From contig ML991859.1 in NCBI GenBank assembly GCA_010094025.1, positions 1-64,000 of the forward strand: a DNA stretch of 64,000 bases. Reading direction: 5' to 3'. The notes under the pieces were generated by a model that made no database searches, was not told the DNA's origin, and saw only the letters and a program-made list of their open reading frames with translations. Shown here in pieces: positions 1 to 64,000 of this stretch (the first letter of the stretch is position 1; the number at the start of each line of letters is the position of its first letter). Made by a program: the position numbers and the translations under genes. The stretch is from Viridothelium virens (lineage: Eukaryota > Ascomycota > Dothideomycetes > Trypetheliales > Trypetheliaceae).

Positions 1-220
1 TGTCTTCTTCAAGTATCCAATCTCGTAAAAAGTTTTCCTGATTAGGAGCTAATCGCTGTTCATGTTCATGGCTGTGAAGTGCCCTTTGTTGCCCATTGAG
101 TCGCATCTTGAATGTAGTGCGAGGGATCCGGTACGCGTCAGCGGCTGCATTTTTTGATTTAAAAACATCTGCATAAAAATCTGCAGTGGCAGATTGAATA
201 GATAGCTCACGATCAGACAT
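1..220 (-). CDS. Transposase N-terminus, pogo/Fot1 family (partial)
   Basis: About 73 codons, read from an ATG at 220-218 leftward until the window ends. The protein starts MSDRELSIQSATADF and holds a psq-type helix-turn-helix with the phrase YRIPRTTFKMRLNG. This is followed by the beginning of a CENP-B-type DNA-binding domain with RLAPNQENFLRDWILEED. Both are standard N-terminal DNA-binding parts of Fot1/pogo transposases, which cut and paste DNA through a downstream DDE domain. No stop or frameshift is seen in this part. The DDE catalytic domain is outside the window, so activity cannot be judged. Confidence 0.75.
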   Translation of the reverse strand, partial: MSDRELSIQSATADFYADVFKSKNAAADAYRIPRTTFKMRLNGQQRALHSHEHEQRLAPNQENFLRDWILEED

Positions 221-321
221 TTTGACACGCGTTGAGGTGGTGGTTGAGGTGGATCAAATAATTGGGTTGTATCACGAAATTGGGCCGACGCGGGGTTGGT
301 CCGACTCTAGGTGGTTTGACT
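1..321 (-). mobile_element. Fot1/pogo-type DNA transposon, one end only
   Basis: The element enters from the left edge of the window, and only its 5' end (relative to its transposase) is present. The transposase reading frame points leftward and is followed outward by about 100 bp of non-coding sequence rich in GGTGG and GGTTG. Read on the minus strand, the outer end begins AGTCAAACCACC at position 321, which resembles the AGTCAA start of Fot1 terminal inverted repeats as I remember them. A TA dinucleotide follows at 322-323, matching the TA target-site duplication of the Tc1/mariner-pogo superfamily. The other terminal repeat lies outside the window, so the exact boundary and whether the copy is complete cannot be confirmed. 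The end is about 146 bp from the UTP4 start codon. Confidence 0.7.
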
Positions 322-468
322 TACCTCTAGCGCCGATTTCTGCCGGCTCACACTGAAAAGTTGCGGGCAGAAATTCTTCTTATCCAGATTCATCATGGCC
401 GCCCCCCGTCCCTCAATCGCCACGAGCTTCATGCTCTGAGCGGTTCCTCGTCTCTAGACCTCAACTCG

Positions 469-3309
469 ATGGACATCCATCGTTCGCGATTTGTACCATA
501 TCCACCTGCCGCCATTACTACGCTTGCCTTCTCCCACGTTACCAGCACGAATAGAGGGTTAGGAAACGACGTACGGCTTGCAGTCGGCCGAGCAAACGGC
601 GATATAGAAATATGGAACCCCCTGCGAGGAGACTGGGTGCAGGAGAACATTTTCCGTGGAGGTAGGTCCCGAACCGTAGACGGACTGGCATGGATACAGG
701 AGCCCGATGAAACTGTGGCGGGCAAAGTCATTGAGGGAAGGCTCCGCCTTTTCAGCATCGGATATTCTCACAGCATTACGGAATGGGATCTTCATTCCGG
801 CGTACCATTGCGAGATGCAAGCGGAGGAGGTAGCGCCATCTGGTGTATGGCCTCGCAACCACGGATGAACAAAACTACAGTCAGGAAAGAAGGACCAGAT
901 CAGGATCAGGATCAGAATCAACCTTTTCGCGGCCAGAATCTTGTCGCTGGATGTGCCGATGGATCTCTCATTTTGTTCTCTACCGCCGATGACGACCTGC
1001 GATTCGCACGCTACATCACCCGCGCACCAACCAAAAAGGCACAGGCTCTGTGCATTACGTTTCAGGACAGGAATAAGATTGTTGCTGGCTACGCAAATAG
1101 TTTTATGCGAGTATACGATATTCGCAATGGACGGTTGATCCGCAATATTACTTTAGGTGCAGGCCTTCCGGGTGGACCAAAAGAGACACTTGTCTGGCAG
1201 GTGAAATGCCTGACCGGAGGCGACATTGTTTCGGGCAATTCCAATGGCGAAATACAGATCTGGGATGGCAAAACCTATTCTCAGCGCCAAAGAATCGTGG
1301 GTCACAAGTCGGACATTCTTGCGCTGGCAACTGCTTCTGACGGCAAGACCATCTTCAGCGGTGGTACGGATATGCGGACTGTCATCTACAAGCAAGATAC
1401 ACAGAATCGATGGACTAGGGCATACAATGAGAAGATCCATGAGCACGAGGTCAAGGCATTCGCAACTTTCCAAGATCGGAAAATAGACGTCGTCGTATCA
1501 GGAGGAATCGACGCATCTCCCATTGTCATGCCGATTAAACACTTTGGGAGTGAAAATCGCCGAACGCTACCTAGACTGCCACAACACTCTCCCGTCATGA
1601 GTGCCCCATCTCAACGTTTGCTTGCAACATGGTGGAACCGCGACGTACTCATCTGGCGCGTCGGCTCAGGTCAAAGTCATGAGAGACCGACAAAGAACTG
1701 GAAGCTCATATCACGTCTGGTCATGAAAAGCGAGGAGAACATATCATCGGCGTCGCTATCCAGTGACGGCAGAATTCTGGCTGTTTCAACCGTTGCCGAA
1801 GTCAAGCTTTTCCACTTATACCCCGCGGCTGGCGGCAGCCGATTTCTTCGTGTGCGAAAGATTCGAGTTCCAGAGCGACTACAAAAAGGAGCGCGCCTTG
1901 TGCAGTTTTCCCCCAACGGCAACTGGGTAGCGGTAGTCAGCAATGCAAGCGACGTGACCGTTGCTCGGATCATACTCGAAGGCAGCGGTTCTGACGAAGT
2001 CGTCACGATATTATCAGAGATTGTTCCTTTGCGCCGCACGTTGAAGTCACTGCAAACTCAGGATGGCCTGAATGGAACTTGGGGAAGCTACAATCGTACC
2101 CTCAACCGGTTAGCATTCTCCAGCGACAGCAGCGTCTTGGTCGTCAACGACCTTGGTGGTTCCTTTGATTCCTGGATCCTCGAAGGACATGAAGATTTAA
2201 CTGCAGCTTCCATTGACAAGGTCACCTCCAATGGTGCATCTCACTCCACCTCACCCTCAGACTCTGGCTCTGATAATGAGAGCGATGGTGATGAAGATCC
2301 GCATCCGATAGTAATATATGGTCAACACTGGACCCGTAATCCCAACAACCGCTTGCTACCCGCCCTTGACTCTGTACCTCTTGTCCTATCATTTAGACCA
2401 TCGACTCAACCCATACGAGTTTTGACAAATGGCAATCCCGCTGTACATCCTACAAGGCACAATCCCCACGCACATTCAAATCAAAAGCCTAGCGGTGAAC
2501 ACCGTCTGTTGGTCGTGACAGCCAAACATCAAGTTTTCGAATTCGACGTCCTGAAGGGTCAGCTCACGGATTGGAGTCGACGAAATCCAACTGCTAGTTT
2601 TCCCGTGAGATGGAGATCCGTCATGGACAGAACCATTGGATGTGTCTGGGATATTTCTTCGGAGCCACGGCGGGAACGACTCTGGATGTACGGAAATAGT
2701 TGGTTTTGCATGTTCGACTTGAGTCAAGACTTTGATTCGCCGCCTAAGGATAGCGGAGGCTTTGATAGCGAGTCTCAGACTGTCGTTGCATCAGGGGTGC
2801 AAAACCAGGAGAGCAAAAAGCGCAAGCGTGCTGAAGACATCTTGCTTGAGAAGAGGAGCGGAGGGGGTGGACCAGTTAGGGATAAGGATAGGGAGAATGT
2901 TGGGTTTGGCCAGGATATAAGGACGACTGTTGGTACCGGCAGGGACGCTTCCGAAGGCCCTCCAAATAGCAAACTGAAGAGAGCAGAACTAGAGGTACAG
3001 GGACGGGAACAAGATCGAAATCATGATCAGGACATAGATGAAGACGAGGGCATCGAGCTGCCAAGGGTCCAGAGGCCTGGCAACGGTGATGTCGACACAA
3101 ATGGACTTCTCGTGAAGACCGACCAAGGTAGTGGACGAGACAAGCGCATACCAGACTGCTGGATAGCTTTCAAGTACAGGTCGATACTAGGGGTAGTGCC
3201 TATAGGCGAGGAAGACGTTGACCAGCCACCGGAAGTAGTGTTAGTGGAACGGCCCTTCTGGGATTTGGATCTACCTCCTAGATTTGCGGGCCCTCATGAT
3301 CGGGATTAA
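469..3309 (+). CDS. utp4: U3 snoRNP / SSU processome WD40 protein Utp4 (cirhin)
   Basis: A single-exon gene of 946 codons. The open frame reaches back to 361, but only through a TTG; the first ATG, at 469, begins MDIHRSRFVPY, which is the conserved start of Utp4/cirhin. Family knowledge: Utp4 is a t-UTP (UtpA) subunit needed for pre-18S rRNA processing and rDNA transcription in the nucleolus. WD40-like units are visible through most of the first 550 residues, for example VAGCADGSLILF, GNSNGEIQIWDG and SGGTDMRTVIY. A short Asp/Gln run from GATCAG repeats (about 893-920) interrupts one blade. A low-complexity acidic and Lys/Arg/Asp-rich segment near residues 770-890 precedes the conserved C-terminal IAFKYRSILGV phrase. 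The upstream region is short because a transposon end lies at 1-321. Confidence 0.92.
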   Translation: MDIHRSRFVPYPPAAITTLAFSHVTSTNRGLGNDVRLAVGRANGDIEIWNPLRGDWVQENIFRGGRSRTVDGLAWIQEPDETVAGKVIEGRLRLFSIGYSHSITEWDLHSGVPLRDASGGGSAIWCMASQPRMNKTTVRKEGPDQDQDQNQPFRGQNLVAGCADGSLILFSTADDDLRFARYITRAPTKKAQALCITFQDRNKIVAGYANSFMRVYDIRNGRLIRNITLGAGLPGGPKETLVWQVKCLTGGDIVSGNSNGEIQIWDGKTYSQRQRIVGHKSDILALATASDGKTIFSGGTDMRTVIYKQDTQNRWTRAYNEKIHEHEVKAFATFQDRKIDVVVSGGIDASPIVMPIKHFGSENRRTLPRLPQHSPVMSAPSQRLLATWWNRDVLIWRVGSGQSHERPTKNWKLISRLVMKSEENISSASLSSDGRILAVSTVAEVKLFHLYPAAGGSRFLRVRKIRVPERLQKGARLVQFSPNGNWVAVVSNASDVTVARIILEGSGSDEVVTILSEIVPLRRTLKSLQTQDGLNGTWGSYNRTLNRLAFSSDSSVLVVNDLGGSFDSWILEGHEDLTAASIDKVTSNGASHSTSPSDSGSDNESDGDEDPHPIVIYGQHWTRNPNNRLLPALDSVPLVLSFRPSTQPIRVLTNGNPAVHPTRHNPHAHSNQKPSGEHRLLVVTAKHQVFEFDVLKGQLTDWSRRNPTASFPVRWRSVMDRTIGCVWDISSEPRRERLWMYGNSWFCMFDLSQDFDSPPKDSGGFDSESQTVVASGVQNQESKKRKRAEDILLEKRSGGGGPVRDKDRENVGFGQDIRTTVGTGRDASEGPPNSKLKRAELEVQGREQDRNHDQDIDEDEGIELPRVQRPGNGDVDTNGLLVKTDQGSGRDKRIPDCWIAFKYRSILGVVPIGEEDVDQPPEVVLVERPFWDLDLPPRFAGPHDRD

Positions 3310-4450
3310 TAGAATCCTCGACTATAATAAAGCTATTTCGTGTCAGACTTTGCCCATATAACCAAATTTATATTCAAATACAGGCCAGCACGTCCTTCTT
3401 GAGAATGGATCACTACTTAGACAGGCAGCGGCTCAAAAGCATCAAGGAAGCGAAGCCCACAGTACTACTTTTAACAGCTAAATGCCGAGCTCATTCTACT
3501 CAATGAATACAATGGATAGGGGTTGAGCTACAGGGTGTGAAAGTTGTAATTGAAACATTTCAATTCTTCATAGCTAGCACTTTACACAACTTTCAGTGCG
3601 CAAGCCCATCATCTCCAGTGAAAATGACCCGCACCCAAATGCATACCGCGTACCATCAAGATCTTAGTATCCAGTCGCACGCCAACCATGCTCCCGTGAA
3701 TGACAAAGAAAAATCACCCTCATTGCCATGTGGATGGGAGCAACTAACGCCAGCCAAGGCGTAAGATTACAGATCATGCAAGAAATCGGCAAAAAACAAC
3801 AATCATCCCAGACAGATGGGAACCCACTCAAGACCGCTGATGCGCCATAGCTTTAACGAGACCATGGGGTTTAAACAATAGCCAGCGTTCAGAACAAAGG
3901 TAGAGAATAGGAGATAAAATAGCAAGCAGTCAAATAATCAAGGTGCATGCGCTGAACCCAATGGCATGAAAGGTAGATGAGTGGACTAAAGGTGTCCAGA
4001 ACTGCGGTGGACCCAATTGTAATAATAGCAAAAGGCTGCCGCTTTGTAACATCGGATCGGCAGCTCCTACATTCATGAAGAAGGCAAAGGCGTAAAGGTA
4101 AGGTAACGATCTAACGAGACCGAGCAGTGGCTAGGAAGGTGCCAAGGAGGTAAGTGAGGAGGTGGAGTTCCGATAGTGAACCTGCAGGTTGACAAAGCAC
4201 CTTGACTCGATGAGAGCGCAGTGAAGGGGGGCGCAGGTAAACGTCCGGCGCACGCCAACCTCGTGCAGCAAGTCTCCGAATCTAGCGTGCAGTGGAAGTT
4301 GTCTCTCTGCTGCAGGTTGCTCCGTGTTTTCCATCTCACTATGGGAGAAGGAGTTCCAGAGGCGGCCAGATTATGAAGTCCTCGTCTGGAAAAAAAAAGC
4401 CAACACTCAATGGTAAGAATAGAAAGACTTATGCCATGTGGCTAAATAGG
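3310..4450. other. Intergenic, convergent UTP4/PNG1
   Basis: About 1.1 kb between the stop codons of UTP4 and PNG1. It presumably holds both 3' untranslated regions. Short open frames occur on both strands, but none has recognisable protein sequence, a splice pattern or a good start context. I see no RNA gene or repeat. Confidence 0.6.
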
Positions 4451-5872
4451 TCATCTTCCTTCCTGATCGCGGCGGGGGTTGTGAGGGTTGTGAGGGTTTT
4501 GGCGATTTCCCTGGCCAGGCGCACGCACATACTGCGTTTCACCGGTTTGTCTCGCCTCCTCTGCCTTTTGCGCATCTGGATCAGACCACTGAGCGCCGTC
4601 CGCACGCGCACCAGGCATGAGTTTGCAGATTTCTGCGGCAATGGCCATGACGACATAAGCCTGGAGTTCTTTTCGCTCGCGGATGTCTTCGCCCTCAAGG
4701 CGGAACTTTTCTTGCTTAGGCATGTCTCGTCGACGGATGCTGCGAATCTCGTTCAAGATGTGGAGAAGACAGGGCTCTGGCGTTCGGGCACGTTCCTTGC
4801 CATACTTGGCGGGGTTGCGGCAGTAGCGACGGGTCACGTCCATGGCCCCGTCGGCTGAGAAAGCGATGCAATAACCAAGTTTCCGTCGCCAGCCTGATGA
4901 TGATGATGAATCGTTAGTCAAGATGGTGACATAATGGTAGGAGTTGTATAAGTGCTTACCTTCCGCGTATAGCCGCGGTCGGTCCCAGACGCCCTCACAG
5001 ACATCCGCGTGAACCCACCGCTTGGCATGGGCAGAGTAGACTTCGAGCCAGACGTGATCTTCCGAATTCCATACCCATCGCACTCGCGCGTTCATTGCCC
5101 GACAAAGCATGCCGAAGCAGCTGACCCATTCCCCAACTCGTCCACGGCGGGTTTGTAGGAGCACGAATGCATCACTGTACCTAGGAAATCGAGCGAATGC
5201 GCCACACTCTGGTTGCGAGCATCGATACAGCTCGACTCGTGTCGCACCTCGTGCAGCCTCGTCGTCAGTGGCAGCGGTGGTGCCAACGCTGATGGTTGGG
5301 CAAAAGCAGGCGTCGCATTGAGGATTGTTGACCCAGGTGAAAAAGGATTGTTTGAACCACTTCATGAGTGCCTTGATAGCGCAATCTTGATAGCCCCATT
5401 CAGGCTTCTTGCCCAAGCTCTCTGCCTCAGCCTGCAGAATCATGCTCTCCTCTTCAGCCTCTGTTTGTATCCGATCAATTGGGACCATCCGGAGGGCCTC
5501 ATCCAACAGCCCGGGGTTCTCCCAACTTAAAGGTGTAGCAGAGAGGGAGAGGAGCATATTTCGAAAGCGGATGGATCGCGCATCGGTTGGAGGAGATGGG
5601 ATCATGGGAAGATTTCGGAGGGATGAATATGATGGTGGCGCTTGATCCTGCAATATTGGCTCTTCTCTTGCGTACGGCGGTGCCATGGAGTGGTAGTGAT
5701 GCGAATGAGGGGGCGGCGAAGTTGTTCGTCGCTGGGAAGAGCGTCGGCTCAATTCCGTCATACGGCTTCTGCTTAGCAATTGACGATATTGTTCTGTCAA
5801 GTCTTTGGCCCATCTCTCGACTTCTTCCGCTCTTGTCGAGTGACTCCATCGCGGGCGATGGGCGTCGGCCAT
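4451..5872 (-). CDS. png1: PNG1-like transglutaminase-fold protein, catalytic Cys replaced
   Basis: Two exons, 4960-5872 and 4894-side 4451-4893, separated by a 66-bp intron at 4894-4959 (GTAAGC...CAG). Splicing gives 451 residues and restores the family phrase YAEGWRRKLGYCIAF. The protein has a disordered N-terminus, a zinc site (CDAC near 187-190, CSQPEC near 218-223) and a transglutaminase core with RRGRVGEW, SEDHVWLEVY and RWVHADVCE. In active peptide:N-glycanases, which remove N-glycans from misfolded glycoproteins, the triad is Cys (in RCGEW), His and Asp. Here the Cys position is Val246 (GTT at 5137-5135), while His273 and Asp290 remain. Deglycosylation is therefore unlikely. I recall that filamentous-fungal PNG1 proteins lack catalytic residues but are still needed for growth, so this is probably a normal PNG1 orthologue with a structural role. 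Confidence 0.85.
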   Translation of the reverse strand: MADAHRPRWSHSTRAEEVERWAKDLTEQYRQLLSRSRMTELSRRSSQRRTTSPPPHSHHYHSMAPPYAREEPILQDQAPPSYSSLRNLPMIPSPPTDARSIRFRNMLLSLSATPLSWENPGLLDEALRMVPIDRIQTEAEEESMILQAEAESLGKKPEWGYQDCAIKALMKWFKQSFFTWVNNPQCDACFCPTISVGTTAATDDEAARGATRVELYRCSQPECGAFARFPRYSDAFVLLQTRRGRVGEWVSCFGMLCRAMNARVRWVWNSEDHVWLEVYSAHAKRWVHADVCEGVWDRPRLYAEGKHLYNSYHYVTILTNDSSSSSGWRRKLGYCIAFSADGAMDVTRRYCRNPAKYGKERARTPEPCLLHILNEIRSIRRRDMPKQEKFRLEGEDIRERKELQAYVVMAIAAEICKLMPGARADGAQWSDPDAQKAEEARQTGETQYVRAPGQGNRQNPHNPHNPRRDQEGR

Positions 5873-8538
5873 GGTGGAGAATGCGTTACCCCTCTGTGAC
5901 TTATCCGGCTGTCAGTTAAGGAGGCCAACGCCGAGTGAAAAACCGCCGAGACCAGCCAGGAAGTTCAATCCAAGAGAGTGGACAGGTACAGGGAAAGGGT
6001 TTGTTGAAGAAGAGAGTGGTTCGAAGCGAAATGTGTAGGTAGAAGAGCGAGATGCGCAGCAGCGACACAGCCCGGGCCCGTGTGACAGGGGAGTACGCAA
6101 GCACGCCACGGCGATCCGGAGTGGAGGAAGTGGACGGACGAGTCGCGCACTCAACGGTCGGCGACGGCCAGATCAACGACGACGGCAACGAGGACGACAA
6201 CGAGGAGGGCGACGAAAAGCAGAGTCGCGATGGTATAAGAGGAGAGGTATAGAGAGAGTGGGGAGTTGAGGAGAATTACGGAGTAGGGTGCTAGGAAATA
6301 ATGCGTACGAAGCTGATGCACACGTCTCGCTGCGGGCGTGGGCAGGCGTCGTAAGCTCACGGACGGGTTGACGAACGCACTGTCAGCCGCGCCAATCATC
6401 GACCACTCCCCCGACGATGCCCTCTCCCAAGTTGTCCCAAGTCTCAAGACAAGAGATCCTCCTCTCCTTCCACCAGCACGCAAATTTCCAAATTCCGCCC
6501 TGCACCGTGACTGGCCGCGTCAACGCGCACACAGGAGAGAGGCCGTCGCTCTCCATCACCCGCAAAAATCATCTGTCTTCGGCTGACTGCCTTTTAACCA
6601 GTATTACTTAGCGCGAACCGCGTCTGGACAGCGATTGCGCGTCAAAAGAGCCTCGTCATCCAGCCTAGACTTGAGTCTGGCTGACCACACCTGATTATTT
6701 AGATGACCCGTTTGCCATCCAATCTATCACGCTCTCGCTCTCGCTCAACTGTTGCGTGTCTTGATCTCGCCCAATTTCGGCACCATCACAGTGAGACAAA
6801 TCCATTCGCTTGCTGAACTCTCACTTCCTTTCGCAGCACGCGTCGTCATGGCCGCGGGAAGTCTCTCGTCCAGGGCTGGGATAAAGGCTTTCTTGCCCTA
6901 CCCTTTTGCGAGATGGCCATTTACTTGCGCACTATGACCGATCTGTCAATTTTGTGTTTGGCATTGTGCTCGAGGAATCCATTAGGTACTGTATTCGTAT
7001 GTGAACCTGAAGGTTTGCATGCTTGCCATGCTTTCGTCCTGCCGCCTGCCGCTTGCCGTTTGCCGTATCAGGTTCAGGGTAATTAGCGTGCCTTCGCAGT
7101 GCCGCGTCACGACTTGCCAACACCTGCACCTCAATACCTACCTCCCGGCTATCGGCGAATCTTCGTCGACACCACCAATACCCTGCCACCAGAATATTTG
7201 CATTGTATCTGGATATGTTACGTTCCTCCTGTACCATCATTTATGACCTTACAGTACCACAATAATGAATGACTTCATCAAGCGGTATCTCTATCTACAC
7301 GAACCTGTCTAGTGCTGTGACTCTGGAAGAACACGTAACCTCTTTCATAAAACGCCTGTATCCTCCGTAGATTTTCGGATCAGATCAGCTTTAAGCCCAC
7401 GAAACTCTGCCCTAAATCGTTCTCATACGTACTGAAAATTCGCCAGTGATGAGGTGAGCCGCTCTTACCTTTCTCTCTAAGGTACTCCACTATCTCAAAC
7501 GATCAAGTAGATCCTGGCCACTGAACCAGATGGCTGTACCTGTTTCGGACCACCCTTGACGGAACACTATGATTCCGGAAACCAGTTGTTTATACGCCAG
7601 AATTCCGTGACCACACTACTTCTCCATCCTACTTGGCTGGGGTCCCGGTTGAGAAACATCTGGACAGGCTCTGCTGACGTACGGAAGCATTCCTTCCCGT
7701 CCGTTAATTCACCTGTAAGGCAGCTCAGGAAGTTGACGCAGTCAAATTTCTAAGCTCGAGCTCAGGATGGGGACTGACGGTGACTACAATGGCTTGATTG
7801 CAGCTGATTGGTGTTGTCTCGGGCATTTCAGCCCAAGCGGCGTTCGACTTGTGTTTTCTACAATGCTGTATGCATCTTCAAGAGGCACTCCGCAGGTAAC
7901 TAAGGCTCTTGCCGGATATAGTCAAGGGGCAAAGCTAATTAGTGCGTGAGGGCCTGGCTAAATTTAGACCAAGACTGCTTCTAAGGTGCCAGCCTATGGC
8001 CATTTCCCCTGCGTTCGGGTGGCTTGGACCCGTGTTTATACTTACAATCAAAGATCTCACCCGAACGTGCTTGTTTCTGTCGTCGCGTAGGCCACCGGTG
8101 CCATAGTCTGTTTGGCCTTACTGCTTTAATATTGGCAGACTCAGTGTTAGAAGCATCCGTACCCACATCTACTTCTAGCCAGAGGGTCAGAGGTGCGTGC
8201 CACATGGCATTTGCGGCTGTGTTGCTCGGAACCCTGGCAGTGCCGCAGCCATACGTCAGACTCGGCGTGGACGGCTGCTTTTTCCTGAGCTGCGGTCATC
8301 AGCCATCCCGAGACCACCCAAGCCTTCTTCGTAGAATAAAACACGCGGGACAGTCCTGCAGAGTTGCTTAAATCTACCTATTCTCCCCGCCACATCGTCG
8401 GCCACGAAGTATCATTCCCAACTTCGTGACAGCGAAGCAATCACACTCGTTTGACTACACGCCAGCATACGATCCACGGCTCGTTGATCTCATCTCTGCC
8501 ACGTCGCAATCTTAATTCTTCTCTGACATCTTGCAACG
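5873..8538. other. Long intergenic region, divergent PNG1 / SUR7-like gene
   Basis: About 2.7 kb upstream of both flanking genes. It contains a short CTCTCGCT repeat near 6730-6750, CTGCC/CTTGCC repeats near 7039-7065 and one TACGGAGTA motif at 6277-6285. Open frames on both strands are short or compositionally odd, and none matches a family I know. The last 150 bp before 8539 look like an ordinary leader. I cannot exclude an unrecognised small gene. Confidence 0.5.
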
Positions 8539-9653
8539 ATGGCCAAAGGGAGCAGACTAGTCTTCATCCTTGTGCCGCTTGGCCTCACGGTGGCCACTCT
8601 CGTCTGCCTTGCTCTAGTCTGGGGTGCTGGGTTAAGGACGAGCGCGCTGCAATCATTCTATTTTATCAAGGTAATGACCCAGACTTTGACTGCACGCTGT
8701 TATCGTATTCACATCCGAGTATGCTCACATTCGCCTCAGGCTGACACGTCGAAATTAAATGCGGACCCGACATCGAACCAGGCCGTGACCGATTTGTTCC
8801 TCAAATTCCTTGATAGCGCTCGCACATCCAACTTATTAGCGGACTACTATCAGGTGGATCTCTCCAGTTATTGTACTGGGAAAGAAGGCAAAAGCATCGA
8901 TTTCTGCTCGAAGCCAGTCGCCAACTTTTGGTTTAATCCTGTTGATGTCTGGGGTCTGCAGAGTTCAGGGCTTGAGGATCTGTTTCCAAAGCAGCTGCAA
9001 GATGGCCTTCATACCTACCAGTCGGTAGCACACTGGATGTATGTTGCGTACGTGATCGCATTTTGGTCGACGGTAGCTGAGGCGGTCATTGGTCTTTTCG
9101 CAACCTGCTCCCGTCTCATCTCACTCATCACCTCTCTAGTAGCCGGCGTAAGTTTTCACCCTTCCGACCTTGTGTATCTAGCGCTCTAAAGGTTGACTGA
9201 TTCAAACAACAGGTCGCATCTATCTTCGTTTTTGCTGCTTCTCTCACTGCCACCATCCTCTACAGCGTTCTGCTTGGTACCTTCAATGACGTCCTTAAAC
9301 CTTATAATATCCATGCCAACCTTGGAAAGCCCATGTTCGCTACCACTTGGCTCGCAGTTGTCTTTTCCCTCGCTGCTGGCTTCTTCTGGCTATTCTCTAT
9401 CTGCTGCTGCAGTCCGCATTCATACAATCGGAAGGACAAGAGCGCTTCCAAGAGCAGCAGTGGTGGTCGCTGGGCTGGGCTACGCGGAAGGGGAAGAATG
9501 GGGACCGGATTGATGGCGGAGCGGACTCCATACACATACGAGCGAGTGGAGAGCCCGTTTATGGGAGAGAGACAGCCGATGGCGGCGGGTCATGAGATGA
9601 CGGACATGACCGCAGGGAGTCATACTGGATACGAGCCCTACAGGCACGCCTAA
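8539..9653 (+). CDS. SUR7/PalI family plasma-membrane protein
   Basis: Three exons, 8539-8670, 8740-9147 and 9213-9653, with introns of 69 and 65 bp (GTAATG...CAG; GTAAGT...CAG), both in phase 0. The product is 326 residues with four membrane segments: about 8-28, 148-170, 181-203 and 221-245. A long extracellular loop after the first segment carries paired cysteines (SSYCTG and DFCSKPV) and the WFNPVDVWG phrase typical of SUR7/PalI proteins. The C-terminal tail is cytoplasmic, Gly/Arg/Met-rich and probably disordered. Family members act at cortical eisosome/MCC patches, in cell-wall and endocytic organisation, or in ambient-pH sensing (PalI). Which subgroup this belongs to cannot be told here. 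Without splicing the frame breaks, which supports both introns. Confidence 0.85.
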
Positions 9654-10979
9654 TGATTTATGATGGATCTAAAGACAAAACTATCTGGGAACCCTTTGCC
9701 CTTTGTTGCTAAGGGCCAGATTTCGAAGGGGGCTAATTTCTGCCTCACTGGTGTTCTAGTTTTGGGTATATGAATCTGTGAGAATGTAGATATTTTGTTG
9801 CATATTGTTTGGCGAAAAGGACTGATACCTATGGCATATACAATTGTGAGATCTACGACATAATAATAATGAGAGCAATTCTAGATTTCAATGCGTCGTT
9901 CCTATGCACCAGCCGCCATACTACACGTTCATGGCACAGATTCGGGCGTGCCTCCGGTTTCGATCGCGAGAGCAACGAGCGGAATTTTGGTAGGGGAGCG
10001 TGATCTATTTCGCTGCTAGGCCAAGGAGGGCTCCTGAAGTTCAAGCGGTATTCTCCAAATTTAATGTCTTAAGATGTCTCTGTCGAACTCTCTTTCGGAT
10101 AAGAATTCTCTACTGAAGGATACCATAGTTATCCAGCGCAGGAGTATGGTGTACTGTACTCTATGCGTTAGACTACGCATTCATCGATCAGGGAATCCTG
10201 CTTGACTCGATAGGTAGGTTTTACTTAGATAGTGAAGCTATGAAATATAATTTCGCCTTTAAAACATGGAGAAGCATTTCCACTGCAGGCACGCGAAGTA
10301 ACCCTCTATTCGCAGCGTCTTATTGTACTTCTTCCGGGCAACCATTTGTTTGGAAGGCCTCTCACCTCAGAAGATTTCTTGTAGCGCAGCTGCTCGCTGC
10401 TGCGTGGAAGGGAACTACTAGCAAAGCGCATAAGCCGCAATCAGAACCTATGAGTTTGCTATGTTCCACCCTTTCTCGACGCAGCCATGAGATGTTCGTA
10501 AGACGCCAGCCCAATAGGAGTGAATAGGATATTAACCTCGATGTAGAGTAGTTCGTCGGAACGGAGCGCGCCCGCGCGGATTCCCGCTCATTCCGCTCTA
10601 TCGTAAGAGATGATTCATTGTCGCGACAAGGCAGCCCAGATGCATGCAAAAATTGACCACTACATCTGGAGTGCAGATCAAGCATTTTGACCGTGAGGTA
10701 AACCTCAGAGAATGATTGCGCCTAAGTGAAGATATGTCTGATCGGTTTGCCTTGGGGCTTCGCAGATCTCTTATGACGAATGCGACTCCGCCATATGGTA
10801 TCGGACGAAATCTCAGGAAGGAACCGCTGCCAGCTATCGAGAATCACACTTCATATAAATCCCTATGAAGGCTCCAGAAATTCAACGGACGGAAACGAGA
10901 CGCTCTTGCAGTCTTATTCCCTGGACATCATTCGAGGCCGGCTGAAGACACTATCCAAATCTCCAGTTGAATCGACAGT
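9654..10979. other. Intergenic, SUR7-like gene to RAD2
   Basis: About 1.3 kb containing the 3' end of the SUR7-like gene and the RAD2 promoter. Short open frames near 9.8-10.5 kb show no recognisable domain. Nothing else stands out. Confidence 0.6.
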
Positions 10980-13900
10980 ATGGGTGTTACCGGGCTCTGG
11001 ACCGTTGTCCAGCCCTGCGCGCGTCCCATCAAAATCGAAACCCTGAATAGAAAACGGCTGGCGGTCGATGCTTCAATCTGGATATACCAATTCCTCAAAG
11101 CTGTACGCGACAAGGAGGGCAATGCATTACGAAATAGTCATGTCGTTGGCTTCTTTCGGAGAATATGCAAACTTTTATTTTTCGGCATCAAACCAGTCTT
11201 TGTCTTCGACGGAGGTGCCCCCACTTTGAAGAGACAGACTATTAGCGGGCGGAAGCAACGCCGCGAAGGCAGAAGAGAGGATGCAGTACGAACCGCCGGA
11301 AAATTGCTGGCTTTACAAATGCAGAAGAGAGCAGAAGAGGAGGATCAGAAGAGGAAGCAAGAAGTCGAACAATCAAAGCAGACAGAGGAAGAGGAGCCAC
11401 TACCGGAGAACCTGGTCTACGTGGACGAGATCCAAATGACGCAGAAGGAGCGTCAACAGTCACGGAAGTTCAAGAAAAGGGACGCATATCATCTACCAGA
11501 CTTAGACGTGTCACTGACGGAAATGGGTGGTGCTAACGACCCTCGGATCATGTCGCTCGAAGAACTTCAAGAGTATGCGCAGCAATTTCAACAAGGCGAA
11601 GATATCAATGTGTACGATTTTTCAAAAATAGATTTCGACAGCCCCTTTTTTACCAGTTTGCCAGCGAGCGACCGTTACAATATCCTCAACGCTGCGAGAC
11701 TTCGAAGTCGGCTTCGAATGGGATACTCGAAAGATCAGCTTGATATTATGTTTCCTGACCGCATGGCCTTTTCGCGATTCCAGGTAGAACGAGTCAGAGA
11801 ACGAAATGAACTCACTCAAAGGCTCATGAACATCAATGGCATGGTCGATGATTCAATGTTTGGTGGAGGTAGAGTCGCAGGTGAAAAGGGCAAGGAATAC
11901 ATTCTTGTCAGAAATGAAGGCGTGGAAGGAGGGTGGGCGCTCGGCGTTGTTAGTGATAAGGACCAAGGAAAACAAGAAAAGCCAATAGATGTTGATGATC
12001 TCGACAAGCCTCTTCATGAAACTAATGGTGTGGAATCATCAGACGATGAAGAATTCGAGGATATCCCTGTTGAAGGCCTAAATCGGTTGCCGAAGCGCAG
12101 CGTTCCCGAAATGAATGACGTTACTACCAATGCCATTGCAAAGAGACGACAAGAAGTATACAATAGTCGCAAGACGGAAGCTGATGGGCTTCAAAGTACC
12201 AAAGCGGACGATTCTGAATCTCTCTTTGTTCCTCACGGCTCTACGGATGTCCATCCTAACGGCGCAGATACACTTTTCGAAGACATTGAGGAAGCCATTG
12301 AGGAAGACCCTGCTGGTGATAGTCAAGAGCAAGCGCAGCTCAATAGAGCCATTGCGATGTCGCTTGAGACGAACGAAAACGACGATGAGCAGGACGATTT
12401 TGTAGAAGTGTTTCAACAGCAGAAGGTCGACGAACCGAAACCATTCACCAAGGGTAGCGGTCAGGCTCTCGCTCGAGTAGCGAACAACAGAAGCCGTATG
12501 GCCGCTCCAAAGAGCCAAACAGCGATCAATAGTGAGAGTGACGACGAGGATATGAGTCTGCAGGTCGCTCTTGCAGAGTCCAAGCGGTCGGAGCAGCAGA
12601 TTTCCAAACCAGTGGATACTACATCTAGAAAGAGTGATGGGATTGAACTTCAAACAAAACCTCAAAAATCGGAAATGTCATCAGGACCACTTCCATTCGA
12701 AGCGCTCGACCTTGGAAGCTCGTTACTGGGCAAAAAGAAAATGAAGAAGCTCACTGAAGAAAACGAAGGGGGCTTCGATAAAATAGGTGAGACCGAGAAG
12801 GAACAGACCTCAAAGCCACTGCCACCTTGGTTTTCTGGCAATTTAGAAGAAGACATGAATGCTCAGAAATCTTTCGATGAGACCCAACGGCGTACTGATC
12901 AAGAGGAGTTCGAGCCTCTTATACAAAAGGAAGATATTCGTGGGACAAGGGTAGTGAACGCTATTGATGTTGATGCGACTAACAATACAACCGAAGGTAT
13001 CATTAATCTCGAATCCGAGGAAGAATCGTCTAAGGAAGACGAAGAGATGGGGCAAGCATCAGAGCAGAACACGGTTGTGGAGGACCCGGAACTGCGGATG
13101 GGCGACCTTGCCGAGATGAGTCGTGCCGAGCCACCTCAGCCTCGATCCCCGATAGAGCCATCGATGAAGTCAGCTATACATACACTGGAGACTGACAAGC
13201 AGCGTGGACAACATTTACTCGAGGGAAGGAAAGAAGATGGTGTAGCAGGTGCTAAGGACGCAAACGTGGACGAGAACACATACGAATGGTCGGATAGTGA
13301 TCATGAACAGGTCCCTACCACCAAAGTAGCTGTTGACACAACGGACGCTCACCCTGCTGGAGGACTCGTACAGCCGGAGACGTCAAGGTCGCCATCCGTG
13401 GAATTCGAAGATGTGGGCATTTCCACGGAACCTTCCGCGAAACAGCCATCGAATACAACCCCGGAAGAACGATCAGAAGATCACTTGGATGAGATTGATG
13501 GATCCGTACCCGCTAGTGGCACCACAAATCAAGAAGTTGTGCAAGTCAGTGGACAGGACGCGGATCTTTACTCTGACCCTGAAGATGAAGACCTGCTACG
13601 ACAATTAGCTGCAGAGGCTGAAGAGCATGCTCGGTTTGCATCTTCCTTGAACAATAGCAACAACCACCTCAGCGTCGAGGAGTATGAGCGCGAGCTTCGA
13701 CAACTGCGAAATCAACAGAAAAAAGATCGCCGAGACGCCGATGAAGTGACACAAGTGATGATCACTGAGTGCCAACAGCTACTAAGACTCTTCGGCCTAC
13801 CCTACATCACGGCGCCAATGGAAGCTGAAGCTCAATGCGCCGCGATGGTTTCCCTTGGACTCGTCGATGGGATCGTTACCGACGATTCCGACATTTTTCT

Positions 13901-14825
13901 CTTCGGCGGAACACGCGTCTACAAGAATATGTTTAACCAAGCCAAGTTCGTCGAATGCTATCTCTCTACTGACCTCGAGAAAGAATTCGACCTTGATCGC
14001 CGTAGACTCATCGGCATCGCCCACCTCTTGGGCAGTGATTACACCGAGGGTCTCCCCGGCGTCGGGCCCGTTACCGCTCTTGAAATCATATCAGAATTCC
14101 CTTCGCTCTCAGACTTCAAAGATTGGTGGACGGGAGTCCAAAGCGCGCAGATTCCCAAATCCGCCGATGCTGGCAATTCCTTCCGCAAGAAATTCCGTCG
14201 GCAGGCAACGAAACTCTTCCTGCCGCCTATTTTCCCTGATCAGCGTGTTGAGCAAGCATACCTCGATCCCGAAATTGATTCCGATCCGCAGGCATTCGAA
14301 TGGGGCGTGCCTGACCTTGATGCTCTGCGTTCTTTCCTGATGGCGACGATTGGATGGAGCGAAGCTCGTACGGATGAAGTGCTCGTACCCGTTATTAAGG
14401 ACATGAACAGGAGACAGGATGAAGGCACCCAGGCAAATATTACAAATTTCTTCCAGGGAGGTACAGGGGCTGGAGCATTCGCACCGAGGGTGAAGGGCCA
14501 GATGAAGAGTAAAAGGATGGATAATGCGTTAGGGAGGATGGCTGAGAAGGCGAGAACTCGGAGAAAGGATCACGAGGCAGAGCACAGGCCGGAGGTTGGC
14601 AGTGGTGACGATGTCAACAACCATGAAGGCGTTGACAGCCAAGCAGAAGCTATCGACGACATACGCAGTGCCAAACTAGGAGTTGCAGATACCAGTAGTG
14701 CCAGAGCTAGTCAAGCCAAGAAACGACCCCGACTAGAAGGCGATGGAGAATCTGAGGAATACGAGGACTTACCCCAAAAGTCAGGCCGAGTGAAAACTGG
14801 ATTAGGCAAGCGCAAGAAGAAATAA
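10980..14825 (+). CDS. rad2: DNA repair endonuclease Rad2/XPG
   Basis: A single-exon gene encoding 1281 residues. The start is fixed by MGVTGLWTVVQPC, the invariant N-terminus of the XPG/FEN1 nuclease family. The XPG-N domain occupies about residues 1-100 (AVDASIWIYQFL, FVFDGGAPTLKRQT). The XPG-I domain begins near 927, with APMEAEAQCA and TDDSDIFLFGG carrying the acidic metal ligands, followed by the helix-hairpin-helix LLGSDYTEGLPGVGP. Between them lies a very acidic spacer of some 800 residues, the known TFIIH/RPA-interacting region of Rad2/XPG, longer here than I recall for yeast Rad2. The C-terminus is basic, with KKRPRLEGD and RVKTGLGKRKKK as likely nuclear localisation signals. The enzyme makes the 3' incision in nucleotide excision repair. 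Confidence 0.95.
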   Translation: MGVTGLWTVVQPCARPIKIETLNRKRLAVDASIWIYQFLKAVRDKEGNALRNSHVVGFFRRICKLLFFGIKPVFVFDGGAPTLKRQTISGRKQRREGRREDAVRTAGKLLALQMQKRAEEEDQKRKQEVEQSKQTEEEEPLPENLVYVDEIQMTQKERQQSRKFKKRDAYHLPDLDVSLTEMGGANDPRIMSLEELQEYAQQFQQGEDINVYDFSKIDFDSPFFTSLPASDRYNILNAARLRSRLRMGYSKDQLDIMFPDRMAFSRFQVERVRERNELTQRLMNINGMVDDSMFGGGRVAGEKGKEYILVRNEGVEGGWALGVVSDKDQGKQEKPIDVDDLDKPLHETNGVESSDDEEFEDIPVEGLNRLPKRSVPEMNDVTTNAIAKRRQEVYNSRKTEADGLQSTKADDSESLFVPHGSTDVHPNGADTLFEDIEEAIEEDPAGDSQEQAQLNRAIAMSLETNENDDEQDDFVEVFQQQKVDEPKPFTKGSGQALARVANNRSRMAAPKSQTAINSESDDEDMSLQVALAESKRSEQQISKPVDTTSRKSDGIELQTKPQKSEMSSGPLPFEALDLGSSLLGKKKMKKLTEENEGGFDKIGETEKEQTSKPLPPWFSGNLEEDMNAQKSFDETQRRTDQEEFEPLIQKEDIRGTRVVNAIDVDATNNTTEGIINLESEEESSKEDEEMGQASEQNTVVEDPELRMGDLAEMSRAEPPQPRSPIEPSMKSAIHTLETDKQRGQHLLEGRKEDGVAGAKDANVDENTYEWSDSDHEQVPTTKVAVDTTDAHPAGGLVQPETSRSPSVEFEDVGISTEPSAKQPSNTTPEERSEDHLDEIDGSVPASGTTNQEVVQVSGQDADLYSDPEDEDLLRQLAAEAEEHARFASSLNNSNNHLSVEEYERELRQLRNQQKKDRRDADEVTQVMITECQQLLRLFGLPYITAPMEAEAQCAAMVSLGLVDGIVTDDSDIFLFGGTRVYKNMFNQAKFVECYLSTDLEKEFDLDRRRLIGIAHLLGSDYTEGLPGVGPVTALEIISEFPSLSDFKDWWTGVQSAQIPKSADAGNSFRKKFRRQATKLFLPPIFPDQRVEQAYLDPEIDSDPQAFEWGVPDLDALRSFLMATIGWSEARTDEVLVPVIKDMNRRQDEGTQANITNFFQGGTGAGAFAPRVKGQMKSKRMDNALGRMAEKARTRRKDHEAEHRPEVGSGDDVNNHEGVDSQAEAIDDIRSAKLGVADTSSARASQAKKRPRLEGDGESEEYEDLPQKSGRVKTGLGKRKKK

Positions 14826-14978
14826 CTGCCTAACTCAATCATATCATGTCTTACGAATAATGTTTATTTAGACAATGACAGCGACAAGACAGGATCCCAG
14901 TGTAGAAATACATGTAATTCTATTGCACCTACATTCACATTACAGAATCCAGGACCGCTTCACGATGTTTAAGGTTCA

Positions 14979-16811
14979 TCAATTTCTCACAGCATATGAC
15001 TGGCCAGCAAAAAAGTCACACTTCGGCGCCGCGTCAAAATCCTCCCGTACGCCGAGATTTGTGACGTTGACATCCATCACGGAGAACCGTGACGAGGATG
15101 GTGCTTGATACATAGGCCAGAATGGTTTCGAGGTATTGCTCAAAGACTCTGTATTTGGATCCAAATTGATCACAAATGAGAGGAAATAGTCTCGCATGAT
15201 ATATCCAAGTGTTTCATTTACCCCGACGGCCTCTGGGGTCCCGGGGGGCGCAAAAAGGAACGTGCCGGTCGCCCCATGGAGCTGCGTTCCAGCGTCGAAA
15301 ATCATTTTCCATGTCGGTAAACCTCTATCAGCGTAGGCGCTGGCGATGGCGTAAGTAGGACAATCGATGATGAAATCGCCGAAGATTTGTTGTCGTTGGT
15401 AGAAAGTCGAGTTGAAATCGTCTCGGGGATAGAGCTTAAAGAGTTCATTGAAGAAGGATTGCTTTGCGTAAGGGAATAATTTGTGCAAATCGGCTATTTC
15501 CTCGGCCACCGTCTTCTCACTTTTGTTGGTGAAAACAACACCTTCATATCCATCATGATCCTAGGACCTTGTTAGTGAGACTTATCGGTATCGGACTAGA
15601 AATGATTTCATACGGTCAGAAATGGCACTTTAGAGAAATGTCCCTGCTTGAATGCTTGTGATGGGAGTTCTCGGATAATGTTGCCATCCACCGCTGGCCC
15701 GTAGTAAAAGTCACCATAACCATAGTGTCCTTCTGGAATGGCCCAGTATCCTTGCCCATATGTGGCTTGCGTTGCAGTCACCAATTCTGATGTCGAGAGC
15801 GCTCGTAGACAGAACAAACTGTCACAACTTGTTGCATTCAACAACTCGTGGTATTGATCTTCAAGAACAGAATCGGGATGATACGGCTGCATCCATGGAT
15901 ATTCAGCAATTGCCGAACGGAAAGGCGGGTTGATTTCTCCTCCGTAGAGCATGAGTTGACTGACGACAGATCCTCCACCCGCGCTTCCTCCCCAGATAGT
16001 AACTTTATGCGGGTCACCGCCAAAAGCACCAATATGTCGTTGGACCCATCCAAGAGCGGCCCGTTGATCAAGTAAGCCAGCATTAGCAACGCCATCGGCG
16101 CGAACTGCGGAGGACGATAGGAATCCGAGCGCGCCAAGGCGGTACTGTATCGTGACGCTGAGATCTGTCATCAGCCCGGAACGATGTTCGAAGTCAACAT
16201 GGTGACCATACTATACTAGTCCTCCATTTGATTGGTTAACTAAAGCATAGCCAGGATTGTCTTCAGAGTTTCCTTCTGCGAGTTGTGAGCATCAGGCACA
16301 TCCATATTACAGACATGAAGGTACTCACGCACATAGCCTCCTCCGTGAATAAGAACGACGACTGGAAGGCGTTCTGAGCTAGGTTTCATAGGAGTCGTCA
16401 CGTCCAGAAGGAGGCAGTCTTCGCTGGACCCGGTCGGTGATGTCGCTTCAGCTCCATGAGACCAGGCAGGCTCGCCCTGATAACATTGTGGCCCTTCAAT
16501 GGTCGCATTGATTATTTGGGAGCTTGAGTAGGAATTCTTCGACTCAATGTCCTGCGGCGCTTGCCATCGCAGTTCACCCGTCGGAGGAATTGCATATCTG
16601 ATGCCGAACCAGGTATTAACCCTTCACCGATTGTCAGCTGGTGTAGAGACGTTGTATCGTAGCTCGCAGACCCAAATCTTTCACTGCGCGTGCCGAAATA
16701 CTTGGCATATCCGAGGTCGACGACTGGAGACTTAGAATCTGGTTGGACCTGAGCCAGCACCACTACAGCCCAGGCTACCCCACAGATTACAACAGAAAAG
16801 AGAGTTCGCAT
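14979..16811 (-). CDS. Secreted type-B carboxylesterase/lipase
   Basis: Five exons: 16672-16811, 16329-16621, 16212-16275, 15614-16157 and 14979-15560. The introns are 50, 53, 54 and 53 bp, three of them small and in non-zero phase. The spliced product is 540 residues. It begins with a signal peptide ([20 protein letters not shown]). It then shows the alpha/beta-hydrolase landmarks of the type-B carboxylesterase family: [52 protein letters not shown] and the nucleophile elbow GGSAGGG with Ser near residue 224. [12 protein letters not shown] precedes the elbow. A candidate catalytic His is in LHGATGTF. The likely role is hydrolysis of extracellular esters; the substrate cannot be predicted. 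It converges with RAD2, 153 bp between stops. Confidence 0.88.
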
Positions 16812-18440
16812 CTTGCTGGAAGGGAGGATACAGAAGTAAGATTAAGGAAGAGACAAGATGCACCCTATTTTATAACATTTTGTTTTGACTGCTGAATGAA
16901 ACTACCGTGCATACCATACAGGGAGCGATTCCACTATTGAAGAGTACAGAAGCGACCCTCATCAAAGCGGCTGGTGATGCGAGATGTAAAGCCATTCTGA
17001 ATATAGTCTCTTCTAACACATGTTTGTCAAGCGTAGCCTACGACGGCTGGTGTATACTAAAGCCTGAAAAGGTAGGGTATCCAACAAGCTCGAGGCTCTG
17101 TGGCCCCAAGGAGCTGAAGTTCGCTATCGGAATGCGGAATACCACTCTGAGAATCCGTAGCGCTGGTGCAGCCTAGATAGCATTTGTACTGCTGGCTGAG
17201 CGAAGATCTTTGTCCATTGGCATGGGCAAGGGAGCAGCAGGTAGAGAGCATACCGCATCCCAACATGCGTTGCTACGGATAACTCCATCGAGATTCCGAC
17301 CTTTGCTGTATGAGACTTGGTCAAGTTTAGGTTCTATGGTGTAGAACATCTGACAGTCCAAGATTGTAAAGCGATTGGGGCGATGACGCCGGAGGCTGAG
17401 AGTAGAGAAATAACCTCCTGAAGATTCGCAACACTAACCAGAAGAGGCAATGTCAGGGATCAATACCTATCTTAGTAGATTACTACTCCAGCTCCGCGCC
17501 TCTCGTGTTTCTCAATTGCAATTCAGCTAAGCCACCATCCCATTCTTAAGTCGCATCTAGATTTGTGTCCTATTCTGGGTTCAGTCGTCGCCATCGCCAA
17601 ACCTTGTTTATGCAATGAGAATGGGTTGCGAAAGGTGTGTGGTATCGTGGAAATAGTGCACGCGAAAGGATTACATTTGGCTCCCATCGCCCGAACGTCG
17701 CTAGTATCATTGGAATGACAATGCCATTGAGGCATCTGGTTGATTCCACTAAATCTCACAGATAAATTCTATCTAATTCAACCAACGTGGCATCAGAAAA
17801 TCCTCCTCGTGCAGAGATGAGATCAGACTTATTGCCCCCGTCCGGGCCAATCAGGCAGCTAAGAGCAAGGGCTGCCTGATCCCCTACTACATCCCCTTCA
17901 TACTCAACTTATGAATACAATTCGAAAATTCTCAATTGCGAATCACTGGAATATATGGTACCTGAAGTGATTCACTAGAAGTGCATTCCCCCCAGGCTAA
18001 CGATCCCCGGTCTAGATTTCTGTGTCCGGTAAATCTACGCACTTCAATATGGGTCTCTCCATCGTTAGACTATTGTAGACACATCTCCAGAGGGCGGATA
18101 AGAGCTTTCTGTGCTAGGAGATTTGGTCGACGTTCTGACCTCCGTTACTCTAGGGACCCACAGCAATATCGATCTACATATATGAGAGAATTAGAGAGAA
18201 GAATTTGATGGGATACCAAGGAGCAATCTGTAGGGTATAGCTCCGAGAGTATTATTCGAGCTCTGCAGAACCTGGGAGGCCCCAGCAAGAGACGGACTTG
18301 CGAATCCCGCCGACATATCGAATTCTATCCTCCCATGTCATTGATTTCCAAGAAGAAAAAATAATCATGCATGATAATCTATCATCATCCATCGCCCTCT
18401 CAAATTAGAACATCGCCAACTATCGATCGGCTGTTATCCC
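16812..18440. other. Intergenic, accessory stretch
   Basis: About 1.6 kb between the carboxylesterase start and the stop of the rhodopsin-domain gene. The part next to 16812 should be the carboxylesterase promoter. Open frames here are short, show no family resemblance and lack convincing splice partners. I see no repeats or RNA genes. Confidence 0.55.
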
Positions 18441-19734
18441 CTAAAAAAATCTCCTCGCACTCTTCGGAGTAGTGGGAGTCTCTCCCGAGCATTCACAACA
18501 GCTGCCCCGACCACTTTCCTGTCCGTTCAGAACCTTGATATCCTTTGTCACAACAATAAAGCCCGATTTGGTATTTTTGCGACCACTGCCTGCATGGTCT
18601 CCCGCATCGCCGAGCTCTTTAAACCAAGCGGCTGACTCTACGTCACTCATTGGTGGCGTGCTGACTCTTGAACTCTGTCTCACTTGGCTTGCTTGCCCCC
18701 TGGCTTCGCTAGCGGGTGTTATCTCGCATGGTACTGGCCTAGTAATATGCAACCTTTCAAGGAACTTACGGAAAAGGCCGCCATACGTCGGGAGGCAAAC
18801 GCTGAGAAGGCCGATCGGGGCTTCCGTATCAGACCAGAGGCTAAGGTCAACATAGTTCCATGTGAAATCACTAGATACTGGTTTGAGCGCATAAGTGAGC
18901 CTTACGATGGAAATGACCGTCACTCTGGATTTCTGATTAGTCGGTGGAAGGAGCTATGAGACATGAGAAGATGACTCACAAGCCTCCCATCATGAAGATA
19001 CCAATGAGAGCTATCCTTGAGGTCCGTGGCAATTGAACGCCCCACACTAACGGGACCGCGAGGGCTAATATGATGAGGTCGAAGATGACGGTTGGAATGG
19101 ACTGAGCAATGAAGATTGGACCTCTGTCCATACAGGTGCCGGGGACACTCCGGTCCCAAGTTCGTCTGATCGGGTTGCAGGCGAAGATGATTAAGCATTC
19201 TACAATGACGAGCCATATGCCAATGGCCACTCCAAGGACCCAGGAGCTGACCTTCAGCCATCGATGATGTGGAAAGAGACGAACATAAAATAGAAGCATT
19301 GCAATTTTGAAGAACACAAGACTGGGGGCGTAGATAACAAACTCAAAATAAAGCTGTTTAAAGTAAGGGGAGGGATTTGCGTGTAAAATAGTGACCAAGT
19401 GGACACCTTGGCCGACGGTAATCACTGAACAGACAGATCAGTTAGCCCACGCATACTATCTTGGCATTGGGGAGAACAGCTCACATTCAGCACTGAAGAT
19501 ATTAATTGCCAGAGAGTAAGGTAGCGCCATTAGAGTGACCCAATCGTCCCACCAAAAGCCTGCTCTGGATGCTTTCCGGGCATAGAATCGCAAAGCAACT
19601 GCAGTAATCGCAAGGACACACATGAATACGTTCTCTGCAATGATAGTGGGCTGTCGGTTTTGGTTCAGAAAAGAAGCTGGAAGCTGCGAGTCTAATGAGT
19701 GGTTGGAAAAGGCTTCGCGAAATTGGTCATCCAT
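18441..19734 (-). CDS. Fungal rhodopsin-domain integral membrane protein (PTH11-like)
   Basis: Three exons, 19485-19734, 18980-19424 and 18441-18924, with introns of 60 bp (GTGAGC...CAG) and 55 bp (GTGAGT...CAG). The spliced product is 392 residues. It has about seven hydrophobic segments: an early one after PTIIAENVFMCVL, then WWDDWVTLMALPYSLAI, YFEFVIYAPSLVFFKIAMLL, a segment around VLGVAIGIWLVIVECLI, and one around VIFDLIILALAVPLVWGVQL. The phrases DDWVTL, GVHLVTI, FKIAMLLFYVRLF and CNPIRRTWD are typical of the large fungal rhodopsin-domain family that includes PTH11-like receptors. The last exon encodes a hydrophilic Ser/Thr/Gly-rich tail. Ligand and role are unknown; no N-terminal CFEM cysteine pattern is visible. 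Confidence 0.82.
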
Positions 19735-20779
19735 CTTGAGTATGGAACGATTGATTTTGAAGAAGACGTCAGAATAAATGACCCGCCTGTATCAATCACA
19801 CGAGCTTTCAGACGGATCGAAGGCACTCCCGTCTAACTGGGAGGACTGCAGGCTCTCAATGTGCACAGAAAGTGGAATATTGCGGAGCGGATCCCATGAG
19901 AGATAAAAAGACGAGTCGACTTATCGTCAATAAGCCAGACACCTCCACTACCATTCAGAACACAGTCATCGCAAACGATGATGCATCCTAAGAAAATAAA
20001 AGAAAATTGTGTTTCACCTAAGTCTTGGCCTCAAGGCTATGAGAGTAGCCTCATACTGGGATGGGAACATAAATGCTGGAAGACGTGCGACGACCCTCCA
20101 ACATGCCTGGTAGGAGAGCGATGGCTAAGCACCAGTTCGAAGAGAAGTTGGGTGGTTGTCTGCGATCGCATAAATAAAGGGTTTCTTTTTCTGTGACTAG
20201 GGCTACCCTTAAGGGAAAGGATCGTGGCAGGATCAAGAGAGATGGTAGAGTACGGAAAGGCCCGGCGGCGACTCTTTGCACCCGTCTATGCCGTCGCTAG
20301 ACCATCTGAAACCCACGTCCCACCAGCTCTTTTCCTGACATCTGATGGTTTGGGAGGATGCATGGCAATGCGAATCCTTCCGCTATTCCACGGGATTCTG
20401 CCGTGGAAATAGATTAGGTCTTTCTGCCAACGGAGCCAATCGGATCACTCTGTCTATGCGAGCGGAGGATCAGAACACCACTTGCAAGACAAACTCTCGG
20501 CACATGCAGTGTATGAAAATGCCTTGCATTAGAGCACCTCACAACGTATAGCAATTTTCAGCGAGACACCCACATGCTAAGTCTGATTCAAGTTTTCACT
20601 CTGCCGGCTGTACAACACTCAAGATGAGACATTGATTAATCTTCACTCAGCTAACATTGCTGACAATCCACTTCCATTAATAAGCACCTAAGACGCTACT
20701 GTACCTTTGTAGCCGCTGAAGTTGGAGCTGCATAACTTTTCAGCATGAGTGCATACATTTTTAAGACAAAAATAAAAAC
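19735..20779. other. Intergenic, rhodopsin-domain gene to epimerase-like gene
   Basis: About 1 kb holding the promoter of the rhodopsin-domain gene and the 3' end of the epimerase-like gene. No coding sequence, repeat or RNA gene is recognised. Confidence 0.6.
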
Positions 20780-22069
20780 TTACTGGTCTTCCGCTAGGAT
20801 AGCTGGAAGCTCGTCCTGCCTGAAGGATTCCCAGATACCTTTTTCTCTAGGTTCCCAACCCATCTCGCGTAGCCGGACAGCTCTGCTTCTCGAGTTCAGG
20901 CCAATAACAGCCGAAGTAAAATCACCCTAAATGTCTACCGTCAAGGTCCAGATTTTTCAGCAGTCTTGGCATGCAGAATCACTTACGAAAAGGTCCTTGT
21001 AAAGATCCTCGGGTATCGTTCTTGGTTCAGGACTATCAATCTTGCCAGCCTCGAACAAAGCCTTACCAAGCTCTTCCGCTCCTTCCCGCCAAGAAAACTC
21101 TTTCCCGTTCTCACAAAAGAAATACGGATTCTTCTGGACTTCTTCCGGTGCCGTCTTTTCGAGCCAGTGCTATCACACGCTCATCAGCAACGAAACCCTC
21201 GTCTCTCATTAGGAGCTCCCCCTGCTTACCAAGAGTACGATATAGGCACGGGCTAAATCCAAGACATGGATTTGAGACTCCACAGAGAGTCCTTTGCCGA
21301 CATGGCCCGCGTATCCATGCTTTATCGCAAACCGGGAAAGAACCGGGAATTGAATGGTGAGTCTTCGATGCTTCGGATTCCAGCCATATATTTCCGGAGC
21401 TACTATGGTGGTCAGATCTTAATATGCATGGTCCAGGGAGCAAAAGACTCACGGGTCATGATGACCATCTTTGCTTGGCTACCCAACTCTTTCCTCGACC
21501 TTACAATTGCGAGGTCAACTTGACGATGGGGCGCATTGTCATCGAGAGCATCAATTTCTTCAGGTTTGTTGTCGTAGTATATTCTATCACCTTTGTATTC
21601 ACCATTGGCTCCATCGTCCAAGATGCTAGTGCCACTAGTATGAACTTCAGCGCAATCAGCACGGTCCCCACAGAGAATAATGGTTTTAAGCTTACTGAAG
21701 ATGGCATTGCGACCATTCCGAACACGTTGCCTGACTCCCTCAAGGACTGCTTCTACAGAAGGAAGATGATCGGCGGTGGCCGTGTGGATAGTACTTGAAT
21801 ACGAATCTCAGCTATGGCAAACTCTCCCCGAACAGGCTCCCCAGGTTGTAAGCCACTCACATGTCGTTCTTTGCGGTGTGTTCCGTGATCAAGGACTTGT
21901 CATCTAGTGAACCCATCACCGCGGTTGCTCCAGATTGTTGTATGCCATCCGCATGTTCTTTTCTACGGACTAGGCCGCTCACGCTGTAACCTTCCGAGAC
22001 AAGAAGATCCAGAACGCACCAGCCAATAAAGCCAGGGCCAATGATGAAGACATTTTTACCTGATGACAT
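20780..22069 (-). CDS. NAD(P)-binding epimerase/dehydratase-like protein (extended SDR), six exons
   Basis: No single frame here exceeds about 130 codons, but six exons join cleanly: 21861-22069, 21696-21793, 21453-21644, 21230-21399, 20987-21169 and 20780-20926. The introns are 67, 51, 53, 60 and 60 bp, with GTGAGT, GTAAGC, GTGAGT, GTAAGC and GTAAGT donors and AG acceptors. The joined length is 999 nt, giving 332 residues without a stop. The N-terminus has a Rossmann fold with GPGFIG (residues 12-17). Later come FIHTSGTSIL, a PPEIYG phrase and GHVGKGLSVESQIHVLDLAR, which match fungal NAD-dependent epimerase/dehydratase proteins. The C-terminus is RLREMGWEPREKGIWES. The substrate is unknown. 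The acceptor of exon 4 has a near alternative two codons away (TAG/TAG), so one residue pair there is uncertain. Confidence 0.8.
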
Positions 22070-22813
22070 GACGATACTCGCAACTCGACTATCGTTCCAA
22101 TAGTTTCGATGAGATAGAAGGCTTGTAGACTAATGTCGACACACGAAAGTTGGAAAGCCTCCAATCCTGAATTCGCGGACCCCTATCCATGACAAAAGTG
22201 AACGTGGGGTTCAAAGCGGCTGACGTCAATCCCCGGGGTGTAGAATCCGCCGAACCAGATGTTATAGCACAGGAGCACCGGAGTATCTGCAGTTTGATCG
22301 AAGCTTGGAAGCGCTTGGCAAAGCTTGGCAAAGCCTAGGCGCCGCTAACCTGGTTTAAACTTGAAAGTTGGAAGAGCTCAGCTGTAAACATCACGCAGGC
22401 TTCTGATGGCGTTAGAATTTGAGGTCATATCACAGTCAATCTTCTCCGCGCGCCACACCGTCGATGAAAGCTCCATCCCGTGGATGCTCAATGGCCAATC
22501 ACTCGCTCCCCTTGCCTGAGGCGCTTTCTCGATCTGTGGTTACACCGTGCTGAAAGCTCGTGCTATGACGTGCATTGGTACCTTGCGACGATTGCACCAT
22601 TGCTCAAAACAGGTTTGCGAGGAGCTTCACCTATCACTGGCTGAAGGTGGGGTAGCTTCATGTCCGTATAGCTATCGAGCATTTAAGCTCGGATCTCTGC
22701 CCTTTGTTGCACTTCTTCGATTCCTGCATCTGCACCCACCAACAATTTCCTTTCTTACAATTGATTCGTCGACTTCTTGATTCTACAAATTTCGTCTTTG
22801 TCGTCCTCACAGC
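22070..22813. other. Intergenic, divergent promoter region
   Basis: About 740 bp between the divergent epimerase-like gene and the glycine-rich protein gene, probably holding both promoters. The 100 bp before 22814 are pyrimidine-rich on the plus strand, as expected for a fungal leader. No coding sequence is recognised. Confidence 0.6.
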
Positions 22814-23543
22814 ATGTCTGGTCTCATCAACAAAGTCAAAGACAAGATTGGCAACCACGGCAACAGTGGCGGCAACGACTCGAACTATGACAACAACCAG
22901 CGCGATAGTGGCTATGACAACCAGGCTTCCGGTCTCGGAGGCTCTGGTGGCTACGATAGCCAGTCGTCTAGAGATGTAGGAGGCAGGACAGGCGGAGGCT
23001 CCGGAGGTTACGACAATCAATCATCGGGAGGCGTGGGGGGCGGGTTCGGCGGCTCTGGAGGCTATGATGACCAGACAGGCGGAGGTTCTGGCGGGTTTGG
23101 AGGTGGGGTCGGCGGAGGTGCTGGAGGCTACGACAATCAGTCTGGCGGAGCTTCTGGCGGATACGGAGGCGGAGTGAGCGGAGGCGCTGGAGGCTACGAC
23201 AACCAGTCTGGCGGCCGCGGCGCTGGAGGATATGATAGTCAGTCTGGCAGCGGTGGTCTGGGAGGTGGACCTGGTGGCTACGGGAACCAATCGTCCGGCG
23301 GCGGGATTGGGGGTGGCTCTGGTGGGTTTGGCTCTCAGCAGGGCAGTGGTGGCCAGCAAGGTGGCAGCTTTATTGACCGAGGTGAGAAAATTTTCTGGAA
23401 TGCTTACATCTTTGATATCTCCAGATTTGCGAACAGATTGCTGACGTTCTAAACTTGCAGAAGTTGATCAGTATGCGACGAAAGAGGGTGTGCCTCAATC
23501 CTTTGACGGTGAGATCAACAAAGAGGTCAACAAGTTCGTCTAG
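22814..23543 (+). CDS. Glycine-rich low-complexity repeat protein
   Basis: Two exons, 22814-23381 and 23461-23543, with a 79-bp intron (GTGAGA...TTGCAG). The product is 216 residues. The first dozen residues, MSGLINKVKDKIG, can form an amphipathic helix. Residues about 42-185 are imperfect repeats built on GGYDNQSGG with Gly, Ser, Tyr, Asp, Asn and Gln only. After the intron comes a conventional charged ending, EVDQYATKEGVPQSFDGEI and then NKEVNKFV. There is no signal peptide or membrane segment, so it is probably cytosolic. I do not recognise a named family; similar Gly-rich small proteins with a short N-terminal helix are found across filamentous fungi. The Tyr-spaced Gly-rich composition resembles that of proteins that form condensates, but that is inference. 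Confidence 0.75.
22937..23362 (+). repeat. In-gene tandem repeat coding for GGYDNQ-type units
   Basis: Degenerate tandem repeat inside the first exon of the glycine-rich gene. Units of about 39-57 nt code for variants of GGSGGYDNQSSGG. The third codon positions vary between units while the encoded phrase stays similar, which suggests selection on protein rather than a fresh DNA-level expansion. The composition also leaves long open frames on the opposite strand, which I regard as artefacts. Confidence 0.75.
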
Positions 23544-24301
23544 ATGAGCTACGAGAAAACTTGGGAGCATTATGCCTACTTGGGCAGTATGCTTACATCG
23601 GTATAGTATTGGTGGGATTCTCTACCACTATTACATAGCCTTTATGAGACAATCAGTCTTCAATTGACGCTTGTCGTGGACCTTTAACTAATGATTCTAA
23701 AAAAATGTATACTCTCTAATTCATTGGTAATCCAGGGCCTCAAGTTGTGTACATTTCTTCAATACGAGAGTATCTGGTATCCAGATTTGCGCCCTTTCAA
23801 AGTCAATTTTGTCCAATAGAGGTCTCTGGACTGTCATGGGCCTACATTTGTCAAGGCTTTAAAACATGCCGATTATGGGTCATGTTGTCAAAGCTGTTAG
23901 TTCTGTCATTAATCTTCAAACTGAGGTTTACGTTGCTCATACGCCAAGGGTCAACTCCACAATTCGTGGGTCCTTTAGTATATATTCTAAGATTTGTCGC
24001 CTCTTGACCAGACATGACAGGATTGATACATTGGAAAGGAAGTGCGGACTCAAAGTTACTCATTCGGTCAATCTTTGTCTTTCCTCTCTAAGAGGGAGAG
24101 GACCCGATGGTCCAGGCGGACGCTTGAAACTTGTTCTCTAAGGTGTACGATACCAGTGTACTCTAAACTCAACTTTAAAACAATCCAATCAGTAGTGGAA
24201 ATCGCCAAAATTACCAGCCAGCGAGCTGATTTGCTCTCTCACTCCAATACCTACCCCCCTTTCTCTAGCGTTCGACTCTATATATTCCCGTCATCGCCAT
24301 A
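23544..24301. other. Intergenic, glycine-rich gene to MPDU1-like gene
   Basis: About 760 bp, AT-richer than the flanking genes, containing the 3' end of the glycine-rich gene and the promoter of the next gene. A TATATA stretch lies near 24281-24287, about 15-20 bp before the next start codon. No other feature seen. Confidence 0.55.
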
Positions 24302-25251
24302 ATGGAGGCCCTGAGCTCCATCCTCCGGCCCGTTGTCCAGCCTATTACCCACAATCTTCCCGACGCACTTCGCGACCCGCTTATCTCTCTCCTTGGTCCC
24401 AAGTGTTATCACATTCTGCTCCACGATGTCGACCTCGCTGACTCCGACTGTCTCAGACTGGGCATATCCAAAGCTTTAGGGCTGGGCATTATCGGCGCCT
24501 CCGCGGTCGTTAAGATTCCACAGCTCCTCAAGATCCTGAATGCTCAGAGCGGCGAAGGCATCTCCTTCCTCAGCTATCTCCTCGAGACACTAGCATATAC
24601 AATTACATTGGCATACAACGCGCGCCAAGGGTTCCCTTTTAGTACATATGGCGAGACGGCTCTAATTGCTTTGCAGAACGTGGCGATCAGTCTATTGGTG
24701 TTGCATTATGCCGGAAGGGATGCCGCCGCCGCAGTGTTTGTTGCAGGTCTGGGGGCTGGAGTGTATGCGTTGATGACCGAGAGCACAGTGGACATGAGCC
24801 TTTTGAGCTACTTACAGGCGGGAGCGGGAGTATTAGGGGTGGCTAGTAAATTGCCGCAGGTTTGGACGATATGGCAAGAGGGCGGCACTGGCCAATTGAG
24901 CGCATTTGCAGTAAGTCTGTCCGAAATATCTGCAGCTTTGAGATTTCAGGATGCTGATGGAAAATGTCCTCACAGGTCTTCAACTATCTCTTCGGTTCAC
25001 TATCGAGAATCTTCACTACACTGCAGGAGGTGGATGACAGGCTCATTTTGTATGGATTTGTGGCAGGTTTCGCACTCAACGCAGTGCTAGCCGGTCAAAT
25101 GCTCTATTATTGGAACAGTCCGAGCAGTAATAAATCATCAGGACCCAAACTGCAGGTCTCTGATAAGGAGGGAGGGATGAAGGTAACAAACTCGACAGGA
25201 AGCTCACCCAGCAAGGGAAGCAAGACGCCTAGTACTCGACGTAGAGGCTAA
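24302..25251 (+). CDS. PQ-loop protein, MPDU1/Lec35 homologue
   Basis: Two exons, 24302-24910 and 24976-25251, with a 65-bp phase-0 intron (GTAAGT...ACAG). The product is 294 residues. Two PQ-loop repeats are clear: VVKIPQLLKILNAQSGEGIS near residues 62-81 and SKLPQVWTIWQEGGTGQLS near 183-201, the second running into the exon junction. Several hydrophobic segments surround them. The C-terminal 45 residues are Ser/Lys-rich and cytosolic-looking. MPDU1 (mannose-P-dolichol utilisation defect 1) in animals is an ER protein needed for use of dolichol-linked mannose and glucose in N-glycan and GPI synthesis. The order of segments and the length fit that family, though the fungal function is inferred by homology. 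It converges on MED8 with 149 bp between stops. Confidence 0.87.
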
Positions 25252-25400
25252 GCATTGACGCCGTCTTCCACGTTTAGCATCATCTTGTTGACGTTCATTT
25301 AACGGAAAAGAAAAGTTCGATATTTTCAATCTTGAATTGATATCCGAAGTCATGCTAAGGGGTATTCCGGAGAGCAAATCCACCATCTACAAATCCCAGA

Positions 25401-26232
25401 TCACCGCCGTTGTACCTGCGAGATGGCAACATTAGCTACAGTGAGCTTTCCTGTGCTCATATATCTGAAAATCGTATCCATTGGTAGCACAGGCCTGGGT
25501 GGCTCAACGGCCTTCTCCTCCGTCTTCGGGTTCTTCTCCACCCCGACCATTTTTCCACCCTCATCATCTTCATCCTCACTATCACTTTCCCACAGTTTTC
25601 GCTTGATTCCAGTGGCGATATGCTCCACTCCACGCTCTTGCTCCTCAAAGGTGAAGTCGTTCAACGTCTCCTCGTCCAGCATTTTTCGCGCCATTTCATT
25701 CTCTGTTGGACCGGCCCAAGACCACAGTTCTTTAAGTTCAGTAGATGCCAATATCGCCTTTCTGCCTTTTCTTGCTTGCCCTTCCCCATCTTCCATTGCC
25801 TCGTCTTCTTCAGCATCCTCATCCTCGTGCCCAATCCTCGAGCCTTCCTTCTGCCCTTCCGCAATCCAATCTTCGGCGCTTGGATCTAGCTTCTTTCTCA
25901 ATAGCATGTGAAGCATTGCTTCTTGCGTTTGAGCAGGAAAGTGGGGGTTCGGATAGACTTGCGCAGAGGAAAGGAAAGCCGAGTTATTGGCTATAACGTC
26001 TTGAATGGATTTCAGACTCTGGGACAAAAGTACGAAAGAACTTTGAAGAGATGCCCTATATTATGTTAGAATCCGCACTCGCATTGCTAGGAGAATTGTA
26101 GTTCGTGTACCATGACGGCAACGGGTCGGTGGTCTCAAGGTTGACTTTGAGGGTTTGGATAGCAGTACTAATGCGCACAAGTTGCATGCGTGCCCCGTCG
26201 AGGATTTTCTCTTCGGGAGTCAAAGGCGCCAT
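25401..26232 (-). CDS. med8: Mediator complex subunit 8
   Basis: Two exons, 26111-26232 and 25401-26055, separated by a 55-bp intron with a CTAAC branch site. The product is 258 residues. The first exon encodes MAPLTPEEKILDGARMQLVR and then a helical stretch. After splicing it continues PSWASLQSSFVLLSQSLKSI, the head-module helix region of fungal Med8. An acidic middle follows, and the C-terminus has PMDTIFRYMSTG, matching the conserved Med8 motif that contacts Med18/Med20. Med8 is a subunit of the Mediator head module and works in RNA polymerase II transcription. The family match rests on order, length and these two motifs. Confidence 0.85.
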
Positions 26233-27487
26233 GACGATGATGCCAGGTGTGAATTGGCGGGCTGCCTCTTAGCAACCAGACGTGAAGGCAGTACGGGCTT
26301 GGCTTGGATCTCTTATGGTTGGACGGTCTCGTAATTTTGCCGTGACTTCCTACCAGTCAGCGGGGTATGCGTGGCATGCAAGGCACAACATTTTTGCTGG
26401 TAGGGCCTAGGGAAGAATTTGTCAAGGGATCCTGAGAACTCACAAAATTTTCCGTTCGCTCGATGCTGTGGGCCGCTGCGCGAACCAACCTTCATACTGA
26501 TGCGAGAACCACGCGACAGTTATGTGATCCGTGCGCAAAGGCCTATTGAGGAGCACGAGGAGCTACAGGGGCCGACGTTGTAGAATTCAACATCACAAAC
26601 CTTCTCCACGGACCAGCTCTATCACAGCGTATGACCAATGCACGGTCGCTCTTGCTAATAGGGTAGCTTGGATCATCCTAATCCGGACTGCGTATCGCAT
26701 CTCGGTCTTGTAATTGCCTAACCTAGGTCGATATATCGGCCATACCCAGAAGGGTGGCGAAAGTAAGTCACCTCAAATCCAGGAACGCTTCATGCATAGG
26801 GTACCTTAGGGAGTCCCGTCTCTATTGGCAATCAGGACAACCGCCTCCAGTCGCCTTCTTTCCTTACTGGGAAAGTTGTTCGCCCCGGCTGTGCCCCAAA
26901 GAAAGCATCTCAGATCAACTTTCAACCCCAGTGGCAGTGGATTGAATCTATGATTGATCGTCCAGGCAGGACTTGGCTAGACTGATGCCAGTTGAACACT
27001 CTTCTAAGCATGCATTACTTCTCACTGCAGTGTCACCGAAGGTTTCAACAGTGAGATTCTGGCTCGTGCTTGGTGGGTCTGCTGCCTACCCAGCCGCCTA
27101 TTGATAAAACTACCCGCCTCTGCTTCCCTGTTCACGATCTAGCTTGCTATTGTTCTTTTCTGATCCACATAAATACCAGTCCATTCGCATCAATGCTCAA
27201 CCTTTATCCTCAAGTCTTAAATATTTTGCTGTTACCGTTAACATTTTACATCTGCCTCTACTATCATCATCCTTCAACTATCCAAACGATTGACCGGCTT
27301 TCCGACAGTATCCTAACCTTTTTACGTCCGTCGATACCCCTCAAATCTCGACGGGTAAGCAGAGTCTTCAGCCTAGTCTACCTTTGCTCCAATTTTGGTA
27401 TTCTTGCAGAACCTCGAACGCCAAACCTGACTCGACCTTGATCTTTTGAAGCTTTTCAATCCGCGAGGACAACAGATCGCCATCACC
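26233..27487. other. Intergenic, divergent MED8 / unknown gene
   Basis: About 1.25 kb between two divergent starts. GTAAGC at about 27355 and TTGCAG ending at 27409 would make a plausible 55-bp intron in the 5' leader of the gene at 27488. A GGTACCTTAG motif lies near 26801. No protein-coding gene is recognised, although a hydrophobic open frame runs over 27190-27360. Confidence 0.5.
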
Positions 27488-28855
27488 ATGGCATCTTCGG
27501 GAAATGATTTGGAATACCTCACCGAGGCTGAAGAGCGATTGCATTTCGTCAAATACCAAAGTCGCCTCCGAGAAGAATGCCCACCGGTCCACGAGGGGCC
27601 CCTTATTACTTTTCATCGGACGTGGAACACCAAGGCTGAGCACACCTGGTCCAGTCTTCCCCCCTCGCCGCCTGACTATTTCATAAGAGCCGTTGAACTA
27701 GAGATCAAGCGTTATTCTAGCAAGTGTTTTGAAAACTGCTTAAAGGGGATCAACGCAGACGAATGCTCCAAAATGCTGCCTGTGCAGCATGATATATACT
27801 CAGACATCAAGAACGTTGCGTTCAGTCTCTCAGGTACTACTAGAGAATTCGTGGTTCCCGCGGCTCGCAAGCGCGATCTCATCACCAATCTATTCCCTAT
27901 TGTCGTTTATCTGAATGGGTCTTGGCGTCCTTTGGAATACTTTCTGGATACACTGCATCCTCCACCGGAGGTTCTGAAAGACAACAGACGACGAAAACTC
28001 CAGGGAGAGACTTTCTGGAGAGAGAATGGGAGGACGTTCCCGTTTCTCAATCTCCCGAGGGAATTACGCGATATGATCTATATCCATGCCCTTGGTCCTT
28101 CCGTACAGCCACGTGAATATCAGCCATACAGATGGAAGAAGCAGCGGCGCGTTATCGTGGATGACTGTATCAGAGTTGGGCCAAACATCGGACTACTGTG
28201 CTCTTGCCAACAAATTTGTAGAGAGGCGTTGTATATGCTCTCGCGATGGATCCCCTTCGACTTTTGCCATTTGCACTTCGCCAATCAGTATTTTACCAAG
28301 AAGGCCATCTCTCGTCACCCGATTGAGCGTAAACTTCGGAAGAAAGGGATTGAATGTTTAGATCTTACAAAGATCAGACACGTCCGGCTCGCATTTGGCC
28401 CTGACGAATTCCTCCAATTTTTTGGGGCACAGCTCAGCGGGGAGAAAAGATGGCGCCTTTCACGCGCAGCAGCCTCCTTGCAAAATCTCGAGTTGGATAC
28501 TCTGGAGCTTGAGATACAGCATCCATATCTCATGGAGCGTTGCGACTGGCTCAAACGTGGGTGTCACGAAACTGTGGTATCCTGGATCCTTGACGCAGCG
28601 TTTCCTTACATTAAGCACCTTCCTGTCAAACTTACAGGCTGCGTAAAGGATTCGGTTCGGGAAGAATTCAACGCCCGACTACAGACCGCTCCACAACTCG
28701 AAGATACTTACTTCGCTGGCGACGAAGATGACACTATTATCGATGAGATTCCCCTACGTGGAGGAGGGAAGAAGTACATTCAAAGGCCAATCCTACCAGT
28801 GACCGAATTGCAAGTTCCACAAGATAGCTTTTTGCTCGACTTTGCTAACACTTGA
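27488..28855 (+). CDS. Unrecognised protein with F-box/2EXR-like motif
   Basis: A single-exon frame of 455 codons. The open frame starts earlier with a TTG at 27446, but the first ATG (27488) sits in a good ACCATGG context. The middle of the protein, near residues 184-202, has FLNLPRELRDMIYIHALG. This is the signature at the start of many fungal F-box-like or 2EXR-domain proteins of unknown function. Downstream it has a segment with paired cysteines (LLCSCQQICREALYML), which is also common in that group. There is no signal peptide or membrane segment. If it is F-box-like it might recruit targets to an SCF ligase, but I see nothing that proves this. Function unknown. Confidence 0.75.
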   Translation: MASSGNDLEYLTEAEERLHFVKYQSRLREECPPVHEGPLITFHRTWNTKAEHTWSSLPPSPPDYFIRAVELEIKRYSSKCFENCLKGINADECSKMLPVQHDIYSDIKNVAFSLSGTTREFVVPAARKRDLITNLFPIVVYLNGSWRPLEYFLDTLHPPPEVLKDNRRRKLQGETFWRENGRTFPFLNLPRELRDMIYIHALGPSVQPREYQPYRWKKQRRVIVDDCIRVGPNIGLLCSCQQICREALYMLSRWIPFDFCHLHFANQYFTKKAISRHPIERKLRKKGIECLDLTKIRHVRLAFGPDEFLQFFGAQLSGEKRWRLSRAAASLQNLELDTLELEIQHPYLMERCDWLKRGCHETVVSWILDAAFPYIKHLPVKLTGCVKDSVREEFNARLQTAPQLEDTYFAGDEDDTIIDEIPLRGGGKKYIQRPILPVTELQVPQDSFLLDFANT

Positions 28856-29692
28856 CAGACCGCCAGATTGTCGCGGCTGCAACCCCTCCTGCAGTTGGTA
28901 CACTATTTGCAGGTACGACCACCGGGGATGAGAGGGGAAGTCTGGTTTCATGATGTGGGATGCGGCATAGCAAGGTCCCCAAAAACAAGCGATCCACGAT
29001 TCCGATGGTCTGCGTCAGTAATGAAGGTTTATTGTTCTCTCGGCGATTCGCTTCGCAGGTCTCCTGACATCCACGATAGCATTTGATCTGGTGCTTTGAT
29101 ACTTCTAATTTTCATTTTCTGTTCGAAGGTGCTTCATCATGATAGGTATACACTATACACTCGATGGATGAGAGCCACTGGCAAATACATTATGCATTTT
29201 CAAGGACTCGATGATCACTATAATCGAATGCATCTCCATATTCAATCTGGCAAGAGCCTTTCGAGGTGATAGAAGTGACGCTTTCGAGTCTCCCCTTCCT
29301 CCTAAAATTCCTTGAATTGTACAAAGCCTTGCAAGGGGTGGGTTAGTGTCAGCAAGCTTTGGGTGAACCCTTTCCAAGCGTGCATTCAGACGACCAATGA
29401 TGTCGCTCAAGGAGGGCATTAGCGTGGATAACTTTAGCTTCATCTCTCCCCTCCTTCTAGTCTAGTCACAAATACGCCGTCTCAGCTGTGAGGAGGCCCT
29501 CGATAGTGTTCATTATAGCCCCAACCTTTCGTCTGATATTGCAATAAATTCCGGAAGCGAGGCTGGAGTTTCTAGTCATGATTGAAGCGGATCCCCCGGG
29601 CAATAGGAAGGCGCGTTACCTCCGCGACCTTCACTCTTAGCGGTCAGCATCCGCTCATTTTCCCTTCTGAAGAACGACGCCATTTTTCTCTG
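28856..29692. other. Intergenic, with one weak coding candidate
   Basis: About 840 bp. On the minus strand, 29153-29443 holds a 96-codon frame beginning MKLKLSTLMPSLSDIIG with a helix-friendly composition. It could be a small gene or one exon of one, but no family is recognised and no upstream exon joins convincingly. The rest is the 3' end of one gene and the promoter of the next. Confidence 0.4.
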
Positions 29693-32600
29693 ATGGCTCC
29701 AGCCAGAGCGCAGCCCCAAGCTCTTGCGCGATGGCGACCAGCTATCCTTGTTGCTATTGGAGTGGCAACCGCCTACTGTACATACCTGGTCTACACGAAC
29801 ATCCCCTCTAATCAGCCAGATCCTCAAAAACCGACACTGCAACGTAGAGGAGCTGTTCATCGCCGGCGTCACGATGATAGGACTCCTGCAGGGTGAGTCC
29901 CTTATTATTGCCCTGGCATGAACGTTACTGATCGCAGAAGTACTCACGCCGAAAATGGACACCCAAGAACACCACAGAGGCGCCGCATTGCTTCCGAGCA
30001 GATGGATGGTTTTATTGAGATTAACGCATTACATCTTCCGAACTTCCCGAGTCTCTATAGAGAATTCGAATGGAATTCTCCAGACCTGGCAGACTTCCGC
30101 AGTCACGTAGCGTATAGATCCCTGCTATCTTTGTTTCGAGCTACATACATACCCTCCGTTAATAATCTCTCGAGTCCCTTCCAAGATGCTCTTATAGGTG
30201 AGCTCATAGTTCATGGTATCAGTACTTCCGAAGTCATCCAAGCCATGATACGCGCTGGTGCAAGCGAGACTGTCAGCACAAACATTGTGGAGCATGCTGC
30301 CCATTTTGTGGCTCATCGCCTCCAACGCCTCGCAGTTGCTGCTAGCCAACAGCGAGATCCTACCATACCTCAAGATCCACCGCCACAGGGAAGGGTGAGT
30401 GGTGAGGATATCAAGAGTGTTCTATACTACATTGCGGAGGAGCAGTCCAGGCAAAAAGCCTATATTCACCATGGCATCCGATGCGATATATGTGGGGAGA
30501 TGCCTATTCGTGGTGTGCGCTGGCATTGTTCAAACTGCACAGACTATGACCTTTGTTCGAATTGCGAGGCTCGAAATCGAAGCCGGCACTTCAAGACTCA
30601 CGTCTTCCACAAAATCACCATTCCCGCGCTTCATCTCAGCAAATCTTGGAAGGTGGAGCCGGTCTGGTACCCAGGCAACCCTTTCCTCACGCGGGGAACG
30701 TTAGACAAGGACCTCGTGAAGCAATTATCAAATGACTGTTCCTACGAACCTTTCGAAGTCGAAGCTATCTACGATCAATTCACCTGTGTCGCGAATGTAG
30801 AATGGAGAGAAGATCCATTGAACGTTGGTGCCGCAATCGATCGGTCAGCCTTTGGTATGAGCATCATGCCACACACGAGGCTGCGGCCCCCACCTCCCAA
30901 TCTGATCTACGAGCGCTGTTTTGCCTTCTACGATACAGACAACAATGGGCTGATCGGCTTTGACGAGTTTATACATGGTCTGGCCTACATACACAAACGA
31001 GCCTTCAGAGACCAACGATTGGGGAAAATCTTCGATGGCTATGACCTGGACTCCGACGGCTGTGTCTCCCGCAAGGATTTCTTACGCATGTTTCGGGCTT
31101 TATATGCCGTGCAAAAGGAACTCACCAATGACATGATTACTGTGCAAGAAGAACAGGCTGCGGATGAGCCTCGTTCGGATCTGATCAACTCCAATCAGCC
31201 ACTCAGTTCCGCCTTTAGAGAGCGTTTCATCCCGGGTAGTCTTTTGCGACGTCCTGGGAAATCCACCAATCACTTTGGTGATCTGCTTCCTGAACCGGGC
31301 TATAGCACTATCGTTGACGAGAGTGATAGAACAGGATTCATGAGGACCCAGGCAGATGGCAGTCAGGACTCGACCCGGTCTGGACCGGTGCATCGAAGCT
31401 TTTATGCGGACGAAGGGGACGTGATCATGGCTGGATCGAGCGAGACCGAAAATGAGGTTGGCCTAAACGAGGGTGATCAAAATGACGCTTCAGAAAATGC
31501 TGACCATACTGAACCTGGGTCAAATGGTGAAGAAGACCTAGCAGAAAGATCAAGATCGTCTTCTAGAGTTCGTTTCAAAGATGAGCCCGAGGATGATGCT
31601 CGATCGCAGACTTCAACATCGTCGCGACCAGTCGGAGAGCGATGGGGTGGATATGAAATACCTGAAGCTGAGGCCGATATTGGAAGGGATCCCACATACG
31701 CCATTGTCCAAGAAAGCCTCAACCTGGCACTTGATCCGCTATTCAAAGCAGCCGAGGAGCTTGCTCTAGAAATCAAGAAGACGGCTGCCGAACGTCGGAA
31801 GTGGAAAGATCTTCTCGATTTGGTGGAAAGAGAAAGTTGCGCCCTCGAGAAATACAACCGGATTCACAACAACCGTGCTGTGAAGGCCTCCGACGCAGAG
31901 CATCAAACGGACGATTCAAAAAAGGAAAAGGGCAATACTAGAGGGGATAGCGTTCATCAAAGTGCCATGTTAGAAGCTCAACCAACCCCAGGCCAGCTTG
32001 ACTGTTTAACAATCGACGATTATGTGCAAGGTACAAAAGTGCTCTCACACTCCAACACATTCATCCAATGGGCTTTACCTTATATCGAGATGACGAAGAG
32101 CCCACCCAGCATGGAAACCTGCTCTGTTATGTTTAAGGAGGTTGAAAGGGTACAGAGCGATGCGAATGCCCTTATCGGAAAGATCACCAACGCTTATCCA
32201 GACGCTCCGACAGCACACTCACTGTATCGGGACATCAAAGATATAGAGCAACAAGCCTTTGCAGCTCGGGATTTGTTGGAGGCGAGTATTGGTGACACGG
32301 ATGGTGGCATGGAAACGAGGGTCTCCAGGAACATACCCAAAGACGACCAAAACAGTAGTGACGGACATCAATTCCATAGTGTTTCCCACACTTCTGACCA
32401 GTCTTCTCATGAATCAACCTTGGATCCAACCCTCCCGCAGTTCCGACCCAACTCATCCGCAGACGTCATGTCACTCGAATCGCAGAAATCTGCCACGTGG
32501 TCGTGGTCACCACCGCTTAAATCTAATACTGCAGGTGCCAGTACCGCTCGGCGTTCGGTCTACGAGCTTCTTCGACTTCCCACTCCTCCACCTTCACGTA

Positions 32601-32767
32601 TGCACCTTCGCCACCTCGCAAAGCTCAACAAGGAAGAGCGCGAGCAGCGGCAGCGTGGCGTTACTGGAGGCAAGCTGGGGTTTGAGGAGTTTGAATCAGC
32701 TATGAATGGGTCAGCGGGGAAGCGCCTGGACTTTCTGGATGATTGGTTGACCCTCATAAGTTTCTAA
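29693..32767 (+). CDS. ZZ-type zinc finger and EF-hand protein with N-terminal membrane anchor
   Basis: Two exons, 29693-29892 and 29938-32767, with a short 45-bp intron (GTGAGT...CGCAG, ACTGAT branch). The product is 1009 residues. Residues about 13-35 (RWRPAILVAIGVATAYCTYL) form a single membrane segment next to Arg, so an anchor rather than a cleaved signal. A ZZ zinc finger lies near 245-295: CDICGEMPIRGVRWHC followed by CTDYDLCSNC and a His pair. Two EF-hands follow near 390-410 (YDTDNNGLIGFDEF) and 425-450 (YDLDSDGCVSRKDF), both with intact acidic calcium ligands. The rest is acidic and disordered, with a helical segment near 640-680. The arrangement suggests a membrane-tethered calcium-responsive adaptor; its partner and membrane are unknown. 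Confidence 0.85.
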
Positions 32768-33289
32768 TGTGAAGGGAGAATGCCTCAGGTGTACTGATAC
32801 GGTGTTGCTGCAGGTTCAGATTTACGGCTGCAGGCGCAAGGCAAGGAACTCGGCTAGAGGAATAAGCAATGATTAGGAGTGCTTCAATGGAGTGGACGGA
32901 AAGGATACCTGTGCGAGGGGGAGGCATTGTGAGTGATGGATTGCGTTTGGATTCCCTACATCATGGGATGGCCGGTATGCGCCTATTTGACATGGATTCG
33001 GAAAGCAATGGCGTTATGGAACCACAGGGTAGAGGCGGGCATGGACAGGCGGTTTGCTCTTAAGCTTATCGAGACAAAGCTCAATTGCGTTGGGTATGTT
33101 TGTGTATATTATTCGATGAAGGCCAGCAGGATATCCCCGAGTCCGGGACGCCATAACACCTTCGTCCAAAGCAAAGGCCTGTAGTCAAGGAAGCGCCATA
33201 TTCCAAACAACACGACTCCAAACCTCCCCTGATGGATCATGTTTCATTCAACTGATTGATCACTTTCTTGTAATGGCAACCTCGCGCTC
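32768..33289. other. Intergenic, convergent
   Basis: About 520 bp between the stop codons of the ZZ/EF-hand gene and the mitofissin gene. No coding sequence, repeat or RNA gene is recognised. Confidence 0.6.
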
Positions 33290-33724
33290 TCATCTCTTCC
33301 GTTCGAAGTAGCTGCTTGAACTCATGACGGCCACCCCTTGGTCCATAACTGCCTCGCCCAGCCACAGATACCGATCAAGCCATTTTCGTACCTCAGTGTT
33401 CTCGGAGAGCGATTCTTGGCGAAGACTGGGACTGGATCGTTAGTCAGCTTCCATCGAAATCCAGATCTTGCATATGCTATCAAGGGCAGGAGAGACAGGA
33501 AGGACATACGTAAGACCAGTAGAGCGACGGACTCCTGCAAGGAAAGCAGAGACTTGATCCAAGTCAGTTTCAAGATAGAGACTAATAGTTCACAGTTGAG
33601 ACAGCGTACGTAGAACAGCGTCAAAGGCAAAATGCGTAATTCGGCCGAGCTTTGGGAGAGATTAGCACGTGGAGAAGCGGAAGGGTAGAGTTGCCCAGAG
33701 GAGGCTCACAAGACGTACGACCAT
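33290..33724 (-). CDS. atg44: Mitofissin Atg44/Mdi1 (DUF1748), four tiny exons
   Basis: Four exons, 33710-33724 (15 nt), 33610-33649, 33510-33552 and 33290-33425, with introns of 60, 57 and 84 bp. They join to a 77-residue protein. Family features are clear: LGRITHFAFDAVLLSAFLAG, then VRRSTGLT, then VRKWLDRYLWLGEAVMDQGV, ending SSSSYFERKR. This matches DUF1748 proteins, which include Atg44/Mdi1, the small intermembrane-space mitofissin that drives mitochondrial fission and is needed for mitophagy in yeasts. The two hydrophobic amphipathic stretches fit the family. The gene is invisible as a single open frame. It is divergent to pyruvate kinase. The last acceptor could alternatively lie 5 nt upstream, but only the chosen one keeps the frame. 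Confidence 0.83.
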
Positions 33725-34406
33725 GATTCTAGATTATGTCGGAAGAAAGAGCAGAGCTGAAATCGAACGCAGCTTTGTCTTGCAGAGGGGGTAGGTGGTT
33801 CCTCGGTTTGTTTAGGATCTGAACTTTTAGGTGACGATGCTGCCGCGGAGCACAAGAGTTGAATCTATCGGTTTCCCCGCGGATTAGCCGATGTTGGGAC
33901 ATGCCCGACACAATGGACACACTAAGTACCTTATGTAAACACCCCAAGCACCCTAAGCGTGACCAGATATGTACGAGTACTGGTGGTACCTCTTGGTGTC
34001 TTACTAAATTAGTTATCTGCAGGGAGGTAAGTTCACTACGACTACGGCAGGGTCCAAGCTCCACCAAGCTTCCGTAATAATTGCTGAGCTGAAGCAGACT
34101 GACTGCTCGAATTAGTTGCCAATTCGGTTGGCTGCAGATTCATCTGACCTGCGATTTGGTTGGAGTCGTCGGCGCCCGTACCGCGCATATCCAGGCCCAG
34201 GCCCTGTTGCTCTGGTGGGGGTGCCTTGAGCTTACTGCCAACATTTGCCTTTTTTTTTTTTCTGTTCTTAATTCCTTCCTTCACCTTCCTCACTCACCCC
34301 ACTTCCGACCTCAACTTCTGCCCTACAGAGCGGGAGAAGAGCTCGATCTCGGACTCGCATCAGCACCTCATCGTTACTGTTCAAGTACCATTGATTCCTC
34401 TTGACC
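33725..34406. promoter_or_regulatory. Shared divergent promoter, mitofissin / pyruvate kinase
   Basis: About 680 bp between two divergent start codons. On the pyruvate kinase side there is a T-run at about 34250-34261, followed by a long pyrimidine-rich tract (roughly 34262-34325, CTTCCTTCACC-type sequence). CT-rich leaders of this kind are known near transcription starts of highly expressed fungal genes such as glycolytic ones. No consensus binding site is claimed. Confidence 0.55.
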
Positions 34407-36338
34407 ATGGCGAACGCCTTGGACCATCTCAACTCCGGTCGCACTCGGATCGAATGGCTGTCGAATCTCAACACCGAATATGTTCCGGCCAAGAATTACC
34501 GTCGGACTTCAATCATCTGTACTATCGGTATGCTTTGAGAGTCTGTTCCAACAATTCTAGCTGATTCGCACTAGGTCCGAAGACCAATTCGGCCGAGAAG
34601 ATAAATATGTTAAGGAAAGCTGGTCTCAATGTAGTTCGCATGAACTTCTCGCATGGCAGTTATGATGTAAGACCTCACCCACCCCCCGGAAAGCAGTCCG
34701 GAAAACTGATTTGGACAGTACCATCAATCCGTCATTGACAATGCCAGGGAGGCAGAGCGCTCCCTGCCGGGACGGCCACTGGCGATTGCGTTGGATACGG
34801 TAAGGGCTGCACTTGCAGTATACGGCATTGATTGTTCTAAGAAGGTATAGAAAGGCCCGGAGATACGTACGGGTAATACGACCGGCGATGCTGATATCCC
34901 TATCTCTGCTGGCTCTGAGATCAACATCACAACGGATGACAAATATGCCACAGCCAGCGATGATAAGAACATGTAAGGCGTTCCAATTCCACAAACTTGC
35001 GGGATAGCGACCTTGGAGAAAGATCTGACTGAAATCCTAATTCTAGGTACGTCGACTACAAGAATATCACCAGGATGATCGAGCCGGGTCGGACCATCTT
35101 TGTGGACGATGGCGTCCTTGCGTTCGAGGTCCTTGAAATCACCGATGACAAGAATCTCAAATGCCGCTGTGTTAATAATGGCAAGATCTCTTCCAAGAAG
35201 GGTGTCAATCTTCCTAAGACCGATGTCGACCTTCCAGCCATCTCCGAGAAGGATAAGAACGACTTGCTTTTTGGTGTGAAGAATAGAGTAGACATGGTAT
35301 TCGCCTCTTTCATCCGTCGCGGCGAAGACATCAAGGCGATCAGGAAGGTTCTGGGTGAAGAAGGCAAGGATATCCAGATTATCGCCAAAATTGAAAATCA
35401 ACAAGGTGTCAACAACTTTGACGAAATTCTCAAGGAAACGGACGGTGTCATGGTTGCACGTGGCGACCTGGGTATTGAAATACCACCTGCGCAAGTTTTT
35501 GTTGCCCAGAAAATGATGATCACGAAATGCAACATTGCGGGCAAGCCGGTCATTTGCGCCACTCAGATGTTGGAAAGCATGACGTACAATCCTCGTCCTA
35601 CCCGTGCTGAGGTTAGTGATGTTGGCAACGCGGTGCTTGATGGAGCAGACTGTGTCATGTTGTCTGGCGAGACGGCCAAGGGCAACTACCCCAAGGAGGC
35701 CGTCACAATGATGCACGATACGTGCCTGCTGGCCGAGGTTGCCATTCCATACGTCAATGCGTTCGATGAGTTGAGGAAGATTCAGCCAACCCCTGCTCCG
35801 ACGACTGAGACTTGTGCGATGGCTGCTGTGAGCGCAAGTCTGGAACAGAATGCTGGCGCTATCCTTGTGCTCACCACTAGGTACATCTGGTCGCACGCTT
35901 GAGCTAAGAGTAAGAAACACTAACGAGTCTGCAGCGGCACCACCGCGCGCCTCATCTCGAAGTATCGCCCAGTCTGTCCTATCATCATGGTCAGCCGGAA
36001 TGCCCGTGCATCTCGTGTAAGTTCCAAATCTCGTCTTTGCATTTTGATTGCCGAAGAAATACGTGGCTGACTTTTTTTCCTCGCAGTATTCTCACCTTTA
36101 TCGAGGCGTGTACCCTTTCTATTTTAACGAGTCCAAACCCGACTTCAACACCACGCCCTGGCAAGAAGATGTCGATCGACGCCTGAAATGGGGCATCGTC
36201 AATGCCATCAAGCTTGGCGTCTTGAACAAGGGCGATACCGTCATCTGTGTCCAGGGCTGGCGTGGTGGTATGGGACATACGAACACACTGCGCATTGTGC
36301 CTGCGGAGGAGAATCTGGGCTTGGATCCGTCCGCCTGA
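34407..36338 (+). CDS. pyk: Pyruvate kinase
   Basis: Seven exons: 34407-34527, 34575-34666, 34719-34799, 34851-34972, 35047-35880, 35935-36016 and 36087-36338, with introns of 47-74 bp. The product is 527 residues, the usual fungal length. It begins [19 protein letters not shown] and carries [30 protein letters not shown], the KGPEIRTGN loop, [17 protein letters not shown] with the active-site lysine, and [12 protein letters not shown] with metal and substrate ligands. The C-terminal domain has [16 protein letters not shown] and [15 protein letters not shown], part of the fructose-1,6-bisphosphate site. The enzyme makes pyruvate and ATP from phosphoenolpyruvate and ADP in cytosolic glycolysis. 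Introns crowd the 5' half, as is usual in filamentous-fungal pyruvate kinase genes. A pyrimidine-rich leader precedes the start. Confidence 0.96.
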
Positions 36339-36716
36339 GGGATAGTGAAGAGTCGAGCTACTATGGAGGTCATTGGGGAGAAAGGACTCAGAGGTCCTTG
36401 CGATGGGAATAATAGTAGCAGTTGCTCGAGGGATAACTCAGTCGAGTGCAAGGCATCACGGAAGGGATGAGACAGCGTTGTTGATGATTAAACATTGCGA
36501 TACAAACTGCAGGGCGTGCTACGGTTGATTTCCATTTTCTTATCATGATGGAATGGATAGACGGTAGGTCCACGGTGTAACCTGTTTCAACTAGCTAGCT
36601 TCCACTAACGAAGATTTCCATGATATGGCAAAATTTCGTAGTAAATCGTCTCCCCTTAGATTTCTCCCGGTAAAGTATTTAAGATGCCAGGGAACACTAA
36701 GCAAATATGCTGTACC
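36339..36716. other. Intergenic, convergent
   Basis: About 380 bp between the stop codons of pyruvate kinase and the small membrane protein gene. Nothing recognisable besides presumed 3' ends. Confidence 0.6.
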
Positions 36717-37397
36717 CTACTCTGTGTCCGAAAGCTTCAGCTTGCCTTCTTCAACAAGCAGAGTTCCGTCCCCAGGACAATTGAGATAGTCGCGGCTCGG
36801 ATCCTCGAGGCATCGTTGACAATGCGAAGTATGCTCGCAGTACCGGCATCGGATGCAACGTTCTATCAGACGGCTCAGGAGCTCGAGAGAGGGCCAGAAA
36901 AGAGAGAGCCACGCAAAGAGTAGACTTCGAGATGCAAACGATCAGCATAGGGCTAGAAGAGTCCTGGGTGCAAAAGGGAGTTCGAGAGCCGAGGGGCAGT
37001 ATATGAAGTGGGAAAAGGAATCTTACGCTTGAAGTGCAGAAACCGCGATACCCGCGACTTTCCATGCAAACAAAGCTGTATTGACTGGCGAGTCATGAAA
37101 ATGGACACAGAGAAGCAAGGCCATGAGGCCATATGCAGAAGCAAATAGCAGATCTATGGTTGCAGTACAGCCTTGCATGAAGTCCGCCTTCGCATCGACA
37201 GAATCCCTTGCACACGTCTTGCAGGTGTAGAAGGGCAACAGGATGGAAAGGAGAGAGTAGCTGAGAGAGCAACACACGAGAAAGATAGCGGCGTGACTAA
37301 GTGATAGGCCGTAGTAGAGGTCAAAATAAAGGAAAATGGCAATGGCAAAGGTGAGAGTTCGCACCAAGCGTTGCGCGAAGGATTCGGGAGGAAACAT
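36717..37397 (-). CDS. Small MARVEL-like membrane protein with cysteine-rich tail
   Basis: The first exon, 37027-37397, encodes 123 codons with four hydrophobic segments, around residues 10-30, 32-56, 80-100 and 106-123. The spacing recalls fungal MARVEL-like four-pass proteins. The exon ends in GTAAGA, and a second exon 36717-36924 joins in phase after a 102-bp intron that has a TGCTGAT branch site about 20 nt before the acceptor. The joined product is 192 residues. The tail holds CIRCRYC and HTSHCQRC, six cysteines and two histidines within 20 residues, which could bind metal or be palmitoylated. The tail then runs EDPSRDYLNCPGDGTLLVEE. The second exon has no family support, so this model is plausible but unproven; an alternative acceptor would end the protein soon after the fourth segment. 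Confidence 0.55.
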
Positions 37398-38747
37398 CTT
37401 CAGAGGTTGATGGTGAACCAGCTAGAGCAGCCAGAGAAGCAGAGAGTCAAGGAATATATGTACTGTAATAGAGTGTGCCAGATATATTCGCTACGACGGT
37501 GATAATCACGGCGAGTACGAGTCAGCCAAGGCGTGCGAGTGGTCATTGCTGTAGAGATCCATCACTGCAGACGCAAGATCTATTATTGGAATGACCTGAC
37601 GACAAGTGCGCCTTGCAAATCCTCAATTTTGACGCCCGATGCTCTATATGATTCAAATAGAGCTGCTTTGTTTCATCACTTTCCAAGCTAAGGCTGTCGT
37701 TCGCCCACGTTTACATTGCTTTTTAGCAGTAGCGGTAACAGAGTAGTCGTAATTCGGGTACAGAGCCACCCGGAGATTCGGTTAGTGCACTCCGAAAATT
37801 GAGAGTCAAGGAAAAGATGTGTTGAAGGATGATGAGCTTCTTCATCGATTGGGCCTATCTGCTGCGGACATTGGACGACATCAATCGCAAGAGTGTCCAT
37901 GGATAACATCCTTATAAAGCCAATACATATCCGTGCGTAGATAAACGCAGAAACCCAGTACGGTAGGCACAGTCACACACGGGTCATCATCTCACGGTAA
38001 TCTTCTAACTTCGAGCCAAGCGGCAGAGTGAGGGAAAGCATATATCGCAATGCAAAAGCAACCATGTTGTTAAGATCGGATGCTTTTGTTTCTATGCCTA
38101 GCACTGCCATGAGCAATTCGCTAGCGCAAAGGAGCAGCAACACAGAAGGTCAAGGCAAGAGAGAAGTTGTAGGCTCAAAAAATTGATAGCATGCCGCTAG
38201 ACCAAGTTCCTTCCTGTTCTACAGGTGACTTTAGAACGGATTAAGCAAATGAACTAAGCTGTAGTTTTCTTGTATCTGCAACAACTCGTTGTTGCGACCA
38301 CTAAACACCGTGAATTGATACACTACTTTGATTTTTGGAACAGGAACCGGCTTATTGTATTTCCGAGGGTGTCGAAGGAAGAAGTACAGTTGATCGTCCA
38401 AATGGTAAAACTTGAGCTCCTGGTGGCGTTTGGTAAAACTGAGGAACTTGGCTAGATGGATCTAGGCTATTCGGTTCTCCAGAGCTTTGCCCAGACTGTG
38501 TTTGACGTGGAGATCAAACTTTCTGTCGCAAATAGCTGGCGAAACATCAAAGTATTTAAGCTCGATAACGAACGCAAGGGCCAGAGGGGTGATGGTGATG
38601 ATTATGATGAAGATAAGTTCGGGATACGGAGTACTTTCTGCCATACAGTACCATTCTTACATAAGCGACGGAATGCCGAATCCGGGACAATTTCTCAAAG
38701 CCTGAGCATGACAATCTTCGCACGACAGGCGTTGCCTCTACTCCTCG
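37398..38747. other. Intergenic, divergent
   Basis: About 1.35 kb between divergent starts of the small membrane protein gene and COX10. Open frames occur near 38.3-38.9 kb on both strands, but none has recognisable sequence. It should contain both promoters. Confidence 0.5.
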
Positions 38748-40355
38748 ATGATATTAGGTCCACGTCTGCGCAGGCCTGCAACTCGGGAATTCGGTGGCAT
38801 ATGCGCACAATGCCTCCGAAAGCTGTCCGACGTATCGCTGCAGCCCAGGCGATCCTTTTCGAATACCCCTTCCACCAAAAACACTCTCGCTAGCTTACGA
38901 CCGAGGAAAGCTATCTTTTGGAGAGAATATTTCTCTGCTAACGGATTGTTGCGAGAACTGATCTCTGATTCGAAGGGCAGAGGCTATACGTATTCATTTG
39001 CATCCAAGCGTACAGACGACGCGCGAACGTCTCCAAAAGTGAGGACTGCATCCACCGCAGGCTTACCTCAAGATAGAAATCTCCAGTCTCCCGCAGGCTA
39101 CGAGCCATCCCCACCAGGACCAGCGGAATATCCACATCGCCGAAGAAAAAGATTAAAGCAGAGACAACAAGAAGCCTCCGTCGACCAAGACCTCCCACCA
39201 GATGCCTCTTCTCGTCTCTCTACTCTATCCTCGAACCTTCCCATCCGCTCCCTTCGCCGCCGTCTCGCCGCCTATCTCTCCCTCTCCAAGCCACGCCTCT
39301 CCTTCCTCATCGTGCTCACTACTACCGCCTCCTATGCAATCTATCCCATGCCCTCGATTCTCCTCTCCTCCGCAACCTCAGTCCCTTCTCTCTCGCCCCT
39401 CATCTTATTATTCCTCACCTCTGGCACTGCTCTTGCCTGCAGCAGCGCCAATGCCCTCAACATGCTCTATGAACCCGACAGCGACGCTAAAATGAGCCGG
39501 ACCCGGAATCGGCCATTGGTGCGGGGGCTGGTCTCACGACGTGGTGCACTCGTCTTTGCCATCCTTGCGGGAACGTTGGGATGCGGTGGCCTCTACTATG
39601 GCGTCAACCCAACTGTCGCGGCCCTGGGTTTTACGAATATCGTGCTCTACGCTGGCGTCTATACCCCCCTAAAGAGGCTGAGCGTGCTGAATACATGGGC
39701 TGGCGCGCTCGTAGGCGCGATACCGCCACTGATGGGTTGGACCGCAGCAGCTGGGCAGTGTGCTTCTAGCTATCGGTCGGTGGATGGCAGCATTGCTGAC
39801 CCGGGCTGGCAGGAGCTTCTGTTCCCGCAGGATGGGAGCAGCATTGGTGGCTGGCTGTTAGCCGCGTTGCTGTTTGCATGGCAATTCCCACATTTCAATG
39901 CGCTCTCGCACACAATCAAGGATGAGTATAAGGCGGCGGGGCTGCGTATGCTGGCCTGGGTATCTCCGAGAGCGAATGCGAGAATCGCTTTTAGATACTC
40001 CTTGTTCATGTTTCCCCTCTGCTTCGGGCTAAGCTATTACGAAATTACGGATTGGGGCTTCATCGCGACCAGCGGAGTCGTGAATACCTGGATGCTAGTC
40101 GAGGCGTGGAGGTTTTGGAGGCGAACAGGTGGACAAGGAAGTGCCAGGGGCTTGTTTTGGGCAAGCGTATGGCATCTTCCTATCATTCTGGTACTCGCCA
40201 TGGCGCAGAAGAAAGGCTTGTGGGACAGGATCTGGCGTGGAATGCTGGGCGATCAAGGAGAGGATCACATTGAAGAAGAAGACGATGGAAGCAGCAAGGA
40301 CGCGTGGGCGATCGAAGACGGGACGCAATCGGCTGAGATGGTGAACACAATATAA
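38748..40355 (+). CDS. cox10: Protoheme IX farnesyltransferase, mitochondrial (Cox10)
   Basis: A single-exon gene of 535 residues. The N-terminal 150 residues are Arg/Ser-rich with no acidic clusters early on (QPRRSFSNTP near residue 33-42), as expected for a mitochondrial presequence. The UbiA prenyltransferase domain starts near residue 175 (YLSLSKPRLSFLIVLTTTAS). The first prenyl-diphosphate motif is NALNMLYEPDSDAKM with N and two D residues in the usual spacing, followed by RTRNRPLVRG. The second is NALSHTIKDEYKAAGLRML. At least seven hydrophobic segments follow the family pattern. The enzyme converts heme b to heme O in the inner membrane for cytochrome c oxidase assembly. The C-terminal 50 residues are acidic. 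The true start could in principle lie upstream through an unseen intron, but 38748 gives a credible presequence. Confidence 0.9.
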   Translation: MILGPRLRRPATREFGGICAQCLRKLSDVSLQPRRSFSNTPSTKNTLASLRPRKAIFWREYFSANGLLRELISDSKGRGYTYSFASKRTDDARTSPKVRTASTAGLPQDRNLQSPAGYEPSPPGPAEYPHRRRKRLKQRQQEASVDQDLPPDASSRLSTLSSNLPIRSLRRRLAAYLSLSKPRLSFLIVLTTTASYAIYPMPSILLSSATSVPSLSPLILLFLTSGTALACSSANALNMLYEPDSDAKMSRTRNRPLVRGLVSRRGALVFAILAGTLGCGGLYYGVNPTVAALGFTNIVLYAGVYTPLKRLSVLNTWAGALVGAIPPLMGWTAAAGQCASSYRSVDGSIADPGWQELLFPQDGSSIGGWLLAALLFAWQFPHFNALSHTIKDEYKAAGLRMLAWVSPRANARIAFRYSLFMFPLCFGLSYYEITDWGFIATSGVVNTWMLVEAWRFWRRTGGQGSARGLFWASVWHLPIILVLAMAQKKGLWDRIWRGMLGDQGEDHIEEEDDGSSKDAWAIEDGTQSAEMVNTI

Positions 40356-40619
40356 TGGTGAATGTATTATACAGCGCCTGGCTAGGATCAACAGCAAGCC
40401 AGGTAGTCTAAATTCTTTCCTTTGCGATGCCATTGCCCAGTCACGCCCAGGAGTCCCTGATGCAATGCAAGTGTGAGGAAGGTGTACTAAGGTGTTCGTA
40501 GTAATTCAATGGCGCGGGAAAGGGTGCCGGAAGATGAATGTTATACACAATGCCACCCAAAATAGAGCTTAGAAAGACTGCCAGATCAAGCAGTTAAGCA
40601 TCTGAATGCTATTACCTCT

Positions 40620-43600
40620 TCATTCTTCCCCCTCATTATCAGACTGATAATCGAACTCGCGAGGCACCTCTGCTTCCTCACCGTCATCGTCTTCGTCCAC
40701 GGCGGTCAGAACTCCGGCGCCAGCAATGGCGCCCCCTGTTCCCGTTGCAGAAGTACTAATGGCTTCACCACTCTGCTGTGTGACGCCTGTTGCAGGAGCT
40801 GCGGGTGTGGATGCCTTCTTTGATCTCATCTCAAGTAAGCTTTTTGCTTCCGAGGGCTTGCTATCTGTGAGGAGAATCACGCCGCCGGTCGGCTAATCGA
40901 AAGTTAGGCCCATTCAATAAATTGCAATGAGGTTAGAACATACCTTCTTCACAGGTCTATATCGCTCCTCGGGAAAGCTAATATATTTGAGCTGTGCTGG
41001 AAGAACTCTAGACATGTTTTCAAGCTCATATCCGACTTTCTCTTTTTCAGCTTTCTTCTTTGATGTACCCTCGGGATTTGGAGTGCCTTCCTTGTCACCG
41101 CCTTCAGTCTTCGAATCCGCAATAGCTTCTTCGCCCTTATCTTCTTTCGTTGGCCTCTGAGTGTCTTCGTCCACATCCATTTTGTCGTCATCGGTAGGTT
41201 TGGGAGTCGTAGGCGTATGATCGATATCCATGCTTCCTTTCCGCGCCTGCCTCTCTTTTGCTTGCTTTCTCCTCTTGGCTTGAGCAGTCGTTGAGAGCAC
41301 AGCTGTTTTCACCTTCTCAGGCTCCTCTGATGTTTTGACCTCCTGCTCAGGTGGGTAACCGAACACACTTGGCCGAGTCGCGCTGTAAAATTTGAAACTG
41401 GGAACTTCAAGATCTTGGTCGACGCCAATAATAGCAGTAGGAGTCATAGCACCAGAGAGGAAAAGGGTAAAGGGAAACCAGTACCAATATTGCGTGAAGA
41501 TGAGCGCACTCACAATACCGTTCATGTTGAGGTTTCCTGTTTGCGTCTGAAGCGAGATTGTACAATTCCTACCGCCAGCATCAAGAATGCCGAGACTCAC
41601 TGAAGCTCCCCATTTAGTCATCGCCTCCTCATGCCTGTCGCTGACCACCTTTTGGAGGGTCTTCCTAATTGTCCCGGCCTTTGGGTTCTGAGCTTCGTTT
41701 TGTTGAACCATGATCAAGGCACTGGCCAGAAATGCGCCCTGTCTGACGAAGTCCTGGGAGTCTTTCGTCATAGGCTCAAGGATATCAATGGCTTCCTCCA
41801 GGCCAGTACCAGCGGCAGCCAGGCCAAGACACATTGCTGCACCGTAGCGTACATGTGGATTGTATGATTCAGAGAGAAGCTCGACAATACGAGGTACAGC
41901 AGAAGGCTTCCTGAAGAGGATGAAGCCTAGACTCATCACTGCCATTCTTCGAACATCATCACTGACGTCACTGACGGCAGCATGTAGAAGTTTGCGCACT
42001 GCTTTATTGCTTCCCGTTCCACAATAGGCGAGTGCAAGAGTGCACACACCAGAGTACCGTAGGGCAGGCTGAGCATCATCTAGTAAGCCTTGAATGAGTT
42101 TATCTGCGCTCTCTTGCCGGCCAAGCATTGTCACAGCGATACCCAATGCACAACCTCGTACGATCTTCTCGTGAGCCGTGTCGCGCGCACTTGAAGGGAG
42201 AGGAGTTAGTATACAAGATGAAACGGGAAGGAGCGAGTCTGTAAAGGCTAGGGGAAGCTTACTATTGGAGTAAGTCAGTGACAGCCTTCTCGTTACCAGA
42301 ACCAAGCATGACTAAACCCATGGCTAAACCAACAGCCTCACCAGAGACTGCGCTATCAGTGTAGAGGGTTGACTTCAGATTGTCAAACAATTCTTCACTT
42401 CCAGTTGCCATTGCTGCCACGCCAAGTCCAAGGGCACCGCCGTGTTGGACGACCTCATCCGTTGCTCGGTTGAATTGATCCCGGAGATAGTCGAGAACAT
42501 GTGTCCCGTGGTTAGAGTAAATCAGACCAAGGGCATAGAGCGCGCCACCTTGACTGTATGTTGAGCCAGCAACCGTGCTGTCCTTTGGAAGATATGGTTC
42601 CAAAAGCTTTTGCCCTTGACCAATATTCCCTTTGTGTAGGACGCCCAAAGCTGCCGTCGCTGTGAATTTGGACCAGTTGACAGCTTTCCCTAGCCACTCC
42701 AGATTGTCACGGAAGAAGCTATCATTAGTTGTCCCGGCATTACTGAAAGCCTGTGCCACAGTAGTTGCGACATGGAAGATGGAGTTCCGCGCCTCGAGGC
42801 TATCCCTGACCTTATTCAAGATGTTCCGATCGGCTTTATTGTTTCGGTAGAGAAACTCGAGGTTGAGCTCGATGCTTTTCGTGCCTCGGAGGATATGACG
42901 AACAGAGTCATAGACTTTGCGCTCGTCATCTGAAATCGAGCGCTGTTTCGTTCGAGAAATAGGTAGGGATGTTGTACTATCTTGCCGATTCTCCACTTCA
43001 GATAATAGTCGATCCGATTCTGTTGGCTCTGGCCTATCGTGGTGTGCACTGCCGTTCATTTGCGGCTTCTCTTCTTTCTTTTCCTCAGCTTCAGGAAGCT
43101 CATCCATGACTTTTGAAAGAAACTCCTGTGTGCCGTTATCATAAAGGTCAAATGAAAGCTGGTACGCTATAGCTCGTGCGTTGGCATTGCCCTGCTCCAC
43201 CAGTTGTCTCAGCATATTCGATGCCATTGAGTATTCATTTAGGTAGACGACACATTTCGCGATTGCAAAGTAGTCCGGGTTCGGAATCTGATTTAGAAGA
43301 TCAAGGATTAGCTGTAGGATTTCATTCCTCAAACCCCGCTCCTGCACTACGTTCATGCAGATATCCAGGAGGTAGTCCATCAGATCTTCACTCTTGTCGC
43401 GGATTGCTGCTGGTTTCTTGCCAGCGCCCTTTCCATCTTCGCTGGACCGGACGATGGCCTCTCGAAGTACGGCAAGATTTCGAGCCTCAACCGCAATACC
43501 GACAACTTGTCGATATGCTCCAGCCCTATAACAAGCTTCAAACAACCGACTGATCACAGCCTGAAGAGCTTTTTGTGTGTTTCGATTGAGAGCCAAAGGG

Positions 43601-44328
43601 GAAGGGTGTGCTCCAGGTACTCCAGCATTGCCGCCTCCTGGCAAGCTAGGATCGAATGCACTGGAATCTTGACGCGAGAGGAGGGATTTGGATGGCAAAC
43701 TGGATTGCGAAAAAGGTGTGGTTGGTGATGAGAGTCCGGCTGCGATATTCGTCTTTTCTCCATTTGTCCCAGACGGAAAAGAAGTTGTAAGCTGGTTTAG
43801 CTCCTGCGTGACTGACGAAGCTGGCTTTGGAGGATTGAAGAGACTTGAAAGAGCAATATAGGTATCGACACACTTGGCAACTATTGTGTCCTCGAATTCT
43901 CCAGGGTGATCCAGGTCAAATAACTTGCCGGCTCCTAGTGCAAAGACCATGGACTCGTTGTATTCACCCAGCTGGTAGTAAACCTTGGAGGCAACAAGGG
44001 CAGCAAGTTCTCGTTGTGGGAATGACTCATCTTCGTAGAGGGCTTCACTAAACAACGTATTCGGTTAGCATAAGCTCGTACGAAGCTGTGGTGGCAAGGG
44101 AGGACCGGGCGAGAAAACGGTCGTTTTATTGCACTGTTCAGCACTGTCCTTTCAAAGCCGGTGTACGCGACCTTGTACTGGCACTTACATTTGCGATATT
44201 GATGGCGCAACCTCGGTCCATAGGGTATCGATGTCCTCATTTAACCGTGCCAGCGCATAGGTCTGAACTTGGGGATCCGGTTCGGCGAGAAAGCCAACGA
44301 GGCCAGCAGCAGAAGTGAGCCCGACCAT
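40620..44328 (-). CDS. rpn2: 26S proteasome regulatory subunit Rpn2/PSMD1
   Basis: Four exons, 44189-44328, 42263-44047, 40944-42189 and 40620-40892, with introns of 141, 73 and 51 bp. The product is 1147 residues. The start MVGLTSAAGLVGFLAEPDPQ is typical. Splicing restores APSISQIEALYEDESFP and DLLQYARDTAHEKIVRG. The middle is a ring of proteasome/cyclosome (PC) repeats, for example GGALYALGLIYSNHG, GGALGLGVAAMATGSEE and GAAMCLGLAAAGTG. The late SLGILDAGGRNCTISLQ and FYSATRPSVFGYPPE segments also match. The toroid scaffolds the base of the 19S particle and anchors Rpn13 through the C-terminal tail; the last residues, FDYQSDNEGEE, fit that. Extra length over yeast comes from disordered inserts near 120-180 and 880-980. 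Confidence 0.95.
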
Positions 44329-44916
44329 GCCGGAGATGATAGGAGAGAATCTGATGAAGCCAGTACCAGATAATGCAACGACAAAGCTGAAAGGGTAGAG
44401 AGGGTAAGAGGTCTATCGCGTGATGCAGCCTCAGTCGCTAAGCTAGTGAGCGGAGCCGCGCGATGTGAATGATGAGCACAACAAACAGGGTACCTAGAAT
44501 CCAAGTAGGATGACAGAACGAAGTTGAGGGAGATGATGGCGAAAGGAAAGTAGAAGGGTTGCAGGTAGGTTGGGTGAGCTTGGTAGCAGGAACATTTGAT
44601 GATGGCTTACCTTATCCAGCGCCGATGCACGTCAACTCCGGAACACGACCGGATCACGTGCTTCTTCATCCCCGCCGATACTCTGTAGGTACCTTAGAGA
44701 CGGTGAAGATGGAATCCTAATTACGGAGTATCGCGATCGCAATTCAAAGCAAAAGGCAGTATGTGCGCATGCGACAGGATAGAAGCTTTTCAGGAGATAT
44801 CTACAACTCTATTGTGTCTCTGAACTCTATTAATCTACCATTTGGAATCGGAGGTATTTCAAACGTTCTGCGAGCACTTCGCAAACCGTTGGCAAGGGAT
44901 TGGGAGCTTCTACTCA
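44329..44916. promoter_or_regulatory. Intergenic, QNS1 3' end and RPN2 promoter
   Basis: About 590 bp between the stop of QNS1 and the start of RPN2, both on the minus strand. It contains CACGTG near 44655, a GGTACCTTAG motif near 44687 and TACGGAGTA at 44722-44730. I saw no perfect proteasome-associated control element here. No coding sequence is recognised. Confidence 0.5.
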
Positions 44917-47644
44917 TCAATCACTGTTCACTTCGCGTCCTTCTTCCATTGCTTTCATCATCTCGATCTCCCGGTCGATTTTCCGATAGGCCAGCTTAAA
45001 TTGCGGGAGGAGGAACGGTCTCATGTCGTATCGATTATCTGCAGCACTTTAGCGTCTGTCTTGAGCAAGAGATTGTTCTGTCTCGAGTGCATTGAAAGAA
45101 TACTCATGGAAGCAACATGACACACCATCAGGGTTGCTATTCGGACTGGTCAAATTTTGTACTCCATAATATACCAGCTGGACTTACTAGACTTCACAAT
45201 GGACAGCTGGCGTCAAGGTCGTCATCTTATGACGGTTGATTCCAAAGTAGTAAAAGAAGCGCTGCACTATGATTCAAGTCAGTCCAGATGAAGGAAGAGA
45301 TGTATCAAAGTACCGGGCAGGCTGAGAGCTTCCGAGATCTAAACTTGCCTTTGACCGCAATTTCACTCGGTGTCAGATGGTTCCAAGTGTGCAGAAGTGT
45401 CTGAAACATGGAATACGGTCCTTGACGGTCTACCTTTCTTAGCCTGCCGAAAACGCTAAGCTCTGCATATGTCATCTTCATCTCCTCCTCGTCTGTCTGC
45501 TTGGATTCCAACGGGGTAAGCTCCGCAGTTGGGACGGCATCCAAGAAACCTCGTAGACATGGAAGCTCAAACGCGTATTCCGCCCACCCAATAAATCCAC
45601 GGAGATCCGTTTTGCCTATTGCCGTCAGTAAGTTACAAGCTTTGTTGCATTCTAAGATTTGGGAGATCTAACTGATTGCGCCGATTGGATTCAACTATCA
45701 TAATGTCAATAGACGCGCTTCAAAGCTATTACGGGCTCGACTTACATCTCCAGATGAAGCGTCGTACCTATGAAATTGACATTTAGCATACATCCCACTA
45801 AGTCCTCTTTGACTACATGAGAGCAGGAACTTACTTCGTATAATATCCTCTTAGACACTCGTCGACGTTTGATGAGGTGAGAACAAGCAGGCTTCCTTCT
45901 TTCCCCTGCACCGTCCTCATAGTCGATGCATATAAATATGCATGGACCATTCGCAGTCGCGCCTGCAGATTTTGCAGTGCAAGATTCGATGCAGTAGCAC
46001 CAGAGAACTCTAATTTGAGACCGGTGGTTTTGGTGAAGGTTTCTGTAGCTGCATCGACCACTCTATCCATGTCGAAGTCCTGGTGCAATGATCCTATAGC
46101 ATGGGCTAAGGTTGCGGCTCTATGGCGCGTCTCTTGACTTGATTGTTTCTCCATTCCCATGTATGCAGTGACGAATATCCGACTACAAACTTCCTGGGGT
46201 GTGGTCGGAATCCATTTCGATCCCTCGGGCTCCCCACAAATGCCTCGCAAATCTGAGATCACCCGCCGATTACCTTTTTTGATCGCCTCCACCACGAGTC
46301 GAGCCATTGAGAAGCATATCACAGCTGTAGAGCAGCTATCGATACCCCCCGATAAAGGTAGGAAAAACCCCGACTGTCTGCTTCGCCTGAGGTAGTCATA
46401 TAGCCATACCGCTGGGCCGAGAGCAATCTCTTCCTGTGGTGTATGGTAATGGACTTTGATCGGCTCGGAAGGACGTAACCGTGAGTGGGATCCACTAGGG
46501 AGGGCTAAAGAAAAGTCGACATTGATCCTCATATATCTCTCTTCTTCTGCCATGACCTGGAAACCTCTTGTAGGTGATATACGTGCGGCCCGGACTTTGT
46601 TCAAATCGATTGTTGCAGTGATTACAGACGCTTCACCCAATTCGAATTGAGGCAGAATTCCTAGCACGCCGCCATTCATTGCGATCATTCCGCAACCATC
46701 GTATAACAGACGATCACCGTCACAGCCCTTTTGTTGGTCAACAGAATCCGAAATTTGAATCAGAGAATGGGCCTGACGTACAATCTGATTACTGTATGCA
46801 TACGCACCTCCGCGGACGGTAGCAGAGCGGATTAAGTCGATCCGTCCTGAAAATGTTAGTTCGCTGAAGAAACGGTACCATCAAATGAAGGCGTATTACG
46901 GTCTAATTTCCTTGTAAAGAAAGTGCCGTCAGCGAGATTTGCGTGGGAAGGGAGACAATGGGTTTTACCTTATCTCCCAGTGAGAGCCGGAGCTATTGAG
47001 AACCTTCAGAAGTCAGTGATTACGGGACGAAACAAGCATTGGCTTTGTAGACTCACGAGATCTACCGATTCGATCAGGTATAGATCAGAATGAGGTACTC
47101 TTTCCTGGAAGAGTTCTTCACAGCTTTCCCACCCCAAGATCATGTCGTTGAAGATCATGATTGCATCACCAATACAGACGTTCCTTTTGCCAATGATATC
47201 GAAAATTTCTTCCGGAACGGTGAACTCCTCGGTATGACGGCGCGGCCAAGCTGCAAAATACCGGTTCTCGCGAAACTGACCCTCAGAAGCCAGCGTCATT
47301 TTGGGTCTGATCAATTTAATATCACCGTCGACTATGATACATCTGCAATTGAGAAGCACGCCACGATGTATAACGGGCAGACCAACATCAATGACAATTC
47401 CATAAAGATCTTTGTCTCGAAGAATTTCTGCTACAATTTCCCAGCAATGCATAACAGTATCAAGCTCGAGAAAATGATCCAGAAGACCGTAGCCAGAGAT
47501 GGAGAGTTCTGGAGTTAGCAGTATGCTTGCACCTTTTGCACGAGCTTGATGAATGGCATCTTTGATCCGCTCTAGATTACCTATATAATCTAATGCCCAT
47601 TGATTGAGCTGGCTTGTTGCCACGACAGCAAGATGCCCTGTCAT
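44917..47644 (-). CDS. qns1: Glutamine-dependent NAD+ synthetase, 11 exons with microexons
   Basis: Exons: 47057-47644, 46969-47003, 46900-46910, 46782-46846, 45835-46727, 45746-45767, 45673-45694, 45349-45615, 45188-45266, 45126-45136 and 44917-45038. Together they are 2115 nt, giving 704 residues, the normal family length. Two exons are 11 nt and two are 22 nt; each restores conserved sequence (SSGSHWEIRKLDRRIDLIRS; KYDASSGDLNPIGAISKTD; HCEVYNPDDNRYDMRPF). The intron 45267-45348 starts with GCAAGT, a GC-AG intron. The N-terminal glutaminase is a nitrilase fold with catalytic Glu46, Lys115 and Cys175 (WESCEELF). The C-terminal synthetase has the ATP-binding PLSGGIDSCSTA loop. The enzyme amidates nicotinic acid adenine dinucleotide with glutamine-derived ammonia, the last step of NAD+ synthesis. 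Exon borders are by eye but phase and family agree at every junction. Confidence 0.9.
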
Positions 47645-48215
47645 GACTGAGAAGCTCTGGGAGTGACTGCAAAAGCAAACAAACAGCTGATTTCCTATTC
47701 TAAAAGAGATCAGAGGTTATGCGTGCGAATTAAGTAGTGAGGACGAACTTGCAATATTAGGGAAGGATGAGGTGTGTCAGACCAATCACGAAAGTGGTTG
47801 GAGATAATCAGATAAGATCTGTTTCCACACTGTGATTGTCCTTGAGCGAGGCGAGTCTGTGTTGGATTCTTGTCGCTTCACCGCGAACACACAATACACT
47901 ACCTTAGGTAGGTACTCTGAATTACGGTCTGCATAAGGCTGTCGAAGATGGTAATCGAACTGTTACGGTCAAACTGCAAGGATCAGCCTGCAAGCTGGGT
48001 CCCTACTGGTACTCTAGACTGGACGACTAGAGTACCTAACCGCGTAATGTTTACCTTTTGACGTCACATCTTCGGAGCTTCACCTCCAGCAACTTAACGC
48101 CATCCTCTGTTAGGTGACTAGGTAGAGGTGAAACCTGAGAACGCGTCATTCTGACTGATAGCTTCTATGTGCTACTCTAATTGACGGTAAAAAGACTGCT
48201 GCTCGTCCTTCTACA
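47645..48215. promoter_or_regulatory. Divergent promoter region, QNS1 / GST-like gene
   Basis: About 570 bp between divergent starts. It has a palindrome-like ACCTTAGGTAGGT near 47901 and otherwise nothing specific. Confidence 0.5.
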
Positions 48216-48926
48216 ATGATCACGGTACACTACCTCGGCGTCTCTCAATCGGAACGCATAACATGGCTCTTCGAGGAGCTCGGCATTCCTTACAAGTTCG
48301 TGAAACACACATGAGATCCTCTACTCAGACCAGCTTCTCTCAAGGATCTCCCCGGAAATGATACCGGCAAAGCACCCTTTATTGAAGATTCGGATGCAAA
48401 TATCACTCTCAGCGAGAGCGCCGCCATCTGCGACTATGTGATTCACCAATATGCTGACGGTAGATTGGCGGCAAAGCCGGGCGACAAGCATTACGCCGAT
48501 TACTTGTACTGGTTTCACCATGAGAATAGCAACCTGCAACCAGCAATGGTTCAAGCCATGTACATGAGATTTGTGGAAGACAAGGAGTCACCTACCATGC
48601 AGATCATGAAGAGCCGATTCGATATGTCTATGCGGAATATTGATGACAAGTTTAAGGACAACAAGTGGCTTGCGGGCGAGGAATTCACCGCAGCCGAAAT
48701 CATGAGCGTTTACAGTCTAACCACACAGCGTTATTACACACCAGTTGGACTTGGAGATTATAAGAATATCTTGCGTTGGCTGGGAGACTGTTCGAACAGG
48801 GATGCCTACAAAAGGGCAATGGAAAAGTCAGATCCTGAAATGAAGCTCTTATTGAGTGCCGAGGCGCCTGAAAAGAGTTTGCTAGAGACGAACGGCGTGA
48901 CCAGCAACCTTTGGAAGCGAGAATAA
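48216..48926 (+). pseudogene. Glutathione S-transferase-like gene with one in-frame stop
   Basis: The frame from ATG 48216 to TAA 48924-48926 covers 236 codons. The N-terminal thioredoxin-like fold (VHYLGVSQSERITWLFEELG) and C-terminal helical domain (KWLAGEEFTAAEIMSVYSL) are those of a fungal GST. A single TGA at 48312-48314 interrupts the frame after KFVKHT. The sequence after it, DPLLRPASLKDL and then GKAPFIEDSD, is well conserved GST, and an Arg is expected at that place, so CGA to TGA is a simple explanation. The remaining frame is intact, so the lesion looks recent, or it is a population variant or sequence error. A 45-nt intron (GTGAAA...TCAAG) could remove the stop in frame but would delete conserved residues and has a weak branch site. 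A shorter protein from a later ATG would lack the glutathione-binding fold. Confidence 0.7.
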
Positions 48927-49355
48927 TTTCTTTGACCTGGCACTAGCCTTCTTGGACAGTGGATTGCGACAAGAAGATCAGGAAGGGATCACCTCAAAGA
49001 CACTGGGCTACTCTGACTAGCCATAGGCATCTCGAGTCGCCGGGCACTCATTCCACTCATGCTACGATAGGATGGAAAGAGTTAGACGACGATCGAATTG
49101 AAATAGCTCTTCACTGAGAGACTGTCTCAGAGATGTCTCTTTGTCCACATAAGAGCAGTAAATTTCAAATTTTCAAACACTGTCTCGACAGACATTGGAA
49201 AAGTTGTGGATGCGCAAACAGATGAGGATGTGCACAGAAGACAGGGGTATTCGACGAGGGAAAAGATAGAGTCCTCAATCCGCTGAAGAAAGTCTACCCG
49301 TTCCAAACCCACGCACGCCGTGATGAGCCGATTTCCAAATGCCAGTCATAGAAAC
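48927..49355. other. Intergenic, convergent
   Basis: About 430 bp between the GST-like gene and the stop of the RNA triphosphatase gene. No coding sequence is recognised. Confidence 0.6.
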
Positions 49356-52057
49356 CTAACCCACGGGTGGGACTGCCCTCGAGAGAACCTTCACGTTGTC
49401 TAAAAAGACCTTGATGAGTCGCTCCAACTCATTCTCCTTGCCCTCCTGCAAGAGCTTCATTTGTCTCCGGACCTCCGCGCTACTGATCTCCACCTCCAAC
49501 TCATGTGTCTTTCCGCCGCTACCACCGCCGTCTGTGACCTGTGTAAGATCGACTTGGTACGCTTGATGTAAATAACTCAGCCTATCCTTTACTCGATCTG
49601 GAAATTTTACTTTAGTACTTTCTTCGATTTCTCCCTGATAGGCAATTTCAAGATTGATGCTTATCCGAACGTCAAAGGCTTCCCTGGGACAGTAAATGTC
49701 AAGGTCCACGAGACGGCATTTGACAATACGTGCGCTTTCTCTTCCGCTCTTCTGATCCTTTGTAATCCGCACTTTGGTACGTTTGAGTAAGCCTTGCGAT
49801 TCGATGATATGACGTGCGGGCGCAGGAAGTGTATGGAACCCAGCTTGTGTGAGTTCATGGAATGAGTCGCGCTCGCGCTTATGCTCATAGTGTATCTTGA
49901 CACGGGGTCGTTGACCTGGTGACGGTCGAGCATGGGACTTTTGGACTTCCGCATTGAGGAAGTCATTAAGAGCCTTGTGCTGGTGCTATAGGAAAAAGTC
50001 AGTTAATGGTCTCAGCAACCCGAGATAGAGCTTACTTCAGTCATAAAGCTTTCGAATGCAATCTGTTTGCGAGCCTCAAGATCCAATATTACTGCTGAAA
50101 CAACTGGAAGACGAATACGTTCGTTGCTTCCTTTGTCCACAAGCGTCCCTAACTTGGCCTCAATCTCAATCTGTCCGTTCGGAGAGACATTTCCACCGAC
50201 ATCAGACACGGCAGTTTCCGGCCACTGTCCGAGTTCAGAGTAGATGAAATCCGTGACTATGCGAGTCAGATCATTATATGGCTCTACGCTAGTAATGCTC
50301 CGTTCCCAGTAACCCAATGGTCCGTCGTTGGTTTCCTCGAAGTCTAGCCCGGCGGCTTGTGGTCTGACCCCATTGATCTCCCCATTTGCCGGACTTTTCG
50401 CCACCATAGGTGTCACCGACCGTGACTGTAGACGAGTGTTGCTACGCTCTTGTTTTGGACCCTGCGCTGAACGTTGTCCCCTAATGTGGGCGGTGATGTG
50501 AGATCTTCGGGCCCAAATTGGCGGTTCATTGTATCTTGTACGTTTGTGAGAAGGCTGGAGGAAGTTTGCGGCGGGATTGGGTTCACTTTTGATGCCGGCC
50601 TGGAATTGGCTTTCAGATCCGTGTGCAGGCTCATGTAAAGCTGGAGCTGACTCTGCTTGTTGAATCTCCGATTGAGCTTGGTTTCCATTCGGATCTCTGA
50701 TATGCATCGGCTCTGTTGGGGTGACAGACGAATAGGTCATTGTATGTTCGCTATCAGAATTCAGACGCGGGGCAATAGACCCTGTGGACAGCTCATATTT
50801 CTCAGTTCCCATTTCTGCTGGTTGAGAACCAAATGAGTTGGTTGTCGAAGGAAGCTGATTACTGTGCGCACTGTCAAGCTGAATTGGTTTCTGGTAATCG
50901 TGCTGTATAGAATCAGACAAAAAGCCTCCCTCGCCATTGATGGGCGCGTTGAGGTGCGACAATGGCGTTTGTGCAGAACGAGCACCCGCGCCGCTATCTG
51001 TTTGTGACCTCACACTGACACCCGTCGCAAGTGGCGTTTGTGATATTCCGCCGGCTGAAAGTCCCCTCTTATCGTTGTAATGGTCATACTGTGACTGCCG
51101 AATATGATGTCCTAATTGGTCATGGCTGCCACTTCGTCTTTCATCCATCATTTGCGACTGACTGGGTACTCTTGTTTTTGGGCTCACACTTATGCTCCTC
51201 TCTCTTTCAAATTGTTCCATGTGCCTTGGGCTGCCTCTCTCAGAAGATTGCTGTACAGACGCTTGAGGGGACTCCGTCATCGGGCCTGCAACTGATCTCG
51301 ATGGAGGAGAAGCAGAATGCATACTTGTGCCTGCGTACGATGCTCCAGAATGTGTACGTTGATGGATCGAGTGAGGACTGATGGGCTCGCGAAATCCGTG
51401 TGTTGATGACCGCTGATAAAGTGGTGGTGGAGGGCCAAGAGGTGTGTTTGGTTGCGATGGATGATGTTGATATGCATGTGAGGATGAATGAGATGATATG
51501 GGGCTTTCTCGCACTGAGTAAGGAGTCGGATCGCGGAGGGAATTGGGAGTGGGGGTCGGAGAGGGTCGCGATATTGAATGCTGCAGGGACTGAGATGGCG
51601 CGCTGTTTACGGTCAACGGAAGTCCTACGGGAGATTGTAGCACCGGACTTTGGTGATGGTTAAGAGCGCGTCCACCAGGGACAGGAATGCTTGAGAAGCT
51701 GTCGCGCGATCCGTACGAGACATGAGCATGCGCTGGGCTTTGTGGGTGTGGTTGAGAGAACGGGAATTGATTGGCAGCAAGTGATCGAGAAGGAGTGTGT
51801 CCTGGAGAGTATTGTAGGTGAGATCCTGGAGGGCCAGAGGAGCTATGTGGACGGATATCGTGTTGAAGAGGTTGCTGAGAATGTAAAGTGGACGGCCCAG
51901 TGTGTAATGGTTGAGCAGGCGGAACGACCTGAGATGGATGGTGAGGTGGAAAATATCCATGAGCAGGCGACTGAGGGATTGGCGATGTTTGCGGAGGGGC
52001 TTTGGTTGTTCGTCGAGCGTTCGACGCATCCTCGTTGAGGACTGATCTGAGATCCAT
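49356..52057 (-). CDS. cet1: mRNA-capping RNA 5'-triphosphatase (Cet1 family)
   Basis: Two exons, 50036-52057 and 49356-49985, with a 50-bp phase-0 intron (GTAAGC...TATAG, ACTGAC branch). The product is 883 residues from MDLRSVLNEDASNA; an in-frame TTG lies upstream but is not used here. Residues 1-560 are disordered and rich in Ser, Pro, His and Gln. The tunnel-fold catalytic domain starts near PIWARRSH (about 560). It has GPLGYWERSITSVEPYNDL, the metal-binding strand IEIEAKLG with Glu631 and Glu633, RVKIHYEHKRERD, KVRITKDQKSGRES and KCRLVDLDIY, and the second glutamate strand HELEVEIS near the end. The enzyme removes the gamma-phosphate of nascent pre-mRNA before guanylylation in the nucleus. 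This fungal family is unrelated to the animal enzyme. Confidence 0.92.
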
Positions 52058-55000
52058 CGATGATGATACACGGGGTTGACTTCTTTGAGCGCAAAGCCTC
52101 TCAAACTCCTTTCCCAGCTTCAGAAGCTGTATAACTCCTGGAGCAACGCCAGGGGCTGGTCGCCGAGCCCCTTGGAGACGGAAAATACCAGATCGCAACG
52201 TTTTGTCGGACAGTTTTGTGAATCAGGTTGAAGCCGACGACGGGATACATTCCAGGTCCATCCGAGGAGTTCAGATCCACGGAGGCCTCTCCACACGCTC
52301 GGTCGATCGCATGGAACGTGTTCAGAATTTTCGGGCCTTCTGAAGCTTGCGAAAGGCGTTTTCAAGAGCTCAGGTGGATGATGGTATGGGTCTGAGGGGG
52401 TTTGCGATACAAGGTCTAGCTCCTAAACACATCCCGGTCTGGAAACTGGGTTGGCAGAAAAGCAGATCTGACAACGGATAGAGACGCTTTCGCTGAGTAC
52501 CATGGAGAAAACGGCGACGAAGCTGCAAGTCGAGCTCGATGCGATGACAAGTCAAACCGTCGCGCCATTCCAGGGCAACATTTCCAGGGTTGGTGTAGTG
52601 TACAGATGCGAGGGCGTAGCAGGGATTGCGTCTAGATACACGTGACCTTAAACGGAGGACTCCCAGTGTTCAACTCGGCCATCTTTCAGGAGTTGTACGA
52701 AACAGGACAACCTTAATCGCATGGCACATGCCAAAAAGTGTGCATTCTGACATAATCATTCAAGCTCTCTAACAACGCATTGCGGTCAACTCAACAAATG
52801 GGCTGTTGTCCGCCATAGGAGTTCCTGGTCCTATGAGATTCAATTAAGCAACGAAGCCCAGCATACTGTTACTGCATCCGCGCTTCAACAGTTTGTACAG
52901 GCCGGGATGAAAAGAGGAGCTGTCATCCCTTAGAATACAAAGAGACGATTGACAACGGTCAATGCAGTCACCAAAGGCCTAGGATGGAGGTCAATAACGG
53001 AGGCGCAGATGTTTGGAGTCGCGGACCTCAGGTCAACCCTGAAAATTTGAGTATCCGGATCAAGATCAAGCTAAGGAACACGATTGCTGTTGTCCAGCTG
53101 TTGCCAACCTGGAGACGAGCAATGAAATGCGAACGAACGACCAAAGCACCGAAAAGTATCAGCGGGACATAGTATCCTTCTATGACGACTGGTCCAACTC
53201 CGCGCTTGAGACAGGTCTGGACACGGTCTGTCAATGGTCCGCCCGGTTCCATGCCAGATTCCTTAGGTACAGTGAACGTGTCGTAATCAAGGCCAGTTTT
53301 TTAGACGGATTGATCATATTGCACGGGCTTAGAAAGCCGAATAAGCTAAGACTACAAGATGAAGGACGGTATGATCAAGAGCATCATGCATGCCCTGACT
53401 TGGATAGTGGGATGTTCGGTAGAAGATCTCGGTAGCCTGAAGAGACTGTGCTTACATATTATTAACTCAGAGTTCGTCGTCCGTTATCCGTCGCCCAAAA
53501 CTTCATCAAAAATGGAGAGCTCAGAGTGTAATGACGTTGACCTTGAGACAAAGAAACATTGTCCATGCTTCTCTTGGAGGGTGGGATTGGCGATCAGTAC
53601 TACGTTCTCCTGGCTTGGTAGCATGACCTACAGTCTGGAATGCTAATCAGTTCATCCGAATACATTATAATCCATCATGGGACTGGTAGTAGGGCTAGAT
53701 GATGTGACGAAGCGTAAGTTACGAGGCGCCTTCTTGCATTTTTCAGGTCTCAAGCAGTCGCAGAGGGCTCCCGACCTCACTTCTGAGAGAACATACGCGA
53801 GGACCTTGTAATACAATGCGCTACGATAAGTAGAATCTGACCATGACTTTGGAGCATAGACAAAACTCATACAGGGGTGAACAGACGCTGGACTGTGACT
53901 AATTTCAGGTAATGCACTTATTGTCCACGAGAGTATTAGGTAAGAAACAGCCAGATGAAGGGATAAATAGGTAGGTAACCGTTCAAAGGGTGGCTCGTCA
54001 CCTTCTCGTCCGTGGGGCTCAAATAGTAAATTCCCAAATTAATGGACTAGAATCTATGGCCTATCCGTAAATCGATAGATCGACATTAAATTAGATGCTT
54101 GTTATGCAACTTGGCTCTAGTGAAAGAGTGCACAGGCGCCATACTAGAGAAATCCTTGGGTGTCCTTTGGAAAGAACTCGCGGTTTTCTATCACCTGCGA
54201 GTCATGGCATAGGTATTATGGAGATTATGTCCGACAGCGCGGATAGTTAAGTGGCTTGCATAAGTACGTGGTTGGTATCTCTTCTAGTTCACCTGCGGTG
54301 CATCCCTTGAGAAGACACAGGTGGCATCAATCCTTCACAATGGGACATGTGAATGTGGAACGATAGTCGCGTCTTTAATTTGTTCCTTCAATTTTCTTGA
54401 ATAAGAACAGGTTTTGATAGGTCTCTAGATTACTTTCACCAGCTGTTTTAAATGCTGTGTGTAGCCTCGCCAAAAGCTCGATAGCGTGTACCGAGAGGTG
54501 ACATAAGCCCTAGAGAAATGAGAGCAAGCAAATGACTTACTTCATCTCACGAACCTACAACCCAAAGCTCTGACGTACCTACTGCAGAGTATCGATGTTG
54601 TGCTGCAGTACAGTGGATAGTCTGCAGATCCTTCAGACGAACCGATCCCGCGGGTCTTACCTCATTCTTCACCGGAGGACGTGATGATTTGTGACGATCT
54701 TATCCAGCCGTGCTACTCTCGCCACGGTGCCACCCTACCCCTACGCAGTCGGGTCGATCCAGCCAGGCACCCAGGGATAAAGATGACAGTAAGATTCAAT
54801 GAAGCCTAGCAAGGGTCATGGTCGAGATTCGATAATCCTAGCAACTCCTTCGGAGCCCGAACCGAGGCATAGGGATACAGGGGTGCATGGAGTGAATCCT
54901 CGAGGATACCAAGCTTTTGGATGAGATCCTTACTCTAATGTTGACTAGCTTCGGGTGTTGTTGTAACTTCCGACCCGAAAATACTGGAGCCGCCAGTGGA

Positions 55001-55566
55001 GGATAATTTTCAACCCACTTGCGTGCAAATGATCTGATTCTAATGATGTTTCGCCCTTTGGCAAAGGGCCTTTTTCTTAATGCCCCTAATGCCCCTAAAG
55101 CTTCGTTCTTTTCGTTTAAGTAGGTCTCGGTACGAACCGGCGGTCGGCATTGACTACAATGCTTTAAATCCCCACTGTCTCTTGTGTTGTTGTCGTCCAA
55201 ACTTCCTGGAGCTTACTACGTATGGACATAACTCGTAAGTCTCCGCAGATAAGATGCCTCTTGGCCCACATGGCGATCCTCTGAGAATGTGGTATCCTGG
55301 TTGATGCATAAATGTGGCTCTCGTGAGCCTCGCAATAGTGGTCTTACGCGGGATAGCTCAACTGCCCTCGTTCGAAGTACCCGTCGCCATGAGGCGGTGT
55401 CATTGTTCGAGTTATCGGTCTCGTCGAGCGCTCCGTCTCCCGATGTCATTATGTTGTGACGATCGCGATCGGATTGTTATACCTAATCGTCTTATATATA
55501 ATCGGCATCAGATCAATCCGTCATTTGTAGTGTATTCGATAACGTTTCTGACCATTTTCCGTCAAA
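52058..55566. other. 3.5-kb region without a recognised gene
   Basis: The longest gap in the window. The first few hundred bases should be the promoter of the RNA triphosphatase gene and the last few hundred that of the cupin gene. Between them there are only short open frames. One on the minus strand, 53028-53252, has a hydrophobic stretch (TTAIVFLSLILIRIL) and might be a gene relic. A palindrome followed by a T-run lies at 55053-55076. No transposon ends, tRNA or long repeats were recognised. Confidence 0.5.
55053..55069. other. Perfect inverted repeat followed by T-run
   Basis: GCCCTTTG, one centre base, then CAAAGGGC: an 8-bp perfect inverted repeat. It is followed directly by CTTTTTCTT and then two copies of TAATGCCCC. 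It could form a hairpin, but I know of no function for it in this setting. Confidence 0.4.
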
Positions 55567-56133
55567 ATGTCGGTTCCTTTGCCAGTCGCTGATATTCCTG
55601 TTAACTTTGTCCCCGCGAAAACCGGAGAGCTACTTCATCTTGGACCGATAAAAATGCGAGTGTTAGAAGATGGGTCCAGGACATGTATTACCCTCCTATG
55701 GCTTCTGAATCAGCTGGTTGGGCTTACAAATCTAACAGCGCAACGGCTTAGCACTGTAGAAGGCATCATTCCACCTCACATGGCTGGTCCTGTAGCACAT
55801 TGGCATGAGATGCACGACGAAACATTCTACGTTACAAAGGGCATGGTACGGTTTACAGTTCCAAAACACCCAAACAATCCGGAAGAGAAACACATCGATG
55901 CCTACGAGGGAGATTACGTTACCGTCCCCGTTCGGGCACCACATACCTTCAGTAACCCAAGCGATGGAGAATCGAGATTTTTTTGTACCATGACCCCAAG
56001 CTTTTACATTAACTACTTCAAGCTTCTCAGCCAGGTTGTTGATGCAGGAAAACCGGTAACGAGGGAAATGAACCTGGACGCAATGGCCATGTATGCAACC
56101 CTTTCAGCTGAGCAAGAAGGGCCGTCTGCATGA
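55567..56133 (+). CDS. Small single-domain cupin protein
   Basis: Two exons, 55567-55684 and 55739-56133, with a 54-bp intron (GTATTA...AACAG). The intron is a multiple of three and free of stops, so retention would insert 18 residues. The spliced form, DGSRTSQRLSTVEGIIPPH, fits cupins better. The product is 170 residues. The cupin metal site is complete: HWHEMHDETFYVTKG supplies two His and a Glu, and the second motif VPVRAPHTFSNP supplies the last His. It lacks a signal peptide. Such proteins include dioxygenases, isomerases and unknown enzymes, so the substrate is not assigned. It converges with an SDR gene 90 bp away, but a shared pathway is only a possibility. Confidence 0.85.
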   Translation: MSVPLPVADIPVNFVPAKTGELLHLGPIKMRVLEDGSRTCITLLWLLNQLVGLTNLTAQRLSTVEGIIPPHMAGPVAHWHEMHDETFYVTKGMVRFTVPKHPNNPEEKHIDAYEGDYVTVPVRAPHTFSNPSDGESRFFCTMTPSFYINYFKLLSQVVDAGKPVTREMNLDAMAMYATLSAEQEGPSA

Positions 56134-56223
56134 AAACAGATTCCATTGATCGGAATCATCGAATGTATTTTATGACGAGTTACAAGCGATACTAAAACAT
56201 TGGTGGATGGAGTCTCCCAAAAT

Positions 56224-57201
56224 TCAGACCGCCATTCTTACTTTTAACAAGTCACCGTCCACAATGTCTCCTTTACGTCGTTCAAACTCCTCCATATCCC
56301 ACTGACAGTTTATGTATCTTCCAGCAAGCCAATCTCTTTTCTTGTTTGTCAACCAAGGGATAGTCTCACCTGGTAATCCTGGCTGATCGATCAGAAATCT
56401 CAACTGTGCCTCCTTCGGCATATTTCTCGCGAGATCCGTGGCCACTCCCCCCGGATGCACAGAGTACGCGAGAAGACCTTGCTCTCCATAATCTGCAACA
56501 AGAAACTCAGAAAAACGTAACATAGCAAACTTGGAGCTTTGATATCCCGAGGCGCCCTTCAGAGCGAGATGTGCACCTCCCGAGGTTAGATTCACTACGG
56601 TCTTCAACTCCGATTCCAAAAGCAAAGGGATAAAGGCGCGTGACATTAAGTAGATGCCTCTTATATTGACTTCATAGTTCGTCCACCAGTCATCTGGATC
56701 ACCTTCGACTATTGGCAAAAATTTCCCGAGATACCCCGCGTTGTTGATAAGGATATCAAGCTTTCCGAATTGCTGCTGGACTCTCTTTGCTGCATCTTCA
56801 GTGCTCTTTCGGTTTGTGACATCGACTTGGAGAGCCAAGATATGTGGTTCAGGATGACCGGCCGAGGTTGCTGCTATCACGAGTTCTTGGGTTGAGAAAG
56901 ATGATCGAGCTGCAACAGCGATCTGGGAGGCGCCAGCTTTAGCATACCCGATACTAATCGCCTGCCCGACTCCTTTGTTGGCACCTGTGATCAGGACGGA
57001 TTTTGTCTTGAGGGAGTACTTTAACGGATCGATGAAGGGATATGTGTCGTTCCGGATTGTTGGTACAAAATATCTCCCTGAAATTCATTGTTCAGTCTCA
57101 TTAGAGAATATCTTCCAGTAGCGAAGAGGATGATTGAGGGGATGCTATATACCAGAGTTGTGTAGGGGACTGGTAATGTCAACTCCAGGAGTATGAGACA
57201 T
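56224..57201 (-). CDS. Short-chain dehydrogenase/reductase
   Basis: Two exons, 57153-57201 and 56224-57077, with a 75-bp intron (GTATAT...TTTCAG). The product is 300 residues. The classical SDR motifs are all present: the cofactor loop TGANKGVG near residues 49-56, NNAG in LDILINNAGYLG, the catalytic serine in VVNLTSGGAH, and YQSSK with the Tyr and Lys. HPGGVATDLA follows. Without the small first exon the protein would lack its natural start. The enzyme should be an NAD(P)-dependent oxidoreductase; the substrate is unknown. The C-terminal WLAGRYINCQWDMEEFE phrase recurs in fungal SDRs of unknown role. Neighbour: the convergent cupin gene. Confidence 0.88.
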
Positions 57202-58304
57202 GTTAATTGATATTGATAGGAAGCTACCCTGATCACCTCCAGCCGGATGACTGCTGGAACTTATAGCATGTTTACGAGAGAGAGATTGCCTCATCAAGCT
57301 AGATAATTTCCTCACGATGACACTCGCTGTGTACTGCGGATCCGGCTATGTCCGCATTTACCATTTTTCGCCAAATTTCTGAGGCCGCTGTTCAATGAGG
57401 CGCCTAATGACACTGAGCTTGTCGGAGATACGCTAGTCCGGCAAGGCCCGCGCTCCACATTCAAGCGTTAGAAAGTTAGGTGTTGACATGACACCATGAC
57501 GTGTTGTTCCTGCGTCTAGTCGCGCGATGTGAGCCTCTATCTTGCATAGCATATCCCAGCACATGCATAATGGTTCGTGCAAAACATAATGTCGTGGATC
57601 AGAGAGGACTTACCTTAGCGGTGTTATGATAGCGGTCCGTGCATCATGTTGTTTCAATGTCGATTGTGGCTTCCCAACCAGATTGTATACTGTTTATATG
57701 CCGCCCTTTTCTTTCAACTTGAACGCTTGCGGTATTTTCTCAAATTACCGTACACGTCCGAGAAAATAATACCCGATTGCGGCGCTTCTATACCATTGGT
57801 AACAGTTGGTTGTACATTGCGAGAAATTGCGGACGGGAGCATTCAAAGTCCCTTCGTCCCACGGGTGAGATAAAATCCTCTAGTAAGGAGCCGAAACCTA
57901 GAATATGACACAGGCTGTCCTACGTTTCTCATTGGACCGGTCCAAATAAAGGGAGAATTTCATGCGCAAAGCATGACCAGACGAGTATAGAGGAGGTGAG
58001 CACACTGATGCGATATCAAGCGGTATAATTCGCAATGCACATGCTCTGGACAACATCTTTTCTGAGACAATTGATCGACTAATATCACTTGTCTGTGTGT
58101 CGAGACATATGGCTTGAAGGTTAGAATCGATAAAAAGATTACTAGCTAATTGCGGTTACGGCACGGAGTACGGAGCCGCAGGGCTGCCGACGGAGAACCA
58201 TTAGACTCCTGTATGTGAGTAATATGCCGTACTGATATGATATTATAGTGACAACCAAGTTTCTCTTTCAATCTGCAATCTGGGTAACCTTTCCATCAGC
58301 AACG
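57202..58304. other. Intergenic, divergent SDR / ceramidase
   Basis: About 1.1 kb between divergent starts. It contains CACGGAGTACGGAG near 58162, close to the TACGGAGTA motif seen elsewhere. Short open frames near 57.65-57.87 kb are not recognised. Both promoters should lie here. Confidence 0.55.
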
Positions 58305-59453
58305 ATGCGTATCAACTTCGAGTACCCGAGCGTTGCAAAGAACCCGGCATGGGGTTCGCCGTCGTCTAAAGCAAAGCAAGTAACGTCAAAAGATATCCTT
58401 CCTCTCTCCTAGCTAACCGCTGTTTTGTTTTTCTCTTAATTAGCTTTTGCGAAGAAGATTACCTTATTTCGGGCTACTTTGCGGAGTTTGTAAACACCAT
58501 CACGAATACGACGTACAGTAAGTTCGCTGTCCTGGGTACTGACCGACGTACATTAAATATTACAGTTCTTTATGCTATATACGGGATACGTAGCCACTAC
58601 AGGAAAAATGGTGCTTTCATGGCCTGTCTTCCATACGTTGGGCTTGCTGGCGTGGGGGTTTGCTCTTGGTATTTTCACATGGTCCTGAACTATTATGCGC
58701 AAATGTGTATGTGCACCCCAATCTGGATCGTAGACGGACGGATGATTCCAAAACTTTGTGACGGCTGATCATGAATTTAGCTGACGACCTTTCGATGTTC
58801 TTTTGCACCGGTATCGTTCTTTACCGCATAACAACATCATCCCTGAATCCCTCTCAAAGACTTGTCATGGGCGTTGCTCTCTCACTGAGCCTTGGTGCGA
58901 TCTCTTGGTACCACGTGATAAGTAATGAAAGTCTCGTACACCCTGTGACATTTGGATTGATGATCAATATTGTTGGTCTCAAAACAAGAGCAATCATCCG
59001 CGAACGAATTTCCGACAGGCAAATCCGAAGAGCTGTACATAGACTTGAGCTCAGTGGTGCTGTCTCTTTTATTTCGGGGTTCATATTGTGGGTAATTGAT
59101 CGTCTATTCTGTGAACGCCTAAAGCATCTAAGGAGCACAGTCGGAGTACCGTGGGGCTTCTTGCTTGAATTACATGGCTGGTCTGTCGATCCTTTCAGAC
59201 GGTTTTGGAGAAATCTGTACACTGATGGATCAGCAGGTGGCACATTCTCACGGGCATAGGGGCATACATTTTTATTGTGCTCATCGAATATCTAACGTCG
59301 GAAACAGTAGGGAAAGATCCTAGGGGTTTATATGCCTGGCCGGTAGACCTGTGTTTGCGTTCAACGGGAAGCCCAGACCAGTATTCTGCCATCGCAAATC
59401 GGACCACGAAATTGGAAATGAATGGGCCTGCTATCGAGCGTAAAAATGTATAG
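58305..59453 (+). CDS. Alkaline (phyto)ceramidase
   Basis: Five exons, 58305-58375, 58444-58517, 58566-58706, 58781-59180 and 59237-59453. The introns are 68, 48, 74 and 56 bp. The first intron starts with GCAAGT, so it is GC-AG; only this donor gives KANFCEEDYLISGYFAEFVN in frame. The product is 300 residues with about seven membrane segments. The family's zinc site is visible: a His in WYFHMVLNYYAQMSDDLSM and the pair in LELHGWWHILTG, together with the acidic DDLSM. The C-terminus is YLTSETVGKDPRGLYAWPV followed by a short polar tail. Alkaline ceramidases of the YPC1/YDC1 type cleave ceramide or phytoceramide in the ER/Golgi. It converges on the MFS gene, 88 bp between stops. Confidence 0.9.
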
Positions 59454-59541
59454 GTAGTTATACAAATGGCTTATCGCAATTTCACCGGACCGAGTTGCTT
59501 GCTGCTCGAACAACACCAAGAACCGATCCGGGTTTAAAAAC

Positions 59542-61251
59542 TCATGTGTCCACAAGCTCAGCAGCAAATTTACTTCTCGCTCGGATATTCGGCCCATAGA
59601 AAACCAGTATCCAAGGGACAATTGTTAACAGAGTACCGACACCTCCAAGCAAGCTTGAAGCCCCACCAAAACCCAGGCGCTGGAACATCTGGGTCGTCAC
59701 AAGGGGTAGCACTCCTCCAAGGAGATTCCGGCAGCAGCCCTGAGCCGCTAGAGCCGAGCTAGCGTAACGATGATAAGTGTCGGCAAAATAGTTGAAGACG
59801 GCCAGATAAATGGAAAAGATGCCCATGGTCGCACAGCCAATAGCCACAGTCGGCACAATCCAGGGTATAGATGGGAAGGATGTCCAGCCAAACCAGAACA
59901 ATCCAATCGGCATCAGAGCGCTTTGTACGCAGCTGATATAGAGACGTCCTTCTGGACTGGTTACCGCTTTACCACGCCGACGGGCCCAGTTTTCTTGGAC
60001 AAGGCTAATGATCGTTGATAGAATTGCGCCGGTGCTCAAGGCAGCAAAGGGTGCATGCGATTGCTCAAGATTGAAGCCATGATTCGTGCCGAAGACAAGT
60101 GGGATCGCCGCGAAGGTCATGTAGAGCACAGCCCAGCTAAAAGAGACCCAAAATGAGAAGAAGAAGATGACTGGCTCGGTAAAGAGCAAATGGAAAGGGC
60201 GATAGAGCGAGACGATGATAACTTGGTCGAGAGTTCCTCGTTCTTCATCAGCTCGGACTTTCCATCGCATGCGTTGAGAAGTTTTTTTATCTTCATCTTT
60301 TCCTGACTGGATATCGAAATCGATGTATCCCACCTTTTCGCAAACTTCGTACCATTGGTTGAGCTGCTTAGCTTTTTGACTCAGCAGAACGCTACCACGC
60401 GTTTCTCTAAAGAATACAAACAGAATGACAAGCAGAGTGCCATCCAAGATAACCTGAAGGTAGAATATCCATCTCCAGGATGTATGTTGAGCAATGAATC
60501 CACCAACGAAGGGTCCAAGACCAGTTCCAACAAGGGCAGACCCAGAGAAGATTGTCATTGCCCAATTCCGATCTTCGGCATGATAAATGTCGCTCACAAC
60601 TCCCCCCACGACGGTCGAAAATGTCGAGCTGGAACAACCAACAACGAAGCGTGAGATCAAGAAGCCCGAATAAGTAGGTGTCAAGGCACAACATAATTGG
60701 CTAATGGCAAACATGCCGCCCGTGACTAAAAAGACAGGCCTGCGACCGTTGAATTCCGAGAAGGGCGCGAGGAACATGGGTGTGATAGCGAAGCCCGTCG
60801 TGAATGTGGTGATACCGACACTGGCTGCAACTCTGCTCACGTTCCAATGCTCCATCATCTGCTCGATTCCAGGGCTGTATGCACCGGCAGTGAAAGCTGT
60901 AATTGCAGTGGATATGCACGATAACCAAGTAATGAAAGTTTTCCGCGATGGAGACCATGCAAAAGGCGAGTCATAACGTTTCAGATTCGGTGCTTCTGGC
61001 AGAGGAACAAAATGCCGGTCCGAAGTCCTGCGTCCGCCAGGCGAAGGCAAGATAGTGTCAAACGTCAGGTAATGAAAAACGATGGGAGTTTTCATATGGT
61101 CCTGAAGATTATTTGAGATCCTTTTACTTCTTTCCCTTTTTCCTGTAAATGGCAAAGTCTGGTCTTGTTCATAACAGATAATTTCTGGTTCATGGCCCGC
61201 TTGAAGTTCCGTTTCGTTCCTAGCTGATTGCTCTATCTCGGAATTTGCCAT
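59542..61251 (-). CDS. MFS transporter, DHA1 multidrug/polyamine type
   Basis: A single-exon gene of 569 residues from the ATG at 61251; another in-frame ATG at 61299 would add 16 mostly hydrophobic residues, which is less likely before a cytosolic tail. The N-terminal 95 residues are hydrophilic and charged. Twelve membrane segments follow. MFS signatures include EFNGRRPVFLVTGG after segment 2 and the antiporter motif ALVGTGLGPFVGGFI in segment 5. A central hydrophilic loop lies near residues 310-360 (KDEDKKTSQRMRWKVRADEE). These features put it among proton-coupled drug or polyamine exporters (DHA1, TPO1-like). The substrate cannot be predicted. The sequence ends RSKFAAELVDT. Confidence 0.88.
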   Translation of the reverse strand: MANSEIEQSARNETELQAGHEPEIICYEQDQTLPFTGKRERSKRISNNLQDHMKTPIVFHYLTFDTILPSPGGRRTSDRHFVPLPEAPNLKRYDSPFAWSPSRKTFITWLSCISTAITAFTAGAYSPGIEQMMEHWNVSRVAASVGITTFTTGFAITPMFLAPFSEFNGRRPVFLVTGGMFAISQLCCALTPTYSGFLISRFVVGCSSSTFSTVVGGVVSDIYHAEDRNWAMTIFSGSALVGTGLGPFVGGFIAQHTSWRWIFYLQVILDGTLLVILFVFFRETRGSVLLSQKAKQLNQWYEVCEKVGYIDFDIQSGKDEDKKTSQRMRWKVRADEERGTLDQVIIVSLYRPFHLLFTEPVIFFFSFWVSFSWAVLYMTFAAIPLVFGTNHGFNLEQSHAPFAALSTGAILSTIISLVQENWARRRGKAVTSPEGRLYISCVQSALMPIGLFWFGWTSFPSIPWIVPTVAIGCATMGIFSIYLAVFNYFADTYHRYASSALAAQGCCRNLLGGVLPLVTTQMFQRLGFGGASSLLGGVGTLLTIVPWILVFYGPNIRARSKFAAELVDT

Positions 61252-62259
61252 GAAAATTCTGGAATGAAGCACGAAACACAAAACACTACCAGGAAACATG
61301 AAACAAAGAGGCGGTTGATAGAAAATTCTTGAAGTTAGGACGACAGAATAGTTCAGGAAAGGAGTATGAGCGAGGAAAAATATTAAGGGAGAGCGAAAGT
61401 GTGAATATATGACCTCGATCGTTCTAGGGTCTAGTGCCTACCTTACCTTGGGAGTAGAGAGCAAAATTGCGGATGCCATGTGTCACCGGGGGCACGATGA
61501 TGGAGACTAAAGTGACCTCCCACTTGGTGCGTGGGGGGAACGAAAGATAGGGCTTGCGCCACACGCATTGGCTTGAGGGCCACCGGCCAGTACGCTTTGC
61601 TGAGAAAGCTCGGCTGTACGGAGTACTTAGAGCGAAGTGTAAGTGATTAATGATTATGATTCGAATGACATACCTCGGCCACTCGAGCGGGGGCTGGAAG
61701 CATTCATGAATCGAAGTCGTTCTAGGTCTCAGTTGATATGAAAGCATTGTTCGGTAGTAACTGGCACAATGATTTGGTGATATCCTGCATAAAGCAACAC
61801 AAATGTAAGGAAGAAAGGAAGGGCCTGCTTGTACTGCAGTTCTGGAGGTGAAGATAGGCTGATGATGCGAGTACCATATCGGAAACATTCCGCCATGTTG
61901 ATAGTGACGCTGTTATCTACCAGATCTAGCGCCAGTCGGAGCGCCGCCTGATTGCGTAAAAGTCTCTGCGTACAAGCGAGGACCTGAATTTAGAATGCAG
62001 GTTGGAGAAGTGTGAAAGGTAGGTACTTCGTACGTACAAAGCATGCACGTGGGTGACAGAAAGACGGAGACTCTTTTCGTGATCCAGTACGGTACGGAGT
62101 AGAGGACGCTATCTATATGGGGTTGGTACGATATAGTACTCTATTAGCGCAAGTTCTCGACCAAACCGGCAGCTTGTCTAGTCGACGTCATCTTTTCGGC
62201 AACAACTTCTAGGTCCGGTTCGATGATGTGACTAGCAGGTACCACATGAACCGCAGAAA
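61252..62259. promoter_or_regulatory. Intergenic, divergent MFS / CoA-transferase
   Basis: About 1 kb between divergent starts. It has two exact TACGGAGTA motifs, at 61617-61625 and 62093-62101. A 154-codon frame on the minus strand (61424-61888) has no recognisable sequence and lies in presumed promoter DNA, so I do not call it a gene. Confidence 0.5.
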
Positions 62260-64000
62260 ATGAGGCGGTTTACTGTCTCTCTCTCCAGGAGGGAGAGCGT
62301 GTTCCGTGTCCAGAGCTATGGCCGCTATTTGCGAGTTTCATGCCCAATGGGCCCGCAGTTGTCTATCCATCGCTCGTTCTCGACTGAGGCCCCAAGCGCA
62401 AGTCAAATATCCTCATTCTTTTGGACCAATTCGTCTACGACAGCTACAAAAGTCGAGTAATCCGAGTAACAACAGCGAAGACACGTCTCTCGCGCCCCGA
62501 AAAGAGCGTGGTGGCTCCAAAGTATTCAAAACGGCGGATGAAGCTGTCGCAGATATCAAGAGCGGCTCAACAATCCTGAGCGCAGGATTTGGCCTCTGCG
62601 GTGTTGCAGAAACAATCATCCAGGCAATCCATCGTCGAGGAGTCGAGTCCGTAAACTCTTTAACCGCTGTCTCAAACAATGCTGGGGCAGCTGGTGGAGG
62701 CGGTCTCGCGACCTTGACGCAAGCTGGCCAGGTTGACCGACTCATTCTTTCGTTTCTCGGGAACAATAAGGCATTGGAGAAAAAATATCTATCTGGTGAA
62801 ATAGCGATTGAGCTTTGTCCCCAGGGCACTCTAGCTGAAAGGATCAGATGTGGAGGAGCAGGCATTCCGGCCTTTTTTACTCCCACAGGAACCCACACAC
62901 TGGTACAGGAGGGAGAAATCCCTGTTCGGCTCGAATCTTCGGGGAAGGTCATTGAAAAAGGCAATCCACGCGAGGTTCGCATGTTCAACGATAAGCAGTA
63001 TATGATGGAAGAAGCCTTGACCGGTGATATCGCCATCATACGCGCATGGAAAGTTGATGAAGCTGGAAATTGTCGGTTCCGGTATACTACCAAAGCTTTT
63101 GGACGAATCATGGCACAGGCTGCCAAAGTGACTATCGTCGAAGCTGAGGAGATTGTGCCCATTGGTGCATTGGCTCCTGATGATATTCATCTCCCCGGTG
63201 TCTATGTTGATCGTATTGTTCCGGCCACAGCTGAAAAGGCACTTGAGATAAAGAAACTTCGCCAATCGACATCATCTGGGGACGAGAAATCATCGAAGAA
63301 TGATGCCCTGGTCCGCCGAAACCGCATCGCGAAGCGTGCTGCTAAAGAGCTCAAGCAGGGTTATTATGTTAACTTAGGCGTTGGTATGCCTACACTGGCC
63401 CCCTCATTTTTACCCGAAGGCAGAATGGTATGGATTCAATCCGAGAATGGTATCCTTGGAATGGGACCCTATCCCACCGAGGATGAAGTTGATCCTGATC
63501 TGATCAATGCCGGTAAAGAAACTGTAACCTTGGTGCCCGGCGCTTCCACCTTTGATAGCTCCGAATCATTTAGCATGATCAGGGGTGGACATGTTGATGT
63601 CAGTATCCTGGGAGCTCTACAAGTTTCTGCTGTAGGCGACCTGGCAAATTACATGATTCCCGGGAAGGTATTCAAAGGCATGGGTGGTGCAATGGATCTT
63701 GTATCCAACCCAGACGAGACAAAGATTGTCATTACTACAGATCACGTTGCCAAGGATGGTACACCTAAGATTGTACAAAAATGCCAGCTACCGTTGACAG
63801 GTGCTAGGTGTGTCAGCACTATCATCACTGACCTGGTATGTTTTCGGCTCCAGTCATAGCGATGTATTGAGAGTAGTCACAGCTAATAGGCTTCACAGTG
63901 TGTTTTCGAAGTTGACCGAAAGAGAGGTGAATTGACTCTGACTGAGTTGGCACCGGGAGTGGAAGTTGAAGAGGTCCAAAAGAAGACGGATGCTAAGTTC
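62260..64000 (+). CDS. Succinyl-CoA:3-ketoacid CoA-transferase, mitochondrial (3' end outside window)
   Basis: ATG 62260 begins [16 protein letters not shown] and leads to IHRSFST, a typical mitochondrial presequence and cleavage region. The catalytic part is in another frame, open from 62306 to 63835. So an intron is needed between about 62402 and either 62480 or 62504 (GTCAAA donor, AG acceptors), and the exact border is uncertain. Using ATG 62306 without an intron is the alternative. The mature part shows [69 protein letters not shown] and the second domain with [11 protein letters not shown] and the catalytic Glu in [14 protein letters not shown] further intron, 63836-63898, joins ITDL to [12 protein letters not shown], and the frame is still open at 64000. 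The enzyme moves CoA from succinyl-CoA to acetoacetate or related acids. Confidence 0.88.

Follow-up and report, generated by a model that had tools for sequence, protein, structure and literature searches.

Can one conserved enzyme be encoded intact by a fungal gene split among eleven exons, of which four measure just 11 or 22 nt, and how would exons of this size be spliced? The question is raised by a locus on the minus strand (47644-44917) of the window, by which we mean the whole 64,000-nt stretch of Viridothelium virens DNA that was analysed. Here, eleven exons joined into one frame, giving a CDS of 2115 nt with 704 codons plus stop (Table 1). The protein matched the Pfam domains CN_hydrolase (PF00795, E 8.8e-23) and NAD_synthase (PF02540, E 3.5e-25), both above cut-off, and a phmmer comparison with human 6ofb_A (E 1.9e-206) covered residues 3 to 692 at 50% identity. 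Given these two domains and the human match over near full length, the locus is QNS1/NADSYN1, the glutamine-dependent NAD synthetase and final enzyme of NAD synthesis, with its activity being predicted. In the glutaminase domain, E46, K115 and C175 each align pairwise with the same residue in the human protein, and we take these three to be the catalytic Glu-Lys-Cys of a nitrilase-type domain. Besides, SGGIDS at residues 359-364 conforms to the SGGxDS signature of the C-terminal ATP-pyrophosphatase synthetase domain. The fungal protein thus resembles the eukaryotic NAD synthetases, represented by human NADSYN1 (PDB 6ofb), in its two domains (CN hydrolase and NAD synthase), its ~700 residues and its catalytic residues, being 50% identical to the human enzyme; yeast Qns1 belongs to the same group. 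It differs by lacking one residue in exon 4 (TVR-GG) and by a few loop insertions, and the sole notable difference of the fungal QNS1 is its gene structure.

Table 1. Predicted exons and introns of QNS1, listed in the direction of transcription; unless stated otherwise, each row is based on the joined frame and the spliced alignment.
Feature	Position	Strand	Length (nt)	Details
Exon 1	47057..47644	-	588	ATG at 47644; CN hydrolase domain; alignment match begins at 47629
Intron 1	47004..47056	-	53	GTGAGT..CTGAC..AAG; phase 0
Exon 2	46969..47003	-	35	VLNSSGSHWEIR; also in profile alignment
Intron 2	46911..46968	-	58	GTAAAA..CTGAC..AAG; phase 2
Exon 3 (micro-exon)	46900..46910	-	11	GAAATTAGACC; R-K-L-D-R with neighbours
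Intron 3	46847..46899	-	53	GTAATA..CTAAC..CAG; phase 1
Exon 4	46782..46846	-	65	
Intron 4	46728..46781	-	54	GTACGT..TTGAC..AAG; phase 0; no in-frame stop
Exon 5	45835..46727	-	893	Synthetase domain with SGGIDS
Intron 5	45768..45834	-	67	GTAAGT..CTAAA..TAG; phase 2
Exon 6 (micro-exon)	45746..45767	-	22	KYDASSGD with neighbour
Intron 6	45695..45745	-	51	GTAAGT..TTGAC..TAG; phase 0
Exon 7 (micro-exon)	45673..45694	-	22	LNPIGAIS with neighbour
Intron 7	45616..45672	-	57	GTTAGA..CTGAC..TAG; phase 1
Exon 8	45349..45615	-	267	
Intron 8	45267..45348	-	82	GC-AG; donor AAAG followed by GCAAGT..CTGAC..TAG; phase 1
Exon 9	45188..45266	-	79	
Intron 9	45137..45187	-	51	GTAAGT..TTGAC..TAG; phase 2; competing AG ends at 45146
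Exon 10 (micro-exon)	45126..45136	-	11	CAACCCTGATG; Y-N-P-D-D with neighbours
Intron 10	45039..45125	-	87	GTGTGT..CTAAA..CAG; phase 1
Exon 11	44917..45038	-	122	TGA at 44919-44917; alignment match ends at 44953

We use micro-exon for an internal coding exon of ~30 nt or less, and in the predicted model four exons are of this kind, each lying between GT-AG introns. An earlier, sequence-only reading of this DNA had named the gene QNS1, placed its eleven exons in a single frame and seen AG and GT at the flanks of all four micro-exons; its coordinates were reproduced to the base, and with them the 704-codon frame and the flanking dinucleotides. Each micro-exon length is a multiple of 11, which is probably a coincidence. 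Intron 8 belongs to the GC-AG class, rarer than GT-AG, and has the only non-GT donor among the ten introns.

The residues contributed by the micro-exons could be compared with homologues that carry no introns at all. A scan of prokaryote genomes returned 324 stretches; relatives were encoded in 243, and the best 80 were kept. From these we used the first 17 listed (L009-L025), all from Candidatus Poribacteria, intronless and matching nearly the whole QNS1 query. One locus (L022) was left out because translating it in a single frame gave 23 stops. The remaining 16, together with the human protein, formed a reference set of 17. The 16 bacterial homologues are 47.3-51.3% identical to the fungal QNS1 and hence as close to it as human NADSYN1 (49.9%). 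Among viral contigs, 39 stretches fitted a pattern, none was confirmed, and no relative was found. As the sequence-only reading had proposed, the short exons supply the residues expected of the family: those of all four aligned without a gap to 17 of 17 references, and the single gap in their vicinity (TVR-GG) falls within exon 4. Around exon 3, the fungus has RKLDRR, all 16 Poribacteria have RKLDTR and human has RKANTR; across exons 6 and 7, fungal YDASSGDLNPIGAIS stands against YDCSS[AG]DINPIG[GS]IS; and around exon 10, YNPDDNR stands against YSP[DE]DNR.

An independent spliced alignment led to the same exon model. In a purpose-written aligner, codons were scored against a profile of the 17 references (human weighted 0.4, the bacteria jointly 0.6), splice knowledge was confined to a GT or GC donor and an AG acceptor, and each intron was charged a flat cost (1.5 times that for GC). 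At intron penalties of 6, 12 and 20, all ten introns were returned to the base, whereas a penalty of 30 led to the loss of both 11-nt exons (exons 3 and 10) and of intron 4. The match spans 47629 to 44953, and the start and stop codons therefore rest on the frame alone. Likewise, an exon-by-exon protein search of the genome placed five matches in QNS1, yet none of the five on exon 2, 3, 6, 7 or 10. The expectation that aligners tend to skip exons this short was thus borne out, and since both the stringent aligner and the exon-by-exon search missed micro-exons, automatic annotation might report QNS1 as broken or absent where the gene is intact.

Conserved-looking residues in such short pieces might also arise by chance, with the gene either skipping the micro-exons or decaying, and with intron DNA happening to spell family residues. 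We shuffled each span 1000 times with dinucleotides preserved, leaving 6 nt at its start and 4 nt at its end unchanged. The observed alignment score was reached in 7 of 1000 shuffles for exon 3, in 3 for exon 10 and in none for exons 6 and 7 together. The micro-exon matches exceed chance; taken alone, the 11-nt exons remain the weak point on which a chance reading could build, as do the donors beside exon 3 (introns 2 and 3), which are off consensus. Against it stand not only the result for exons 6 and 7 but also the frame, which is broken without the micro-exons, and the intact full frame and catalytic residues of what is the only copy found. We hence regard chance as an extremely improbable explanation.

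Competing exon choices were enumerated as frame-compatible AG...GT/GC exons of 1-60 nt (for the exon 3 span, with the further condition that introns of at least 40 nt be left). The span of exon 3 holds exactly one such candidate, namely the exon read originally; there were seven candidates for exon 10, four for exon 6 when exon 7 was fixed and two for exon 7 when exon 6 was fixed, and the original exon scored highest each time. The best-scoring exon model thus shows a single predicted frame of 704 codons that is collinear with the family.

Skipping any one micro-exon shifts this frame. Premature stops are met at codon 226 when exon 3 is skipped, 531 for exon 6, 583 for exon 7, 546 for exons 6 and 7 together and 660 for exon 10. 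As each of these five skips ends in a premature stop, it is hardly plausible that the micro-exons are optional cassettes in making a functional enzyme. Retention of a single intron leads to a premature stop for nine of the ten introns, the latest being that of intron 10 (codon 689), where only the tail is replaced. Intron 4 (46728-46781, 54 nt) stays open upon retention, which would add 18 residues.

It is nevertheless conceivable that some short exons are alternative or of different extent, exon 10 being 20 nt long in some messages and intron 4 being retained, such that slightly longer enzymes would be made. An AG 9 nt upstream of exon 10, ending at 45146, would give a 20-nt exon (45145-45126) in the same frame with three additional residues, and the stop-free intron 4 would, if retained, give 722 codons. 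Yet both forms add residues absent from the human and the 16 Poribacteria references. For exon 10, the 20-nt form also scores 14 BLOSUM62 units lower than the 11-nt form (66.5 versus 80.5), and its AG ends 4 nt past the adenosine of a branch-like TTGAC; a 3' splice site requires a minimum distance from the branch adenosine, and 4 nt is too close for a usual one. While we consider such alternative forms unlikely, the extent of exon 10 is the ambiguity remaining in the exon model.

The splice signals were judged against the donor and branch-site consensus forms, which served as yardstick for the QNS1 introns. GTRNGT occurs at six of the nine GT donors, compared with 4.35% of 184 GT dinucleotides on the same strand between 44600 and 48000 (P 5e-7), and in five of ten introns CTRAC lies 5-30 nt upstream of the 3' site, compared with 6% of the AGs in the region (P 1.6e-4); of the other five introns, three have TTGAC and two have CTAAA. 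These donor and branch-site features, unused by the aligner, agree with the exon model. The three weakest donors, those of introns 2, 3 and 7 (GTAAAA, GTAATA and GTTAGA), are off the usual consensus. Because two of them flank exon 3, this is the least certain of the micro-exons, although it nonetheless has the only frame-compatible solution in its span.

We also looked for the genome's own intron signals in 264 kb, made up of 20 stretches of the same genome (200 kb) and the window, in which QNS1 was masked. A scan for the strict form (GTRNGT..CTRAC..AG) gave 49 candidates, 35 of them with open flanks, while the reversed sequence gave 94 and 30. Set against five Markov resamples of ~261 kb, the sample had a slight excess of the strict form (49 versus 26-46) and was also richer in the CTRAT form (68 versus 35-55) and in GTAAGT alone (90 versus 61-83); CTGAC alone was rarer (447 versus 480-534), and the looser YTRAC form (GTRNGT..YTRAC..AG) was no commoner in ~261 kb (82 versus 75-88). 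The null result for YTRAC and the excess of CTRAT hint that introns are few in this genome or that its branch site is looser. With the looser form on a par with the resamples, our judgements on donors and branch sites rest on regional base rates and the general consensus rather than on that of the genome itself.

Neither profile nor protein searches found a second QNS1 in the 30.7-Mb assembly, and the whole gene as DNA query had one match there, namely itself, in a search that may pass over words that are common or very short. Another NAD_synthase hit (at C77) lies in a 583-codon frame that looks like a GMP synthase rather than a QNS1 paralogue. The idea that the locus itself is a paralogue or a decayed copy was rejected in view of its full frame, its intact catalytic residues and the lack of a second QNS1 in the assembly. 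As the only QNS1 found, the gene is expected to be needed.

A further reading would treat each pair of introns with its micro-exon as one unit, either nested introns (stwintrons) or spreading introner-like elements. Introner-like elements are near-identical intron copies elsewhere in a genome, and none of the ten introns had a second copy in 269.5 kb (the window plus 205.5 kb of other DNA from the same genome, i.e. the locus L003 and the 20 stretches); the gene-wide DNA search, although it could miss short copies, gave the single match mentioned above. Stwintrons are described as numerous in some filamentous ascomycetes, the Hypoxylaceae (PMC9024468), and intron pairs 11-22 nt apart look superficially similar. 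In a stwintron, the inner intron splits a splice element of the outer one and nothing between them is kept, whereas the pieces between the QNS1 introns encode conserved residues which, judging by the predicted frame broken by their loss, must be kept. This makes either kind of element a barely conceivable account.

How unusual the density of introns is can be gauged from the CCT/HSP60 family of the same genome, for which there were 17 matches at ten places. Omitting one partial match within a 2491-residue frame (C22) left nine genes in 16 pieces, with 7 breaks in 12.9 kb; the number rises to 12 when each of the five stops read through inside pieces is taken to mark a further intron. QNS1 has 4.7 introns per kb and the CCT/HSP60 domains have 0.54-0.93 (P 2.3e-5 and 3.9e-4), i.e. 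roughly five to nine times fewer, the latter figures being rough as introns beyond the domain or lacking a stop are invisible to the count. In this small comparison with CCT/HSP60 genes, QNS1 is an outlier in intron density. Within the window, ORFs of 1284 (XPG), 631 (MFS), 547 (UbiA) and 531 residues (CoA transferase) each contain their Pfam domain in a single frame; RPN2 and an mRNA 5'-triphosphatase are each divided between two.

Taken together, we are highly confident that QNS1 contains four constitutive coding micro-exons whose introns would be recognised singly and spliced in turn. With introns of no more than 51-87 nt throughout, recognition by the spliceosome would fall on each intron rather than on each exon. 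A micro-exon would be too small for complexes on both of its neighbouring introns at once; these would be excised in succession, and the first removal would join the micro-exon to a longer exon. We infer this consecutive removal by analogy with plants, where the two introns flanking a micro-exon are likely removed consecutively (PMC8831610). Messages spliced wrongly would yield no enzyme, as losing a micro-exon puts the sequence out of frame and leads to a premature stop, and would probably be degraded by nonsense-mediated decay. The sequence-only reading had argued that exons this short fall below the size normally recognised by exon definition. This argument loses its force with introns of such length in a fungus: fungi mainly use intron definition, which limits intron length (PMC2614967), and a short exon is thus no obstacle in that respect.

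It had likewise been held that four such exons in one fungal gene are striking. With respect to intron density the claim stands, given the comparison with the CCT/HSP60 genes; as regards tiny exons as such it is weakened, for fungal micro-exons of such sizes are in print (PMC1184071, PMC4986451). The P450 genes of Phanerochaete chrysosporium, a basidiomycete, form a large multigene family. There, exons no longer than 29 bp, and as short as 6 bp, occur in 41 genes, set, as in QNS1, among frequent introns, in that case of 45-55 bp (PMC1184071); QNS1 differs in being the only copy found, and the CCT/HSP60 domains of its genome are poor in introns. The nank genes of Tuber melanosporum, an ascomycete gene family, share many very small exons, even codon-sized ones (as cited in PMC4986451), yet these are described as alternatively spliced, with a diversity of receptors as the outcome, whereas the micro-exons of QNS1 shift the frame when skipped. 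In the filamentous ascomycete Trichoderma virens, Xlr2 has a 20-nt micro-exon that is likewise not divisible by three and was missed by the gene model, and its abstract calls functional micro-exons previously undescribed in filamentous fungi (PMC11121469); there, inclusion is switched by glucose, while the four in QNS1 carry no apparent sign of a switch. Conserved micro-exons of 15 nt or less, often unannotated, are described for plants (PMC8831610) and are alike as very short conserved coding exons, the difference being the host. The relevant lines of a Cryptococcus paper give mapping settings only (PMC3990503). By titles and abstract openings, the literature on QNS1 and introns did not discuss the gene structure of fungal QNS1, and a literature search for mini-exons had no match. 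QNS1 is hence a clean, dense further example of a known gene structure, not a new mechanism.

One might go further and suppose that splicing of the QNS1 micro-exons is rate-limiting or regulated, tying NAD synthesis to the performance of the spliceosome. Four frame-shifting micro-exons would then have been kept in the only QNS1 of a genome with few introns in the genes compared because of this very role, and poor splicing would produce frame-shifted messages and less QNS1. We consider this highly unlikely. Either way, the intronless Poribacteria homologues offer a standard against which QNS1 models from other fungi can be checked, and the gene itself, with four obligatory micro-exons in one conserved enzyme, is a well-defined natural system for studying the splicing of very short exons in fungi.
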